Below are positions 1 through 64,000 of a DNA stretch of 64,000 bases, in pieces. The notes beneath the pieces are model-generated. The model saw only the letters and a list, made by a program, of their open reading frames with translations. It was not told the origin of the DNA and made no database searches. Origin of the DNA: Candidatus Rikenella faecigallinarum (GTDB taxonomy: Bacteria; Bacteroidota; Bacteroidia; Bacteroidales; Rikenellaceae); NCBI GenBank assembly GCA_019113395.1, contig DXHL01000026.1, positions 1 through 64,000 of the forward strand, read 5' to 3'. Numbering within the stretch: position 1 is the first letter of the stretch; each line of letters begins with the position of its first letter. Both the position numbers and the translations under genes were made by a program.

Positions 1-9
1 CAGGAGTAA
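1..9 (+). other. Possible last codons of an upstream gene (Q-E-stop)
   Basis: The window opens with CAG GAG TAA. In the inverted copy of the same repeat near 40166, the matching bases CAG GAG TAG are the last codons of a surface-protein gene fragment ending ...RCVQE. I infer that the window starts at the very end of a paralogous plus-strand gene. With only two codons visible this cannot be verified from the window. Confidence 0.3.
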
Positions 10-165
10 CGAGAGGGGAATCGAAGGAGCGGGATAAGGGGGAGTAATCCGCAGGGATATCCGTGTAGGGGAAGAGGGGGAAGGTGCAGGGAGCAGCTCA
101 GGCTCTCCCGGAGGGAAGAGAGCGCAAAGAGCAGATAAACCCCAAGCGAGGAAACCCGAACACGA
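1..165 (-). repeat. Purine-rich 165-bp repeat, inverted copy of 40000-40166
   Basis: Read on the minus strand this stretch matches 40000-40166 almost base for base, sharing blocks such as CCTCGCTTGGGGTTTATCTG and CTGCGGATTACTCCCCC, with scattered substitutions and small indels. Both copies begin at the stop codon of an adhesin-like gene (inferred here, visible at 40166). No convincing protein is encoded in it. Confidence 0.85.
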
Positions 166-170
166 GAAGG

Positions 171-440
171 GTGCCGCTCGGCACTCGAACCGAACTGCAC
201 AGTCATGGCGGTACCTCAGGTCGAAGCTGGCGGGGATTGTTCCATAAGGAGCAGCCCTCTGCATGGGGTGGCTGCGGGCTGACGGTTTCTAACGAAACCG
301 TATTTTCTCAGTTTGCTACTGTCAAAATCCTACTGCGTTAGCCGAGCATCACTAGGACTCCACTGCCTCTGGTCCCGGTCTGACATAGTTTTTGCATAAA
401 CCGAATTTTTAAGCAAAGACAAGTCGGCTGAGTGCCCAAG
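171..440 (-). repeat. Structured intergenic repeat element, copy A
   Basis: On the minus strand the order is: head GGCACTCAGCCGACTTGTCTTT (from about 438), a hairpin CGGTTTC-gtta-GAAACCG (283-300), a second hairpin CAGCCC...GGGCTG (252-281) enclosing CCCCATG, then GCTTCGACCTGAGGTA (about 210-227). The same modules in the same order occur at 39527-39720, and part of them at 49258-49389. The stems differ between copies but stay paired. A GTGCCGCTCGGCAC hairpin motif lies at 171-184. Confidence 0.75.
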
Positions 441-601
441 GGTGCCGGAGTTTAGGTCCAAGCCGATGGAAACCTACTCTGTCAGTATCCCGCTGACAGC
501 AATCGGAAAAAGTGTTCTGTAGCCATCCTAATGGTGCCCGGTGAGCATAGGTTCTTTGTGCCTCTATGGTCTTGTTGAACAAGTGTAGAGAGGAAAATAC
601 C
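441..601. other. Gene-free stretch with nested hairpins, 3' of rho
   Basis: No gene is seen. A perfect 7-bp stem CTGTCAG/CTGACAG (479-499) lies inside CCGAT (463-467)/ATCGG (502-506), forming a nested structure. It could belong to the rho 3' untranslated region or be the tail of the neighbouring repeat element. I recognise no known RNA family here and see no T-run typical of an intrinsic terminator. Confidence 0.35.
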
Positions 602-2374
602 CTATTTGTTCATGGTCGCTAAAAATTCCTCGTTCGAGACCGTCCCTTCCATCTGCTTTTTGACCAGTTCCATAGCCTCGACAGAGTTCATGTCAGTGAG
701 GTGGCGGCGCAGAATCCATATCTTTTGCAGCGTATCGCGGTCGAGAAGCAAGTCATCGCGACGTGTCGAAGAGGCTGTAATGTCCACCGACGGGTAGATG
801 CGTTTGTTGGAGAGCTTGCGGTCGAGTTGCAATTCCATGTTCCCGGTTCCTTTGAACTCTTCGAAAATCACTTCGTCCATCTTGGAACCGGTGTCAATCA
901 GTGCCGTAGCGATAATGGTCAGTGAACCGCGTTCTTCGGTGTTGCGGGCAGCGCCGAAGAAACGTTTGGGTTTATGGAGCGCATTGGCATCGACCCCGCC
1001 CGAGAGTACTTTGCCCGAGGCCGGTTGTACGGTATTGTAGGCGCGGGCCAGACGGGTGATGGAGTCGAGGAATATCACCACGTCGTGACCGCATTCGACC
1101 ATGCGTTTGGCCTTTTCGAGCACCATCTCGGCCACCTTTACGTGTCTTGAGGCCTGTTCGTCAAAGGTCGAGGCAATCACTTCGGCCTTGACGCTGCGAG
1201 CCATGTCGGTCACCTCTTCGGGGCGCTCGTCGATGAGCAGCATAATCATGTAGGCTTCCGGGTGGTTGTCGGCGATGGCATTGGCTATCGCTTTGAGCAG
1301 CATGGTTTTCCCGGTCTTGGGCTGAGCCACAATCAGGGCGCGCTGTCCTTTGCCAATCGGTGCAAAAAGGTCTACCACGCGTGTAGAGAGGTTATTGTGG
1401 CCCTGAGAGGTGATGTTGAATTTGGTCTCGGGGAAGAGCGGTGTCAGAAATTCGAATTGAATGCGGTCGCGCACCATCTCGGGCTGGAGCCCGTTTACCT
1501 CAATCACCTTGACCAACGGGAAATATTTTTCTCCCTCGCGCGGCGGTTTGATAACCCCTTTGACCGTATCCCCCTGTTTGAGACCGTAGCTTTTGATTTG
1601 GGCCGGGGAGACATAAACATCGTCCGGCGAGTTCAGATAGTTGTAGTCGGCTGACCGCAGAAAACCGTATCCGTCCGGCATCACTTCCAATACTCCGATG
1701 CAGTCGATAATCCCCAGAAAATCGTTTTGGTGGTCGATTTTGCGGGGTTGCGGCGGCGTGGATTGCGGGTTTTGGCTCTGATTGGCATTTTGCCGTTGGG
1801 GAGCGTTGCCGTTTTCGTCAGCAGTTGCCGAAGTATTGTTGGGGTGTCCCGTATTGGCCTGGTTGTTTTGACGGCGGTTGCGGTTCCCGTAACGCCCGCC
1901 GCTTTGCTGATAGCGTTCGGTATTCTTTTCGGGGCTGGCGCTATAGGTCGGTGTAGCGGGAGCTGTGGGCTCGGCCACGGAGGGCGCAGATTGAGTTTGC
2001 GATGTTGCGGTTACCTCAGGTTTGGCCGTGTCCGTTGTGGGTGTGGGTTGCTCCCCGCTGTTGTCACCTGTCATGCGGCGACGGCGACGACGAGTGCCGT
2101 TGTTGGAGGGGATTTGTGCCGTTGGGCTGTTCTTTTCCTCTTCCGTTTGTGCAGGAGATGGTTTGGACTGAGGCGCAGGGACGATGGGGGCTTGAGTTGT
2201 TGAGGGAGCGGAGGAGGTCTCCACGGCAGGAGTTTCTGCTGCATGGGCAGCAAGCAGACGATTTATCAGTTCCTGTTTTTTGACATATTTTTTCCCGGTC
2301 ACTACACCGGCGGCTTCGGCCATCGAACGTAATTCGCTTAGCGACAGACGTTCCAAAGTCTCTTTATTCTGCAT
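602..2374 (-). CDS. rho: Transcription termination factor Rho with long disordered insert
   Basis: Rho is a hexameric RNA-dependent ATPase and translocase that ends transcription. This protein has 590 residues, against about 420 in E. coli. The N-terminal Rho_N helices (about 5-45, [13 protein letters not shown]) are followed by a Gln/Asn/Pro/Ser/Thr-rich segment with an Arg patch (about 48-216), then the cold-shock RNA-binding domain (about 219-290). Walker A is QPKTGKT (about 352-358) and Walker B lies at [10 protein letters not shown]. The start at 2374 was chosen because [10 protein letters not shown] begins the conserved first helix; 16 extra codons upstream look non-coding. The insert is typical of gut Bacteroidales Rho, where it is reported to promote condensate formation. 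A consensus promoter 157 nt upstream gives a leader of about 150 nt, so autoregulation is possible (inference). Confidence 0.97.
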
Positions 2375-2530
2375 ACGAAAGTGAAAAATCCAGGGAGTGG
2401 GTGACCCGACCGCGACGTGCACAGATTGTGTGAACCGATGCGGAGGTCGTGTGTGAATCCCGTAAAAATCAGAAGATTAGTTGGGGTAAAGAGGTGCCGG
2501 TCGATCATAATATCCCGACCAATCGCAGTC

Positions 2531-2561
2531 CAAAGGTAAATACTTTTTCGGTGATTGCAAA
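2531..2561 (-). promoter_or_regulatory. rho promoter (TTTG-N19-TACCTTTG)
   Basis: On the minus strand TTTG (2558-2561) is followed after exactly 19 bases by TACCTTTG (2531-2538), a full match to the Bacteroidota primary sigma promoter. Transcription should start near 2525, leaving a leader of about 150 nt before rho. Confidence 0.75.
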
Positions 2562-2591
2562 TTTGTGTGCAGCAAATTGAGTGCCGAAAAA

Positions 2592-3350
2592 TTAACCTTC
2601 GGCCGGGAAGAGCCGCAGAATACGTTGCAGGTCTTCGGGGGTGTCGATGGCGTGGCTTTCGAGGGTGGTCACGGCCGTGCGGATGCGGTAGCCGTTTTCC
2701 AGCCAGCGGAGCTGTTCGAGCGATTCGGCTTTTTCGAGCGGCGAGGCGGGCAGGCGGGTGATGGTTCGAAGCACCTCGCTGCGGTAGGCGTAGAGGCCGA
2801 TGTGTTTGTAGTAGGTGTGTCGGGCCTGCCACTCTTCGCGGGGGACGCCGCGCAGGAAGGGAATGACGCTGCGGCTGAAGCAGAGCGCGTCGCCCGAGGC
2901 CGACAGGACGACTTTGGGTGAGTTTTCGTTAAAAATATTCTCTTCGGGGGTGAAGGGTTTGACCAGGGTGGCGATTTGCGTCTCGGGGTCGTCGAAGCAG
3001 CCGCGAATCTGTTGCAGTTGTTCGGCGGCAATGAAGGGCTCGTCGCCCTGGATGTTTACCACGACATCAAACGTGCGGCCTGTCAGCTGTTCAGCGGTGT
3101 CGAGGGCTTCGGCGCAGCGGTCGGTACCCGAGCGGTGGGTGGTGGAGGTCATGATGACGCGTCCGCCGAAAGCCTGTACGGCCGATTCGATGCGCGTGTC
3201 GTCGGTGGCCACGTAGCAGTCGTCGCCGAAGACCGAAACACACCGTTCGTAGACGCGGTGAATCATCGCTTTGCCGTGGATATCGGCCAGGGGTTTGCCC
3301 GGGAAGCGGCTCGAGGCGTAGCGAGCTGGAATCAATGCTAAGAAGTTCAT
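2592..3350 (-). CDS. kdsB: 3-deoxy-manno-octulosonate cytidylyltransferase (KdsB)
   Basis: KdsB activates Kdo with CTP to CMP-Kdo in the cytoplasm, the donor for LPS inner-core synthesis. The 252-residue length is standard. The N-terminal nucleotide-binding signature PARYASSRFPGKPL (residues 8-21) is intact, and NIQGDEPFI (about 97-105) matches the conserved metal/sugar-binding segment. The gene lies upstream of rho on the same strand, but rho has its own promoter in the 217-bp gap, so the two are probably transcribed separately. It is divergent from the acyl-CoA reductase gene at 3439. The start at 3350 gives the canonical N-terminus MNFLALIPAR. Confidence 0.97.
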   Translation of the reverse strand: MNFLALIPARYASSRFPGKPLADIHGKAMIHRVYERCVSVFGDDCYVATDDTRIESAVQAFGGRVIMTSTTHRSGTDRCAEALDTAEQLTGRTFDVVVNIQGDEPFIAAEQLQQIRGCFDDPETQIATLVKPFTPEENIFNENSPKVVLSASGDALCFSRSVIPFLRGVPREEWQARHTYYKHIGLYAYRSEVLRTITRLPASPLEKAESLEQLRWLENGYRIRTAVTTLESHAIDTPEDLQRILRLFPAEG

Positions 3351-3438
3351 GGTTTTTCGCTATTTTTAACCGAATTATTGCGCAAGCATGGCACGGCAGA
3401 ACGCTGCGTGTCAATGCGAGCCTAAAAGTATAAAAAAG

Positions 3439-4473
3439 ATGCAAGATTGGAATATAGCGCCGTTGGAACGGTTGGGGAATGCTTTTGCGGGTGAGGAGTG
3501 GGAGCGAGCGGTGGCAGCGGCCGGGGGGCGGAACAGTTGGTTTACGCGGGGACAGGTGGAGCGTGCCGTGGCGGCCGTTCGGCGCGGCATGTTCGCGCCG
3601 AACCGCCTGCGGGAGTGGCTGGCGGCTTATCGGAAGCCTGCGGCGTGGCAGCCGGTTACGGTCGGAGTGGTGACAGCGGGTAACCTGCCGCTGGTCGGTC
3701 TGGCCGACCTGGCGGCAGCCGTGGCCGTAGGACATCGGGTGGTGGTGAAGCCCTCGTCGAAAGACCGTCCGCTGACGGAGTTTGTGGTCGGGCGCTTGCG
3801 GGAGGAGGGGGCGGCCATGGAGGTAGTAGAAAAGTTGGAGGCGGACGGCGTGGACGGGGTGATTGCCACGGGGGGCGATGCGGCACGCGAGGCGTTCGAG
3901 CGGGAGTTTCGCGGGATTCCTGCCCTGCTGCGGGGTAGTCGCCTGAGTGCCGCCGTGCTGAACGGCACCGAGAGCGAAGCGCAACTGGCCGGGCTGGCCG
4001 AGGACATGTTCCTCTACTGGGGGCTCGGGTGCCGCAGCGTCACACGGCTCTGGGTGCCCCGGGGATACGATACGAAGGCGTTGGCCGAAAGGCTGCGGCT
4101 CCACCTGCCCTTTGCCGAGGACGAGGCGGTGCAATATCGCTCCTGCTACCGTTATGCGCGGGCGATGGCGGCCATGAACGGCGAAACATGGGTGGATGGC
4201 GGGGCGTTCGTGCTGCGACAAGTGGCGGCGAGCGCGCCGCCGATGGCGCCAAAGCTCGCCGAAGTGGAGTGGTCGGAGTATGTATCCGTGGAGGAGGTGG
4301 CCGCGTGGCTGGCGCTGCATGAATCCCGCCTGCAATGCGTGTCGGGCGAGGCGCCCGACACTTTCCCGCGGCGTGTGGCCCTGGGACAGACACAGCACCC
4401 CCGCTGGACCGACTATGCCGACGGAGTTGATACCGTGGCCTTCCTGCTCTCGTTGCAACCCAAAGAGCGATAA
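3439..4473 (+). CDS. LuxC-family acyl-CoA reductase
   Basis: A 344-residue cytoplasmic protein of the acyl-CoA reductase (LuxC-like, aldehyde-dehydrogenase fold) family. VGVVTAGNLPLVG (about 75-87) resembles the dinucleotide-binding loop, and Cys198 in GLGCRS sits where the family has its catalytic cysteine. Members reduce acyl-CoA or acyl thioesters to aldehydes with NAD(P)H; the physiological substrate in Bacteroidota is not known to me. The start at 3439 (MQDWNIAPLERLG) is preferred over a start 51 bp upstream, whose leader reads as low-quality coding. The gene is divergent from kdsB and shows no clear operon partner. Confidence 0.8.
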   Translation: MQDWNIAPLERLGNAFAGEEWERAVAAAGGRNSWFTRGQVERAVAAVRRGMFAPNRLREWLAAYRKPAAWQPVTVGVVTAGNLPLVGLADLAAAVAVGHRVVVKPSSKDRPLTEFVVGRLREEGAAMEVVEKLEADGVDGVIATGGDAAREAFEREFRGIPALLRGSRLSAAVLNGTESEAQLAGLAEDMFLYWGLGCRSVTRLWVPRGYDTKALAERLRLHLPFAEDEAVQYRSCYRYARAMAAMNGETWVDGGAFVLRQVAASAPPMAPKLAEVEWSEYVSVEEVAAWLALHESRLQCVSGEAPDTFPRRVALGQTQHPRWTDYADGVDTVAFLLSLQPKER

Positions 4474-4481
4474 AATCACCC

Positions 4482-4512
4482 TTGGGATATTGAGGCATTA
4501 TGCCTAACTTTG
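4482..4512 (+). promoter_or_regulatory. Promoter of the 99-residue gene
   Basis: TTG (4482-4484) and TAACTTTG (4505-4512) are separated by 20 bases. Transcription would start about 25 nt before the ATG at 4546, the usual Bacteroidota spacing. Confidence 0.6.
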
Positions 4513-4545
4513 TTCTTTAAGTGAAACCAATTCAAACAACTCAAT

Positions 4546-4845
4546 ATGGCAAGTATTCGTAACCTGAAGAAAGACCTCACCTACCTGGTGAACGAAGTGA
4601 TTTCGGATGCCTATGTGGCACTCTATTTCCAACCGGAATCGGCACGCGATGCGATTTTTGACATTGTGGGCAAAGCCGCTGACCTGAACAACACGCTGCT
4701 GGACCGCATCAACCACCCGGTCGAAAAACACAACCCTTCGCTCGTGCGCAAACACTATGCCCAGATTCGCCGCGAGATGACCGAAGGGGTCGAAACGCTC
4801 TTCGGTGAGTTGAGCCAGGTGTGCAAGACGGCACAAAACAAATAA
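4546..4845 (+). CDS. Small conserved Bacteroidales protein of unknown function
   Basis: A 99-residue soluble protein with no signal peptide or membrane segment, rich in predicted amphipathic helix (LKKDLTYLVNEVISDAYVAL, then AIFDIVGKAADLNNTLLDRI). It resembles short helical proteins commonly seen as single genes in Bacteroidales, but I cannot name a family. It has its own promoter (4482-4512). Downstream, GGTCGGG (4852-4858) can pair with CCCGACC (4861-4867), a small hairpin that may partly separate its expression from the GH109 gene 76 nt further on. Function unknown. Confidence 0.8.
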   Translation: MASIRNLKKDLTYLVNEVISDAYVALYFQPESARDAIFDIVGKAADLNNTLLDRINHPVEKHNPSLVRKHYAQIRREMTEGVETLFGELSQVCKTAQNK

Positions 4846-4921
4846 ACTGTCGGTCGGGTTCCCGACCTGCCACAAAAGATTAACTCAATAACCCAAACTA
4901 CAAACCTCAAACAACAGACGA

Positions 4922-6403
4922 ATGAAAATCAGACTGATACTCTGTTCGTTGGCGGCGGCCGTTTCGGCTTTTGCCGTGTCGGGATGCGGTTCGTCGGCTC
5001 CGAAAGGTGCCGAAGGGGTCGCTGACCATGTGATTGTGCTGCCTGTGCCGGAGCGTGAACCCGGACAAACCGATGTCCTGAACCTCGTGACCGAACCGAT
5101 GGATACGGTTCGGGTGGCTTTCGTGGGGCTCGGGATGCGCGGCGGAGATGCCGTGCGCCGCTATACCTACATCCCCGGGGTGAAGATTGTGGCCCTGTGC
5201 GATGTCTATGAAGACCGCGTGAAGGCCTCGAATGCCTACCTGCAGGAACGCGGCTTCCCTGCGGCACAGGAGTTCTACGGCGATACGGCTTCATGGCGCC
5301 AAATGGTGGCACTGCCCGATGTGGACCTCGTTTACATCTGCACCGGATGGGATTGGCATACGCCGATTGCCGTACAGGCGATGAAAGAGGGCAAACATGT
5401 GGCGATTGAGGTGCCGGCAGCGATGAGCATCGACGAATGCTGGGAACTGGTCAATACGGCCGAAAAGACCCGCAAACACTGCATGATGCTTGAAAACTGC
5501 GTCTACGACAACTTCGAAATGGCCACCCTGAACATGGCTCAGAAAGGGCTCTTCGGCGAGGTGATTCATGTCGAAGGGGCCTATCTCCACGACCTGCGTT
5601 CGATGAACTTCGCCCTCGAAGGGGAACCGGGCCATTATGCCGACATGTGGCGCCTCAAACAAAATACCAAACGGACGGGTGACGTCTATCCTACCCACGG
5701 TCTGGGCCCCATCTCTCAAATCCTGGGGATTCACCGTGGCGACCGTATGAAAACTCTCGTGTCGATGAATACCGACGAGTTCGGGATGACTGCGTATGCC
5801 AAAGAGAAATTCGGGGATACTTCGGCCTTTGCACGCACGCCGTATAAAATGGGCGACCACACCACGACCCTTATCCGTACCGAAAAGGGGAAAACGATGA
5901 TGGTGCAGCACGACGTGACCAGTCCTCGTCCCTACAGCCGCATCCATCAGGTGAGCGGGACGAAGGGTTTTGCACAGAAATATCCCATGATGGGGATTGC
6001 CCTTGAGGCAGGCAATGAAGCCCTGTCGAATGACTATCAGAACCTGAGCGGCCACAGCTATGTGTCGCCCGAGGTACTGGATAAGCTGTTGGCGGATTAC
6101 CAGCATCCGGTGATTAAGCAGGTCGGTGCTCAGGCTCAGGAGGTGGGCGGACACGGCGGGATGGACTTTGTGATGGACTACCGCCTGATTTACTGCCTGC
6201 GCAACGGGCTGCCGCTCGATATGGACGTGTACGATGCGGCCGAGATGTCGTGTCTGACGGGTCTCTCGGAACTCTCGATTGAGAACGGCAGTGCTCCTGT
6301 GGCGATTCCGGACTTTACGCGCGGTGCGTGGAATCGTCTTCAGGGGCAAACCTACGCCTTTACGCCGGCCGATGCTGCGGCGCTGGGGGTAGAGGTAAAG
6401 TAG
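4922..6403 (+). CDS. GH109-type alpha-N-acetylgalactosaminidase lipoprotein
   Basis: A 493-residue Gfo/Idh/MocA-fold protein of the GH109 type, which removes alpha-linked GalNAc (for example from mucin or blood-group A glycans) through an NAD-dependent redox mechanism. A lipoprotein signal peptide ends at VSGC (Cys22), so it is probably anchored in the envelope. The Rossmann motif VAFVGLGMRGG (about 65-75) and EVPAAMSIDECW (NAD/active-site segment) are present, as is the family-typical TGWDWHTPIAVQAM. It is convergent with the GH116/RbsD-like pair across a strong terminator at 6457-6501. The exact glycan substrate is inferred from the family, not shown. Confidence 0.88.
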   Translation: MKIRLILCSLAAAVSAFAVSGCGSSAPKGAEGVADHVIVLPVPEREPGQTDVLNLVTEPMDTVRVAFVGLGMRGGDAVRRYTYIPGVKIVALCDVYEDRVKASNAYLQERGFPAAQEFYGDTASWRQMVALPDVDLVYICTGWDWHTPIAVQAMKEGKHVAIEVPAAMSIDECWELVNTAEKTRKHCMMLENCVYDNFEMATLNMAQKGLFGEVIHVEGAYLHDLRSMNFALEGEPGHYADMWRLKQNTKRTGDVYPTHGLGPISQILGIHRGDRMKTLVSMNTDEFGMTAYAKEKFGDTSAFARTPYKMGDHTTTLIRTEKGKTMMVQHDVTSPRPYSRIHQVSGTKGFAQKYPMMGIALEAGNEALSNDYQNLSGHSYVSPEVLDKLLADYQHPVIKQVGAQAQEVGGHGGMDFVMDYRLIYCLRNGLPLDMDVYDAAEMSCLTGLSELSIENGSAPVAIPDFTRGAWNRLQGQTYAFTPADAAALGVEVK

Positions 6404-6456
6404 TTGTGATGTAAATAAATATGGCAGTTGCCCGGTCAGGGTGCTGTCCGAAAAAG

Positions 6457-6501
6457 AGCAGGCCCGACGCACTATCGAGTGCGTCGGGCCTGCTGCTTTT
6501 T
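6457..6501. terminator. Strong bidirectional terminator
   Basis: A perfect 17-bp stem (AGCAGGCCCGACGCACT, 6457-6473; loop ATCG; complement 6478-6494) is followed by T7 on the plus side and preceded by A5 (6451-6455) on the minus side. It serves the convergent GH109 (plus) and RbsD-like (minus) genes. Confidence 0.95.
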
Positions 6502-6566
6502 TTAGCGGGATGCCCGCGGCTTGTGCCGTAGGAATGGTGGACGGCTCGTGCTGCAACAACTCCCGC

Positions 6567-7133
6567 CTACAATCCCGCTGCTGCGGCTTGTGCGGCGTTC
6601 CAGTACTTGCAGTCTAACTCCAGGAAGGTGGTCGTGTAGGGCAGTGTACTGCGGCTCTTGACAATCACTACCCGATAGAGACGGCTGACACTGTCCAGGT
6701 GCAGGATAAGCTCCTCGTGGGGGCGGTAGCTGACTGTACCCTGCCCGAGCAGGCGGGCCGTTTCGCTTCGGTAATCTTCGATGCCCGGGCATACCGCCTC
6801 GGTCAGGCGTTGTGACTCGAGGTCCTGGTAGACGTGAGCCGCGATGTGCGGTTGTCGGGCAACGGCCTCCCACACGGTTGCCAGCGTGCGCTCGTAGCTC
6901 TCACCCGAGTAGAGCGTTTCGATACTCGGATTGGCCTGCAGCGGATAGGCCATGTCGGTAATCACTATCCAGTTGCGGTGTCCGAGCAGCGGCAGCCGCT
7001 CCTGCAGGGTTGTTACCCAGGCTGCTGTGGTGTCCGTCGTTGGAGTGGCGGCGGAGGGGGTGCGCTGTTGGCTGCAACCGTTTAGTCCCAGCCAACAGAG
7101 CGCGCAGCTCCAGAGTATAAATAGGCGTTTCAT
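6567..7133 (-). CDS. RbsD/FucU-like lipoprotein
   Basis: A 188-residue protein with a lipoprotein signal ending GLNGC (Cys20). The body carries LLGHRNWIVITDMAYPLQ (about 50-67) and SVSRLYRVVIVKSRSTLPYT, which resemble the conserved histidine/aspartate regions of the RbsD/FucU sugar mutarotase fold. Bacteroidales homologues with the same G-H-R-N-W signature are annotated as RbsD/FucU transport proteins. A role in converting sugar anomers is inference only; envelope location would be unusual for a mutarotase. It starts 3 nt after the GH116 stop codon, so the two genes form one operon, probably handling the same glycoside. Confidence 0.6.
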   Translation of the reverse strand: MKRLFILWSCALCWLGLNGCSQQRTPSAATPTTDTTAAWVTTLQERLPLLGHRNWIVITDMAYPLQANPSIETLYSGESYERTLATVWEAVARQPHIAAHVYQDLESQRLTEAVCPGIEDYRSETARLLGQGTVSYRPHEELILHLDSVSRLYRVVIVKSRSTLPYTTTFLELDCKYWNAAQAAAAGL

Positions 7134-7136
7134 GGC

Positions 7137-9689
7137 TTATAATGAGTAGGTTTGGGAGTCGCCGGCCGAGAGTTGTTTGGTCTTCGATTTGAGTCTCTTT
7201 TCTCCCACGACCAAACCTCCTGCGATGTTCAGCTCTCCGTGCAGCACCGTCAGAGTCGCTTCGCGGTCCGTAATGCGACATGTGCCCCAAGCGTAACCGT
7301 TGCTCCAGAAATAGGTGCCCGGACGGGCCGTCAGGTGCATCGTCCCCGTGACGCCCGAGTATTGGAACTCACTCCAGGCCAGCAGTGCAGCCCAGCTGGC
7401 CATCGAACGGGCGTAGTGGTGTCCGCATTCGGGTTCGCTGAAGGGGTTGCGTTTGGCGCCGTCGAAACGGTTGCGGATGGCCCGTATGCAGGTAAGGGCC
7501 TCGTCCTCCATCCCTTCGTAGAGCATTCCCGTTGCTGCGCAGTATTCAAACCCCGTCATCACCTCGGCAAAGTAGGGGAACGGTACCTCCAAGCGACCGT
7601 GCGGCCACGAACCCATCAGCAGACCCGCCTCGTTGCCCATGACATACGAACGCATGTTGTTGAAGTGGCGGCTGAAATCCGGCACGAAATTATATTTCAT
7701 AATGCTCTGCAGGGTGGTTTGGATGTGTTGCGGGTTGCCCAGATAGCCCAATCCGCAGATATGTGCCATATATTGCCCTACCAGTTGGTCTACAAGGCAC
7801 CCCTTGCCCAACTGAAAGTCGGGTATGGTTACGTCGGTACGGGTGGTGTCGATAAATTCGAAGGTTTCTGGGTCAGTAATCCAATGTTCGTAATATTCAC
7901 CGTTAAAGAGGTTTTCGTCCATCCAGCGGCTGCCCTGTTCGAACAGTGAGCGGCATTTTCGCGCGAAGGCCTTGTCGCCCATGGCTGTGGCCATCTCCTC
8001 CGCTGCACGAAGAGCACCCATGTACCAGAATCCCATCTGCGGGTTTGGCCCGAAGTAGTTGACATCCATCGTATTGTGCTGGCATCCCTCCATCACGCCA
8101 TCCTGGTTGCCGTCCCATCCCTTTTCAACCCAAGCGTAGGAGAGTACCCGTTTGACGGGCTCCCAGTAATCGGCTAGGAACTGGTTGTCGCCCGAGAGCT
8201 GCCATTCGCGGTAGACCTTCATAACGCAGCCCATCTGCCCGTCGGCTGCGGCAGCACCGCCCGCAGCAGCATCCGCCAGCGGCAGCGCAGCACGGAAATT
8301 CATCAGGCCGTCGGGACGGGTGGCGTAGTTGAATTCCACGTCGCGCATCGTGCGGGCCAGTTCGCCAAAGAGGAACGGAGTGGCTACCTCGTAGTTCCAT
8401 ACGTGGGTGCATGACCCCTGGCATGACCCAAAACGGTCCATAATCCCCTCCCATCCCATCAAGTGGCCGCTGGGCAGGCGGAAAACGGTTTGGGAACGCA
8501 GGGCGGAGAGGTTGAAGAGTGCGGCCTCTTTCATCACCTCGGGATAGCTGCTTTCGAGCAGCGAGCGTACGAAGAGCAGCGTCTCATTCTCCAGTTGCGG
8601 CAGTTGGGGCACGATTTTCCGTGCGGCATCCCATGCATCGAGGTATTGGGTGCTGTAGTAGTTGCCTACGACCGTGGGTGACCACGCCTTGCGATTGGGA
8701 AAGTTCCACGTCAGGTAGAAGGTGAATGTCTCGCTTTGGTGCGGTGCTATGGTCTTGGTCAGGGCCAGTGAGGCCATCGGGTCGGCCTCGGGTGCCATTT
8801 CACGCTCGGTCATCGTACCGTCATCGCTGAAATCGTCCCAAAAGTTCAGGATGGCGTTGTTCCAGGCGTCTGCTTTCGAGGAGGTGCGGTAGCTGACCGT
8901 TCCGACCGTATCGTCGGTGGTCAGCGCAATGGTTCCCCAGGCAGGGTCCTGCGGGTCCACTCCCTCGGAGTAGAGGTAGATGCCCTTCAGCCCGTCGCGC
9001 TCACGGTACTCGTTTTTGTTGCGGTCGGCACCCACGGGCACATAATCCCCCTTCCAGTCGTTGTAGAACTTACTGCCGTCCTTGCCCACAAAGTTGCGCA
9101 TCGAACCGCAAATGGAGACCGTAAGCGGTTTGTCGCTGCGGTTGGTCACCTCGTAGGCCAGCACGGCTACGGGCATGCCGCTGGCATCGGCATTGCCCGG
9201 TATCAGCGGATTGAATCCCTTAATACGTACCTCGGCAGGCAGTTGCGGGTCCGAGAGATTGACCTGTCCGAACGGGTAGGCTGCATCGAACGAGGCCTCG
9301 GCAAAACGCGGAAATCCGTGGTGATTGACCGGACGATCCTCGTAGTGCATATATTCCTGGCTGTAGAGCGGGCCTTCGAGCAGCGTGGTCGTCGAAGGTG
9401 CGCCTTCGGGTTTCATGTAAATGGCGAAAAAGGGAGCGTTGTTCCCCGTGGTCACGGTGCTGTACTTTTTGCCCGGGACGTTCATAATCTCCCAGTCGCG
9501 CAGTTCTCCGCGTCCGCCGAGCGAGACGTTTCCGGTGCCAATCCCTCCCAGTGGCAGGGCAATCTGGTAGAGGTGCTCCTGGTCGTAGTGTTTGAGTACG
9601 GGCCATTCGGAGGGTGTCCAAGCGGCAGTTGCGCATTGCAGCGTGCAGCCTAATGCGGCCAACAGGCTGATTCTTTGAATGGTATGCAT
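7137..9689 (-). CDS. GH116 family glycosidase (GBA2-type), secreted
   Basis: An 850-residue protein of glycoside hydrolase family 116, related to bile acid beta-glucosidase/GBA2 and archaeal beta-glucosidases. The signal peptide spans MHTIQRISLLAALGCTLQCATA. Family signatures: LPLGGIGTGNVSLGGRGELRDWEI near the N-terminus, SCTHVWNYEVATPFLFGELAR in the middle, and CQHNTMDVNYFGPNP, the His-Asn-Thr-x-Asp motif of the alpha/alpha-toroid active site. The start at 9689 is preferred over one at 9746 because the longer form would overlap the promoter and operator and lacks a signal peptide at its N-terminus. It is translated in an operon with the RbsD-like lipoprotein and controlled by twin operators. 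Members cleave beta-glucosides or beta-xylosides; the substrate is unknown. Confidence 0.9.
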   Translation of the reverse strand: MHTIQRISLLAALGCTLQCATAAWTPSEWPVLKHYDQEHLYQIALPLGGIGTGNVSLGGRGELRDWEIMNVPGKKYSTVTTGNNAPFFAIYMKPEGAPSTTTLLEGPLYSQEYMHYEDRPVNHHGFPRFAEASFDAAYPFGQVNLSDPQLPAEVRIKGFNPLIPGNADASGMPVAVLAYEVTNRSDKPLTVSICGSMRNFVGKDGSKFYNDWKGDYVPVGADRNKNEYRERDGLKGIYLYSEGVDPQDPAWGTIALTTDDTVGTVSYRTSSKADAWNNAILNFWDDFSDDGTMTEREMAPEADPMASLALTKTIAPHQSETFTFYLTWNFPNRKAWSPTVVGNYYSTQYLDAWDAARKIVPQLPQLENETLLFVRSLLESSYPEVMKEAALFNLSALRSQTVFRLPSGHLMGWEGIMDRFGSCQGSCTHVWNYEVATPFLFGELARTMRDVEFNYATRPDGLMNFRAALPLADAAAGGAAAADGQMGCVMKVYREWQLSGDNQFLADYWEPVKRVLSYAWVEKGWDGNQDGVMEGCQHNTMDVNYFGPNPQMGFWYMGALRAAEEMATAMGDKAFARKCRSLFEQGSRWMDENLFNGEYYEHWITDPETFEFIDTTRTDVTIPDFQLGKGCLVDQLVGQYMAHICGLGYLGNPQHIQTTLQSIMKYNFVPDFSRHFNNMRSYVMGNEAGLLMGSWPHGRLEVPFPYFAEVMTGFEYCAATGMLYEGMEDEALTCIRAIRNRFDGAKRNPFSEPECGHHYARSMASWAALLAWSEFQYSGVTGTMHLTARPGTYFWSNGYAWGTCRITDREATLTVLHGELNIAGGLVVGEKRLKSKTKQLSAGDSQTYSL

Positions 9690-9720
9690 GACGTGTTTGA
9701 GTTTGGTTTTTGATGCTTTC

Positions 9721-9742
9721 TTTTTGGAATAGTGTTCCAGAA
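9721..9742 (-). promoter_or_regulatory. Operator 1 for GH116 operon (GGAATAGTGTTCC)
   Basis: TTTTTGGAATAGTGTTCCAG holds an inverted repeat GGAA-N5-TTCC (9726-9738) directly downstream of the -7 box, covering the expected transcription start. It is near-identical to operator 2, centred 44 bp (about four helix turns) away. The arrangement suits repression by a dimeric or looped regulator; the regulator is not in the window. Confidence 0.65.
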
Positions 9743-9743
9743 G

Positions 9744-9751
9744 CAAAAGTA
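9744..9751 (-). promoter_or_regulatory. -7 box of GH116 operon (TACTTTTG)
   Basis: CAAAAGTA on the plus strand reads TACTTTTG on the minus strand, matching TAnnTTTG. It sits between the two operators, with operator 2 covering the -33 region. Confidence 0.6.
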
Positions 9752-9764
9752 GTGATAAATTTTA

Positions 9765-9786
9765 TTTTTGGAACAGTGTTTCAAAA
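9765..9786 (-). promoter_or_regulatory. Operator 2 for GH116 operon (GGAACAGTGTTTC)
   Basis: TTTTTGGAACAGTGTTTCAA repeats the operator 1 sequence with 3 differences and keeps the inverted repeat (GGAAC...GTTTC). It overlaps the -33 position of the promoter. Confidence 0.65.
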
Positions 9787-9911
9787 ATAAAAAAAAAAGA
9801 TTTACCTGTTCGATAGGGAAGGGGAAGTGTTGATGGCGATGGGAGAGGAGAGAACAGCGTGGAGGTTATGTGAATACAATCGGCAGGGTAGTGCGCAGAT
9901 AGGCGCATGAC
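9787..9911. other. Intergenic stretch, nothing recognised
   Basis: An A-run (9786-9798) and G-rich sequence between the GH116 operator and the tRNA terminator. I see no gene, hairpin or repeat in it. Confidence 0.5.
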
Positions 9912-9950
9912 AAAAAAGAGGTGTCAATCAGTTCTGATTGACACCTCTTT
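9912..9950 (-). terminator. Terminator of tRNA-Met
   Basis: A perfect 16-bp stem (9915-9930 with 9935-9950, loop GTTC) is followed on the minus strand by a T-run (A6 at 9912-9917 on plus). It starts 3 nt after the tRNA discriminator base. Confidence 0.95.
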
Positions 9951-9952
9951 CG

Positions 9953-10026
9953 TAGCGAGAGAGAGACTTGAACTCTCGACCTCATGATTATGAATCATGC
10001 GCTCTAACCAGCTGAGCTACCTCGCC
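9953..10026 (-). tRNA. tRNA-Met (CAT), probably elongator
   Basis: A complete 74-nt cloverleaf on the minus strand: acceptor GGCGAGG/TCTCGCT with G-U pairs at 1-72 and 7-66, D-arm GCTC...GAGC, anticodon stem CATGA/TCATG with loop TTCATAA, and T-arm GAGAG-TTCAAGT-CTCTC. The anticodon is CAT. The G1-U72 pair and the lack of three G-C pairs in the anticodon stem argue against the initiator. A tRNA-Ile2 (modified CAT) cannot be fully excluded. CCA is not encoded. Confidence 0.95.
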
Positions 10027-10069
10027 AAAATATATCGTATGTGATGAATATCCCCTTTCGAAGACGGTG

Positions 10070-10100
10070 CAAAGGTAACGATTCGTTCCGAAATTCCAAA
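10070..10100 (-). promoter_or_regulatory. tRNA-Met promoter (TTTG-N19-TACCTTTG)
   Basis: On the minus strand TTTG (10097-10100) and TACCTTTG (10070-10077) are exactly 19 bases apart, identical in layout to the rho promoter. Transcription should start about 37 nt before the tRNA. Confidence 0.8.
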
Positions 10101-10205
10101 GGGTCGGAGGAGTTTTTGTGTGTTTTTTTGTTGGGGAGCGTTTTCTCTGCGGCCTTCGGAGGGTGTTTTGTGTTGGTTTCCAACAGCTACGGCACGCGCC
10201 AAGGC

Positions 10206-11132
10206 CTAATAAGCCATCCTCCATATCAGATACCACGACGAACGGGCTATCTCCATCAGTTTCGGATAGTTAATCTTGTCGGCTGTGTCGTTGGGCGTAT
10301 TGTAGTCGGGATGTCCGTCGGTGTGGAACCACACGATTGGAATCCCGTTCCGCCCGAAGGAGATATTGTCGCTGCCGCCAAGCGTGCGGTCGCTCGGGCG
10401 GTAGTCGGCTTCGAGCAGTGTCAGCCCGCAGGCGCGCAGCGACTCCTCGTACCAAGTACGCAAATGCGGCTGCGATGCGGTATAAAAGTAGCGAAACAGC
10501 CCCGGACGGGATTCATCGGTATTGCGGCCCACCATGTCGAAGTTGATGTAGTACGCCACCGCAGAGGTATCCCGGCCCAGCGTCTTGACGTAGTGTCGCG
10601 ACCCCCAAAGTCCGCGCTCTTCGCCATCCCAAAAGGCAAAAACAACGCTCTGTTGCGGTTGAACGCCTGCCGCCTGTGCTGCCCGAGCCAACTCGAGCAG
10701 CACAACCGTTCCGCTGGCGTTGTCGTCCGCGCCGTGATAGACAGCCCCATTTTTGGTTCCCTCGTGGTCGAAGTGTGCTCCGACCACAATACACCGTGTC
10801 GTATCTTTTCCCGGAACGGTGACCAAGATATTACACAGCGATTGTCCTTGCCGTCCTGTAAAACGCTGTTCACGGATAGAGGCGCCGTAGCCCATCTGTT
10901 CCAGTTCCGAACGGATATATTGCGCTGTAATCGCTCCTTCGAGTGAGCCTGCCAGCCGTCCGCCCATCACGTCCGAAGCCAGAAAGCGAAGCGAGGCCTC
11001 GGCAGTCTGTCGGCTCATCGCCTCCAGCCCGCGGCGAAGGGCATTGCGGGAGGCGGCATCGGCCTCCGAAACGTGAACGATAAGGAGGCAGCATGCCGCT
11101 ACATACCCGAAGATTCGGAAAGAAAGTCTCAT
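10206..11132 (-). CDS. M28-family zinc aminopeptidase, secreted
   Basis: A 308-residue exported peptidase: signal peptide ending near SEADA, then the M28 fold. The metal ligands are visible as GAHFDHEG (His, Asp), GADDNASG (bridging Asp), DGEERGL (catalytic Glu pair), INFDMVGR (Asp) and the C-terminal FHTDGHPDYNTPNDTAD (His). Family members are di-zinc exopeptidases; glutaminyl cyclases share the fold but I see nothing favouring that here. It is the last gene of a minus-strand series and starts 43 nt after the OstA-like gene, so it may be co-transcribed with it. Its end lies 106 bp from the tRNA promoter. Confidence 0.9.
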   Translation of the reverse strand: MRLSFRIFGYVAACCLLIVHVSEADAASRNALRRGLEAMSRQTAEASLRFLASDVMGGRLAGSLEGAITAQYIRSELEQMGYGASIREQRFTGRQGQSLCNILVTVPGKDTTRCIVVGAHFDHEGTKNGAVYHGADDNASGTVVLLELARAAQAAGVQPQQSVVFAFWDGEERGLWGSRHYVKTLGRDTSAVAYYINFDMVGRNTDESRPGLFRYFYTASQPHLRTWYEESLRACGLTLLEADYRPSDRTLGGSDNISFGRNGIPIVWFHTDGHPDYNTPNDTADKINYPKLMEIARSSWYLIWRMAY

Positions 11133-11175
11133 GGTGCAGAAAATAAGGTCGTTAGTACAAAAGGGGAAAAGCCTC

Positions 11176-13425
11176 TTAGTAGAGCAGGTCGAAACTGCCG
11201 AGCTGTTCGACCCGATATTCGTCCAACAATTCGTTGCGGTCGCGCCAACCCTCTTTCAGCAGCACTTCGCGAGCCTTGGTGAAACGCTCTTCAATCGGGA
11301 ACTGCGGTTGGGCATATCCATCAACCGTGTAACGAACAGAGGGGCGTACCGAACGGGTCGTTATATCATATCGACTCTGGGGTCGTCGTTCGGGCGACCA
11401 GCTGAAACCGGGCAGCCGTTGGGGTTGGTTGGCCGGAATCTTGTTAATCGGGTCCACGTGCCAGTTACTTTGCCCGCCTCCGTTCAGGCGTACCGGTTCC
11501 TGGTCTTCGAAATCGATGGTCAGGCTGGCGCACGTCAATACCAGGAATTCAATCGGGGGTTGAAGGCTGTCTTCGCTGCGGTAGTAGTAGGTGGTCACAT
11601 TACCAGTCATAATGGCCCGATTGATTTCGTTGTTGCGGAACCAGGTCTGCAACAGACGGCCTTCGGTCTGATTAAAGAGGCTGTCGGTTTGGGGTACCTT
11701 TTGGGTCAGGAAGGGGGAACCGATAAACTCGGCATAGTCCAGTTCCTCGTTGCGGCTGTAGAGGTCGATGCGGTCAGCCGTCAGTTGGCTTTCGCCGTTC
11801 CACAGGATGGGGCGGCCGAAAAGGGTGCCCATGGAGTCCACACTGTAAACGGTCAGGGAATCGCAGACCCCCTGCATATCACTGCGCCACATGCGGACGT
11901 TGTGCTGTCCGCGAACGACGCGTTCCATCGTGTCCTTGTCGGCTTGTACACTGTCCGCTGGGAGTGTCGGGACACTCAGGCTGTCCACAGCCGAAGGAGA
12001 GAGCTGTGTGGAGTCCGGAGCCACAGGAAGAGGCGGCTCCTCGACCCCAATCATCGAGCGGCGCATGACGGAATCTGCCGCGATTGAATCTTGCTCAAGC
12101 CGGTTCGTAGTCAGAACGGTCGTGTCCGTCACCATGACCGTCGTATCCCCGGGCACCGGTGTGAGGCTGTCGGTCGGTAATGGGCTCATGGGAACTGCGG
12201 GAGTCTCCATGCGCGTACTGTCATTCCCGCCGGCCAGCGAATCCTGGGCGGAAGGGGAAACAGTCTGTTGCGGGCGCGGCTTCGACATGCCCGGAGGGTA
12301 ACTGTCGAAGAAAATCGTATCGGCACGAGCAAAGGCAGAGTCCGGCCTGAGCGGTGTTGCCGGCTGTGGTGCAGGAGCGAGTGAATCACCCGCCACAAGG
12401 GTCGGACGGGGAACCGTCGCGGTGTCTGCGGAGGAAGCGTTTGCCACCGTATCATAAAGAATCACCGCCGGCTGCCGCGTAAGCATCCCTTTTTTCAGCG
12501 AATCGTTGTAGTAGCCGTAATCCCCCAGGCCAATCGCCCGCTGTATTGTATCCAGAATCTGGATATTGCTGCGCAGGGTCACCCGACGGATGGCACTCTC
12601 GTAGTCCATCGTGTCGGCCCAGAACTCCTGGTCGGGAGTCATGGCATAAGCATCGTGCGTAAAGTGGTAGGTCTCGGTGGCACGCACATAATTTCCGCGG
12701 TCGGCCGTCAGAAAGTCACGGTCCTGGTCCCAGATGTATGCCTTGCTGAGGAACGTTACGATTTCCTGGTTGAAATCGTAACGAACCGAGTCGGTACGAA
12801 TCCGGTAGTTGTCATTGCGCATGGCCACATGACCCACGAACGTAATGGTCGATGAGTCGCCGTTAAAGAAGCCTCGGTCGGACTCCATCAGGTTGTCCCG
12901 CTGCGTAATGACCGCCCCCTCCTTGTAGGCCCCGATGTTGGTTTGGGAGTTGAACTCCATGTAGTTGAACACCCACATGGTGGCATCGCCGTTCACCACC
13001 TTCAGCAGGGGCGAGTAGACTTCGGCGATGTTGGTATGTCCGTTGTAGCTGGCGCGGTCGCCGTAGATGTAGGTCGAGTCCTTGTTAATCACCACATTGC
13101 CGAAACACTCCATACGGTATTCGTCGTAGCGTTTGGCGCTGTCGCACTGGATGAAGGTCCCGTTGTGGTGGAAGATGACGTTTCCGATAAGGTAGAGAGC
13201 CGTATCCTGCGGGTTCCGTTTGGTCATCAGGTCGCCGTAGTAGTCCACCGTAGCGGTCTGTTGCGTATCGGTTGTTTGTGAGGTGCCTGTGGTGCGCTGT
13301 GCGGTCGGTGGCAGTTGAGCCTGTGGGGCACTCGAAAGGGTCGGTTGCCCGGCGTACAACAGAAACGGAGCCAGAAACAGCAACGGAAATATCCAGCGTC
13401 GATATGCGGAGTGGCGTGGAGTCAT
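11176..13425 (-). CDS. OstA/LptA-like envelope protein
   Basis: A 749-residue exported protein with an N-terminal signal peptide and an OstA-like region (about 60-300) made of repeating short beta-strand segments (GNVIFHHNGTFIQCDSAKRY, GHVAMRNDNYRIRTDSVRYDF), as in the beta-jellyroll proteins that carry LPS across the periplasm. A low-complexity Pro/Ser/Thr/Asp linker (about 330-500) separates this from a C-terminal part with further OstA-like strands (SQLTADRIDLYSRNEELDYAEF). This two-part form is common in Bacteroidota. A role in LPS transport is inferred. It follows surA closely on the same strand (36 nt), which fits outer-membrane biogenesis. Confidence 0.82.
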   Translation of the reverse strand: MTPRHSAYRRWIFPLLFLAPFLLYAGQPTLSSAPQAQLPPTAQRTTGTSQTTDTQQTATVDYYGDLMTKRNPQDTALYLIGNVIFHHNGTFIQCDSAKRYDEYRMECFGNVVINKDSTYIYGDRASYNGHTNIAEVYSPLLKVVNGDATMWVFNYMEFNSQTNIGAYKEGAVITQRDNLMESDRGFFNGDSSTITFVGHVAMRNDNYRIRTDSVRYDFNQEIVTFLSKAYIWDQDRDFLTADRGNYVRATETYHFTHDAYAMTPDQEFWADTMDYESAIRRVTLRSNIQILDTIQRAIGLGDYGYYNDSLKKGMLTRQPAVILYDTVANASSADTATVPRPTLVAGDSLAPAPQPATPLRPDSAFARADTIFFDSYPPGMSKPRPQQTVSPSAQDSLAGGNDSTRMETPAVPMSPLPTDSLTPVPGDTTVMVTDTTVLTTNRLEQDSIAADSVMRRSMIGVEEPPLPVAPDSTQLSPSAVDSLSVPTLPADSVQADKDTMERVVRGQHNVRMWRSDMQGVCDSLTVYSVDSMGTLFGRPILWNGESQLTADRIDLYSRNEELDYAEFIGSPFLTQKVPQTDSLFNQTEGRLLQTWFRNNEINRAIMTGNVTTYYYRSEDSLQPPIEFLVLTCASLTIDFEDQEPVRLNGGGQSNWHVDPINKIPANQPQRLPGFSWSPERRPQSRYDITTRSVRPSVRYTVDGYAQPQFPIEERFTKAREVLLKEGWRDRNELLDEYRVEQLGSFDLLY

Positions 13426-13461
13426 GCGGGGAACAGAGGAGAAGTGGTTCGGAGGTGCGGG

Positions 13462-14904
13462 TTACTTTTTGAGCCAGTTGTATTCAAAGCCGTAATCCCT
13501 GTATTCCGGAGCAATCCAGATATACATCTTGGAGATGGTCTCTTTCATCCATTTTTCGAGTTCCCGATTTTGTTTGTCCTGAAGGGCAAAATCGGCAATA
13601 ATCTCATAATCTTCCGAGAGGCTGGCGTGATGGCTCGGTATCACCTCGTTGAGCCGCACGATTTTGTAGACCGTACTGCCGGTGTTCATGTCGATGGCTT
13701 CGTAGGGCTCGGAGAGCTCTCCCACCTCCAGTTTCGAGAGCGGGATATAATCCTGCGGGTCGAGGTTGTCGAGCATAAACTTCGAGGAGGCATATTTCGT
13801 GTCGAAATATTGTTTGGCGGCACGGCTGTTGAATACGGTACCGCCGTTTTTGTTGGTCTCCTTGTCCATGGAGTAGGTCGCTACCGCCTCGTCAAAAGCC
13901 TTTTTGTCGCTACCGATGGCTTTGGCCAGGCTGTCGAGCAGCGCCATCTCCTTCTCGGTCTCTTCGACGGTGAAAGTCGGTTTGAGGAGAATCTGGCGGA
14001 AATGAACCATATTGCCCTTGAGCGAGAGCAACTCTACAATATGATAGCCGTATTCGGTTTCAATGATTTCAGATACTTTGCCCGGCTTGAGCGTCTCGAG
14101 AGCTTCGACAATCGGATAGACCAACTGGTTGATGTCGCCGGGGCCCCATTCGCCGCCGTTTCGGGCAGTTCCTGGGTCCATGGAGTAGAGGCGTGCCAAT
14201 GCTCCGAGGTTCTCTCCGTTCAGGATGCGTTCGCGGAACTCGAGCAGCTGTTGCCGCACTTCGAATTTGCGCTCTTCGGTTTCGGGCGGGAAACGCACAA
14301 TCTGCGCATAGACATACTGTTCGGGAACCATCTCCAGCGAGTCGGTCGGCAGTTTGTCGAAAAAGGCGGCCACCTCCGGATAGGTGATATTGACCTTCTG
14401 CATCACGTTGCTCTGCATGATGTTGGCGAGCTGCATGTCTTCGGCCTGCTTCTTGAGGTCGTCCTTGATGGCGTAGACCTCTTTGCGGTATTTCTTTTCG
14501 AGTGCCTTGACCGAACCGGCCTCGGTAATCATTTGTTGAATCTGGTGTTCGATTTGTGTGTCGAGGCCGCCGCCGAGGTCTTTGTTGAGGGAGTCGGCAC
14601 GAGCCTGTTCGGCCAGCACCTTTTGCAGCAACAGCGTCTCAAAGGCTTCGTCCCGAGCGGGTCTGCCGCTCAGAATACCTTGTTGGCGGCGCAGCCGGAG
14701 CACCTCTTCCGTGGTCTGTTCGATGTCGGAGAGCAGGATATGGCTGTAACCCACAATGGCCGCTACTTCATCGGCAATGTATTCCGGTCTGGGGTCATCG
14801 GGTTGGGGCAGGGAGTCCACCGGTACGGCGCGGAGGGTAAGGCTGCATGTCAGCATCAGGGTGGCGCTTACGGTCAGCAGACGAAGGGTAGTGGAACGGC
14901 TCAT
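13462..14904 (-). CDS. SurA-like periplasmic peptidyl-prolyl isomerase
   Basis: A 480-residue periplasmic chaperone: signal peptide, SurA N-terminal helical domain (about 40-180, ending in EVAAFFDKLPTDSL), a first parvulin domain (about 190-290, with NGGEWGPGDINQLVYPIVEAL and GYHIVELLS) and a second, more divergent one (about 292-415, NKNGGTVFNSRAAKQYF). This is the domain order of SurA, which escorts outer-membrane beta-barrels. It sits between a SurA_N-like lipoprotein (28 nt upstream) and the OstA-like gene, a recurrent Bacteroidota envelope-biogenesis arrangement. Confidence 0.9.
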   Translation of the reverse strand: MSRSTTLRLLTVSATLMLTCSLTLRAVPVDSLPQPDDPRPEYIADEVAAIVGYSHILLSDIEQTTEEVLRLRRQQGILSGRPARDEAFETLLLQKVLAEQARADSLNKDLGGGLDTQIEHQIQQMITEAGSVKALEKKYRKEVYAIKDDLKKQAEDMQLANIMQSNVMQKVNITYPEVAAFFDKLPTDSLEMVPEQYVYAQIVRFPPETEERKFEVRQQLLEFRERILNGENLGALARLYSMDPGTARNGGEWGPGDINQLVYPIVEALETLKPGKVSEIIETEYGYHIVELLSLKGNMVHFRQILLKPTFTVEETEKEMALLDSLAKAIGSDKKAFDEAVATYSMDKETNKNGGTVFNSRAAKQYFDTKYASSKFMLDNLDPQDYIPLSKLEVGELSEPYEAIDMNTGSTVYKIVRLNEVIPSHHASLSEDYEIIADFALQDKQNRELEKWMKETISKMYIWIAPEYRDYGFEYNWLKK

Positions 14905-14932
14905 GGATATCTGTCGGGTCGTGAATGGGTGA

Positions 14933-15805
14933 TTACTGGTTCAAGTGTATTTCAAACTGCTTTTGGCTCTGTGCAGCACGATAGAGGCTGTCTTCCAAGG
15001 TATTCAGCAGTGTTTGGCGTCGTTTGTTGAGGATGATTTTCCGGATGTTGGCGGTTTCGCGTTCCATGGGGGAGTAGTCTCCCGTGGGGCGGTAGGCGTC
15101 GATAACCATCATGTATTTGTACTGGTCGTCCTCGACGTCGTAGTACTTGCGGGTGCGCAGAAAATCGTCGAAATTGCTCTGCGAAAAGGGAATATGCCGT
15201 ACGACAGTGCTGAAATCGGTCCACTCCGTACTGAAGTCGTTCGTGAGGTACTGGTTTTTCTGGCAGATGTTCAGGAAATCGTTGCGGTCTGTTTCGCGTT
15301 CGGAGCGGAACATCTCTTCGAGTTTTCGGCTTTGCCGCAGGCCCGAGGGGAGACGCACGATGCGCGCCTTGACAATGGGGCCAGCCAGACGGAACGTGTT
15401 TCGGTTATCGTCGTAATAGGTGCGGATTTGTTCGGTGGTCACCGTGGTGTCGAGGCGTTCGGCCATCCACTCCTGTTCGTATTGGTAGGTGACCAGGGAA
15501 CTGCGGTACTGGGCGACCATCTCTTCGATTTCGTCGCTGTGGCCCGAGAGGGCCGCTTCGGCCGCTGCGGTTTTAATCTCCTTGCGGACCCAGTTGTCTA
15601 CCAGCGATTGCAGGGCGGCAAGGCTGTCCTGCGGGGGCAGTCCGGGGTCGATAAGTCGGGTCAGGTCGTTGGCGTAGAGTTCGTGTTCGCCGACACGGGC
15701 CAGGACTTCCCCTTTGTCTTCGGTGTAGAGGTTGAGTTGGTTGCATCCGATGGTGAGCAGGCTCAGGGCCGGCAGGAGAAACCATCGCAGGGTATGGTGT
15801 TTCAC
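14933..15805 (-). CDS. SurA_N-like lipoprotein (parvulin-like, degenerate)
   Basis: A 290-residue lipoprotein (signal ending TIGC, Cys21). After EVLARVGEHELYANDLTRL, the typical opening of SurA/PpiD-type chaperones, comes a helical segment, then KARIVRLPSGLRQ where a parvulin domain would begin; the usual parvulin G-G-x-x-G motif is missing, so catalytic isomerase activity is doubtful. It heads the surA/OstA-like cluster. I infer an outer-membrane folding accessory. The start at 15805 gives a clean lipoprotein signal. Confidence 0.75.
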   Translation of the reverse strand: MKHHTLRWFLLPALSLLTIGCNQLNLYTEDKGEVLARVGEHELYANDLTRLIDPGLPPQDSLAALQSLVDNWVRKEIKTAAAEAALSGHSDEIEEMVAQYRSSLVTYQYEQEWMAERLDTTVTTEQIRTYYDDNRNTFRLAGPIVKARIVRLPSGLRQSRKLEEMFRSERETDRNDFLNICQKNQYLTNDFSTEWTDFSTVVRHIPFSQSNFDDFLRTRKYYDVEDDQYKYMMVIDAYRPTGDYSPMERETANIRKIILNKRRQTLLNTLEDSLYRAAQSQKQFEIHLNQ

Positions 15806-15871
15806 GGTAGAGTCGTCAGAGGTTTCGTTATGATGCTAACGAACAAAAGTAACGATTCTTTTGTGAACGCC

Positions 15872-16687
15872 CTAATTTTCTTTGCAATCGGGCGTTGTGT
15901 CGGTCGTTTTGGCGAGTGATTTCCGGATGCGGAGGACGGCGTAGAGAACACCGATGCAGAGGATAAGAAGAGCAAAGATATAGGCTGTGGTCCAGAGGGT
16001 TCCCTCTCCGAGCAGTTTGCGTTCGAGGGAGCCCGAGGTGCCGAATACCAGGTAGAGCAGCGAGGTGAGGCCGTTGTTGACGAAGTGTACGGCAATGGCA
16101 TCGTTGAGGGCTCCCGTGAGGTGGTAGATGGTGCCGAGAATCAGTCCGAGGCATCCGGCATAGATGATTTGTTGGGGGATGAGGTGGATGGCACCGAAGA
16201 TGACGGAGCCGAGCAGGATACCCCACAAGGGACCCAGTCGGGAGACGAGGTTTTTTTGGATGATTCCGCGGAAGAGGAACTCTTCGAGGATGGGGGCTGC
16301 AACGACGGCCGTCATCATGGGCCACAGTCCGCCCTGCATGTAGCTGTCGAGTTGGTCGATGTATTTTTCGGGGAGTTGTTCGAGCAGCGGGGTGAGGACG
16401 ATGCCGGTGGAGAGCATCAGCAGCAGCCCGAAGAGCACCAGTCGGGGATTGAATCTCCATTTTTTGGGGTGGAACGAGGGAAGTTCCACCTGCCATGTGT
16501 TGTGCAGCGATGCGGCGTAGGCGATGGTGGCGAGCAGGGAGACGACGTAGACGATGAAGTTGGCGAAGCTGGTGTCGGCGGTGTCGGGCAGCAGTCCGAT
16601 AATCAACCCCAGCAGCATGGAGCTGATGAAGAAGACGGCGATGATGCTCACGAGGGGGAACCAGAAGGGACGAGTCGGGGCAGGCAT
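15872..16687 (-). CDS. CPBP-family intramembrane metalloprotease
   Basis: A 271-residue polytopic membrane protein of the CPBP (Abi/Rce1-like) family. The diagnostic motif EEFLFRG (about 149-155) and the later FGAIHLI provide the Glu-Glu-x-x-x-Arg and His residues of the intramembrane active site; a third motif (HFVNNG, about 215-220) follows. About seven hydrophobic segments are visible. Substrates of bacterial CPBP proteases are mostly unknown; roles in bacteriocin immunity or protein maturation have been shown for some. It lies 28 nt after bioD and may be transcribed with the biotin genes without functional connection. Confidence 0.88.
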   Translation of the reverse strand: MPAPTRPFWFPLVSIIAVFFISSMLLGLIIGLLPDTADTSFANFIVYVVSLLATIAYAASLHNTWQVELPSFHPKKWRFNPRLVLFGLLLMLSTGIVLTPLLEQLPEKYIDQLDSYMQGGLWPMMTAVVAAPILEEFLFRGIIQKNLVSRLGPLWGILLGSVIFGAIHLIPQQIIYAGCLGLILGTIYHLTGALNDAIAVHFVNNGLTSLLYLVFGTSGSLERKLLGEGTLWTTAYIFALLILCIGVLYAVLRIRKSLAKTTDTTPDCKEN

Positions 16688-16715
16688 GGCAGCGGGCGGT
16701 TTGTGTGAGGGTGGG

Positions 16716-17393
16716 TTAGTCGGCTTTGGGGATGTCGATGATGCGGGCTTCGGGGAAATAGACCTTCAGGTAGTCGGCAATGTAGGCACGGGTGTCGGCC
16801 GCAATGAGCGGGTCGCCTTCGGGGTAGAGTTTCCACAGCACGGCGGCCAGCGGGATGTGGCGGGCACGGCAGGCTTCGAAGCTGAGCAGGGTATGGTTCA
16901 GACTGCCGAGTTTGGCCGAGGTGACAAAGAGCAGCGGCAGTTGTTGCTGGGCAATGTAGTCGGCCGTGAGGTATTCATGCGGTTCGTGGTCGGGGTCGAA
17001 GGGGCGCAGGGGAACATGGAGTCCGCCCGCCCCTTCGACCAGCACGATGTCGTATTGGCTTTGGAGTTTTTTGGTAGCGGCCGTGATGACGGTCGTATCC
17101 ACCTCGGTGCCGACCAGCTTGGCTGACAGGTGGGGTGAGGCGGGGAAGGGGTAGATAACGGGGCTGGTGGTGTGGTCCAGGTCTGCAGGTTGCAGCGGAA
17201 TCCCCATCAGCCGCCGATGCAGCTCGATATCTTCCGAACGGCCGGTGTTGCCCGTCTGGATGAATTTTTGGGTGATAACGCGTGCGCCGGCATCGCACAG
17301 CATGCGGGCCAGAATGCCCGTGGCATAGCTTTTCCCGGCATCGGTGTCGATGCCGCTTACGAAATAGGTTCCCGGAGCAAGTAACGAGGTCAT
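16716..17393 (-). CDS. bioD: Dethiobiotin synthetase (BioD)
   Basis: BioD closes the ureido ring of dethiobiotin from DAPA, CO2 and ATP. The 225-residue length is standard. The P-loop variant GIDTDAGKSYATG (about 14-26) and EGAGGLHVPL (about 117-126) are intact. It is the last biotin gene of a tightly packed minus-strand series bioF-bioG-bioC-bioD and overlaps bioC by 4 nt, consistent with translational coupling. Confidence 0.96.
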   Translation of the reverse strand: MTSLLAPGTYFVSGIDTDAGKSYATGILARMLCDAGARVITQKFIQTGNTGRSEDIELHRRLMGIPLQPADLDHTTSPVIYPFPASPHLSAKLVGTEVDTTVITAATKKLQSQYDIVLVEGAGGLHVPLRPFDPDHEPHEYLTADYIAQQQLPLLFVTSAKLGSLNHTLLSFEACRARHIPLAAVLWKLYPEGDPLIAADTRAYIADYLKVYFPEARIIDIPKAD

Positions 17394-18181
17394 GATTTTT
17401 GGGCAATCAGAATAATCGGGTGAAAGGTAAGGGTTACGCCGCTTTCCGTCGGGTTGGTGGCGGATGTGTTGTGGAAGAGGGTGTTGTACTCCTGCTCAAA
17501 GGTTCGGAGGCGGCTGTGTGTCCAGCGTTCTGCGGCGACGGCGTTCACGCCGGTCAGCCGCAGGTGGCGCAGCACCTCAAGCGGTGAGGGGTAGAGCTGC
17601 CGTTCGTGCCACTCTTGAGTGGCACGAACGGTGAGTTTCGCAGCTTGACAACCCTCGAGCAGCGAAACGACCGTAGGATATTCAAGTCCGTAGCCCGTAG
17701 TGGCAGTGATTTCGTGGAAGTTGTCGGGGCCGAAGGTGCTGATGGCAAGCAGACCATGTGGCTCCAGCCCCCGTGCCGCACGGGTGATGAATGCAGGCAG
17801 GTCGTCGAACCATTGGAGGGTCGAGGCGCTGGCAATCAGCCCGTAATGGCTTTCGATAAAAGGGAAGGCCTCGCCGTCGCCCGCTTCAAAACGAACAGCA
17901 AGCCCGTGGGAGGTCGCCTTGGGCAGATAGTCCTGACTTTTAGCCACCAGGTCATTGAGGGTCCACTCCGTGTCGGGGAAGTGTTCGACGAGGTGTCGGG
18001 TGAGAAATCCTGTTCCGGCGCCGATTTCCACGCCCCGCCGCGGGGCTGCGGTTAACCACCCTCCGCCAACCAGCATTTCGGCCAGTCGGTCGGCTATGCT
18101 TCGCTGGACGGTGGCCAGCGAAGCATAGCTCTCCAGGCGGCGGGCAAAACGCTGTTGCAGCAAATGTTTATCGTGCTTCAT
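17390..18181 (-). CDS. bioC: Malonyl-ACP O-methyltransferase (BioC)
   Basis: BioC methylates malonyl-ACP with SAM so that the fatty-acid machinery can build pimeloyl-ACP methyl ester. The 263-residue protein has the SAM-binding motif I GVEIGAGTGFLT (about 49-60) and the later LNDL and ASTLQWF segments of BioC-type methyltransferases. The overlap with bioG (14 nt) and bioD (4 nt) fits the pathway: BioC opens and BioG closes the pimeloyl disguise. Confidence 0.93.
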   Translation of the reverse strand: MKHDKHLLQQRFARRLESYASLATVQRSIADRLAEMLVGGGWLTAAPRRGVEIGAGTGFLTRHLVEHFPDTEWTLNDLVAKSQDYLPKATSHGLAVRFEAGDGEAFPFIESHYGLIASASTLQWFDDLPAFITRAARGLEPHGLLAISTFGPDNFHEITATTGYGLEYPTVVSLLEGCQAAKLTVRATQEWHERQLYPSPLEVLRHLRLTGVNAVAAERWTHSRLRTFEQEYNTLFHNTSATNPTESGVTLTFHPIILIAQKS

Positions 18182-18884
18182 CGGCAGTGAGGCGGGTTAG
18201 CAGGTCAGTCTGGTAGAGCGGGTAGTGAGGCATCTCGGCATACGGGGTGAGAGGAACTCCGGCTTCACTCCAGTATCGTTTCATGTTTTTGGGCGGGAAT
18301 ATCGCATCCCGTTCGCCCACGACGGCTTCGGTCCAGAGAGGTGCAGTCGGGCTGCGGGAGAGGGTGGTCTCCCCGGCCATTCGTTGCAGGGCGAGCAACT
18401 CGTCGTAAATCTCCGTAAGGGGGCGGGTGGAGCGGTGGCGGTAGTATTCGCGCAGTATTTCGGGGGTCCCGCACATCCGTTCGAGGAACTTGACAATGCC
18501 CGTACCGGCAATGCTCCGCACGGTGACGGCAAAGGCACGCGTCGGAATCCCGTAACGGTCGTCAATGGGTTGCGGGGTGCCCCCGATGGCTACGGCGCGC
18601 TGCCAGGTGAGAGGGCTCTCCTCGAAAAGTTGTTCTGCCACCCATACGCCGAACGACCAGGCTGTCAGATAGCGTGCTTTGTAGGCAGCCAACACGGTTT
18701 CCAACTTCTCTCTCTCGGCCGTATCGGGCAGGGTGCGGTAGTCGTAGAGGCATACGAAATCATATCCTTCGGGCAGGGTCATGTGGCGTACCAGTTCGTC
18801 GGAACCGGCCCACCCTGCGGCAAATACGATTATCCCCTGCGCCTTGTCAGCACTGGGCGAGCGTTTTATCCAAGTTGTCTGCAT
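18168..18884 (-). CDS. bioG: Pimeloyl-ACP methyl ester esterase (BioG, DUF452)
   Basis: BioG removes the methyl group from pimeloyl-ACP methyl ester, replacing BioH in many bacteria. The 238-residue protein starts at MQTTWIKRSPS; a longer reading of the frame runs through bioF and is not coding. FAAGWAGSDELV (about 22-33) is the DUF452 signature, AWSFGVWVAEQL carries the nucleophilic serine, and GERDAIFPPKNM and MPHYPLY supply the likely Asp and His of the triad. It overlaps bioF by 19 nt and bioC by 14 nt. Confidence 0.9.
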   Translation of the reverse strand: MQTTWIKRSPSADKAQGIIVFAAGWAGSDELVRHMTLPEGYDFVCLYDYRTLPDTAEREKLETVLAAYKARYLTAWSFGVWVAEQLFEESPLTWQRAVAIGGTPQPIDDRYGIPTRAFAVTVRSIAGTGIVKFLERMCGTPEILREYYRHRSTRPLTEIYDELLALQRMAGETTLSRSPTAPLWTEAVVGERDAIFPPKNMKRYWSEAGVPLTPYAEMPHYPLYQTDLLTRLTADEAR

Positions 18885-20050
18885 CGTGTGGCAAATTGTT
18901 CGATTTCCGAGACCTCGTGCGAGGCGCACAGCGAGACTCGCAGCCGCGCTTCGCCGCGGGGCACGGTGGGGTGACGGATAGCCGTGGTCCAGTATCCTGC
19001 TTCGCGCAACGCGTCGGCCATTTGCAGGGCCCGTTCGTTGCTGCCTGCGGGGATGGGGATGATTTGGGATTCGAAGGGAACAGCCGGTTGCAGGATGCGA
19101 TTGACCGTGGCAATCAGTTGCCGCAGCCGTTCCCGTCGCGGGGCGAAAGCGGGCAATCGTTCGATGATGAAACGGGTCCACTCCAACGAGATGTCAGGCA
19201 TGGCCGTGGAGAAGATAAGTGGACGCATCCGATTGACCAGCAGCTCTTTTGTGAGGTTTGAACAACATATGGCCGCCCCTACGGAAGCCAGTGCCTTGCC
19301 GAAGGTCACCACCAGGTAATCTGCCTGTAGCGGCAGTTCGGGATGCGCGGCATTGTATGCCGCCAGCAACCCTGCCCCTTCACGTTCCGGTGTGCCGTAG
19401 ATGCCGACGGCATGTGCCTCGTCTAAGTAGAACCGAAAACCGTACCGCTGTTGCAACTGCGCCAACTCTCCGAGCGGAGCAAAGTCGCCGTCCATGCTGA
19501 AAAGGCTCTCGGTAACGACGATAATACGGTCATAAGCCTTCGCGGCCGCTTTGCTCAGCAGTGAGGCGAGGTGGTTCATGTCGTTGTGGCGGAAGCGTTG
19601 CCACTCAACGCCGTCGCAGAGCCGCAGGCCGTCGATAAGGCTGGCGTGCACCAGCTTGTCGGCCAGAATCAGGTCGCCCTGTTGTGTCACTGCTGGCAGC
19701 ACGCCGCTGTTTACAGCAAACCCTGCACCCAGCACCAGCGCATTTTCCATGCCCGTCAGCCTTGCCACACACCGCTCGAGCGCCTCATAAGCGGGACTGT
19801 TGCCCGTCATCAGGCGCGACGAGGGATTGCCCAGCAGGAACCGTTTGGGGTCGGTCGAGGATAGAAACTCCCGTTGCAGGTCACAATCCGCGAGCCCGAG
19901 GTAGTCGTTTGAGGAGAGGTTGCAGTAGCTGCGCTCTTCGCCCGTTGGCGAGAGCGCAGCGAGCCGTCCGCCCTCCGTGCGCACGGTTCGCAGGCTGCGC
20001 AGGTTGCCCTGCGCAGCCAACTGACCCAGTATCTCCTCCTCACGCTCCAT
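18866..20050 (-). CDS. bioF: 8-amino-7-oxononanoate synthase (BioF)
   Basis: BioF condenses pimeloyl-ACP with L-alanine (PLP-dependent) to KAPA. The 394 residues match the alpha-oxoamine synthase family: SSNDYLGLA (about 47-55), the FYLDEAHAVGIYG motif with the PLP-stacking/hydrogen-bonding Asp and His, and VVTFGKALASVG with the Schiff-base lysine. It begins 2 nt after the DUF2007 gene ends. No bioA or bioB is in the window, so those steps must be encoded elsewhere or the pathway relies on other genes. Confidence 0.95.
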   Translation of the reverse strand: MEREEEILGQLAAQGNLRSLRTVRTEGGRLAALSPTGEERSYCNLSSNDYLGLADCDLQREFLSSTDPKRFLLGNPSSRLMTGNSPAYEALERCVARLTGMENALVLGAGFAVNSGVLPAVTQQGDLILADKLVHASLIDGLRLCDGVEWQRFRHNDMNHLASLLSKAAAKAYDRIIVVTESLFSMDGDFAPLGELAQLQQRYGFRFYLDEAHAVGIYGTPEREGAGLLAAYNAAHPELPLQADYLVVTFGKALASVGAAICCSNLTKELLVNRMRPLIFSTAMPDISLEWTRFIIERLPAFAPRRERLRQLIATVNRILQPAVPFESQIIPIPAGSNERALQMADALREAGYWTTAIRHPTVPRGEARLRVSLCASHEVSEIEQFATRCRQLG

Positions 20051-20052
20051 CG

Positions 20053-20298
20053 TTATTCATCCTCCTCCGGCAGCGATGCCCCGGGCACAATCCGAACGGC
20101 CTCCTGAGCATCCTTTTCCGATACCAGCAGGCTTACCTGTCCTTGAATGTAGGGGAGCGTAGTGGCTCCAATGGCACCGTTTACACAGCATTCAATGCCG
20201 TGGTTACGCAGCAGGTCGGCATCGAGATAGACGGTGTCCTGGGTGGTGTAGCGTTTAATCACCACCAGTCGGCTTTGGTCTGTGTTGTGTGTAGTCAT
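20053..20298 (-). CDS. DUF2007-type small protein
   Basis: An 81-residue protein resembling the DUF2007 (putative signal-transducing) family: VVIKRYTTQDTVYLDADLLRNHGIECCVNG (about 11-40), then QVSLLVSEKDAQEAVRIV, the usual pattern of a short alpha/beta domain with an acidic C-terminus. Function unknown; in Bacteroidales it is often an isolated small gene. Its start overlaps the comB stop by 4 nt (ATGA type) and it ends 2 nt before bioF, so it is embedded in the same transcript. Confidence 0.75.
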   Translation of the reverse strand: MTTHNTDQSRLVVIKRYTTQDTVYLDADLLRNHGIECCVNGAIGATTLPYIQGQVSLLVSEKDAQEAVRIVPGASLPEEDE

Positions 20299-21035
20299 AG
20301 TCGAATTCCTCCTTCAGGGGTTAAACGGGGTACGACGGTTGTTACGTTCCGTTGCAGGCACCACGCAATATCCTCGGCCCAGCGCATTTTGATGCTGTGG
20401 TAGTGCAGACAGTGGTCCAGCGCCCCCATAAGGTCGTTTTCGTAGCGGCTGTAGACATCGGCGCACCACCAGGCCATGTCGCTGAGCGTTCCTGCATAAT
20501 GGGTCTCCAAAAATCGGGCCATCATGCCGGCACACAGCGCATCTTCAATCGTAAAACGGTCGTGCCGCCCCGAGCAGACGAGAGCCACATCACCTCCCGG
20601 TTCGCCGAGCCGCCGAGCAACGGCATCGGCATTGAGCAGGGCGGCAATGTAGATGCCGTCGGCGGCTCCTCGGGCGCAATTGACGGCCCGCGTGCCGTTG
20701 GTGGTGCTCATGACGATGGTCGCATCCCGCACTACGTCAGGAGCATAGCGCAATGGTGAGTTGTCGAGGTCAAACCCTTCGATAATCACCGTGTTTCGTT
20801 CCCCGCCCAGCAGCACGGGGCCTGCATCATTCGTTTGACGGTGCTCCTCGACGATTTGGTCGCGCAGTTGGAAACTCTCTTCGATGCCCGTCATGGGGAT
20901 GATTTCACGTGCTCCGTTCGAGAGTGCCGTGACAATCACCGAAGTGGCGCGGAAAACGTCAATCACTGCCACGTTCCGTCCGCTGACCCGTTCGGGGGTC
21001 ACCTCTCCGGCAGCGCCAATGATATCGATATGCAT
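20295..21035 (-). CDS. 2-phosphosulfolactate phosphatase family protein (ComB)
   Basis: A 246-residue member of the ComB family, named for the Mg-dependent phosphatase of coenzyme M biosynthesis. Visible signatures: VIDVFRATSVIVTAL (about 25-39), LGGERNTVIIEGFDLDNSP and STTNGTRAV. Coenzyme M is not expected here, so the substrate in Bacteroidota is unclear; sulfolactate metabolism or an unrelated phosphoester are options. The start MHIDIIGAAGEV at 21035 was chosen over a site 33 bp upstream because it matches the family N-terminus. It leads directly into the DUF2007-bioFGCD series. Confidence 0.85.
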   Translation of the reverse strand: MHIDIIGAAGEVTPERVSGRNVAVIDVFRATSVIVTALSNGAREIIPMTGIEESFQLRDQIVEEHRQTNDAGPVLLGGERNTVIIEGFDLDNSPLRYAPDVVRDATIVMSTTNGTRAVNCARGAADGIYIAALLNADAVARRLGEPGGDVALVCSGRHDRFTIEDALCAGMMARFLETHYAGTLSDMAWWCADVYSRYENDLMGALDHCLHYHSIKMRWAEDIAWCLQRNVTTVVPRLTPEGGIRL

Positions 21036-21089
21036 AGTACAGACAGAAATTAATTCCCGGAGCCCCATGTGTACCCCGAGAGGCTGGCA

Positions 21090-22088
21090 TTAGAATGTAG
21101 TTTCAGGTTGCTGCGAGAGGGTGGCGACCATCACGGCCTTAATCGTGTGCATACGGTTTTCAGCCTCGTCGAACACAATCGAGGCCGGCGATTCGAACAC
21201 CTCGTCGGTGACCTCCATTTCGCGCAGTCCGTATTGTTCGAAGATGGCCTGTCCCACTTCGGTCTCGAGGTCGTGGAAGGCGGGCAGGCAGTGCATGAAG
21301 CGACAGTCGGGATTCCCCGTCAGTTCCATCATCTGGCGGTTCACCTGATAGGGCTTGAGCAGTCGAATGCGCTCGTTCCACACCTCGGCCGGTTCACCCA
21401 TCGAGACCCATACGTCGGTGTAGATGAAGTCCGCCCCGCGTACCGCTGCGGCCACATCGTCCGTAATGGTGATGCGTGCACCTTCATCGCGGCGCAGGCT
21501 CTCAACCAGAGCGGCATCGGGATGGTAGGCCGTCGGCGCTGCCGCCGCATACTCCATCCCCATCTTGGCGCATCCGACCATCAGCGAGAGAGCCACGTTG
21601 TTGTCGGCCGTACCGGCAAAGCAGACCTTGATTTGGTCGAGCGGTTTGTCGCAGTGTTCGCGGATGGTGAGCAGGTCGGCCAGAAACTGCGTGGGGTGCG
21701 ATTCGTTGGTGAGTCCGTTCCACACCGGCACCCCCGAATATTGGGCCAGCGTTTCGACAATCTCCTGTCCGTAGCCGCGGTATTCGATGCCGTCGTACAT
21801 ACGCCCCAACACCCGTGCCGTGTCCTTAATCGACTCTTTTTTCCCCATTTGGGAGCCGCTGGCCCCGATGTAGGTGACGCGTGCCCCCTGGTCGTGTGCC
21901 CCCACCTCGAACGAACAACGGGTGCGGGTCGAGTCTTTGGCAAAGAGCAACACAATATTTTTACCGGTCAGGCAGGGTTTTTCGGTTCCGGCCTTTTTTT
22001 CGGCCTTGAGGCGGGCAGCCAGACGGATAAGCCCTTCGATTTCTTCGCGTTTGAGCGAGCGGATGTCGAGAAAACTTCTCTGGTACAT
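21090..22088 (-). CDS. argF: Ornithine carbamoyltransferase
   Basis: A 332-residue cytoplasmic carbamoyltransferase. STRTR (about 53-57) binds carbamoyl phosphate, HPTQ (about 131-134) follows, and the ornithine-binding segments DVWVSMGE and MHCLPAFHD (with the catalytic Cys) are those of true ornithine transcarbamylase rather than the N-succinyl/N-acetylornithine enzymes common in other Bacteroidales. It makes citrulline from ornithine, either in arginine synthesis or in a catabolic direction; no other arg or arc gene is nearby to decide. It lies 54 nt upstream of comB. Confidence 0.93.
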
Positions 22089-22150
22089 ATTCTCAGCGTT
22101 CTATGATGGTTAGCATGTGCACCGTCCCGGCTGTGCGGGCGTGGATTTGC

Positions 22151-22198
22151 AAAAATAAGAATTTCGGTATTAGCCGCCGAGCGGCCATACCGAAATTC
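22151..22198 (-). terminator. Terminator of the MltD-like gene
   Basis: GAATTTCGGTAT (22159-22170) pairs with ATACCGAAATTC (22187-22198), with an inner GCCGC/GCGGC stem. On the minus strand it is followed by TTATTTTTG; a TTTTTT run on the other side allows bidirectional use. It separates the MltD-like gene from argF. Confidence 0.85.
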
Positions 22199-22311
22199 CG
22201 AAGTTTTTTGGGGAGACCGACGCGCGGGTAAATAAGATGGATGTACGGTGCAACTCCCGGATGGGAATGTGTCACAGTGTATTGTGAGCACAATGTTCCG
22301 AGAGACTGTCG

Positions 22312-23649
22312 CTACTTCCGATAAATCACCAGCGTCTGCCCCGGTCGCAAGGCCCGTTCGTTTTTGATGTTGTTCCAGGTCATGAGTTGTTTGACCGTCA
22401 CGTGGTAACGTGCTGCAATCCGCCCCAGAATATCCCCGCTCTTGATTTTGTAGGTGATTTTGGTCCCTTTGGACGAGGTGGCGTTGCGCGACGAACTGGC
22501 CGTCAGTTGTTCCTGCGACAGGTTGCTGATGTTGAGGTATTTGGCCAGATAGAGGCTGTCTTTGCCGAAGATTTCCGGTTGCTCGCGGATGTACGAGGTG
22601 GTGTACTCCTGCGGCAGGGTCAGCACGTAGGTCTGCGTCTTGGCCGGAATCACATCCACCGTATACTGCGGATTGAGCCCTCGCAATACCTCAATCGGAA
22701 TGTTCAGCGTCGAGGCCACCTGTTCGAGGTGCATTAACCGATTGACATGCACCGTGTCGGTTGCCAGCGGGTGCCACGGAATGGTGGGGTTCAGGTTGTG
22801 AGCCTTGTAGTAGGTGTAGGCGTAGCTGGCGGCGATAAAGGCCGGAATGTATCCGCGTGTCTCGCGCGGCAGGTATTCATAGATGTCCCAGTAGGTCTTG
22901 GCCTCTTCGCCGCGGTGCGAGGTGCGGTAGCGTTCGAGGGCCTTGTTTACGTTTCCCGCGCCGCAGTTGTACGAGGCGATGACCAGCGTCCAGTCGCCGT
23001 AGATTTTGTACATGTCCTTGAGGTACTTGCAGGCGGCTTCGGTCGATTTGACGGGGTCGCAGCGTTCGTCCACGAAGGAGTTGATTTCGAGACCGTAGTA
23101 TTTCCCGGTACGGAGCATGAACTGCCAGAGCCCTACGGCCGAGGCGTGCGATTCGGCACGCGGAATAAGGGCTGATTCAATGACGGGCAGCATTTTGAGC
23201 TCCATGGGGAGTTTGTAGCGGTAGAGCGCCTCTTCGAAAATCGGGAAGTAGTACTGCGCCAGTCCCAGCACCCGTTCCATGACCCCTCCCTTTTTGGTGT
23301 AGAGGAGGATGTACTTTTTGACGATTTCGTTGTAGGGGAGTTGCACCTCGGTGGCCATCATTTTGAGCCGTTCGGCATAGACGGCGTCGGGCAGGGCGCC
23401 GCTCATGTCTACCTGGTCGAGGTCCACGTCGATAAATTCATTGACAAAGGTGTCGTAAGAGTCCACCACGTTTTGGCGGGTGTAGTTGGCCAGCAGGGAG
23501 TCGTAGGTGCTGGCCGAGGGTACGTTGAGAGCCAGCATGCCGAAAGCGCGCGTATCGCCCGTTTGGGCGTGCGCGCCGACCGTTCCGAGGAGCAGGAAGA
23601 GTGCTCCGAGCGATAGTTGTCGGACGGTGGTCTTGAGGGTGTTCTGCAT
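22312..23649 (-). CDS. Lytic transglycosylase with LysM domain (MltD-like)
   Basis: A 445-residue exported murein lytic transglycosylase. Signal peptide to about residue 28 (GAHA), then an SLT catalytic domain (about 150-290) with the catalytic Glu in LPVIESALIPRA, GLWQFMLRTGKYYGL, and ASYNCGAGNVNKAL. The C-terminus (about 398-444) is a single LysM peptidoglycan-binding domain (TYKIKSGDILGRIAARYHVTV). It cleaves glycan strands to 1,6-anhydro-MurNAc in the periplasm. Upstream lies the DUF5683-parB-parA run on the same strand, 64 nt away. Confidence 0.92.
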   Translation of the reverse strand: MQNTLKTTVRQLSLGALFLLLGTVGAHAQTGDTRAFGMLALNVPSASTYDSLLANYTRQNVVDSYDTFVNEFIDVDLDQVDMSGALPDAVYAERLKMMATEVQLPYNEIVKKYILLYTKKGGVMERVLGLAQYYFPIFEEALYRYKLPMELKMLPVIESALIPRAESHASAVGLWQFMLRTGKYYGLEINSFVDERCDPVKSTEAACKYLKDMYKIYGDWTLVIASYNCGAGNVNKALERYRTSHRGEEAKTYWDIYEYLPRETRGYIPAFIAASYAYTYYKAHNLNPTIPWHPLATDTVHVNRLMHLEQVASTLNIPIEVLRGLNPQYTVDVIPAKTQTYVLTLPQEYTTSYIREQPEIFGKDSLYLAKYLNISNLSQEQLTASSSRNATSSKGTKITYKIKSGDILGRIAARYHVTVKQLMTWNNIKNERALRPGQTLVIYRK

Positions 23650-23713
23650 GGTATGTTGTTTTGCTGAAATGTTTTGGTCGTATTTTGGTTGGACGCGTTG
23701 AGTGTCAAAAAGT

Positions 23714-25213
23714 TTAAAATCGCAGTTTCAGGGCCAATCCATACGAATTTCCCTGTGACGGGCTCACGGGTCGTCCGTTGAAGCGGGTGTCAATCATGGC
23801 GGGTTCGATGCGCACCGAGAGGTCCTCGTCCACGTCCCAGTTTTTGAGGGAGGCGATGACGTAGGTGTCGATGACGCTGAGCAGGTAGGCTGCCGCCATA
23901 CCGATGATGGCGAGGTCACGGTCGCGGCGGTAGGCGCTGCGCACGCGCGAGAGCAGTTCCGCGGAGTAGCGGCCGTTGAATTCGTCTACCGTAGCGGGGT
24001 TTCCGTCGGTCAGGGCGTCGTAGGCTGTTTTGTAGCGTTGGTAGTTGCGGTTGTTGTAGTCGATGACCGTAGCCAGGGCGATAAAACCGCCGTAGTATAT
24101 CGGGATACGCCAGTAGGTCTTGGTGTAGACAAAGCCCATGCCGGGGAATACGGCAGCCAGGGTCGTTGCCTTGCGCACCGGGTCCACGGGACCGCGGTAG
24201 TTGAAGACGGCATCGGCAGCAAAATAGAGGTAGGTGGCTCCCGCCATGGCGAACATCAGGGTTTGTCCGCTGCCGGCACGGCGCATCCGTTCGCGGGCCC
24301 GTTTCTGGTCCTCCGGGGGCAGGCGCAGGTCTACGGTGCGCTGGTAGTCGGCCTTGTAGGTCTTGTATTGCTTGTTGAAGATGAGCCCTCCGGCGAGAAA
24401 ACCTCCGACCCCGCCGTAGAGAATGGGCAGTTTCCAGGCCTGTCGGTTGTATATTTGCCCGAAACCGGGTGCCACCAACGACCAGATGGTGTGCATCCCC
24501 GCCTTAATCGTGTCCTGTGTGATGCGGAAGTGGTGTTTGAAGAGCAGAGCCGAGTCGGCTGCCGTCAGCTGTTTTTTTGTGGCATCAATCAGGGTGGTGT
24601 CCACGGTTGGATACTGAAGTCCCGCTAAGGTAAACGGTGCCTGCCACAACACCGAATCGGAATAGTGTTCCACGAGCAGTGAGTCGCTGAACTGTCGGGC
24701 AATAACCGAGTCGGGCGCTTCGCGGTAGAGCGGGATGCTGTCGAAGCCGGCCAAGGCCAACAGAGTCGAGTCGGGCTTCAGGGTGGTGCGGACATACCGT
24801 GCCCGTCGGGCAATGCTGTCCTGCTCGGCATCCATCGGCGCCCCTTTCAGCCCGCTGGAGATGCGTACCCGTTGTCCTACGCCCAGCCCGTCCATCTTCA
24901 TGACCCGTTCGTTGAGTTGCTGGCGCTGGTCAATGGTCAGGTCCTGTTTCATGAGCCGTTTGAGCTCCTGCCGTTTGGCTTTTTGCTGTGCTTTTTCGAG
25001 CTTTCGGAGCGTTTTGGCATCGAGGGTTGTGGTTGTGTCCTCCTCGGGCAGTGGCAGACTGAAACGGGTTTCCTGCCGAGGCGCGTCGAGCGGAGCCGTG
25101 GTCGGACCACTCCAGACGGCAGCATTTGCAGCAGAGGCGCCCAGCAGGCAAACCCCCAGCAGCATGGCTCCAAACAGGTGGCAAAAACGGTATGTGGTGT
25201 TGTGCAATCGCAT
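23714..25213 (-). CDS. DUF5683 membrane protein
   Basis: A 499-residue protein with signal peptide (AASAANA), a charged Lys/Gln/Glu-rich coiled segment (about 65-125) and a DUF5683 region containing WSLVAPGFGQIYNRQAWKLPILYGGVGGF (about 245-273), followed by several hydrophobic segments (about 260-440). DUF5683 proteins are widespread in Bacteroidota, usually next to parB, as here: its start codon overlaps the parB stop codon (TAATG). Function unknown; conserved linkage to chromosome partitioning and a murein hydrolase suggests an envelope role (inference). Confidence 0.85.
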   Translation of the reverse strand: MRLHNTTYRFCHLFGAMLLGVCLLGASAANAAVWSGPTTAPLDAPRQETRFSLPLPEEDTTTTLDAKTLRKLEKAQQKAKRQELKRLMKQDLTIDQRQQLNERVMKMDGLGVGQRVRISSGLKGAPMDAEQDSIARRARYVRTTLKPDSTLLALAGFDSIPLYREAPDSVIARQFSDSLLVEHYSDSVLWQAPFTLAGLQYPTVDTTLIDATKKQLTAADSALLFKHHFRITQDTIKAGMHTIWSLVAPGFGQIYNRQAWKLPILYGGVGGFLAGGLIFNKQYKTYKADYQRTVDLRLPPEDQKRARERMRRAGSGQTLMFAMAGATYLYFAADAVFNYRGPVDPVRKATTLAAVFPGMGFVYTKTYWRIPIYYGGFIALATVIDYNNRNYQRYKTAYDALTDGNPATVDEFNGRYSAELLSRVRSAYRRDRDLAIIGMAAAYLLSVIDTYVIASLKNWDVDEDLSVRIEPAMIDTRFNGRPVSPSQGNSYGLALKLRF

Positions 25214-26154
25214 TATTTGCGGTTCGCGAGTTGTTCGAGTCGGTCGAGGATTTCCCGTACCTGTTCGTCCGAGTGAAAATCAATAACGATTTTTCCCTGA
25301 ACGGTAGTATCTCCGTTTTTGGCGGTTGTCGCTTTGCGTTTGATGCTGATGTGGCTGCCGACAATCGGTTCGAGCCGCTCCACCAGCCGAGAGTAGAAGA
25401 CCGGATATTCAGCGGTCGTTTTGTCAGCCTTTTCGCGTTTGGCGGGTGCCAGCGCCTGTTGTACGGCCAGTTCTGTCTGCCGTACCGAGAGGTGCCCTTT
25501 GACAATGCGCGCCAGCATGGCCAACTGTTGGCGTTCCGTGGGGAGCCCCAGCAGGGCCCGTGCATGACCCATCGTTATCATGTCGTTGTTCAGGGCGCTC
25601 TGTATCTGGGCGGGAAGTTTGAGCAGACGGATGTAGTTGGTAATCGTCGAGCGTTTTTTCCCGACCCGTTCGGCCAAAATCTCCTGCGTGAGGGAGCATT
25701 CGTCGATAAGCCGCTGGAGCGACAGAGCCACTTCGATGGCCCCGAGGTCTTCGCGCTGGATGTTTTCGACCAGAGCCATTTCGAGCAGGGTCTGGTCGTT
25801 GGCCTCCCGCACATAGGCGGGGATGGTCTCCAGACCGGCCAGTTGCGAGGCGCGGAAACGGCGTTCGCCGCTGATAATCATATACTCGGCCCCTTCTTCC
25901 GTGGGTTTGTCGAGCCGTTTGACGGTGATGGGCTGGATGACGCCCAGTCGCGAGATGGATTGTGCCAGCTCTTCGAGCGCCTCTTCGTCGAAGAGGGTAC
26001 GCGGTTGCGAAGGGTTGGGGACAATCCGGCTCAGCTCCAGTTCCGAGACGGTGTTGTCGCGTCGTGAGGCGGCTGTCTGTTTGGGTATGTTGAGTTCTTC
26101 GAGTTCGAAGATGGCTCCGAGTCCTTTTCCGAGTCCGGTGGTTTTCGGTTTCAT
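25213..26154 (-). CDS. parB: Chromosome partitioning protein ParB
   Basis: A 313-residue ParB/Spo0J-type CTPase that spreads from parS sites. Start MKPKTTGLGKGLGAIFE is the classical N-terminus. The ParB/sulfiredoxin domain (about 38-130) contains GVIQPITVKRL and the GERRFRAS motif (CTP binding), followed by the helix-turn-helix region (LAERVGKKRSTITNYIRLLKLP, about 155-176) and a C-terminal dimerisation region. It lies 56 nt downstream of parA. I found no canonical parS (TGTTTCACGTGAAACA) in the window. Confidence 0.96.
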   Translation of the reverse strand: MKPKTTGLGKGLGAIFELEELNIPKQTAASRRDNTVSELELSRIVPNPSQPRTLFDEEALEELAQSISRLGVIQPITVKRLDKPTEEGAEYMIISGERRFRASQLAGLETIPAYVREANDQTLLEMALVENIQREDLGAIEVALSLQRLIDECSLTQEILAERVGKKRSTITNYIRLLKLPAQIQSALNNDMITMGHARALLGLPTERQQLAMLARIVKGHLSVRQTELAVQQALAPAKREKADKTTAEYPVFYSRLVERLEPIVGSHISIKRKATTAKNGDTTVQGKIVIDFHSDEQVREILDRLEQLANRK

Positions 26155-26210
26155 AGTCTGTTGTTAGGTATATGCGGGGTGGCAGCCTCAGTGGTCTGCA
26201 CAAAAGCGGG

Positions 26211-26978
26211 TTAAGCGTTGCCGTTTCGTTCGAGGAATTCGCGGGCCAGGTTCAGGTAATTGACACTCCCGGTGCTCGAGGCGTCGTAGGTGATGGCCGG
26301 TTTTCCGTAGCTGGGCGATTCGCTCAGGCGGGTGTTGCGTTGGATGATGGTCTGGAAGACGAGGTGTCCGAAGTGGTTTTTGACCTCTCCCACGACCTGG
26401 TTGGCCAGCCGCAGCCGCGAGTCGTACATCGTCAGCAGGAAGCCTTCGATTTCGAGCGAGGGGTTCAGGCCTGCTTTCACCATTTTGATGGTGTTGAGGA
26501 GTTTCCCGAGCCCTTCGAGGGCAAAGTATTCGCACTGGACGGGGATAATGACGCTGTCGGCGGCAATCAGGGCGTTGAGGGTCAGCATCCCGAGCGAGGG
26601 CGAGCAGTCGATAATCACGTAGTCGTAATCGTTGCGGACGGTGTCGAGCAGCTGTTTCATGCGGAACTGTCCGTTTTCCATCTGTGCCAGTTCGGTTTCA
26701 GCTCCCACGAGGTTGATGTTGGAGGGGAGCACGTAGAGGTTGGGCAGCTCGGCCGACTGGAGAATGGCTTGAGCGATATCCGTTTCACCAATCAGTGCGG
26801 TGTAGGTGTTGAGCGCCCCGGGTTCGAACCCCAGTCCCGAGGAGGAGTTGGCCTGCGGGTCGGCATCGACCAGCAGCACCCGTTTTTCGAGTACGGCCAG
26901 CGAGGCTGCCAGGTTGATGGAGGTGGTGGTTTTCCCGACACCTCCTTTTTGGTTGGCCAGAGCAACGATTTTTCCCAT
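26211..26978 (-). CDS. parA: Chromosome partitioning ATPase ParA (Soj)
   Basis: A 255-residue ParA/MinD-type ATPase working with ParB in origin segregation. The deviant Walker [14 protein letters not shown] (about 11-23), IIDCSPSLG (Walker B, about 122-130) and [11 protein letters not shown] are all present; there is no N-terminal DNA-binding extension, as in chromosomal Soj proteins. Divergent from the lipid kinase gene; a 14-bp perfect palindrome lies 34 bp upstream of its start. Confidence 0.96.
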
Positions 26979-27011
26979 ATCGGTATGTTTCTTCAGTCAG
27001 TTGGTAAGTGG

Positions 27012-27025
27012 AGTGTGCGCACACT
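27012..27025. promoter_or_regulatory. Perfect 14-bp palindrome upstream of parA
   Basis: AGTGTGCGCACACT is its own reverse complement and lies 34 bp before the parA start. It may be an operator for the parA transcript. It does not resemble canonical parS. Confidence 0.35.
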
Positions 27026-27106
27026 GTTTCAAACTACAAAAATAGCGATTTTCCGGATATTCCGGGCGGCGATGGAATTTCCGTATGACATCCGCTGCGG
27101 GTTTTG

Positions 27107-27114
27107 TACCTTTG
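27107..27114 (+). promoter_or_regulatory. -7 box of lipid kinase gene (TACCTTTG)
   Basis: TACCTTTG lies 40 bp before the ATG at 27155. No good TTTG is found at the -33 position. Confidence 0.6.
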
Positions 27115-27154
27115 CGGCAGATTACGAGACGCTGTTTAATATTATTTTCAGTCG

Positions 27155-28117
27155 ATGAATTTCGATGTATCAGAGCGCTGGGCCGCCATCGTCAATCCGG
27201 TAGCCGGTCGGGGTCGGGGGCTCACCGACTGGCCCCAAATCAGCGGTTTGTTGCGGGATGAGGGGATTAAGGTGGATGCCATGTTCACCCTGCGCAAGTA
27301 CCACGCCACGGAGTTGGCCGTATGGGCGGTTCGGCAGGGCTATCGGCGTATTATCGTGGTGGGGGGCGACGGAACGATTCACGAGACGGTGAATGGATTT
27401 TTTATCCAGCGGGAGTGTCCCACGACCGATATTCTGATGGCGGTGATTGCCGTGGGTACAGGCAACGACTGGATTCGGATGTTCGGCATTCCGCGCAACT
27501 ATGTGGATGCGATACGGTCGATACGCGAGGGTCACTCTTTTCTGCAGGACGTAGGCCGTGTGACCTACTATGAGTCGAAAGTGCATCAGACGCGCTATCT
27601 GGCCAATGTGGCGGGGGTAGGGTATGATGCGGCCGTGTGCCGGGGGTTCAACCGTCTGAAGGAGAAGGGCTATCGGGGCAAGTGGATATACCTGTTCAGT
27701 GTCTTTCGGGAGGCATTGCGCTATAAGACTCGTCGGGTGGCTGTTGAGGTGGATGGCGAGGAGGTTTTCCGCGGCAAACTTTTTACCGGCACCATCGGTA
27801 TCTGTAAATATACGGCCGGGGGGCTGACCCAGACCCCCAATGCCATTGCCGACGACGGGCTTTTCGACCTGACGGTGATTCCGGCCATGAACCGGGTACG
27901 GCTCTTCCGCCGCTTTCGGGTGGTCTATACGGGGAATATTTATGACATTCCGCAGGTCTCGTTGTTTCGGGGCGGGTGCATTCGCATTCGGGCCGAGCGT
28001 CCCATTCGGCTTGAGATAGACGGCGAGATTTTGGGGTATTCCGATTTTGAATTTCAGATAGTGGAGCGTGCCGTGCGGGTGGTGGTGAGCGAGCGGTTTA
28101 TCCGCGGGCGGATGTAA
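27155..28117 (+). CDS. Diacylglycerol/lipid kinase family protein (YegS-like)
   Basis: A 320-residue cytoplasmic kinase of the DAGK_cat/YegS family. VNPVAGRGRG (about 13-22) is the N-terminal nucleotide loop, VVGGDGTIHETVNGF (about 66-80) the GGDGT catalytic signature, and VGTGNDW (about 99-105) the second substrate/nucleotide motif. C-terminal beta-sandwich strands end the protein. Members phosphorylate diacylglycerol, sphingosine or other lipids; substrate not predictable, though sphingolipid-producing Bacteroidales make a sphingoid-base kinase role conceivable (inference). Confidence 0.9.
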   Translation: MNFDVSERWAAIVNPVAGRGRGLTDWPQISGLLRDEGIKVDAMFTLRKYHATELAVWAVRQGYRRIIVVGGDGTIHETVNGFFIQRECPTTDILMAVIAVGTGNDWIRMFGIPRNYVDAIRSIREGHSFLQDVGRVTYYESKVHQTRYLANVAGVGYDAAVCRGFNRLKEKGYRGKWIYLFSVFREALRYKTRRVAVEVDGEEVFRGKLFTGTIGICKYTAGGLTQTPNAIADDGLFDLTVIPAMNRVRLFRRFRVVYTGNIYDIPQVSLFRGGCIRIRAERPIRLEIDGEILGYSDFEFQIVERAVRVVVSERFIRGRM

Positions 28118-28182
28118 GCAGTCGCAGCGCGCTATTCTTTTCTCATGGGGTAGAGTGGCTCTGTTCGAGCCTTGTGAGGGGT

Positions 28183-29196
28183 CTAAAAAAACTCTTCCCG
28201 GAAATGGTAGTTGCCGCGCAACTCTTCGAACTGTTCGGGGGTTGTGCGCAGGGCGGTGTCGTCCCGACGAATGTCGTAGTGTTGCGGCATGTGAGCGGCT
28301 ATCCACTCCCAGGAGAGGTCACTCCGAGGGTGTTGTACAGGGGCTTCGGCGGGATACCATGTCGGGTCGATGGGCAGTCCCAGGTGCGCTGCAACCGCCC
28401 GCACCGAAAGGGTGGTGCCCATGGCTTTCCCCTGAAGCGAGTATCCGGCAATGTGGGGTGTGGCAAGGGTGGTCATGCCAAGCAGCTCGCGGTCAATATT
28501 CGGTTCCCCGTTCCAAACGTCCAGCACGGCACGTGAAATCCTCCCCTCTCTCAGGGCAGTTTTCAAGGCGGCTTCGTCCACCACCTCGCCGCGCGAACTG
28601 TTCAGGAAGACCATTCCCGGTTTAGCTGCTGCGAAAAACTCCGTGGAGGCCATTCCGCGGGTGGTCTCGTCCAGCAGGACATGGACCGTGACCACATCGG
28701 CCTGTTGCAGCAGTTCGGTTGCACTGACAAAGTGTTCCGTTCCCGGTTCGTGGCGCTGTTGCCGCGGGGGGTCGCAGCATATGACGCGAAATCCCACTGC
28801 TTCGGCAGCCGCACGGACAGCCCCTCCTACATGCCCCACTCCGATAATGCCGAGGGTTGTCCCTTCGGGGTGCATGTCCAGTGCCAGCAGGGCGGCAAAA
28901 ACCCATTGCAGCACCCCTCGGGCATTGCACCCAGCGGCGGTGGAGACCGCGATTCCGTGCGTATGACAGTATGCCAGGTCGATGTGGTCGTACCCGATGG
29001 TGGCGGTGGCAATCAGCCGAACGCGGCTCCCTTCGAGCAGGGCCGCATTGCAGCGGGTGCGGGTACGGATAATCAGTGCGTCGGCATCCCGTACAGCCTC
29101 AGCATCTATAGCGCTTCCCGGGAGGTAGGTCACTTCGGTGTAGGGTTCGAACAGGCCGCGGATAAAGGGAATTTTGTCGTCGATTACAATTTTCAT
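28183..29196 (-). CDS. pdxB: Erythronate-4-phosphate dehydrogenase (PdxB)
   Basis: PdxB oxidises 4-phosphoerythronate in DXP-dependent pyridoxal phosphate synthesis. 337 residues, D-2-hydroxyacid dehydrogenase fold: TATIGYDHID (about 64-73), NAD-binding LGIIGVGHVGGAV (about 114-126), catalytic Arg in NSSRGEVVDE, and ATPHIAGYSLQGK with the His-Ile-Ala-Gly-Tyr-Ser motif that distinguishes PdxB from SerA. A short DUF3410-like C-terminal dimerisation region follows. It is convergent with the lipid kinase gene and divergent from the M20 hydrolase gene. Confidence 0.93.
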   Translation of the reverse strand: MKIVIDDKIPFIRGLFEPYTEVTYLPGSAIDAEAVRDADALIIRTRTRCNAALLEGSRVRLIATATIGYDHIDLAYCHTHGIAVSTAAGCNARGVLQWVFAALLALDMHPEGTTLGIIGVGHVGGAVRAAAEAVGFRVICCDPPRQQRHEPGTEHFVSATELLQQADVVTVHVLLDETTRGMASTEFFAAAKPGMVFLNSSRGEVVDEAALKTALREGRISRAVLDVWNGEPNIDRELLGMTTLATPHIAGYSLQGKAMGTTLSVRAVAAHLGLPIDPTWYPAEAPVQHPRSDLSWEWIAAHMPQHYDIRRDDTALRTTPEQFEELRGNYHFREEFF

Positions 29197-29310
29197 ACAT
29201 CCAAAGATAGCGGGTTTTTCGATTCAGTGGGTGGCGGGTTGACCGTGGCGGGTAATTTCGCAGGGCCGAAGCAGACCGAACGTCCAAAAATGCGTATCTT
29301 AGCCGCCACT

Positions 29311-30483
29311 ATGGAACAGAATCTTTTTGCAGCCGCCCAACGGTTGGCCCCCGAGGTGACGGAGTGGCGTCGCCGGATACATCATGAGGCTGAGCTTTCG
29401 TTCGAAGAACATCAGACCTCCCAGTTTATCAAGTCCGTGTTGGATGCTCATGGCATTCCGTGGCAAGCGGTTGCCAAGACAGGTGTCTTGGCCCGTATCG
29501 ACGGTCGTATGGCCGACCCGCAACACCCGGTGGTGTTGCGGGCCGATATGGATGCCCTGCCGATTCACGAGGCGAGCGGGCTCCCCTTTGCCTGCACCAC
29601 GGGGGCCATGCACGCCTGCGGCCACGACCTGCACACGGCGGCTCTGCTGGGGGCGTTAGTGCTGTTGCAGGAGCGGCGCGAAACCTTCGACGGAACCATT
29701 CTGGGCCTTTTCCAGCCTGGCGAAGAGTTGTGGCCGGGGGGAGCATCCATTATCCTCAAAGAGGGAGTGTTCGACGGTATGGAGCCCCGCGCCTTTGTCG
29801 GAGGACACGTCTCGCCCGAACTGAAAGTGGGGCAAATCGGGGTGCGCAGTGGGACTTTTATGGCTTCAACGGACGAAATTCACATTACCGTTCACGGGAA
29901 AGGAGGTCACGGTGCCCTGCCGCACCTGCTCAAAGACCCTGTGTTGGCCACTTCGGCCATGATAGTGGCCATGCAGCAGATTGTCAGCCGCAACAACTAC
30001 GCCTTTACCCCTTCGGTGCTGTCGTTTGGTCGGGTGATTGCCGACGGGGCTACGAATGTGATTCCCGATAAGGTGGAGGTCGAAGGGACGTTCCGCACGA
30101 TGGACGAAGAGTGGCGTACGGAGGCGCACCGTCGCATCCGCGAAGTGGCTGAACATACCGCAGCGGCTTACGGCTGTACGGCGGATGTCAATCTGCTGGT
30201 GGGTTATCCCTGTGTGCAAAACAATGAACACCTGGCCGCTGTGGCTCGGCAGGTGATTGACTGTACGTTTGGCTCGGAGACGCTGACCGAAATTCCCCGT
30301 CGCATGACGGCCGAAGATTTCGGCTCCTACTCGGTTCGCTATCCTTCGCTCTTTTTCCGTTGGGGGGTCGAAAGTTCGGTTCCGTTGCACAATGCCGCGT
30401 TTGTGGCTAACGAGGGAGCCATTCCCTATGGCGTGGCGATGCTGGCCGCCATGGGGTTGCGACTCGTTGGCAGAGCAGAGTAG
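29311..30483 (+). CDS. M20-family amidohydrolase
   Basis: A 390-residue cytoplasmic metallohydrolase of the M20D type (hippurate, IAA-amino acid or N-acyl-amino acid hydrolases). Metal-site motifs: MHACGHDLHTAALLG (about 103-117), PGEELWPGG with the catalytic Glu pair position, GGHVSPEL, and the small dimerisation domain starting ITVHGKGGHGALPH. The start at 29311 (MEQNLFAAAQRLAPE) fits family length; a start 21 bp upstream overlaps a possible -7 box (TATCTTAG, 29294-29301). Substrate cannot be read from sequence; peptidoglycan or N-acylated amino acid turnover are options. Confidence 0.88.
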   Translation: MEQNLFAAAQRLAPEVTEWRRRIHHEAELSFEEHQTSQFIKSVLDAHGIPWQAVAKTGVLARIDGRMADPQHPVVLRADMDALPIHEASGLPFACTTGAMHACGHDLHTAALLGALVLLQERRETFDGTILGLFQPGEELWPGGASIILKEGVFDGMEPRAFVGGHVSPELKVGQIGVRSGTFMASTDEIHITVHGKGGHGALPHLLKDPVLATSAMIVAMQQIVSRNNYAFTPSVLSFGRVIADGATNVIPDKVEVEGTFRTMDEEWRTEAHRRIREVAEHTAAAYGCTADVNLLVGYPCVQNNEHLAAVARQVIDCTFGSETLTEIPRRMTAEDFGSYSVRYPSLFFRWGVESSVPLHNAAFVANEGAIPYGVAMLAAMGLRLVGRAE

Positions 30484-30501
30484 TAGAGTGGTTAACAGTA
30501 T

Positions 30502-30543
30502 GTTGGCCAGTCTCGCCCCCAATGGGGATAGAGACCGACCAAC
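30502..30543. terminator. Nested hairpin, probable convergent terminator
   Basis: GTTGG (30502-30506)/CCAAC (30539-30543), GTCTC/GAGAC and CCCC/GGGG stack into one hairpin between the convergent M20 and serine hydrolase genes. A TTTTT run follows 4 nt later on the plus strand. Confidence 0.6.
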
Positions 30544-30570
30544 TGATTTTTCGGACGTCGCCTACGGAAA

Positions 30571-32043
30571 CTACATTCCCTCGCTGTTCATGAGGCTGTC
30601 GGCCTCGAAAAGGTCCTTCTCGGGCCACTCTGTCACGCGGTCGAAGGCTTGGCGCAACATCGTGCTGATGTGGCTGTGGAAGCGGGACCCTTTCCAACTG
30701 CTCGTGTTGGTCACAAAAACCCAGGTGTAGCCATTGCTCTGTTTCCGCAGCAGGGCACTGGTGCCGGCCATGGAGCCTGTTCGGGACCAGGTGCCGTCGG
30801 AGTTGGCGTGCATCCACCCGATGGGGAGCTCTCCTTTGACCTCCTTGGTCATTCGTCGGACTGTCGAGGGCTTCAAGATGTCTTTGCGTGTCGGGTCCCC
30901 GTCGATGGCCGATACAAACCGCAGCAACTCCGTGGGCGAAGCGACCCAGCCTCCTGCTCCGCTCAATCCGTGAACATCGTTACCCCCGTTGCTTTTGGGA
31001 ACTATCTGTCCCGAACCGTCGCAGGCGGGGACTGCTTCGGCCTCTTTGGTCTCGTAGTAACGCACCTCGTTGGGAAATTTCCGTTCATGCCGGCTCTCGC
31101 CAATGTGCATGTCGTAACAACCGGCCGGTGCCAGAATGCTGTCCTGAACGTAGCGTTCGTAGGCTACGCCCGAGACCTTCTCAATCACCTTGGAAAGTAC
31201 CACATAACCCAGATTGGAATAATATGTCCGTGTATTGGGTCGATACCCCAGCCCGCTGCGTGTGGCGTATTCTACGTAGTCGTTCATGTCGTACGGCGGG
31301 TTGCGCTGCAGAACCCGTTGCACGATTTGCCAGTCGAACATCGGGTCGCCGGCCCGTACCGTGAAACCGCCCCGATGCCGCAGCAGCTGTTCCACGGTCA
31401 CCTGTTCGAGCCGTTTGTCGGTGTATCGGCAGAAACGGTCGTCATTCAGGATACCCTGTTTGCCGAAGACACGGGCATCCAGCGGCAGCCGTCCCTGTTC
31501 CCAGAGTTTCATGACGGCCGTGGCCGTAATCAGTTTGGAGATGGAGGCGATGCGCAGAATGTGTCTTACCTCCATCGGTTCACCATCCTCACGGTCGGCC
31601 CACCCGTATCCTTTGGCATAAATCAGGTTGCCGTCCTTCATAATGGCCAGCGAGGCTCCGGTGAGTTCCCATTTCCGCATGAAAGCCAGTACGGCACGGT
31701 CGAATCGGGCCGCTTCGGGCAATTCGCTGTCGGCATTGCTCAAGAGGTGATTGAGCGGTTTGGAGTGTGTGGCGGTATCGCTTTGTGCGACGGTAGCAGC
31801 CGTTCGGGATAGTGTTCGGTCGGATTGCCCGGGCAACCAGTGCCAGGGGCGGAAAATCACCAAAAAGAGAAAAATGCCGACTAACCAGAAGAAGCGTTTG
31901 ACGCTTTTCTTCAACCGGCGTCGTTTTCTGGGTCGGGGTCTTTGGGGTCCGGCGCCGGGGCCGGCGGGTTGGCGGAGCGGTTGCGGGGAGCGCGGTACGT
32001 ACGGAGCGCGTGAAGGGTAGGGGGTATAGCGTCGGGTTGGCAT
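30571..32043 (-). CDS. Serine hydrolase, class C beta-lactamase/PBP fold
   Basis: A 490-residue membrane-anchored enzyme: a very basic, Pro/Arg-rich cytoplasmic tail (about 1-50), one transmembrane segment (FFWLVGIFLFLVIF, about 52-65) and a periplasmic beta-lactamase-type domain. The catalytic Ser-x-x-Lys is SISK (in RIASISKLITATAVMKLW) and the Tyr-x-Asn element is YSNLGYV. Such proteins are DD-peptidases, esterases or D-aminopeptidases; classical antibiotic hydrolysis is not implied. The start at 32043 (MPTRRYTPYPS) is preferred to one 48 bp upstream. Convergent with the M20 gene. Confidence 0.85.
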   Translation of the reverse strand: MPTRRYTPYPSRAPYVPRSPQPLRQPAGPGAGPQRPRPRKRRRLKKSVKRFFWLVGIFLFLVIFRPWHWLPGQSDRTLSRTAATVAQSDTATHSKPLNHLLSNADSELPEAARFDRAVLAFMRKWELTGASLAIMKDGNLIYAKGYGWADREDGEPMEVRHILRIASISKLITATAVMKLWEQGRLPLDARVFGKQGILNDDRFCRYTDKRLEQVTVEQLLRHRGGFTVRAGDPMFDWQIVQRVLQRNPPYDMNDYVEYATRSGLGYRPNTRTYYSNLGYVVLSKVIEKVSGVAYERYVQDSILAPAGCYDMHIGESRHERKFPNEVRYYETKEAEAVPACDGSGQIVPKSNGGNDVHGLSGAGGWVASPTELLRFVSAIDGDPTRKDILKPSTVRRMTKEVKGELPIGWMHANSDGTWSRTGSMAGTSALLRKQSNGYTWVFVTNTSSWKGSRFHSHISTMLRQAFDRVTEWPEKDLFEADSLMNSEGM

Positions 32044-32165
32044 GAGTCGCTGAGGAGTTGAAAAAGACCGGCAGTGGAAAGCGGCTAACAAAGATACGAC
32101 GAACGAGGGAGAAAAAGGGTCTCATCGGGCAACTCTTGTCGCGTATTTAGGCTCTCCCATAACGC

Positions 32166-32197
32166 AAAAAGCGGTCGGGGAACAATCCCCGACCGCT
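32166..32197 (-). terminator. Terminator of gpmI
   Basis: AGCGGTCGGGGA (32170-32181) pairs fully with 32186-32197 around an ACAA loop. On the minus strand a T5 run follows the stem, 29 nt after the gpmI stop codon. Confidence 0.92.
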
Positions 32198-32225
32198 TGT
32201 GATGCGGTTGTCCGCAACGGTGTGG

Positions 32226-33743
32226 TTATACCAACGCGTGTCCGGTCATCTCCTTGGGCTGTTCCAGGCCCATGATTTTCAGCACAGTCGGTGCCAGGTC
32301 AGCCAACACCCCGTTGTGCACCTCATTGATGGTGTCCGAAACCACAATCAGCGGCACCGGATTCAGCGAGTGAGCCGTATTGGGTGTTCCGTCGGCATTG
32401 ATGGCGTTGTCGGCATTGCCGTGGTCGGCGCAAATCAGAATGGTGTACCCCGCTTCGCGAGCAGCCGTTACCACCTCTTTCACGCAGGCATCTACAGCCT
32501 TAACTGCCTTTTCGATGGCTTCATACACACCCGTATGTCCCACCATGTCGCCGTTGGCAAAATTCAGGCAGATAAAGTCCGGAGCCTCCTCCTTGATATC
32601 TTTCACCAGTGCATCGGCGACCAGATAGGCGCTCATTTCGGGCTGCAGGTCGTAGGTGGCTACTTTCGGCGAGTTAATCAGGATGCGTTTTTCGCCTTCG
32701 AAGGGTTGTTCGCGCCCGCCGTTGAAGAAGAAGGTAACGTGGGCGAATTTTTCGGTCTCGGCAATGCGCAGTTGCGAAAGCCCCTGTTTCGAAATCCATT
32801 CGCCGAGGGTGTTTTCTACGTTTTCCTTGTCGAAGAGGATGTGCAGCCCCTGGAACGACGAGTCGTAGGGGGTCATGGTGCAGTAGTAGAGCGGCAGGGT
32901 GTGCATGCCTTCGTTCGGCATGTCGCACTGGGTCAGCACCTGGGTCAACTCTTTGGCGCGGTCGTTGCGGTAGTTGAAGAAGATTACCATGTCACCCTCT
33001 TTGATAAGCCCTACGGGAGCCCCTGCTGCATCCGTAATGGCAATCGGTTTGATAAATTCATCGGTCACCCCTTCGGCATACGAAGCCTCCACGGCCTGTA
33101 CGACATCGGTGGCTTTGGTACCGACCCCTTTGACAATCAGGTCATAGGCCTCTTTGACACGTTCCCAGCGTTTGTCGCGGTCCATGGCGTAGTAACGGCC
33201 GATGACCGAAGCGATTTTACCGGTTGATTTGGCCATATGGGCTTCCAGTTCGCGGAGGTATCCGGCACCGCTCTTGGGGTCGGTGTCGCGGCCGTCCATA
33301 AAGGCGTGCACGTAGGTGTTCGCAATGCCGTAGTGCTTCGAGATGTCACAGAGCGTGAACAGGTGTTCGAGCGAACTGTGTACCCCGCCGGCCGAAACCA
33401 ACCCCATAAAGTGTACATCCTTGCCATTCGTTTTGGCATATTCGAAGGCTGCCACGATTTCGGGGTTTTTCAGAATCGAACCGTCTTTCGAGGCGCGGTT
33501 GATTTTGACCAGGTCCTGGTAGATGATTCGTCCGGCACCGATATTTTGGTGTCCCACTTCGGAGTTCCCCATTTGACCGTCGGGCAGACCGACATTTTCA
33601 CCGCTGGTGAGCAGCTCGGCATTGGGGTATTGCGCCATCAGTGAGTTGATGAACTCGGGATGAGCCGAGAAAATGGCGTCACGTTTGGTGTGGTCACCTT
33701 TGCCCCACCCGTCGAGAATCATCAGCAATACTTTGTTTTTCAT
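32226..33743 (-). CDS. gpmI: 2,3-bisphosphoglycerate-independent phosphoglycerate mutase
   Basis: Interconverts 3- and 2-phosphoglycerate in glycolysis/gluconeogenesis with two Mn ions. The 505-residue alkaline-phosphatase-fold protein shows LMILDGWG (about 6-13, metal-binding Asp), [14 protein letters not shown] with the phosphorylated serine (about 59-72), [12 protein letters not shown], and CADHGNADN near the C-terminus (metal ligands). Single gene with its own terminator; the M23 peptidase genes lie 37 nt upstream on the same strand and may read into it. Confidence 0.97.
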
Positions 33744-33780
33744 GGTTTTATTTTTGTGTGTTATTTTATGAAGTCTTCGG

Positions 33781-34734
33781 TTAGTCGAACGACTGCATCC
33801 CCATGCGGGAAATCTCGCGCAGTTTGCGCATGCTCGGCATGTCGAGTTCGACGAAAAAGTAGTTCAGCGGGTCTACGGGTTTGCCTTTGTACCGTACCTC
33901 GTAGTGGAGGTGCGGGGCAAACGAGAGACCGGAGTTGCCTGAGAAGGCGATAATATCTCCTCGATTCACATGACGTCCGGGCTGTGCCACGACTTTGTCC
34001 AGGTGGGAGTAGACCGTTTCGTAGCCGTTGCCGTGGTCGATAACGATGCTTAACCCGGATGTCTGGCTGCGTGCCTTGAGGCTGCGCACTTCGCCGTCTG
34101 CCGTGGCAAAGACAGCCGTACCGGTCGGCACCGAGTAGTCCACGCCGGTGTGTTGGGTCATGGTTTTGAAGAAGGGGTGTACGCGCTCGCCGAACGAGGC
34201 GGTCAGCAGGGTCAACTGGTGGTTGTCCACGGGTTGGATGGCCGGAATGGAGAGCGCCTTACGTACATCGGCGGCCACGCGGGCCTGTTGCTGTTCGGTC
34301 ATTGCCACGTAGTTCGTAACCTGCTGGTAGAGCAGCCCCAGGTGTTCGTCGAACCAGTTGCCCAGTTCGAGGTTGCTCATTCCTTCGAGCCGTTTGCGAA
34401 AATCGAGGCGGCGTTGTCGGTCCTGGTCTTCCTGCATCTGCGGGTCGGACTCAAAGAGAATGTTGTAAACGCTTCGGTCGCGTTCCGAGACGTTGGCAAG
34501 CACCTGTTGCAGCGTATCGTAACGTTGCAGCAGCACCTCGTATTCGTTTTCGATGCGGCGGGTGCTTTTCTTGAGTTCGTACTCTATCGGGGTGTCGAAG
34601 AATATCGAAAAGACAATGAAATAGACCACGGCTACCGCTACGCCGCTAAAAAAACGGATGGTCCATTTCATCAGACGCGGGTAGCGGCGCACCGACGGAC
34701 GGCGGGGTGTATTATGTCGTGCCTCTCTATTCAT
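33781..34734 (-). CDS. M23 family metallopeptidase, membrane-anchored
   Basis: A 317-residue protein with one N-terminal transmembrane segment ([21 protein letters not shown], about 26-46), a coiled-coil-like stretch (about 50-120) and a C-terminal M23 (LytM) domain. Zinc ligands are visible in [14 protein letters not shown] (His, Asp) and [11 protein letters not shown] (His-x-His), so it can be catalytic, cutting peptidoglycan cross-links, or act as a regulator. It overlaps by 8 nt a paralogous M23 gene; the pair is probably translationally coupled. Confidence 0.9.
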
Positions 34735-35701
34735 CCAGTTCGTAGGTAGTGGCTTTCGCCGATTCCGTAATCATGCGGTATTCTTCTTCGGTCATGTCGC
34801 GGCTGATGTAGTTAATCGGGTTGACCGGACGGCCGCGGTAGATAACTTCGTAGTGAAGGTGAGGTCCCGTAGAGCGTCCTGTGCTGCCCACTTCGCCAAT
34901 CAGCTCGCCGCGCTTGACCAGTTGGCCGGGTTTGACCAGTTTTTTACTGAGGTGAGCATAGCGGGTGCGGTAGCCGAAACCGTGGTCGATGACGATTTGA
35001 ATGCCGTAGCCCGACTGGGGCTTTTGGTCGGCGACAATCCCGGTACCCGTGGCGTAGACGGGCGTTCCGGTCGGAGCTCCCAGGTCGATGCCTTCATGAC
35101 CGATGTATCGTTTCAGGATGGGGTGCAGACGCATCCCAAATGCCCCGATGTTTCCGCGCAGTTTTTTCTGGTCGATGGGCATGATGGCGGGCACCACTTC
35201 GGCCATGAGGTCTTTATCGACGGCCAGTCGTTCGATTTCGTCGTAGGAGAGCGACTGCAGGTAGAGCTGTCGTCCAAGGGCATCCATTTTCTCCCACACC
35301 TGGGTCATCAGCGGGGCATAACGGCCGTATCCGATGGCCGTATATTTTTCAGGGGCATAAGGGGTGTAGATTCCCGGGATGTTGAGGGTGTCGGCCGAGA
35401 AGATGGCGCGGTAGACGGCGTGGTCACGTTCGCGCAGTTCGGCCAGGCTGGCCAGCGAGGCATCGACGCGTTGTTCGAGGAGTTGGTAGTCGCGCACGAT
35501 GGCTTCGTTTTGTTCGCGCAGCCGGTGCATTTTCGGGGTATAGAAGAAGTAGGAGAAGACGAAATTGACCAGTGAGGCGGCTATAAAGACCATCAGCATC
35601 ATCCGCACAAACCGGAACAGCCACTGGCGCATGGGCAGTACGAACCGCTCCCGGAAGAAGTGGTAGAGGGTATAGTATGACGACGATTGCTGCGAGTCCA
35701 T
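34727..35701 (-). CDS. M23 family metallopeptidase, membrane-anchored
   Basis: A 324-residue paralogue of the next gene: one transmembrane segment (about 27-50), a coiled-coil region (LREQNEAIVRDYQLLEQRVDASLA) and an M23 domain with YIGHEGIDLGAPTG and STGPHLHYEV as zinc-binding motifs, both complete. The start at 35701 is supported by the promoter: the -7 box at 35746-35753 would place the transcript start downstream of the alternative Met at 35740. A hairpin CCACCGCC/GGCGGTGG (35717-35735) sits at the very 5' end of the expected mRNA. Confidence 0.9.
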   Translation of the reverse strand: MDSQQSSSYYTLYHFFRERFVLPMRQWLFRFVRMMLMVFIAASLVNFVFSYFFYTPKMHRLREQNEAIVRDYQLLEQRVDASLASLAELRERDHAVYRAIFSADTLNIPGIYTPYAPEKYTAIGYGRYAPLMTQVWEKMDALGRQLYLQSLSYDEIERLAVDKDLMAEVVPAIMPIDQKKLRGNIGAFGMRLHPILKRYIGHEGIDLGAPTGTPVYATGTGIVADQKPQSGYGIQIVIDHGFGYRTRYAHLSKKLVKPGQLVKRGELIGEVGSTGRSTGPHLHYEVIYRGRPVNPINYISRDMTEEEYRMITESAKATTYELDE

Positions 35702-35745
35702 AAGTTTGTCAGGCGGCCACCGCCGCGGGCGGTGGTTCAATCTTA

Positions 35746-35753
35746 CAAAGGTA
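35746..35753 (-). promoter_or_regulatory. -7 box of M23 gene pair (TACCTTTG)
   Basis: CAAAGGTA on plus reads TACCTTTG on minus, 45 bp before the chosen start. It rules out the upstream Met at 35740 as the translational start. Confidence 0.65.
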
Positions 35754-35882
35754 GCAATTTTTGAAGAAAAATCGGGTCAAATATCGGAAGAGGCTCGGTG
35801 TGTAGTGCTCCGGTATAGCGGCCGTGTGTGGTGGACGCCGGGCCGGTGTATGAATTATCCCCCGAGGTATCAAAAAATATCC

Positions 35883-35890
35883 TACCTTTG
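35883..35890 (+). promoter_or_regulatory. -7 box of alaS (TACCTTTG)
   Basis: TACCTTTG lies 51 bp before the alaS ATG. The -33 position lacks a clear TTTG. Confidence 0.6.
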
Positions 35891-35941
35891 CAGTTTGTGA
35901 TAATTACCCATTATTAACGGACAAAAGAGAAAAAACGATAT

Positions 35942-38575
35942 ATGAACTCGAACGAAATCCGCCAAGTCTTCCTCGACTTTTTCCGCGAAAAGCAACACCA
36001 GATTGTGCCGTCGGCTCCGATGGTGGTCAAGAATGACCCCACGCTGATGTTCACCAATGCCGGGATGAACCAGTTTAAGGATATTTTCCTGGGCAACCAG
36101 CCGGCACAGTGGCATCGGGTAGCCGACACGCAGAAGTGTCTGCGGGTGAGCGGCAAACACAACGACCTCGAAGAGGTGGGCCACGACACCTACCACCACA
36201 CGATGTTCGAGATGCTGGGGAACTGGAGTTTCGGGGACTATTTCAAGAAAGAGGCCATTGCCTGGGCGTGGGAGCTGCTGACCGAACGTTATAAACTGCC
36301 CGTGGACAGACTCTATGCCACGGTGTTCGAGGGGGCTCCCGACGAAGGGGTGCCTTTTGACAGCGAGGCATACGATTTTTGGGCGGAACGTCTGCCGGCC
36401 AGCCATATTCTGAAGGGGAATAAAAAGGACAATTTCTGGGAGATGGGCGATACGGGTCCGTGCGGTCCCTGCTCGGAGATTCACTTCGACTTGCGTGACG
36501 AGGCTGAACGGGCTCAGGTGGACGGGGCGTCGCTGGTCAATCACGACCACCCGCAGGTGATTGAAATCTGGAACTTGGTCTTCATGCAGTTCAACCGTAA
36601 GGCTAACGGTTCGCTCGAGCCGCTGCCCGCCAAACACGTCGATACGGGGATGGGTTTCGAACGGCTCTGCATGGTGATTCAGGGCAAGAAATCCAACTAC
36701 GACACGGATGTCTTCCAGCCGCTTCTGCAGAAAATTGCCTCGATGTGCGGTACGCCCTACGGGGCTGACCCCAAGAAAGATATTGCCATGCGGGTGGTGG
36801 CCGACCACCTGCGGGCCATTGCCTTCTCGATTGCCGACGGGCAGCTGCCCAGCAACGTGAAGGCGGGGTATGTGATTCGCCGTATCCTGCGCCGTGCGGT
36901 GCGTTACGGCTATACCTACCTGGGCTTTACCGAACCCTTTATCTGTCGGCTCGTGCCGACCCTCGTCGAACAGATGGGGGCTCAGTTCCCGGAACTGAAG
37001 GCGCAACAGCAACTTATCGAAAAGGTGATTGCCGAAGAGGAGGGCTCTTTCCTTCGGACGCTGGCTACGGGGATTAACCTGCTCGATTCGATTATTCGGA
37101 AACTGCCTGCCGATGGTGCGAAACGGGTGATTAGCGGTACGGATGCCTTTACACTTTATGATACCTTCGGTTTCCCCATCGACCTGACCCAACTGATTGC
37201 CTCGGAACAGGGCGTAACGGTCGATATCCCCGGCTTTGAGACCGAGCTCGAAGCGCAAAAGAACCGTTCGCGCAATGCCTCGGCGGTCGAAACCGACGAC
37301 TGGGTCGAAGTACTGCCGGTCGAACAGTCGGAGTTTGTGGGCTACGACCATGACTCGTATGACGGAGTGCATATTGCCCGTTACCGTCGGGTGACCTCCA
37401 AAGGCAAGACCCACTATCAAATCGTATTGGACTACACCCCCTTCTATGGCAACATGGGGGGTCAAGTTGGTGATACGGGCTGCCTGCTCGATGCTGAGGG
37501 CAACAAGACCCCGATTGTCGATACCCAGAAAGAAAATAACCTGACCGTGCATATTGCGCCGACCCTGCCTGCGGATGTGCATGCTTCGTTCCGTGCGGTG
37601 GTGGACACCGAACGCCGCATGGCGTCGGCGGCCAACCACACGGCAACCCACCTGATGCACCACGCCCTACGCGAGGTGCTCGGCGAACACGTCGAACAGA
37701 AAGGGTCGCTCGTGACGCCCGAATACCTGCGTTTCGACTTCTCGCACTTCCAGAAACTCACCCCCGATGAGTTGCGGCAGGTCGAACGGCGGGTGAACGC
37801 TGCCATTCGCGCCAACTTCGTCCTCGAAGAGAATCGCCACTGCTCCATGGCTCAGGCCAAAGAGATGGGGGCCATGATGCTCTTTGGCGAAAAATATGGT
37901 GACACAGTGCGCGTAGTGAAATACGGCCACTCGGTGGAACTTTGCGGGGGGCTGCATGTTCCTGCAACCGGAAATATCGGGCAGTTCCGTATCATTGCCG
38001 AAGAGTCAAGCGCTGCCGGTATTCGTCGTATCGAGGCCATTACGGGTCGTGTGGCCGAAGAGTACAGCGAACAGCAGGACGATATCATCAAAGAGATGGC
38101 AGCAGCCCTGCGTACCAACCAAGTGGTGTCGGCCATCAAGAAACTGGCCGAAGAGAATGCCGAAATGGCCAAACAGATGGCTCAGGTTCGACAGGCACGC
38201 GATAACTTCATGGTGGAAAAACTGACCGATTTCGCTGAAACGGTCGGCGAATATCGGATGATTGTCAAACCGCTCGATATCGTTCCCGAATCGGTGAAAA
38301 ACATTGCCTTCGAATTGCGCAGTCGGATGGAAAACGTGGCGGTGGTTTTCGGCAGCAACTTCGGCGGGAAACCGACGCTGACGGTGGCGCTGAGCGATTC
38401 GGCCGTGGCATTGGGCCTGAATGCTGGTGCCATTGTGCGCGAAGCGGCCAAACTCATGCAGGGCGGTGGCGGCGGACAACCTCACTATGCTACGGCCGGC
38501 GGCAAAAACAGCGAAGGCCTCGAAGCGGCCATGAATGCTGCGGCCGACATGATTAAATCGAAATTGCAGGCATAA
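35942..38575 (+). CDS. alaS: Alanine-tRNA ligase
   Basis: AlaRS charges tRNA-Ala and edits Ser/Gly mischarging. All domains are present in the 877 residues: class II aminoacylation domain starting [22 protein letters not shown] (motif 1 region about 2-45), motif 2 around [13 protein letters not shown], motif 3 MGFERL (about 238-243), the editing domain with [11 protein letters not shown] (zinc/editing His residues) and [10 protein letters not shown] (Cys-x3-His), and the C-terminal DHHA1 domain with [14 protein letters not shown]. It is divergent from the M23 genes and followed after 24 nt by a solute-binding lipoprotein gene. Confidence 0.98.
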
Positions 38576-38599
38576 CCCCTTCTTTCGCGATAGAAAGCC

Positions 38600-39526
38600 A
38601 TGCGTATCCTGATTCGAAGTCTGTTGCTCGTGTTGCTGATGGCGGGTGCTGTGGCGTGTGACTACAGCCCCGAAAAGAAGACAACCATAGCCGTCGTACC
38701 CAAGGTGGACGATGCCACGGTGGCGGCAGCGAAAGCGGCTGCACTGGCGGCCAAGGATACGTACGACATTCGGGTACGCTGGGATGTGTCGCGCTATCCG
38801 ACGGCAGAGGCGCAATCCGAATTAATCGAGAAACTGGTGGCAGCAGGCGTGAACGGGATTCTCATTAGCTGTCTCGATGCCGAGGGGGTGACGGAGGCTA
38901 TCGACAAGGCCGTTGCTGCAGGGGTCAAGGTGGCCACTTTCGATTCGGATGCACCGCTCAGCGGGCGCAGTTTCTACATCGGTTCGGACAATGCTGCCGC
39001 AGGAACCCTTGCGGCCACAATGCTCCAATCCTTGTGCGGCGAGGCGGGACGACCGACGACTGGTATCGGACTTTTTGGGGGGATTGAACGGGATACGGCT
39101 GTGCAGATGCGTCTTAAAGCATTCCTCACGACTGTTCCGGATACAGCGGCACTCTACTGGTCGGGCGATGTACCTGCTGACGGGAAAACGCAGGTGACCG
39201 ATTTCCTGACGCAAAACGTTTCCCTGCCGGTCAATGGGGTCGTCTTTCTATCCGGTACGACGGTAGCCGATGGTCCGGAAAACATTGCACGGTTGGACAG
39301 TCTGTGCCGCGCTGCGACGGATAACAATGGTGCTGCGGCAGCAGCGGTCTTCTTTGACCCGTCGGAAGCAGTAGTCGAATATGTAGGGCGTATGCCGCAT
39401 TGTGCGGCTATCCGTCAGGACTATGAACAGATGGTCTCACAAGGGATAGAGCGTTTGTTGAAGGTAATTGGCGGGGAAGCCGTTACGGAAACGGAGGTCT
39501 ATACGCCTGTTGAGGTGGTGCGGTAG
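38600..39526 (+). CDS. Orphan periplasmic sugar-binding-type lipoprotein
   Basis: A 308-residue lipoprotein (signal ending GAVAC, Cys20) with the type I periplasmic-binding fold of ribose/galactose-binding proteins (Peripla_BP_4): KTTIAVVPKVDD, then GVNGILISCLDAEGVTEAIDKAVAAGVKVATFDSD (about 94-117), a textbook RbsB-like pattern. No ABC permease or ATPase gene for it is nearby, and it follows alaS by 24 nt, probably in one transcript. The ligand is unknown; a sensor or chemoreceptor-like partner role is possible but speculative. A structured repeat begins immediately after its TAG stop. Confidence 0.8.
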   Translation: MRILIRSLLLVLLMAGAVACDYSPEKKTTIAVVPKVDDATVAAAKAAALAAKDTYDIRVRWDVSRYPTAEAQSELIEKLVAAGVNGILISCLDAEGVTEAIDKAVAAGVKVATFDSDAPLSGRSFYIGSDNAAAGTLAATMLQSLCGEAGRPTTGIGLFGGIERDTAVQMRLKAFLTTVPDTAALYWSGDVPADGKTQVTDFLTQNVSLPVNGVVFLSGTTVADGPENIARLDSLCRAATDNNGAAAAAVFFDPSEAVVEYVGRMPHCAAIRQDYEQMVSQGIERLLKVIGGEAVTETEVYTPVEVVR

Positions 39527-39720
39527 GTGCCGCTCGGCACGTGAACCGACTTGTGTCTACCCCATACTTCGCAGGCTGCGATTCGAGGGAAATGTGTTTG
39601 CCAGTAGAATGCGACTTCGTCAGAAGTCGTGCAGGCCGAAGCCGCCCCATGCGGAGGCCTGCTCTTAGACGAGTATGCTCCGCCGACTTCGACCTGAGGT
39701 ATTATTTCCACACATCCAAA
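39527..39720 (+). repeat. Structured intergenic repeat element, copy B
   Basis: Begins on the base after the preceding stop codon with GTGCCGCTCGGCAC (39527-39540) and head GTGAACCGACTTGTGTCTAC. Hairpin 1 is CGACTTC-GTCA-GAAGTCG (39612-39629); hairpin 2 is GCAGGCC/GGCCTGC (39631-39662) enclosing CCGC-CCCAT-GCGG; then GACTTCGACCTGAGGTA (about 39683-39701). Order and loops match copy A on the minus strand while the stem bases differ in a compensating way. Confidence 0.75.
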
Positions 39721-39772
39721 TAAGTTAATATTCGGCTAAAGCTGTTAGCAGCCGCCCGGATGCGGAGAACCG

Positions 39773-39999
39773 GTGCCGCTGGGCACTCCAACCAACATGT
39801 CTCTACCTCACATACTCCGCTGGCTGCGCTCCGAAGTGCCGCTGGGCACGTGAACTGACTTATATCAGACCACACAGGGTTCTCAGGTCGGAACCAGTGG
39901 AGCGTGCGCGAAAAGCGCAGGCCTCCACCGGGGGTGGTTCCGGCCTGACAAAGGGAGTTTGCTCCGCCTATGTTTGAGACCATAGCTTGGCACCTATCT
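39773..39999 (+). repeat. Further repeat modules (two heads plus a long hairpin)
   Basis: GTGCCGCTGGGCAC occurs at 39773-39786 and again at 39836-39849, each followed by a degenerate head (CCAACCAACATGTCTCTACC; GTGAACTGACTTATAT). Then TCAGGTCGGAACCA (39891-39904 region) pairs with TGGTTCCGGCCTGA downstream, enclosing CCTCCACCGGGGG, and is followed by AAAGGGAGTTTGCTCCGCC and ATGTTTGAGACCATAGCTTGG. This last block recurs nearly unchanged at 49150-49258. Confidence 0.75.
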
Positions 40000-40166
40000 C
40001 GTGTCAGGGCTTCCTCGCTTGGGGTTTATCTGCTCTTGGCTTTCTCTTCCCTCCGGGAGAGGCTGAGCTGCTCCCTGCGCCTTCCCCCTCTTCTCCTACC
40101 GGATACCCCTGCGGATTACTCCCCCCTTATCCCGCTCCTTCCATTCCCCCTCACGCTACTCCTGCA
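40000..40166 (+). repeat. 165-bp repeat, second copy (inverted relative to 1-165)
   Basis: Matches the reverse complement of 1-165 over its whole length with limited substitutions. Its far end (CTCCTGCAC) contains the stop codon and last codons of the minus-strand gene fragment at 40156-40818, so the repeat boundary lies inside coding sequence. Confidence 0.85.
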
Positions 40167-40818
40167 CGCAACGAACCGGAAAACCATATGATCTAGCAGT
40201 AGATGGAAACCCTTGGTCAGTCATGGTAAACATAAAATTCTTGGCATAAAATTCAACAACGGAAGAGGGCTTTGATGTCCATACGTAGCCATTACCCCCA
40301 ATAGAATTTAATTTACCTGCATTCCTATGACGATATCCGCCGGCAGGGTACCAACTGACATTCAGGTAATTTCGACCATTTGTCATATTCATATCTCCTG
40401 TTGCAATCAATTCCCCTTCTATATAATATGAGAAATTATCTGCCGAAAAATCTCCGAAAGTCTTTTCGGCATCCGGTGGGACACGCCACCCGTTTGGGCA
40501 GGGATCATATGTGCTTTTCTCTGCTCCGTCTCCCCACAATGCATCATTATGATTACCTGCATAGGTATACCAATCATGGGGTTCATCCGCATTGTAGATG
40601 AGAGTCAATGGATGCTTGACAGCATAGATTTGTGAAGTTCCGCCATTTATTACTCCACTTGCTGTAATATTAACTTTTCGGAAACCTGTACCGCCTTCCG
40701 ATAGTAGTATTCCATCTGCTCCATAAATAGCTATGGTTTCTGCATTAGGGGAGCCTGACTGCTGTATCGTGCTGCCGTCGGCGCCCGGAATAGCGTCCTT
40801 GCGGCCCCTCGACGCCAT
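40156..40818 (-). pseudogene. Truncated surface-protein gene, C-terminal FISUMP/Lcl-like domain
   Basis: A 220-codon frame whose product has no signal peptide or lipobox and looks like the C-terminal part of a larger surface protein. DPCPNGWRVPPDAEKTFGDF, YWYPAGGYRH-type segments (here SWYPAGGYRHRNAGKLNSIGG), GYVWTSKPSS and the terminal SYGFPVRCVQE are typical of the Fibrobacter succinogenes major paralogous/Lcl C-type-lectin-like domain found at the ends of Bacteroidota fimbrillins. An in-frame stop lies 8 codons upstream of the first ATG. The sequence is clearly more AT-rich than neighbours. It ends inside the 165-bp repeat, suggesting a moved or silent cassette. Could be a small expressed gene, but lack of an export signal argues against function. 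Confidence 0.65.
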
Positions 40819-40830
40819 ACCCCTGCTCCG

Positions 40831-40896
40831 CTTAACATTCCCTTAATACAAACTTAACGCAAGCCTAAGAAGAACGTAAGCAGCCGTTAACATGGG
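40831..40896 (+). promoter_or_regulatory. Six 11-bp direct repeats (putative Pho-box array)
   Basis: Units start at 40831, 40842, 40853, 40864, 40875 and 40886, exactly 11 bp apart: CTTAAC, CTTAAT, CTTAAC, CCTAAG, CGTAAG, GTTAAC, each followed by five variable bases. PhoB-type regulators bind 11-bp direct half-sites. The array ends 5 bp before the -7 box of the phosphate operon, which lacks a -33 element, as expected for an activated promoter. Confidence 0.75.
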
Positions 40897-40901
40897 CATC
40901 C

Positions 40902-40909
40902 TATGTTTG
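40902..40909 (+). promoter_or_regulatory. -7 box of the phosphate operon (TATGTTTG)
   Basis: TATGTTTG fits TAnnTTTG. No TTTG is found 19-20 bp upstream; that position is occupied by the 11-bp repeats. Confidence 0.65.
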
Positions 40910-40956
40910 CAGTGTAAAATTTGAAAGGATTAAAAACACCAAGCAAAAGGATGCTT

Positions 40957-42267
40957 ATGAAACGCAAATTGACAACGTTGGCCTTGGCGGCCATGACCTT
41001 GGCCGGGTCGAACGCCTTCGCTGCCGAACACGAAAAAAATGAGACTTCGGCGGTAAACAATGAACTTACTCCCAAAGTAGAAGAGGGTGGACTGAAAGTG
41101 CGCTTCGGCGAAAAAGGGGGTACGCTGAAAGTTTCGGGCTACCTGCAGGCACAGTGGCAATGGGCTCAACAGGACGGGATTGATGCTTTTGGCGATGGCG
41201 GCTCGTTCGCTGCAAATAGCGACAACCGCTTTATGATTCGGCGTGGACGGGTGAAATTTACGTATGACCTGGGCGGGATTATGCAGGTGGTCATGCAGCC
41301 CGACTTTACTGAAAAAGCGGTGCGTATTCGCGATGCTTATATTAAACTGACTGCTCCCTCGCAGATTATCGGAGGTCAGGTGGGTATTTTTGACCGTCCG
41401 TTCGGGTATGAAATCAACTACTCGTCGTCCAATCGTGAAACTCCTGAACGCAGCCGCGTGTATCTGTCGTTGTTCCCCAACGAACGCGACCTCGGGGCAA
41501 TGCTGACCCTTAAAGGCAAGAAAGGAACCTTCTGGAACCGTTTTACGCTCGATGGCGGCCTTTTCAATGGCAACGGGGTCGGTTCGGAAACCGATTCGCA
41601 CAAGGACTTCATTGGTCGTTTGGCCTATGAACATCGATACAAAACGGGGGCTTGGGGTGCTGCATTCTCGTACTATGGCGGCGGGGTGCTGAACCCGACC
41701 AACGAAAATTACAAATTTGTGGAAAACGAAGGGTACGTGCAGCAGGAAGACGTCAAAGGCGACTATTCAAAACGTCACTATTTTGGTGTGGCTGCCAAAG
41801 TGTCGCAGAAGTGGGCGCTGGGGACAACACATATCCGTGCCGAGTATTTGTGGGGTAAGCAGCCCGGTACGCTGAACAAAAATGCCGACCCCGGGGGAAC
41901 TTCGTTCGGGGCAGGTACCGACCCGCTTTATTTGCGTGACTTCCGTGGGGCGTATGTCTACTTCATTCAGGACATCGGGAAATCGAAACACTCGCTGGTC
42001 TTCAAATACGACAACTACGACCCGAATACCAAAATCAGCGCCGACCAGATTGGTCAGCTCCCCGGTACCGGGATTGCCGATGTGGCTTACAATACGTATG
42101 GTGTAGGGTATCTGTTCCGTTGGAACAAGTATTTGACACTGTCGGCCTACTACGATTTTGTGAACAACGAGAAGTGTGCCAATCTGGGCAGCACCGACCC
42201 GCTGAAGGACTACGCCAGCAACATCAAGGACAATGTGCTGACGATACGGGTTCAGGCGAAGTTCTAA
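40957..42267 (+). CDS. Phosphate-selective porin (OprO/OprP family)
   Basis: A 436-residue outer-membrane beta-barrel. Signal peptide MKRKLTTLALAAMTLAGSNAFA, then GGTLKVSGYLQAQWQWAQ (about 57-74), FMIRRGRVKFTYDLGGIMQVVMQPDF and alternating strands up to the terminal LTIRVQAKF ending in Phe, the usual barrel end. The OprO/OprP family forms trimeric anion/phosphate channels. As first gene behind the Pho-box-like array and ahead of pstSCAB-phoU it very likely admits phosphate to the periplasm. Start at 40957 gives the best signal peptide; an ATG two codons earlier is equally possible. Confidence 0.88.
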   Translation: MKRKLTTLALAAMTLAGSNAFAAEHEKNETSAVNNELTPKVEEGGLKVRFGEKGGTLKVSGYLQAQWQWAQQDGIDAFGDGGSFAANSDNRFMIRRGRVKFTYDLGGIMQVVMQPDFTEKAVRIRDAYIKLTAPSQIIGGQVGIFDRPFGYEINYSSSNRETPERSRVYLSLFPNERDLGAMLTLKGKKGTFWNRFTLDGGLFNGNGVGSETDSHKDFIGRLAYEHRYKTGAWGAAFSYYGGGVLNPTNENYKFVENEGYVQQEDVKGDYSKRHYFGVAAKVSQKWALGTTHIRAEYLWGKQPGTLNKNADPGGTSFGAGTDPLYLRDFRGAYVYFIQDIGKSKHSLVFKYDNYDPNTKISADQIGQLPGTGIADVAYNTYGVGYLFRWNKYLTLSAYYDFVNNEKCANLGSTDPLKDYASNIKDNVLTIRVQAKF

Positions 42268-42339
42268 GCCGCAGGCAATGCTGAGTGAAGGTGATAAAAA
42301 ATAATGACAACGAACAACTAAAATAAAACGAATAGAACG

Positions 42340-43152
42340 ATGAAAAAGATTGTGATGCTTTTGGCTGCCGCAGTTATGGTGAGCGGTACGGTGTCGGCAC
42401 AAAAACTCAAAGGGTCGGATTCGGTGTTGCCGCTGGCCCAGAAAGAGGCGGAAAACTACCTGAAAAAGAATCCGTCATCCGGAGTGACGGTAACCGGTGG
42501 CGGTTCGGGGGTGGGTATTGCCGCCTTGATTGACAATACGACCGATATTGCGATGGCTTCGCGTAAAATCAAAATCGATGAACGCATGAAGCTGCAGAAT
42601 GCCAAACGTCCCGTGGTGGAAAAAATCATTGCCTGGGATGCGCTGGCTGTGGTGGTCAATCCGAAAAACCCCGTTTCGCAGCTTACCCGCGAACAGTTGG
42701 AAGGTATCTTCACCGGGAAGATTACCAACTGGAACCAGGTGGGCGGACCGAACATGAAGATTGTGGTTTACTCGCGTGAAACCAGCTCGGGAACCTATGA
42801 GTTTTTCAAGGAGAGTGTCCTGAAAAACAAAAACTACATGGCTTCGGTTCTCTCGATGCCGGCCACGGGGGCCATTATTCAATCCGTGTCGCAGACGCCG
42901 GGGGCTATCGGTTATGTCGGCCATGCGTATGTGAATGATGAGGTGAAAGCCATCCGCGTGTCGTATGACGGCAAGAACTTTGTGGAACCGACCTACGCCA
43001 ACGCCAAAAACAAAAGCTATCCGGTGGTTCGTCCGCTCTACTTCTACTACACCAAAGACCACGAAGCCAAAGTTAAGGCATTCATCGACTATGTGATGTC
43101 GGCCGAGGGGCAGAAGTGGGTGAAAGAGGTCGGATATATTGATGTGCTGTAA
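42340..43152 (+). CDS. pstS: Phosphate-binding protein PstS
   Basis: A 270-residue periplasmic binding protein: signal peptide to VSAQ (about 20), then KGSDSVLPLAQ (phosphate-binding loop), TGGGSGVGIAAL (about 52-63) with the anion-binding Ser/Gly residues, IAMASRKI, LTREQLEGIFTGKITNWNQVGG (about 115-136) and SRETSSGTYEFF, all standard PstS motifs. It delivers phosphate to the PstCA channel. It is the second gene of the operon, 72 nt after the porin. Confidence 0.95.
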   Translation: MKKIVMLLAAAVMVSGTVSAQKLKGSDSVLPLAQKEAENYLKKNPSSGVTVTGGGSGVGIAALIDNTTDIAMASRKIKIDERMKLQNAKRPVVEKIIAWDALAVVVNPKNPVSQLTREQLEGIFTGKITNWNQVGGPNMKIVVYSRETSSGTYEFFKESVLKNKNYMASVLSMPATGAIIQSVSQTPGAIGYVGHAYVNDEVKAIRVSYDGKNFVEPTYANAKNKSYPVVRPLYFYYTKDHEAKVKAFIDYVMSAEGQKWVKEVGYIDVL

Positions 43153-43195
43153 ACGCTGGTTGAACAGTCTATTGAGACAATAATCGTTCGGAACG

Positions 43196-43245
43196 GACCG
43201 AAAGGGCAGGGCAGACCCGCAGCGGCGAGTGCCCTGCCCGCGGTC
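43196..43245 (+). other. Intercistronic hairpin after pstS
   Basis: GGGCAGGGCA (43204-43213) pairs with TGCCCTGCCC (43230-43239), extended by GACC/GGTC. There is no T-run, so it is more likely an mRNA-stabilising structure that raises binding-protein levels relative to the permease than a full terminator. Confidence 0.6.
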
Positions 43246-43269
43246 GGAACGAACCTTCAAAACAAACCG

Positions 43270-44478
43270 ATGAACAGACGACTGAAAAGAGTAGTCGAAC
43301 TCATTGCTGAAAAGATTTTGATGGTCAGCGGAGGGCTAACCTCCGTGACCATCATCCTGATTGTCTTTTTCCTGTTCAAGGAGGGGATAGGTCTTTTCGG
43401 CAGCCCGACAGTTGAACAGGGGTATGTGGTGGCGGTCAATCGCGAAAATACGGTGCGCAACCTCAGCCCTGTGCAGCTCAAGGAGATTTTCGACAGCGAA
43501 GTGACCAACTGGAGTCAGTATGGGGGTGCCGATGAGCCGATTGTGGTTTTCCGCATCGACGACATCGACCAATATGTCAGTTATGAAGAGTTGGGGGATG
43601 AGTTGCAGTTCATTCCGCAGTGTCTGAGCAAAATCATTGCCGACCACCCCGGAATGATAGCCTTCTTCCCGGATACCTATCTTGCGGAGGATTTTGCGGG
43701 CAGGATTATTGATAAGCGGAACATCACGCCGGGAGAGTTTTTCTTGGGTGACGAGTGGTTTCCGACGGCTACGCCCGCTCCGCTCTTCGGGATTGTTCCG
43801 CTGGTGATGGGGACACTCTGGGTGTCGCTGGCGGCGATTCTCTTTGCGTTGCCGCTCGGCATGGCGGTGGCTATCTACATGGCCGAACTGGCCAACGACA
43901 AGGTACGAAAAGTGCTCAAACCGGTTATCGAGTTGCTGGCGGGGATTCCGTCCGTGGTCTACGGTTTCTTCGGGTTGGTGGTTATCGTGCCGCTGATTCA
44001 GCAGCTCTTCGGATTGCCCGTCGGCGAAACGGCTCTGGCCGGGAGTGTCATTCTGGCTATTATGGCCCTGCCTACGATTATCACCGTGGCCGAAGACTCC
44101 ATCCGCAATGTGCCGCGTGCCGTCAAAGAGGCCTCGCTGGCACTCGGTGCCACCCAGTGGCAGACCATTCGCCGCGTCGTACTGCCGTACTCCGTCTCGG
44201 GTATCATGGCAGCCGTGGTGCTCGGTATCGGACGTGCCATCGGGGAGACCATGGCGGTGCTGATGGTGACCGGTAACTCGGCCATCATTCCCCACGGCCT
44301 GTTGGAACCCGTGCGCACCATTCCTGCCACCATCGCGGCCGAACTGGGCGAGGCTCCCAACGGCGGGGTTCACTACGAAGCCCTCTTCCTGCTGGGGTGT
44401 ATCCTCTTTGTGATTACGCTGATTATCAGTATTACGGCTGAAATGATGGCGGCCAAGAAACCCAAACAACAGATATAG
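43270..44478 (+). CDS. pstC: Phosphate ABC permease PstC with PstS-like insertion
   Basis: A 402-residue inner-membrane permease, longer than the ~315 residues of E. coli PstC. TM1 (about 17-43) is followed by a periplasmic insertion (about 46-160) in which LSPVQLKEIFDSEVTNWSQYGG (65-86) mirrors LTREQLEGIFTGKITNWNQVGG of PstS, and IIADHPGMIAFFPDTY resembles the later PstS P-G-x-I-x-Y segment. The normal permease core follows, with GIPSVVYGFFGLVV and the EAA-type loop ([20 protein letters not shown]). Insertions of this sort may exist in other Bacteroidota PstC; the function is unknown. Confidence 0.93.
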   Translation: MNRRLKRVVELIAEKILMVSGGLTSVTIILIVFFLFKEGIGLFGSPTVEQGYVVAVNRENTVRNLSPVQLKEIFDSEVTNWSQYGGADEPIVVFRIDDIDQYVSYEELGDELQFIPQCLSKIIADHPGMIAFFPDTYLAEDFAGRIIDKRNITPGEFFLGDEWFPTATPAPLFGIVPLVMGTLWVSLAAILFALPLGMAVAIYMAELANDKVRKVLKPVIELLAGIPSVVYGFFGLVVIVPLIQQLFGLPVGETALAGSVILAIMALPTIITVAEDSIRNVPRAVKEASLALGATQWQTIRRVVLPYSVSGIMAAVVLGIGRAIGETMAVLMVTGNSAIIPHGLLEPVRTIPATIAAELGEAPNGGVHYEALFLLGCILFVITLIISITAEMMAAKKPKQQI

Positions 44479-44545
44479 TTTTTACTGTTCTTTTTCGGGA
44501 GTGGGCTGAAGGGGGCTTTCGTTTTGTCCGCTCTGCGAGGAGCTC

Positions 44546-44612
44546 GGCCTTGCGCCGCCCCCCCGGCAGCTTTGCTGCCCGGCGCAAAGGCCGACGGATT
44601 GCACAGCAATCC
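44546..44612 (+). other. Two hairpins between pstC and pstA
   Basis: GGCCTTGCGCCG (44546-44557) pairs with CGGCGCAAAGGCC (44580-44592) with one bulged base, with an inner GGCAGC/GCTGCC stem; GGATTGC/GCAATCC (44596-44612) forms a second hairpin. No T-run follows. Probably mRNA processing or stability elements within the operon. Confidence 0.6.
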
Positions 44613-44654
44613 GGGCTTTCTCTAAATCTCTGAAAAAGAACCAACCCAAGAAAC

Positions 44655-45539
44655 ATGAGTACCTTAATCAATACGAAATTCGACCGCCGCAAACGGCGTA
44701 CCCAGGGGGTAGCCTTCTGGATATTCCGCCTGATGAGCCTGGTGGTGGTGGCCATTCTGGTCTGGATACTGGGCTTTCTGGTAGTCAAGGGTATCGGGGT
44801 CGTGAACTGGGAGTTTCTCACCTCCATGCCCGAAGACGGCATGACCAAAGGCGGTATCCTGCCCGCGATTGTCGGGACCCTCTGTCTGGTGGTCGGCAGT
44901 ATGATTTTTGCCTTCCCCATCGGGGTGATGTCCGGCATCTACATCAATGAATATGCTCCGAACAACTGGCTGGTGAAGTTCATCCGCGTGATGACCAACA
45001 ACCTCTCCAGCATACCCTCCATTGTTTTCGGGCTCTTCGGGATGGCACTTTTTGTCAATACGCTGGGCTTCGGGGACTCGATACTGGCAGGGTCGCTGAC
45101 CCTGGGGCTGTTGGTGCTGCCGGTGGTTATCCGCACTACCGAAGAGGCGCTTAAGGCCATCGACAACAGCTACCGCAACGCCTCGCTCGCCCTCGGTGCC
45201 ACCAAACTCCAAACCATTCGGCGCGTTATCCTGCCGATGGCCTTCCCGAATATTATCACGGGGCTTATCCTCTCCATCGGTCGCGTCTCGGGCGAAACGG
45301 CGCCCATCCTCTTTACGGTGGCTGCCTACTTCCTGCCCAAACTGCCTACCAGCATTTTCGACCAGGTAATGGCTCTGCCGTACCACCTCTACGTGCTGGC
45401 CACCAGCGGTACCGATATTCAGGCAGCGCGGCCCATGGCCTACGGAACAGCTCTGGTGCTGATTCTCATTGTGCTGCTTATCAACCTGCTGGCCAACGGT
45501 CTCCGAGCCTGGTTCGGGAAAAAAGTGAAAACCAACTAA
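44655..45539 (+). CDS. pstA: Phosphate ABC permease PstA
   Basis: A 294-residue inner-membrane permease with about six hydrophobic segments. The PstA signatures [16 protein letters not shown] (about 117-132) and the EAA-type loop [29 protein letters not shown] (about 175-203) that contacts PstB are clear. Pairs with PstC to form the phosphate channel. Starts 176 nt after pstC, the gap being filled by hairpins. Confidence 0.95.
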
Positions 45540-45555
45540 TCAATACGATACAACT

Positions 45556-46317
45556 TTGGAAAAGCAAACTATTATCTCGGCGCAACACGTCAATTTCTGG
45601 TACGACGATTTTCATGCGCTGCGCGACATATCGCTCGACATCGAGGCCCATACCGTGACGGCCTTTATCGGTCCGTCGGGATGCGGAAAATCGACTTTTC
45701 TGCGTCTGTTGAACCGCATGAACGACCTGGTGGACGGTTCGCGTCTCGAAGGCAGCATCCTTATTGAGGGCGAAGACATTTATGCCAAGGGGGTTATGGT
45801 CGATGAGTTGCGCAAACGGGTGGGGATGGTCTTTCAAAAACCCAATCCGTTCCCGAAAACGATTTTTGAGAACATTGCCTATGGGCTTCGGGTCAATGGT
45901 GTCCGCGACAAGGCCTTTATCGAGCAGCGTGTCGAAGAGTCGCTCAAGGGGGCGGCGCTGTGGAACGAGGTGAAGGATAAACTGAAAAAATCGGCCTTTG
46001 AGCTCTCGGGCGGGCAGCAGCAGCGCCTCTGTATTGCCCGTGCGTTGGCCGTGCAACCCTCGATTCTGCTGATGGACGAACCGGCCTCGGCACTGGACCC
46101 CATCTCGACCTCGAAAATCGAAGAGTTGATATACGAACTCAAAAACGATTACACGATTGTCATTGTCACGCACAACATGCAGCAGGCAGCCCGTGTGTCG
46201 GACCGTACGGCGTTTTTCTATCTCGGCGAGCTGATTGAATACGGCGAAACGAAAAAGATATTCCTCAGCCCCGAAAAGGCACAAACGCAGAATTACATCA
46301 CGGGGCGTTTCGGTTAG
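45556..46317 (+). CDS. pstB: Phosphate ABC transporter ATPase PstB
   Basis: A 253-residue ATPase with [19 protein letters not shown] (Walker A, about 37-55), [18 protein letters not shown] (Q-loop and PstB-specific segment), [15 protein letters not shown] (ABC signature), [13 protein letters not shown] (Walker B) and the switch His in VTHNMQQ. The only start that keeps the N-terminal strand [15 protein letters not shown] is TTG at 45556, 16 nt after pstA; no in-frame ATG is available before residue ~54. Confidence 0.96.
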
Positions 46318-46364
46318 TCGTTTTTTCTACCCGACATGCTATTCCTCACGAAAACAGAAAAACC

Positions 46365-47051
46365 ATGAAACAGACTGAAATAGAAATCAAAGAGCTCAAG
46401 GGGCATTTGGCACAAATGTGGTCGCTGGTCGAACAGCAGGTTCGTAAGAGTTTCGATGCCGTGGTGGCCTTCGACAAGGACCTGGCTCACGAAATCATCT
46501 CGCGTGAAAAGAGTGTCAATGCGCAGGAGCTGGTCGTAGACCACCATTGCGAAAACTTTATCGCGCTTTTCAATCCGGTGGCCGTGGACCTGCGTTTTGT
46601 GCTGTCGCTGCTCAAAATCAACAACAATCTGGAACGCATCGGCGACTTTGCCGAGAGCATTGCCCTCTTCACGGCTCACCACCAGCAGCGGGTCATTGCC
46701 CCTGAACTGCTCAAGCAACTTCAACTCAAAAAGATGTTCGAGACGGTGCTCAAGATGATGGAGCAGGCCCGTACGGCGCTGGCCAAAGAGGACAGCCGTC
46801 TGGCCAGCCGCGTATTGGGATTGGACGATGTGGTGGACCTGATTCACCGTGATGCGGTACCTGTTCTGGCTGCCTACATCAACGGCCATCCCGACGAAAC
46901 CATCGAGGTGATGGGCATTCACAACGTGGTTCGTCGCGTGGAGCGTATGGGCGACCGGCTGAGCAACATTGCCGAAGACATCGTTTTCTATGTCGATGCC
47001 AAGGAGTTGCGCCATACGGCCTATACCCAACTGCCCAAAGAGGAAAAATAA
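46365..47051 (+). CDS. phoU: Phosphate signalling protein PhoU
   Basis: A 228-residue all-helical protein with two PhoU repeats (about 10-100 and 115-210), each containing the characteristic E/D-rich helix pairs, such as VDLRFVLSLLKINNNLERIGDFAESIA (about 68-94) and VVRRVERMGDRLSNIAEDIVFYV (about 187-209). PhoU links PstSCAB to the PhoR sensor kinase and represses the Pho response in high phosphate. It closes the operon; no phoB or phoR gene is in the window. Confidence 0.95.
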   Translation: MKQTEIEIKELKGHLAQMWSLVEQQVRKSFDAVVAFDKDLAHEIISREKSVNAQELVVDHHCENFIALFNPVAVDLRFVLSLLKINNNLERIGDFAESIALFTAHHQQRVIAPELLKQLQLKKMFETVLKMMEQARTALAKEDSRLASRVLGLDDVVDLIHRDAVPVLAAYINGHPDETIEVMGIHNVVRRVERMGDRLSNIAEDIVFYVDAKELRHTAYTQLPKEEK

Positions 47052-47085
47052 CAGCCTCGGGCGGCGCTAACTCGGATAATTTGCT

Positions 47086-47093
47086 TACATTTG
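47086..47093 (+). promoter_or_regulatory. -7 box of FKBP gene (TACATTTG)
   Basis: TACATTTG lies 47 bp before the ATG at 47141 and downstream of phoU, indicating a separate transcript. Confidence 0.55.
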
Positions 47094-47140
47094 CGTTTGC
47101 TTTGAAAACGAAAAAACAAACCTTTACTTCAAAACAAACC

Positions 47141-47827
47141 ATGAAAAAAGTATTTATTCTTGCCGCCGCTTCGGTTGTGTCGCTGACGGCAATGAGTTCC
47201 TGCGGGGCAGGCAGTGCCAAAATGACTACCGATACCGATACGCTGGCTTATGCCATCGGGATACAAATCGGGAATATGGCCTATTCGTTTGACTCGACCC
47301 TCAATCCCAAGAATGTGGTTGCCGGGGTGCTGGATGTGTATGCCAAGAAGGCAAAAATGACCCCCGAAGAAATCGATGCTTTCATGCAGGACTATATGAC
47401 GGTTCGTCTGCCGCGCAAGAAGGCTGAAGAAGGCAAAGCCTTTATTGCGGATGCCGTGAAGAACGGAGCTGATACGCTGGCCGGCGGTCTGGCTTACAAG
47501 ATTGAAAAGCCGGGTGCTGAAACCAAAGTGGCTATCGGCGATACTATTTCGGTGCGCTATACGCTGACTCTGCCGGAAGGACAGGTGCTCGAAAAAGCCG
47601 AACAGCCGACTCAGTTCGTGCTGACCGAAGGCGGTCTGATTAAGGCTTGGACCATGGGTCTGCCGCTGGTAGGTGAAGGCGGGAAAATCACGCTCTTCGT
47701 GCCGGGTGACTTGGCTTACGGTCCGATGGGAACCCGCGGTATTGCCCCGAACCAGGCTCTGCAATTTGATGTCGAAGTGGTCAAAGTAACCAAACCGACT
47801 CCGAAAACCGAAGCCGAAACCAAATAA
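47141..47827 (+). CDS. FKBP-type peptidyl-prolyl isomerase lipoprotein
   Basis: A 228-residue lipoprotein (signal ending MSSC, Cys21) with an FKBP N-terminal dimerisation region (about 30-110: DTLAYAIGIQIGNMAY, KAEEGKAFIADAVKN) and a C-terminal FKBP domain (about 120-215: GDTISVRYTLTLPEG, TMGLPLVGEGGKITLFVPGDLAYG, IAPNQALQFDVEVVKV). FkpA/Mip-like envelope folding helper. The start at 47141 lies after the -7 box and gives a typical signal peptide. An efficient terminator follows at 47856. Confidence 0.92.
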   Translation: MKKVFILAAASVVSLTAMSSCGAGSAKMTTDTDTLAYAIGIQIGNMAYSFDSTLNPKNVVAGVLDVYAKKAKMTPEEIDAFMQDYMTVRLPRKKAEEGKAFIADAVKNGADTLAGGLAYKIEKPGAETKVAIGDTISVRYTLTLPEGQVLEKAEQPTQFVLTEGGLIKAWTMGLPLVGEGGKITLFVPGDLAYGPMGTRGIAPNQALQFDVEVVKVTKPTPKTEAETK

Positions 47828-47855
47828 GGCAGGCGTTACGCCGTGTAATGATTGA

Positions 47856-47896
47856 CAGGTATCCGTACCCCACAGGGTACGGATACCTGCTTTTTT
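47856..47896 (+). terminator. Terminator of FKBP gene
   Basis: A perfect 15-bp stem (47856-47870 with 47875-47889, loop CACA) is followed by CTTTTTTA. Confidence 0.95.
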
Positions 47897-47963
47897 ACCC
47901 CGCGGCTTGTCGTTCCGCCGAAAATGGCTACCTTTACCTTCCGAATTTTAGATACATCGTTGC

Positions 47964-48407
47964 ATGAAAAAAGCTGAAATACATACCGCCAAAGGCGTGA
48001 TGAAGGTTGAATTCTACGAACAGGATGCCCCGGGAACCGTGGCTAACTTTTGCAAGCTGGCTCAGGACGGTTTTTACGATGGGCTGACCTTTCACCGGGT
48101 CATTCCCGATTTTGTGATTCAGGGCGGCTGCCCCAAGGGGGACGGAACGGGCGGACCGGGATACACCATTCCTTGTGAAACGTCGGGCGGCCACCAATAT
48201 CATGACCGCGGGGTGCTCTCCATGGCCCATGCGGGGCGCAATACCGGCGGTTCGCAGTTCTTCATCTGCCACAACCGCCAGAATACGGCTCATTTGGACG
48301 GGGTGCATACCTGCTTCGGACGGGTATATGAGGGGCTGGAGGTGATTGATGACATCCGTCAGGGCGATGTGATTGAGAAAATCATCATTACGGATGATGA
48401 AAAATAG
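47964..48407 (+). CDS. Cyclophilin-type peptidyl-prolyl isomerase
   Basis: A 147-residue cytoplasmic cyclophilin (no signal peptide). The active-site Arg is in [14 protein letters not shown] (about 41-54), with [29 protein letters not shown] (about 86-102) and the [15 protein letters not shown] substrate pocket segment. The small size is that of PpiB-like single-domain enzymes. Preceded by a terminator and a possible weak promoter (TACCTTTA, near 47927), it is independent of the FKBP gene. Confidence 0.93.
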
Positions 48408-48433
48408 ATGATAACTCTTTAGTATCGTGATAT

Positions 48434-48871
48434 ATGGACTTTGAATTGACTGTCAATACCGTACTGCCGCTGGTGACAGGTACCAGCGCCCGCGGCGAGT
48501 GGAAAAAACAGGAAGTTGTTTTTGATTTGCCGGGTGAGTTCAATCGCAAACTCTGTGTAGGGTTTTGGAATGACCGTGCTCCCGAAGCAGCAGCTTTGCG
48601 TCCCGGTGACCGTGTGGCACTGAGCGTGAATGTTGAATCGCGGGAATATAACGGACGGTGGTACACGGAGGCTCGTGCCTGGCGGATGACTCGTCTGGAC
48701 GCCAACGCCCAGGCTTCGGCAGGGGGATATCCTCCGTACGATGCGGCTCCGATGGGGCAACCCGTTGCGTCTGCTTCTGCGGCTGCTCCGAGCTACAGTG
48801 CTCAGCCGACGCCTGCTGCTCCTGCGGCGGTGCCCAATTCGGCCGACGAAGTAGATGACCTGCCGTTCTAG
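48434..48871 (+). CDS. DUF3127 protein with SSB-like acidic tail
   Basis: A 145-residue protein. The N-terminal part (about 1-90; GTSARGEWKKQEVVFDLPGEF, CVGFWNDRAPEAAALRPGDRVALSVNVESREYNGRWYTEARAWR) fits DUF3127, an OB-fold-like family in Bacteroidota. A Pro/Ala-rich flexible linker (about 95-135) leads to EVDDLPF, closely resembling the protein-docking tip DDxPF of single-stranded DNA-binding protein. I infer a ssDNA-binding or SSB-partner role. It starts 26 nt after the cyclophilin gene and is followed by its own terminator. Confidence 0.85.
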   Translation: MDFELTVNTVLPLVTGTSARGEWKKQEVVFDLPGEFNRKLCVGFWNDRAPEAAALRPGDRVALSVNVESREYNGRWYTEARAWRMTRLDANAQASAGGYPPYDAAPMGQPVASASAAAPSYSAQPTPAAPAAVPNSADEVDDLPF

Positions 48872-48928
48872 TGTTTTCCTGCGGGTCTGGGGCTCGCGGG
48901 TGCGCTATGCGGCGTAAAAAATTTTTGC

Positions 48929-48964
48929 TGCCTGAATCGATGAGTGTCGGTTCAGGCATTTTTT
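48929..48964 (+). terminator. Terminator of DUF3127 gene
   Basis: TGCCTGAA (48929-48936) pairs with TTCAGGCA (48951-48958), extended inward by TCGA/TCGG, followed by TTTTTT. Confidence 0.85.
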
Positions 48965-49060
48965 GTAGGGTGGAGCAGTCGCAGGAGTGGGAATTGGCTC
49001 TCTTGATTTTTCGAAGAGAGCGGTTTCGGGAGAACCCGTGGGTTAGCCGTCGGGGGCAGC

Positions 49061-49090
49061 GCCGACCGGTGCCGACCGGTGCCGACCGGT
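49061..49090 (+). repeat. Three tandem copies of GCCGACCGGT
   Basis: Exact 10-bp units at 49061-49070, 49071-49080 and 49081-49090. They lead straight into the GTACCGCTCGGCAC copy of the 14-nt hairpin motif. Confidence 0.85.
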
Positions 49091-49510
49091 ACCGCTCGGC
49101 ACGCGAGCCAGCCTGTGCGCCTTGTGTTTTGCTGACTGCGACCCTATATTTCAGGTCGGAACCAGTGGGGGAATGTGCGTTAGCGCAGGCCTCCACCGGG
49201 GGTGGTTCCGGCCTGACAAAGGGAGTTTACTCCGCCTATGTTTGAGACCATAGCTTGGGCACTCGAGCCGACATGTCTTTGCTTAAAAATTCGGTTTCGT
49301 CAGAAACCGTCAGCCCGCAGCCACCCCGGGCGAAGGGATGAAAGAGTGCCCGCCACAGCGTGCCCTCTCTTCCCTTCGCTGGCTGCGGGTGCCGCTCGAT
49401 ACGCGAACCGACTTGTGTCTACCCCATATTTCGCAGCCTGCGACCCGAAGAGGATGATTGCGAAGTCATTTTTTCTCAAATACGGGTAGGTACGCGTGCC
49501 TAGCGGCACC
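49089..49510 (+). repeat. Structured intergenic repeat elements, copies C
   Basis: A second mosaic of the modules at 39527-39999: hairpin block TCAGGTCGGAACCA...TGGTTCCGGCCTGA and ATGTTTGAGACCATAGCTTGG (49150-49258), head GGCACTCGAGCCGACATGTCTTT (49259-49281), hairpin CGGTTTC-GTCA-GAAACCG (49292-49309), an extended inverted repeat (49314-49389; CCCGCAGCCA/TGGCTGCGGG and GCGAAGGGA/TCCCTTCGC), a second head GCGAACCGACTTGTGTCTAC (from about 49402), and an inverted hairpin motif GTGCCTAGCGGCAC (49496-49509). Up to 49640 I see only degenerate remnants. Confidence 0.75.
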
Positions 49511-49770
49511 AGGTCTCCGCATATTCGTCGAGCAAACTCCCTGTCGGAGTGTCGGCGGCACCTTCGGACCGACGGGTTGCGGGATAACCCGATGCTGTTT
49601 GGCACTCCTGTCGTCTTTGCAGGATGTTCTTTGAAACTCTGAAAAATGTTATCTGAAAATAATTACAAAACGAAGATGGACGCCCCAAAATACAAAATCA
49701 ATCCTCAGGATAGAATTTTCAAAGGATAGGCTGGAGGGTGCCTGTTCTTTTCTATCTGCCACGCAACCAA

Positions 49771-49808
49771 CAAAAAACGGACAGTCCGTCACGGCCTGTC
49801 CGTTTTTT
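49771..49808. terminator. Bidirectional hairpin terminator
   Basis: ACGGACAG (49779-49786) pairs with CTGTCCGT (49798-49805). A T-run follows on the plus strand and an A6 run precedes it (T-run on minus). It ends the candidate minus-strand RNA below. Confidence 0.85.
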
Positions 49809-49900
49809 TGCCTCCGGGAACCACCCCATCGGCTACTAACCCAAACTCTTTTATGAAAAGAAGCAATTTGTATGCCAAACTGCCATCCTCCCTAAATCGA
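49771..49900 (-). ncRNA. Candidate small RNA of about 130 nt
   Basis: A consensus promoter (49906-49936, minus strand) and a hairpin terminator (49771-49808) enclose about 130 nt with no plausible protein gene and no downstream gene before the repeats. The transcript would include a purine-rich 5' part and the GGTGGTTCCCGGAGGC segment ahead of the terminator. I compared it mentally with SRP RNA, 6S RNA and tmRNA and recognise none. A short leader peptide is not excluded. Confidence 0.45.
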
Positions 49901-49905
49901 TGTGA

Positions 49906-49936
49906 CAAAGGTAGGGTATAAAATTCGAATTACAAA
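49906..49936 (-). promoter_or_regulatory. Promoter TTTG-N19-TACCTTTG for candidate RNA
   Basis: On the minus strand TTTG (49933-49936) and TACCTTTG (49906-49913) are exactly 19 bases apart, the same layout as the rho and tRNA-Met promoters. The surrounding DNA is strongly AT-rich (49914-49990). Confidence 0.75.
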
Positions 49937-50034
49937 ATAATTTTATTAATTTTTGAAAATATTTTTCTAACTAATTTATAACTCTTTCATATTCAATTCG
50001 TTGAAAAGTGGCCGACGGTTACGAAAATTTGTAT

Positions 50035-50042
50035 TACCTTTA
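50035..50042 (+). promoter_or_regulatory. -7 box of der (TACCTTTA)
   Basis: TACCTTTA differs from TAnnTTTG at the last base and lies 87 bp before the der ATG. Upstream DNA is very AT-rich, with no gene between 48872 and this site. Confidence 0.45.
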
Positions 50043-50129
50043 CCTGCTGTTTGGAACCGCGGGAAACGGACCGCAGAATGCTCCGGCAACGAGGTTCCGT
50101 GCACTCAAACTGTTAATAATAGCTTGTTT

Positions 50130-51449
50130 ATGGGAAATATCGTAGCGATAGTGGGGCGGCCCAATGTGGGGAAGAGTACCTTGTTCAATCGACTGGTGGG
50201 GATGCGTCAGGCCATTGTGGACGCCACCGAAGGGACGACCCGCGACCGCCATTACGGAACGACCGATTGGCGCGGACGGGAGTTTACGGTGGTGGATACG
50301 GGCGGTTTCACGGTCAATTCCGAGGATGTTTTCGAACAGGCTATTTGTCGGCAGGTGGCACTGGCGATAGAGGAGGCCGATTCGTTGATATTTATGGTGG
50401 ATGTGGAGACGGGTATTACGGACCTGGACCAGACCATGGCCGATATGTTGCGGCGGCAGAAGAAACCGGTGATATTGGCTGTGAACAAAGTGGACAATAC
50501 CCAGCGGCAGACCGATGCGTATGAGTTTTATGCTCTGGGGCTGGGCGACCCGATTACCTTCAGTTCGATGACCGGTTCCGGAACGGGGGAGTTGATGGAT
50601 GCCGTGGTGGAGTCCCTGCCCGCCGAGCAGCCGGAGGAGGAGAAAGCTGAAGAGAATGCCATTCCGAAGATTGCCATTGTGGGACGACCCAACGTGGGAA
50701 AATCATCGCTGACCAATGCCCTGTTGGGCGAAGAACGGAATATTGTGACTCCGATTGCCGGTACCACGCGGGATGCCATCCACTCCTATTACAACAAGTT
50801 CGGAATGGAGTTCAACCTGGTGGATACGGCGGGGTTGCGTAAGAAACAGAAAGTGACCGACGACCTGGAGTTTTACTCCGTGATGCGGACCATCCGTGCC
50901 ATTGAGGATTGCGATACGGCAATTCTGATGCTCGACGCTTCGCTGGGGGTGGATGCACAGGATATGAATATTTTTCACCTGATTGTGAAGAATCGCAAGG
51001 GGTGTGTGATTGTGGTCAACAAGTGGGATACGATTCCCGACAAGCAGAGCAACACCACGAAGGAGTATGCCGAGAATATCCGCAAGAAGCTGGCTCCGTT
51101 CAACGATGTGCCGATAATCTTCACCTCGGTGACCGAGAAGCAGCGTATTTTCGATGCCTTGAAGACAGCCTTGAAGGTGTGTGACAACCGCAAACGGCGG
51201 GTGCCGACGGCCGAGTTGAACGACTTTATTCTGCCCATTATCGAGCAGACGCCGCCTCCCTCGATTAAGGGGAAATACATTCGTATCAAGTATGCGATGA
51301 TGTTGCCCACGCCGACCCCCCAGTTTGCCTTTTTTGTCAATCTGCCCCAATATGTGAAGGACCCCTATCGGCGGTTCCTGGAAAACCGTATCCGCAGCCA
51401 GTGGGATTTCAGCGGGGTGCCGATGCAAATCTATTTCCGTCAAAAGTAA
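50130..51449 (+). CDS. der: Ribosome biogenesis GTPase Der (EngA)
   Basis: Der has two consecutive GTPase domains and a KH-like C-terminal domain and assists 50S assembly. From [17 protein letters not shown] (G1 of domain 1, about 8-16) the 439 residues show DTGGF (G3), NKVD (G4, first domain), then [15 protein letters not shown] (G1 of domain 2, about 177-191), DTAGLRKK (G3) and NKWD (G4), followed by the KH-like region ending FRQK. The start at 50130 matches the conserved N-terminus; a 43-codon longer reading is not conserved-looking. Confidence 0.97.
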
Positions 51450-51459
51450 CTTTTCAATC

Positions 51460-55634
<4,175 letters not shown>

Positions 55635-55725
55635 CAGCGTGCAGATGATGTGCAGATAAAGATAACTTCTCTCCCTGTCTTGGGGTCTTATCTTGTTTGG
55701 ATAAGGCAGTAGGGGAGGGTAGCAT

Positions 55726-55768
55726 AAAGGCGGAGGAAGAAACCATGAGTTTTTTCCTCCGCCTTTTT
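55726..55768 (+). terminator. Terminator after GH2 gene
   Basis: AAAGGCGGAGGAA (55726-55738) pairs with TTCCTCCGCCTTT (about 55754-55766), the stem running into a T-run. It lies about 90 nt after the GH2 stop codon. Confidence 0.85.
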
Positions 55769-55869
55769 ACTAAGACTATGATAAAGGAATCTGCAGGTTT
55801 TCTATCCCCTCGGTTGCTTTATGGGTTCGGTAAAGGTCCCCTCTCCCAGAGAGAAGCATTCCGTCATAA

Positions 55870-55910
55870 AAGCGGCGTTCTCTGCCGACATAAAGCCGAC
55901 AGAGAACGCC
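55870..55910 (-). terminator. Terminator of the fimbrial locus transcript
   Basis: GGCGTTCTCTG (55874-55884) pairs with CAGAGAACGCC (55900-55910), with an inner CGG/CCG pair region. On the minus strand it is followed by GCTTTTA. It ends the transcript coming from 64000 to 55958. Confidence 0.8.
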
Positions 55911-55957
55911 TTGCACACATACACAATGAAACGATAAAAAATATAGATAAAAACTGG

Positions 55958-56899
55958 TTAGTCCACTTCTAACTTACTACAAGCCTGTTCGATGATATTA
56001 AAGGTTCCGTCCTTTATCAGTACCTTTTTCCCTTTGTCTAGCAGGTAGAGGGTGGGCAGCGCCCGTAAATCGTATCGGTGCTCCCGGCGCAGGACGCGCT
56101 GTTGGTCCCAACCGTGAATCCACCCCAGCTGCGGCATCTGAGTCAAGTGATTTCGCCAAGCCTGTTCCTCTTCGTCCGGATAGATGGTCAGCACAGTCAG
56201 TTGTTTGGAGGCAATCAACTGTTGAATGACACCGGAACGGTCTATCATCAGGGTCAAGTCGCGACAGGTGCCGCAATCCGGGTCGTGGAAAAAGAGCAGC
56301 ACATAGGGCGATTTCAGACCATAGAGCGAACCTTCAACCCCATTGCTCGTAACAAAAGGGATATCGGCTGCTTTCTCTCCTACTTGATTCCGTTGCGTCA
56401 TCTGTCGTTGAAATTGCAGCCTCACCTTCTCTGCATCGGTTAGCACAGAGTCTGACAACAGAGCATCCAGTACTGCCACATACCAGGCCTCGTTCTTCAT
56501 GGGCGAGTTGGGCTCATAGAGATAGTGCTCGGCTACTTGTGCCAATCGTCGGTACATGGCGCTGTCTTTGGCAGCTGTCGCAAAAGTTTTGGCGAATGAC
56601 GTGCGGACGCTATTTTCCGGAGCATAGCCCATTATCCCTATATAGTTGGCAAAGGTTTGCTCCAAAGCTCCGCTGTCGGCAATCCATTCGCGGTCCGTGA
56701 AGTCGAACTTGTCCCAATAGTGTTCTACCGCATAGGCAGCTCGTTGGTCGGGTTCACTTATCATCGAAGGAACCGTGGGCGGAAGATACGTTTTCTCTTT
56801 TTTTTGTTGGGTCTGGCTGCCTCCGCCGCACGCAACGAGCAGCATCAGCGTCGCAGTCAGACAACCAGTCCCAACGAAATTCAAAATCGGATGTTTCAT
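55958..56899 (-). CDS. DUF5106/thioredoxin-like lipoprotein
   Basis: A 313-residue lipoprotein (signal ending LLVAC, Cys24). Residues about 45-165 fit DUF5106 (YAVEHYWDKFDFTDREWIADSGALEQTFANYI), followed by a thioredoxin-fold domain (about 175-310) with the redox motif DCGTC in LLFFHDPDCGTCRD and a cis-Pro loop at ALPTLYLLD. Bacteroidales relatives are thiol:disulfide oxidoreductases of the TlpA type. Last gene in the minus-strand fimbrial series, 18 nt after the preceding frame; it might help fold cysteine-containing surface proteins (inference). Confidence 0.82.
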   Translation of the reverse strand: MKHPILNFVGTGCLTATLMLLVACGGGSQTQQKKEKTYLPPTVPSMISEPDQRAAYAVEHYWDKFDFTDREWIADSGALEQTFANYIGIMGYAPENSVRTSFAKTFATAAKDSAMYRRLAQVAEHYLYEPNSPMKNEAWYVAVLDALLSDSVLTDAEKVRLQFQRQMTQRNQVGEKAADIPFVTSNGVEGSLYGLKSPYVLLFFHDPDCGTCRDLTLMIDRSGVIQQLIASKQLTVLTIYPDEEEQAWRNHLTQMPQLGWIHGWDQQRVLRREHRYDLRALPTLYLLDKGKKVLIKDGTFNIIEQACSKLEVD

Positions 56900-56916
56900 A
56901 CACAGCTGTCGGTTGA

Positions 56917-57456
56917 TTATTGCTGCGAGGCCTTATCGGTCATGGATTTCAATGCCATTCGTGCCAGGTAGTAATCCGCCTCGCTCTTTTTGCCGGTCAT
57001 GGCATAGCATACGGCGAGCGGAATCCAGGTTCTCTCTTCTTTTTTGAGGGATTCGAGCAGTGGTAATGCTTTGGCATAGTCACCGGCATTTAATAAACGG
57101 ATGGCCTCGCTAAATGTATACTCTTGCGGGTCTACTTTTTCTTCGAAATAGACTTTCAGGAAGGTGGCATTCCGGAGCAGGGGGAAGAGGCTGCGTTGCA
57201 TATACCCTGCATCGGCCGGCCATCGTTGTTTCATGTATGCCAGCACGTCGTTTGCCGTGGAGAAGGGCACCTCGTCAATGGCGCTGATAATTTCCCGTTT
57301 GTGGGTGATGAACGGGTCTTTTTCGACCAGATACCGTAGCTCGGCCCAGGCTGCACCAATCCCGTCAATGCTGAAGTTTTCCTGTGGCAGACCGGTTTGG
57401 CTCATCAGATAGAGTTTCAGGTTGTTTGCCCGTCGGCGTGAGAGCGCCTCATTCAA
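56917..57456 (-). CDS. C-terminal part of split DUF3868/OmpA-like fimbrial protein
   Basis: A 179-residue frame lacking a signal peptide. It opens with MNEALSRRRANNLKLYLMSQTGL, which aligns with LNRKLAWGRATAVQNYLLEQL of the intact paralogue at 58553-60019, inside the OmpA-like domain, and continues to the tetratricopeptide-like end (LNAGDYAKALPLLESLKKEE). The missing N-terminal part is the frame at 57453-58499; the two are joined in frame if the G8 tract (57461-57468) gains one G. So this is not an independent gene but the out-of-frame half of a probably phase-variable one. Confidence 0.8.
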   Translation of the reverse strand: MNEALSRRRANNLKLYLMSQTGLPQENFSIDGIGAAWAELRYLVEKDPFITHKREIISAIDEVPFSTANDVLAYMKQRWPADAGYMQRSLFPLLRNATFLKVYFEEKVDPQEYTFSEAIRLLNAGDYAKALPLLESLKKEERTWIPLAVCYAMTGKKSEADYYLARMALKSMTDKASQQ

Positions 57457-58499
57457 CAGTCCCCCCCCTCCGGCGAACTTTGTCCGATAATCCGGATACC
57501 TACCAACCGGGCATTGGGGTCTTGTCGAATCACTTTCACTGCATGTAGTATGCGGTTAATGGTTTCACCGTTGCTCATGAAGTTCGGCTCCAATACGTTG
57601 TACCCTGTACGGAAGTAAATGGCCAGCATATTTTCGTCTCGTTTGAGCGAATTTCGGTCTGTCCAGAACTGTTGTTTGTCAGCAACGAATGTCTCCGTAT
57701 TGGCTAAACGACGCGTGGCACTTTGGGCTACGGTATCAGCCATGACCTGCACCAGAATAATTTTGTTGTTCGGATTCAGGATGATAGGCCCCCCAATCCA
57801 GCCACAAAAATATTTGTTGTCCAACAATCCTCGCATGCGACTCAGCATGCTGTCAGCAGGACTAATGCTGTCGTAGAGAGAACGCGCTCCAGAGAAATTT
57901 TCATCGTTCAGCAATTGGCAGAACCGCGAGAAAAAGTCCAAGGTATCGAAGGCGTTAGCTTGCAGTTCAGCATGAGAGATTGTCAGTTTTTCGGTTTCAT
58001 CTACCCCTTCTATCGGGAGCGGGATACGGCCCAAATATTCCGTTTTGCGGTATCCCACTTTCGATTGGTCGAGGAACAGAGCCAGGTCACCGCGTCCCAT
58101 CCATTGTGCATAGGGGACGCGTGCCGTATAATCCATCATGCCCATTTGCCCCTGTACAACGGTCATACGCATGGCCATGTCGTATCCGCCCAAGAAGCGT
58201 TTCCGTTTGTCGGACAATGCTTTGCGTTCACCCGTGACGGTAATGGGGGTTAAGGATACCTCTCCTGCGTTGTTTTTGAGGACAGGTACCATGGAAATCA
58301 TCTGGTTTTGACGAAAATTATCGGCCGGAATCACCATGCGGAAGGTAACGGTTACGGTTCCTTTGCTTTCGACCAGTTTAGGTTTGGCGATATGAGGATA
58401 ATCTATCGTAATGCCTTCTCCCACCTGAGCTTTGGCCGGTAGTAGCCATAGCCCCAAGGTGAGGATGAAGAGAGCTGAGTAACAAAATGTGTGTTTCAT
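57453..58499 (-). CDS. N-terminal part of split DUF3868/OmpA-like fimbrial protein
   Basis: A 348-residue frame: signal peptide (ALFILTLGLWLLPAKAQ), DUF3868 domain (about 25-150; VTVTFRMVIPADNFRQNQMISMVPVLKNN, SDKRKRFLGGYDMAMRM) and the first half of an OmpA-like domain ending IRIIGQSSPEGG-D-C-stop. Termination follows eight Gs; nine would read SPEGGGLLNEALSRR and continue into 56917-57456, giving about 527 residues, comparable with the 488-residue paralogue. DUF3868 proteins accompany DUF3575 barrels and fimbrillins in Bacteroidales fimbria loci. The ATG at 58499 is used; a TTG three codons earlier is less likely. Confidence 0.85.
   Translation of the reverse strand: MKHTFCYSALFILTLGLWLLPAKAQVGEGITIDYPHIAKPKLVESKGTVTVTFRMVIPADNFRQNQMISMVPVLKNNAGEVSLTPITVTGERKALSDKRKRFLGGYDMAMRMTVVQGQMGMMDYTARVPYAQWMGRGDLALFLDQSKVGYRKTEYLGRIPLPIEGVDETEKLTISHAELQANAFDTLDFFSRFCQLLNDENFSGARSLYDSISPADSMLSRMRGLLDNKYFCGWIGGPIILNPNNKIILVQVMADTVAQSATRRLANTETFVADKQQFWTDRNSLKRDENMLAIYFRTGYNVLEPNFMSNGETINRILHAVKVIRQDPNARLVGIRIIGQSSPEGGDC
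57461..57468 (-). repeat. Homopolymeric G8 tract (putative phase-variation switch)
   Basis: Eight Cs on plus, eight Gs in the coding strand, at the exact point where the reading frame breaks relative to the paralogue. G9 (or G6) restores a continuous frame; G8 and G7 stop within a few codons. Confidence 0.8.
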
Positions 58500-58552
58500 A
58501 ATTGTCAAAGGAGTGGTTAGACTTCGTTTGAGTAAACTTTTGTGAGTAAAGT

Positions 58553-60019
58553 TTATTCAGTCTCCATGTTGGTCAGTATGCTCAGCATATCAAAATCGCC
58601 GGACATGGCACAGGCGATAGCAAACGGGAAAGTTGCCCGCGGGTCATCCGTATACGGCAGCAGGGTATCTCGGGCAGCGGCGTAGTCTCCTTTTTGAATC
58701 AAAACGATGGCACGATTGATAATTTCACCCACCTCATCGGCTGCGGTTCCGGGTAGCAGACTGACCATCGTTGCACCCCGGAGTTTAGGGAACGTATGTT
58801 TGTAGAGGTAGGTGTATGGTACTCCCCATTTCAGTCCCCACAGAGCGTGTCCACGTTCGGCTTCAGGAGTTGTACGAAGGAGTTCAAGCACTTCTTCGCG
58901 ATAGGGCATGTCGGAGGTGTCTACCAATTGATAAAGTCCGTTCCAGTCACTGCCCAAAGAGTTGACGACGATTTTCTCAGCGGGATATTCAATTCCTTTG
59001 ATTGCGAGTTGTTCGAGCAGGTAGTTTTGCACGGCAGTAGCACGTCCCCACGCCAGTTTGCGGTTCAGCGATTGGAAACCTTCCGGAGAGGCAGCCCCGG
59101 TGATACTGATACGGGGCAGTTTTTCCCGTTCTTTTACGGTGGAAACAGCCATGACAATAGAATCCAGTTTACTTTTCATATTTTGGTCAAGGGTTGAATC
59201 CTTCACCGGGAAAAGTAACCGAACCGATACGGTATCCCATGTTTTAGCGGGTTTGAGCAAGAGAGAGTCCAATGCCAGAGTATAACGTTCCCCCTCAGCT
59301 CCGAGGCCGATTTTTGGGAAAAGGGCAGTGCGCAGGGCGCTGTCGGCAGCCATGCGCCATATTCCGGTCAGTGCGGCAGCGCGTGCTTCGTCGGCTATGA
59401 GGGTGTCCAGCATTTGAGTGGCTTCCACGTAACGTCCGTCATTGCTGTAATCGGAAGCCCGTGCATAGACCAATTGTTTGCCGGTATAGGTTGTGGTATC
59501 CGGAATTTCGAGCGGAGGGGTGTAAATTATCCAAGGATGTTTCAACTGGAAGTGTTCATCCAGGGTGATTCGTCCGAGGTCTACACTTTTTCGATATCCG
59601 TCTCTGCGCAGGTCAAAGACGAGTGTACTGGAGTTTTTGGACAGCCACCGTTGGTAGGGTGCATTTTCGTCATAGAAGAAGTGTCCTTCATAGCCGGGTG
59701 TCGAGGGGCCGTTGAAACTGGTTGTATAGCCCATCGTGGTTTTTCGTTCATTGGAGAGTTGTTTCCGGCTGCCGCTGAAGGCGACGGCCGGGAATCGGAG
59801 TTCACCGTTGTCGCTAATCAGCACAGGGATGTAGTAGAGGTCGTAGTTTTGTTTGATGGTTCCTTGCGGTACGTTCATTTGGAAGGAGAGTCCGACAGCG
59901 GCACCATGGGATTCCACTTTGACAGAGTCTATATCGATGTCGTTTTTTTGGGCGGATGCCACAGACATCGCCAGGTATAGTGCACAAGTAGCAGTAAATA
60001 GAGTGTGCAGTGCTTTCAT
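58553..60019 (-). CDS. DUF3868/OmpA-like fimbrial locus protein, intact
   Basis: A 488-residue exported protein: signal peptide (LAMSVASAQ), DUF3868 domain (about 25-160; VGLSFQMNVPQGTIKQNYDLYYIPVLIS, KQLSNERKTTMGYTTSF), a middle segment, an OmpA-like domain (about 265-365; RISITGAASPEGFQSLNRKLAWGRATAVQNYL) that may grip peptidoglycan, and a tetratricopeptide-like tail (about 440-485). It lies 20 nt after the DUF3575 gene and 53 nt before its phase-variable paralogue. The family is thought to anchor or assemble Mfa/Fim-type fimbriae; the exact role is unproven. Confidence 0.85.
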   Translation of the reverse strand: MKALHTLFTATCALYLAMSVASAQKNDIDIDSVKVESHGAAVGLSFQMNVPQGTIKQNYDLYYIPVLISDNGELRFPAVAFSGSRKQLSNERKTTMGYTTSFNGPSTPGYEGHFFYDENAPYQRWLSKNSSTLVFDLRRDGYRKSVDLGRITLDEHFQLKHPWIIYTPPLEIPDTTTYTGKQLVYARASDYSNDGRYVEATQMLDTLIADEARAAALTGIWRMAADSALRTALFPKIGLGAEGERYTLALDSLLLKPAKTWDTVSVRLLFPVKDSTLDQNMKSKLDSIVMAVSTVKEREKLPRISITGAASPEGFQSLNRKLAWGRATAVQNYLLEQLAIKGIEYPAEKIVVNSLGSDWNGLYQLVDTSDMPYREEVLELLRTTPEAERGHALWGLKWGVPYTYLYKHTFPKLRGATMVSLLPGTAADEVGEIINRAIVLIQKGDYAAARDTLLPYTDDPRATFPFAIACAMSGDFDMLSILTNMETE

Positions 60020-60039
60020 TGGTATGTGGTTCTAAACAG

Positions 60040-60672
60040 TTATCGAATCATGAATACGACGGAGAGTGCCAGCCGAGTGGGGCCAAACCAGTGTTTGGAT
60101 TGTACGGGAGCTCCGGGATAGAGCGGTCTGCCGCAAGTGACGCAGTCGTAGCTGCGGTATCGAGCGTATCGGTATCCGAATCCGATTTCAGCTTCGAGGC
60201 TCCATCGCGGAGAGAGCATCCAGTTGTATCCGTATCCGACACTGATTCCGTAGAATACGCCTTCATAGCGGTGTTTGTCGGAGTTGGGGAACATGAGTGC
60301 AAAGGGGTGCAGTTTTGTTCCCCCGATGTTGTAGACGGCGAATTCGGGTGCAGCATTGAAGAAGTGTCCATTGAATGGTTCCCAGAGCCAGAAACGGGCT
60401 TCGGGTCGAATGAGGACGTGTTTGAATTTACGGTTTTGTCCGAAGCTCCAGAGGTTGAATCCCGCAGCGAGTTCGGCAGTCCATCGAGGAGCGAAAGCGT
60501 ATTCGATAGCTGCGTTCGGAGTGGTTTGAATCCACTGTAGGGCGTTCGTTTTGACGGCGAGTTCCTGAGCATGGGCAGCGGGGTAGCAGCCCATGAGGAG
60601 TAGGGCCGCTACCAGGAGCCGTTTACAGGTTTTCACGACCCGTGCATGCTGGGTTAGTGAAGTCGGTTTCAT
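60040..60672 (-). CDS. DUF3575 outer-membrane beta-barrel of fimbrial locus
   Basis: A 210-residue protein with signal peptide (VAALLLMGCYPAAHAQ) and the DUF3575 barrel: LAVKTNALQWIQTTPNAAIEYAFAPRWTAELAAGFNLWSF (about 39-78), then alternating strands to LALSVVFMIR at the C-terminus. DUF3575 proteins sit at the head of Bacteroidales fimbrial operons next to DUF3868 proteins, as here, and may be the outer-membrane partner of the fimbria. Two Cys (CVTC) lie in a surface-loop-like segment near residue 175. Confidence 0.88.
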   Translation of the reverse strand: MKPTSLTQHARVVKTCKRLLVAALLLMGCYPAAHAQELAVKTNALQWIQTTPNAAIEYAFAPRWTAELAAGFNLWSFGQNRKFKHVLIRPEARFWLWEPFNGHFFNAAPEFAVYNIGGTKLHPFALMFPNSDKHRYEGVFYGISVGYGYNWMLSPRWSLEAEIGFGYRYARYRSYDCVTCGRPLYPGAPVQSKHWFGPTRLALSVVFMIR

Positions 60673-60730
60673 GTTTCAGTTTGTCAGTTATCAGTGTGTA
60701 TGTGTGTTGTGTGTCTTTGGCAGTCTGCTA

Positions 60731-63073
60731 TTACCATTCTTCATCTCGGATGCAACGAGCATGGATTTTTGAGGCAGTACCTTTATATCGGCCACAATTA
60801 GCCAGCATATAGGATACTTGGCAGCATTGTCCTTCTGTTGTTGATACTAGGGTAGCAGTCCAATAAGCAACTTGTACTGTCTCGTCTGCAGGGTCCATGC
60901 CGGGTTGCTTATACAGGTATGAATCGGGGTCAATTAATGACTGCGCCACAAGACTCCCGTTATGGTCTGAACTTCCAGTAACAGTTCCTGTTTCAGAGAG
61001 CCCTAATTGCATTATCAACTGCGCTTCCCGTTGAGAGGGGAGTCTCCAATTATCATATCCATCTTCAACCAAGTTATCACAATAACTTTGTGCATCAGCC
61101 CAATACATCAAGGTCTCGTTTTCTTTACTTTGTATTCTGAATTTTCTGGATATGCGATTGTTGTCAGAATATTCCATATCAACGAGCGATTTATCCAACC
61201 GATTAGGGTATAACATGGCACGAGGTAATCCCGCTCCGGATTGTGAGTCGTATAGTGTAATGATATATGAATTTGTTCCGTCCGTAGCGGCGTTTACTTT
61301 AGGATATGATGTCTCATAATCCCGGTGTGCAGATTTCACACAACGAACGTAAAACTGCCTCGTTGGCTCTGCTGGCTCCTGGTCATGAGCATTCCATGAT
61401 ATATACCCAAGGCTGGACGCAATAACATAGCCACAGTTATGGGTGGCATCTATGTAGAATCTATCAATCCAGTAGGAGTTATCAGGATTCATGGTTTCAT
61501 TTTTCTCCGCAGATAGTGCAGGTGTGATACACCAATAAAAAGACATCTCAAAGGTAGTTGGGAGTCGCCATCCAGATTGTCCATCCGTATTTTTACTTTG
61601 GCAGTAATCGTACGCCTCTTGCCATGTACATAGCTTATTTGGGTCAGGATTTTCGAGTAGGATGGTAGCCCCCACGTCAAGCAGTGAGCCCTGTTGTTGA
61701 GCCAGCTGCGGAATGTCGTACCACTGTTCAGCCCATTGGTACTGGAAGTGCATGCGGCGCAGCGTCTCTTGCGTATTCTGTCCAATGGAGACGGTTCCAC
61801 TACCGCCGTTCTGAGCCGAACTGTACGAGACAGTCCCTGTGGCGACAACTTCTTCTTTTTCATCGCCCCATGCGCGAATATTGACCGGCGTAGTCCACAT
61901 GACGGGGCTTGTCAGGGTTACTGTAAACTCATCGCCACGCACATCAATATATCCAGCCGTCGGGTCCGGGGTTACCGAGGCGTCGACGGGCGGGTATTTT
62001 CCGCCGATATTCGTATCGTCCCAGTCCACTTCGTTCCAAGGGAGTACGGTGATATCAACGGTGGGGTCTTCTGCCACGCGGCTGATGCCCAGCTCAATCA
62101 GGTAGCGGTATCCGGGTTCGAAAATCTGCGTACCTAGCGAGGTCGAGAAGCGTTTGGTAGCTCCGTCGCTGAGCACCACGCCCGAGATACGCAAATCGGA
62201 AGCTACCCCAGGCAGGACGATATGTCCTCCGTCCACCTCTTCGGTCGAGATGGTTGCCGTCTGGTCGGGTATGGCTCCAAAGTCTGTCGCACTGTATGCT
62301 ACCATGCCTCCCGTTCCTTCGGTGGCAAGATAGTAGGGATACCCGCCGATTTCATAATAACCGGTATTGGTGAAACCAAACACCTCCAGTCCGTTGTTCG
62401 GGTCTACCTCCAGTGTTCCTATGATTTCTCCCTCTCTGGGCGCAATCTTAATGTCAATATAGGAGGCCATGCGGTAGAAGTTCACCTCAGTCACTCCATG
62501 GAGCCGCCCTTTGGAGGGGTCTACGCTCTGGCGCTGGTAGAGAGCCATGTAGTCGATGTCCTGTCCCAGGTCGGAGTAGGTGGCAACAGAGGTCTTCCCA
62601 ATGGGTATGGCAGGTGAGAAGTAGTAAAAGTCATAATCGCCCCGGCGCAAGATAATAGCCGATGTGTCTGTTCCTTCGAGTGCCGTCCCGAATTCATCAA
62701 CCAGCGTTGCCAATACTTTCCCTTCGGTGTCTGCTACCTTGTAGGTGTTTTGTGCCACAGGTTCGGCCGTCTTTGGGTTATCGCCGGCGTTGTACACGAC
62801 CAGTCGGAAGGTTGTCCCCACGGGCAGCCGGTCGGGCGTGGTTACCTCGGGTCCTGTTTCGGGGTCTGCCTTGGAGTGGGGCACGGAGGATTCCCAGCCA
62901 TTGCTGTTCCCCACTTGAGTAATTGTGAGGGCTCCGCTTTGGAAGCCGACCTGTGTCATTCCGTTGGCGGATGCTCCGTTCTCTCCTTCGGATAGGCCTT
63001 TGCGGCAGCTCGTGGCAAGGGCCGTCGTCAGCAGGAGGCCGATAGTAAGAAGATATATGCTGCTCGTTTTCAT
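60731..63073 (-). CDS. Fimbrillin-family lipoprotein with two C-terminal Lcl/C-type-lectin-like domains
   Basis: A 780-residue lipoprotein (signal ending TALATSC, Cys23). The N-terminal part (about 60-350; LPVGTTFRLVVYNAGD, YFSPAIPIG, MASYIDIKIAPREGE, LIELGISRVAED) is Mfa/fimbrillin-like, followed by a BACON-like beta-domain (about 365-460) and two DUF1566/Lcl modules: WRLPTTFEMSFYWC...RQFYVRCVKS (about 495-580) and WRLPSQREAQLI...YWTATL...HARCIRDEEW (about 680-780). This resembles tip or minor fimbrial subunits/adhesins. Lcl domains adopt a C-type lectin-like fold; ligand unknown. It is followed by DUF3575, DUF3868 genes on the same strand. Confidence 0.82.
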   Translation of the reverse strand: MKTSSIYLLTIGLLLTTALATSCRKGLSEGENGASANGMTQVGFQSGALTITQVGNSNGWESSVPHSKADPETGPEVTTPDRLPVGTTFRLVVYNAGDNPKTAEPVAQNTYKVADTEGKVLATLVDEFGTALEGTDTSAIILRRGDYDFYYFSPAIPIGKTSVATYSDLGQDIDYMALYQRQSVDPSKGRLHGVTEVNFYRMASYIDIKIAPREGEIIGTLEVDPNNGLEVFGFTNTGYYEIGGYPYYLATEGTGGMVAYSATDFGAIPDQTATISTEEVDGGHIVLPGVASDLRISGVVLSDGATKRFSTSLGTQIFEPGYRYLIELGISRVAEDPTVDITVLPWNEVDWDDTNIGGKYPPVDASVTPDPTAGYIDVRGDEFTVTLTSPVMWTTPVNIRAWGDEKEEVVATGTVSYSSAQNGGSGTVSIGQNTQETLRRMHFQYQWAEQWYDIPQLAQQQGSLLDVGATILLENPDPNKLCTWQEAYDYCQSKNTDGQSGWRLPTTFEMSFYWCITPALSAEKNETMNPDNSYWIDRFYIDATHNCGYVIASSLGYISWNAHDQEPAEPTRQFYVRCVKSAHRDYETSYPKVNAATDGTNSYIITLYDSQSGAGLPRAMLYPNRLDKSLVDMEYSDNNRISRKFRIQSKENETLMYWADAQSYCDNLVEDGYDNWRLPSQREAQLIMQLGLSETGTVTGSSDHNGSLVAQSLIDPDSYLYKQPGMDPADETVQVAYWTATLVSTTEGQCCQVSYMLANCGRYKGTASKIHARCIRDEEW

Positions 63074-63198
63074 AGTGTGTATGTGTTTCTTTATTTGTTG
63101 GTGAGCCTTTTTTCGGCTGTATTATATCCTGTTTTTGTTAGCCGGGACCGTAATCCCATCCTTATTGCGACACAGGCTGTAGAATTCTTGCAACGTTG

Positions 63199-64000
63199 TT
63201 ATTTGTACATGACACAGCGTATCCGCATCTCTACGTCTTTAGTATCGATGCTTGATGACCCAAATCCCATACTTTTCCAACTTGCCGTAGTCTCGCTGTG
63301 TTCTAGACTTGTCCAATATCCAGCATAAGGGAATGCGTCTTCTCCTGTGAAGGCACCCATATTCTGATAGCATTTATCCAAATCAGCCAAACCAGCCAGA
63401 ACCCAGCCAGCTCCGTTATCTTTATTTTTACAGTATTCTACACCATCATACCACGACAGTGAGAGGTTGGGGTCTGGAGACTCGACCCAGAATGTCCCCA
63501 TATCTACGCCTATGGATTTCGCTTCTTGAGTTCCGGCTTTGATGGTGAGCCAGCTATTGTCTTTGTAGTATTGGAACGCAATGCTTTTTTGCGTGTAAAG
63601 GTCATTTGCAGGTACAGTCAGTGTGGTGCTGCCCCCCTTGGAAGCAGAAGAATAAGTGATACCCCCTTTGTTCAGTTCCGTACTTCCATCCCAAATGCGC
63701 ACAGGCATCTCTCCAGCCCAAATCCCTTGGATGGTGATAGTATATGTTCCTCCATTTCGGCCAATTGTGGTCGGGTCGGGCGTCACGGTGACAGATTCTA
63801 CTTGGTTGAACACACCGGCGCTAACGCGGGGGTCACTAGCGGCGAGAGCTTTGTGTTGGTCCAGTGTCCCGCCGATGCGGACACGGAAGGTGTAGCTCCA
63901 GTTTCGCAGCACGTTGAAATCCGAGGTCTTGGTCTTGCCGAGGTAGACATCATGGAAAAGGTATTTCGTCTCATCGGACTGCTCATGCCCCTTGATGCGG
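63199..64000 (-). CDS. Fimbrial adhesin-like protein, 5' part beyond the window
   Basis: The frame is open from the window edge to the stop at 63199 (at least 266 residues). The visible N-terminal part reads YLFHDVYLGKTKTSDFNVLRNWSYTFRVRIGG, the usual end of a DUF4906/fimbrillin-like domain, then a BACON-like domain (VTVTPDPTTIGRNGGTYTITIQGIW) and one Lcl/FISUMP-like domain (WVLAGLADLDKCYQ...YWTSLEHSET...VEMRIRCVMYK). Probably a large tip adhesin or fimbrial subunit paralogous to the next gene. Internal GTG near 63912 is not the true start. The 125-bp gap to the next gene has no clear promoter. Confidence 0.75.
   Translation of the reverse strand, partial: RIKGHEQSDETKYLFHDVYLGKTKTSDFNVLRNWSYTFRVRIGGTLDQHKALAASDPRVSAGVFNQVESVTVTPDPTTIGRNGGTYTITIQGIWAGEMPVRIWDGSTELNKGGITYSSASKGGSTTLTVPANDLYTQKSIAFQYYKDNSWLTIKAGTQEAKSIGVDMGTFWVESPDPNLSLSWYDGVEYCKNKDNGAGWVLAGLADLDKCYQNMGAFTGEDAFPYAGYWTSLEHSETTASWKSMGFGSSSIDTKDVEMRIRCVMYK

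Follow-up and report, generated by a model that had tools for sequence, protein, structure and literature searches.

Repeats upstream of the pst cluster

The window that we analysed, a stretch of 64,000 nucleotides from Candidatus Rikenella faecigallinarum, carries a cluster in which the gene for a porin-like outer-membrane protein is followed by pstS, pstC, pstA, pstB and phoU (Table 1). The nearest named relatives of its PstS are found in Millionella massiliensis (93% identity) and Rikenella. Just downstream of pstS there is a second PstS-like match, a PF12849-type binding-protein domain, which recurs in many relatives. The divergent ORF on the other side of the intergenic region is probably not part of the switch considered here.

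Table 1. Features of the pst promoter region and the downstream genes, in window coordinates.
Feature	Position	Strand	Remark
Divergent ORF, Fib_succ_major domain	40156..40818	-	Left boundary of the intergenic region
Unit 1, distal	40831..40841	+	CTTAACATTCC; kept in genus relatives
Unit 2	40842..40852	+	CTTAATACAAA; kept in genus relatives
Unit 3	40853..40863	+	CTTAACGCAAG; kept in genus relatives
Unit 4	40864..40874	+	CCTAAGAAGAA; kept in genus relatives
Unit 5	40875..40885	+	CGTAAGCAGCC; kept in genus relatives
Unit 6, promoter-proximal	40886..40896	+	GTTAACATGGG; kept in genus relatives
Spacer CATCC, 5 bp	40897..40901	+	Same length in 86/105 loci
-7 box TATGTTTG, type TAnnTTTG	40902..40909	+	No -33 element in the 30 bp upstream
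Porin-like outer-membrane protein, first gene	40957..42267	+	By inspection; no Pfam/NCBIfam match
pstS	42340..43152	+	TIGR02136, 255 bits
pstC, N-terminal PstS-like stretch	43270..44478	+	TIGR02138; PF12849 at residues 40-95
pstA	44655..45539	+	TIGR00974
pstB	45556..46317	+	TIGR00972
phoU	46365..47051	+	TIGR02135

The array spans positions 40831-40896 and consists of six direct repeats at exact 11-bp steps of one helical turn, upstream of phosphate-starvation genes (pstSCAB-phoU), as is expected of a Pho box. The six hexamer starts listed in an earlier note on this DNA are exact. Its description of the repeats as CTTAAC-type hexamers stands for the core, as TAA occupies unit positions 3-5 in all six units and is their sole invariant part, but not for the strict form YTTAAY, which only three of the six match. 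The earlier note also placed the end of the array 5 bp before a -7 box without a -33 element, and both statements hold: TATGTTTG has the TAnnTTTG form of the -7 element of Bacteroides-type -33/-7 promoters, and no TTG or TTTG occurs within the 30 bp upstream of it.

Bacteroidota intergenic DNA is commonly TTAA-rich, and a loose four-unit version of the pattern also matches controls in AT-rich genomes, so a chance or compositional periodicity in a functionless AT-rich spacer has to be considered. The probability of this explanation is negligible. At step 11, TAA recurs at most six times in a row anywhere in the window, the six being the array itself; at the other steps from 6 to 30 no run exceeds three. 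No run longer than three occurred in 120 windows simulated with a first-order Markov model. The 84 bp ahead of the -7 box were also Markov-shuffled 20,000 times, and here too the maximum was three, reached in 39 shuffles. The exact triple YTTAAY-N5 occurs a single time in the 2.07-Mb genome. In the five relatives from the genus, moreover, all six units with their TAA cores are kept in register while the spacers have diverged, and chance periodicity is refuted by the simulations together with this conservation.

Register and promoter distance across Bacteroidales

When loci from Rikenellaceae and other Bacteroidales were scanned with a hexamer matrix set by hand, comparing spacings from -8 to 21, an in-register array stood 5 bp before a T[AT]nnTTTG box in 86 of 105 loci; each other spacing was found in five loci at most, except for the same register displaced by 11 bp. 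A matrix trained on these loci holds information at unit positions 2-6 and falls to background level upstream of unit six, and is descriptive only, because the training loci are the scanned loci. Among a further 14 pst upstream regions of the class, eight have, at the 5-bp spacing, an array that scores above 14 bits (L284 among them is probably from the same organism as L124), and one other locus of the set scores 18.5 at a control spacing. We gave up the supposition that only this genus has six units, since Bacteroides, Breznakibacter and uncultured Bacteroidales also have six in-register positions.

In Bacteroides fragilis S82, where pstC lies head-to-head with pstS, the pstC promoter reads TGTAACACAAA TGTAACACCTT TGAAACACTTC CTTCAAACGGT ATTCACACATC CTTAATACTTA CTCTG TTTCTTTG. 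As in our array, there are six in-register positions ending 5 bp before the -7 box; by contrast, TAA is kept in only three of the six units, the two distal units are TGTAAC, and the species has a canonical PhoB and a PhoR, encoded adjacent to each other. In strain YCH46, pstC expression was reported to depend on PhoB, which bound a 512-bp pstC promoter fragment in EMSA, with no motif given (PMC3547664). We infer that this fragment includes the array. The promoters of both pstC and phoB carry an array in Bacteroides: a four-unit array at the same 5-bp spacing precedes phoB in B. fragilis, B. cellulosilyticus and P. distasonis (L188, L189 and L190), which suggests autoregulation of phoB in Bacteroides and Parabacteroides.

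Because the register and the 5-bp gap recur at pst promoters, including the PhoB-bound B. fragilis pstC region, we consider from sequence comparison that the units form a Pho-box array and that the promoter depends on an activator. Its 11-bp direct repeats hold a fixed position beside the core promoter and take the place of the upstream element. The earlier suggestion of a Pho box of several half-sites at pst, here read as replacing the -33 element, thus gains support from the Bacteroidales-wide register and the B. fragilis region.

Tandem 11-bp Pho boxes are already known from E. coli, Streptomyces and cyanobacteria, and the PhoP box of Bacillus subtilis, a member of a different phylum with a different promoter type, consists of tandem TTAACA-like repeats at a spacing of about 11 bp. 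E. coli PhoB binds head-to-tail to direct-repeat units of 11 nt (PMC4415409), and its repeats precede the -10 element by about 10 bp (PMC1906773). The units here have the same length and orientation, and 10 bp likewise lie between the end of the promoter-proximal hexamer and the -7 box, so that a bound regulator could, by analogy with PhoB, replace the -33 contact. The E. coli box differs in its CTGTCAT-type repeats, in a basic form of two units, in the sigma70 TATAAT-type -10 element in place of TAnnTTTG and in the sequence of its regulator. Closer in its letters is the cyanobacterial SphR box, which has at least three tandem repeats of CTTAACCT with 3-bp linkers (PMC1906773) and shares both the 11-bp period and the CTTAAC core with our array; it comes, however, from a distant phylum and has three units rather than six, and a fixed -7 geometry is not described in that paper.

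The candidate regulator and the repeat letter

The earlier note expected a cognate PhoB to bind the array. In this genome, which is 98.65% complete, only two proteins have the OmpR/PhoB DNA-binding domain PF00486 (Trans_reg_C), and both combine this winged helix with a receiver domain. They score about 210 (209.5-210) and about 160 bits against NF053854, the model by which we define the canonical Bacteroidales PhoB, whose cut-off is 270 bits and which B. fragilis PhoB matches at 378.7 bits; canonical PhoB is thus absent here. Likewise, no protein above this cut-off was found in the near-complete genomes of R. microfusus and M. massiliensis (two contigs each). The likely regulator is instead a second PhoB/PhoP-like response regulator, encoded at G000:C19:21959-22663 on the minus strand (G000 being this genome) and called the C19 regulator below.

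Could the C19 regulator simply be a diverged orthologue of the canonical PhoB, so that the box is an ordinary one and no change of regulator has occurred? Its best model is NF053854, at 210 bits, and it is the better match to B. fragilis PhoB of the two OmpR-type regulators in the genome. We downgraded this possibility once both types had been found together: about 15 of the 60 Rikenellaceae searched have one protein of each type, a canonical PhoB (above 270 bits), whose gene often comes right after pst, and a distinct protein of the C19 type (about 185-220 bits), so the C19 type is a separate lineage. The canonical PhoBs also form a supported clade of their own, and C19-type regulators occur in 55 of 60 genomes of the class, mostly at 50-67% identity. 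Simple orthology is therefore unlikely. The recognition helices of the two types differ, RTIDVHIRKLREKI with KGVGYK against RTIDVNITRLRKKI with RLGYGY. The presence of canonical PhoB is variable within one genus (g8; G008, G028, G041, G049, G057, G063 and G069), and its gain or loss seems recent.

Binding by a regulator that responds to a stress other than phosphate limitation, either the CusR/RprY-like OmpR-family regulator C4 or a member of another family, appears less probable still. Units 4 and 5 of the array end in TAAG, and similar 11-bp arrays of the form TTTAAG-N5-CTTAAG precede efflux-like genes in other Bacteroidota, but the array under study is tied to pst promoters with its register fixed to the -7 box across Bacteroidales, the homologous promoter region of B. 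fragilis is bound by PhoB, and C4 has an atypical helix and no array in its own promoter. The TTTAAG-N5-CTTAAG arrays (L093 and L094, position 1501) are distinct, lie before heavy-metal-efflux-like genes and probably serve as operators for a different OmpR-family regulator.

The C19 regulator is, judging from the comparisons above, the best candidate for binding the array. Homologues of a kinase encoded at G000:C35:581-1600 (minus strand), apart from the C19 regulator, lie directly downstream of the C19-type regulator in 21 of the 29 class genomes examined, so that a putative two-component pair appears to be split over two contigs here. The neighbours of the two genes on these contigs are cardiolipin synthase-like and riboflavin synthase-like genes. 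C19-type regulators are also present in Rikenellaceae that have a canonical PhoB and [TC]GTAAC arrays, and their usual targets may therefore be others.

In Riemerella anatipestifer, DAP-seq of PhoP gave TTTAACA as the most conserved nucleotides, with hundreds of targets (PMC9603813). This is also a Bacteroidota regulator, and its motif matches the T-type units of our array; as a difference, the text consulted describes neither an 11-bp array nor a pst target. From the class-wide distribution, the Riemerella PhoP is plausibly the same regulator as the C19 type, and the class-wide adjacency of regulator and kinase is compatible with C19 and C35 being a Riemerella-type PhoPR.

The letters of the repeat differ with the presence of canonical PhoB. 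Of the 46 genomes in which the array could be read and the PhoB status was known, those with canonical PhoB have mostly [TC]GTAAC units, and those without it mostly [CG]TTAAC units and a larger number of TAA-bearing units. Counting TAA-bearing units only, as the mean per genome, G occupies position 2 in 79% with PhoB (n=30) and in 17% without it (n=16; Mann-Whitney p 1.5e-7, uncorrected for phylogeny), and the arrays contain 3.03 and 4.75 TAA-bearing units, respectively. Left out of this table were G018, G036 and G083, which have no readable array (the first two lack canonical PhoB, yet have no array at the 5-bp spacing; G083 has PhoB), G096, in which the array is followed by a CAAATTTG box, L140, which has no array, L147, with a truncated PhoB match, and L112. 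The association was noticed first among Rikenellaceae; a test in other Bacteroidales followed, in which five loci (L116, L120, L141, L142 and L144) combine T-type arrays with a lack of canonical PhoB. There are exceptions in the table: PhoB is present in L045 and L164 although most of their units are T-type, and L062 is mixed. As a general Bacteroidota motif, the CTTAAC proposed earlier is not supported, as the commoner form in Bacteroidales is [TC]GTAAC and CTTAAC or GTTAAC accompanies the absence of canonical PhoB.

On balance, we lean towards a history in which the control of the pst promoter in Bacteroidales passed between two distinct PhoB/PhoP-type regulators: the operator held its 11-bp register and its 5-bp distance to the -7 box, while the letter at position 2 of each repeat (G or T) and the count of strong units followed the regulator. 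If true, the swap of regulators with a matched change in cis would count as an exceptionally clean case from nature.

A proposed phosphate switch

We consider it likely, from the sequence evidence taken together, that the array is an extended Pho box through which a C19-type regulator, with the C35 kinase as its probable partner, activates the porin-pstSCAB-phoU cluster. Binding, phosphorylation, activation and the pairing with the kinase are the steps that we infer in this model; the array with its conservation and spacing, the lack of canonical PhoB and the accompanying letter change are observed. Under phosphate limitation, an OmpR/PhoB-family response regulator would be phosphorylated, probably by the C35 homologue, and this regulator would most likely be of the C19 type rather than the canonical Bacteroidales PhoB. 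It would then bind head-to-tail to the six 11-bp units, on one face of the helix and with room for three dimers, the promoter-proximal unit occupying the -33 position. From there it would bring RNA polymerase to the -7 box TATGTTTG and so switch on the cluster.

The earlier note anticipated enrichment of the motif at other phosphate promoters, and pattern searches of this genome for strong or three-unit sites did not find it. No second strong anchored site was found in the 2.07 Mb with two mismatches allowed, the numbers of matches being those of a reversed-pattern control apart from the array itself, and a three-unit pattern gave only two matches, both weak. Weaker two-unit sites may exist elsewhere in this genome. 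A weak three-unit TTAA array (L075, G000:C38:39805-39832) lies immediately upstream of a gene for a PiT-type phosphate transporter, on the opposite strand. It was rejected as a second site because it does not keep register with the likely -7 box and because chance could produce a match of this strength. Across the phylum, matches to the pattern include phoB-like regulators and a PhoD phosphatase; they also include many unrelated genes, and because of these and of the control matches in AT-rich genomes the phylum-wide pattern is not proof of enrichment.

In the open literature we found no defined Pho operator for Bacteroidota except the Riemerella DAP-seq motif, and no description of the Bacteroidota 11-bp version, its promoter geometry or the regulator-linked letter. 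The array provides a concrete sequence and promoter geometry for a Bacteroidota Pho operator, in which a single letter of the repeat predicts which of two regulators governs phosphate uptake in a gut bacterium. It may also offer a convenient system in which to study how a regulator is replaced while its binding sites co-evolve.
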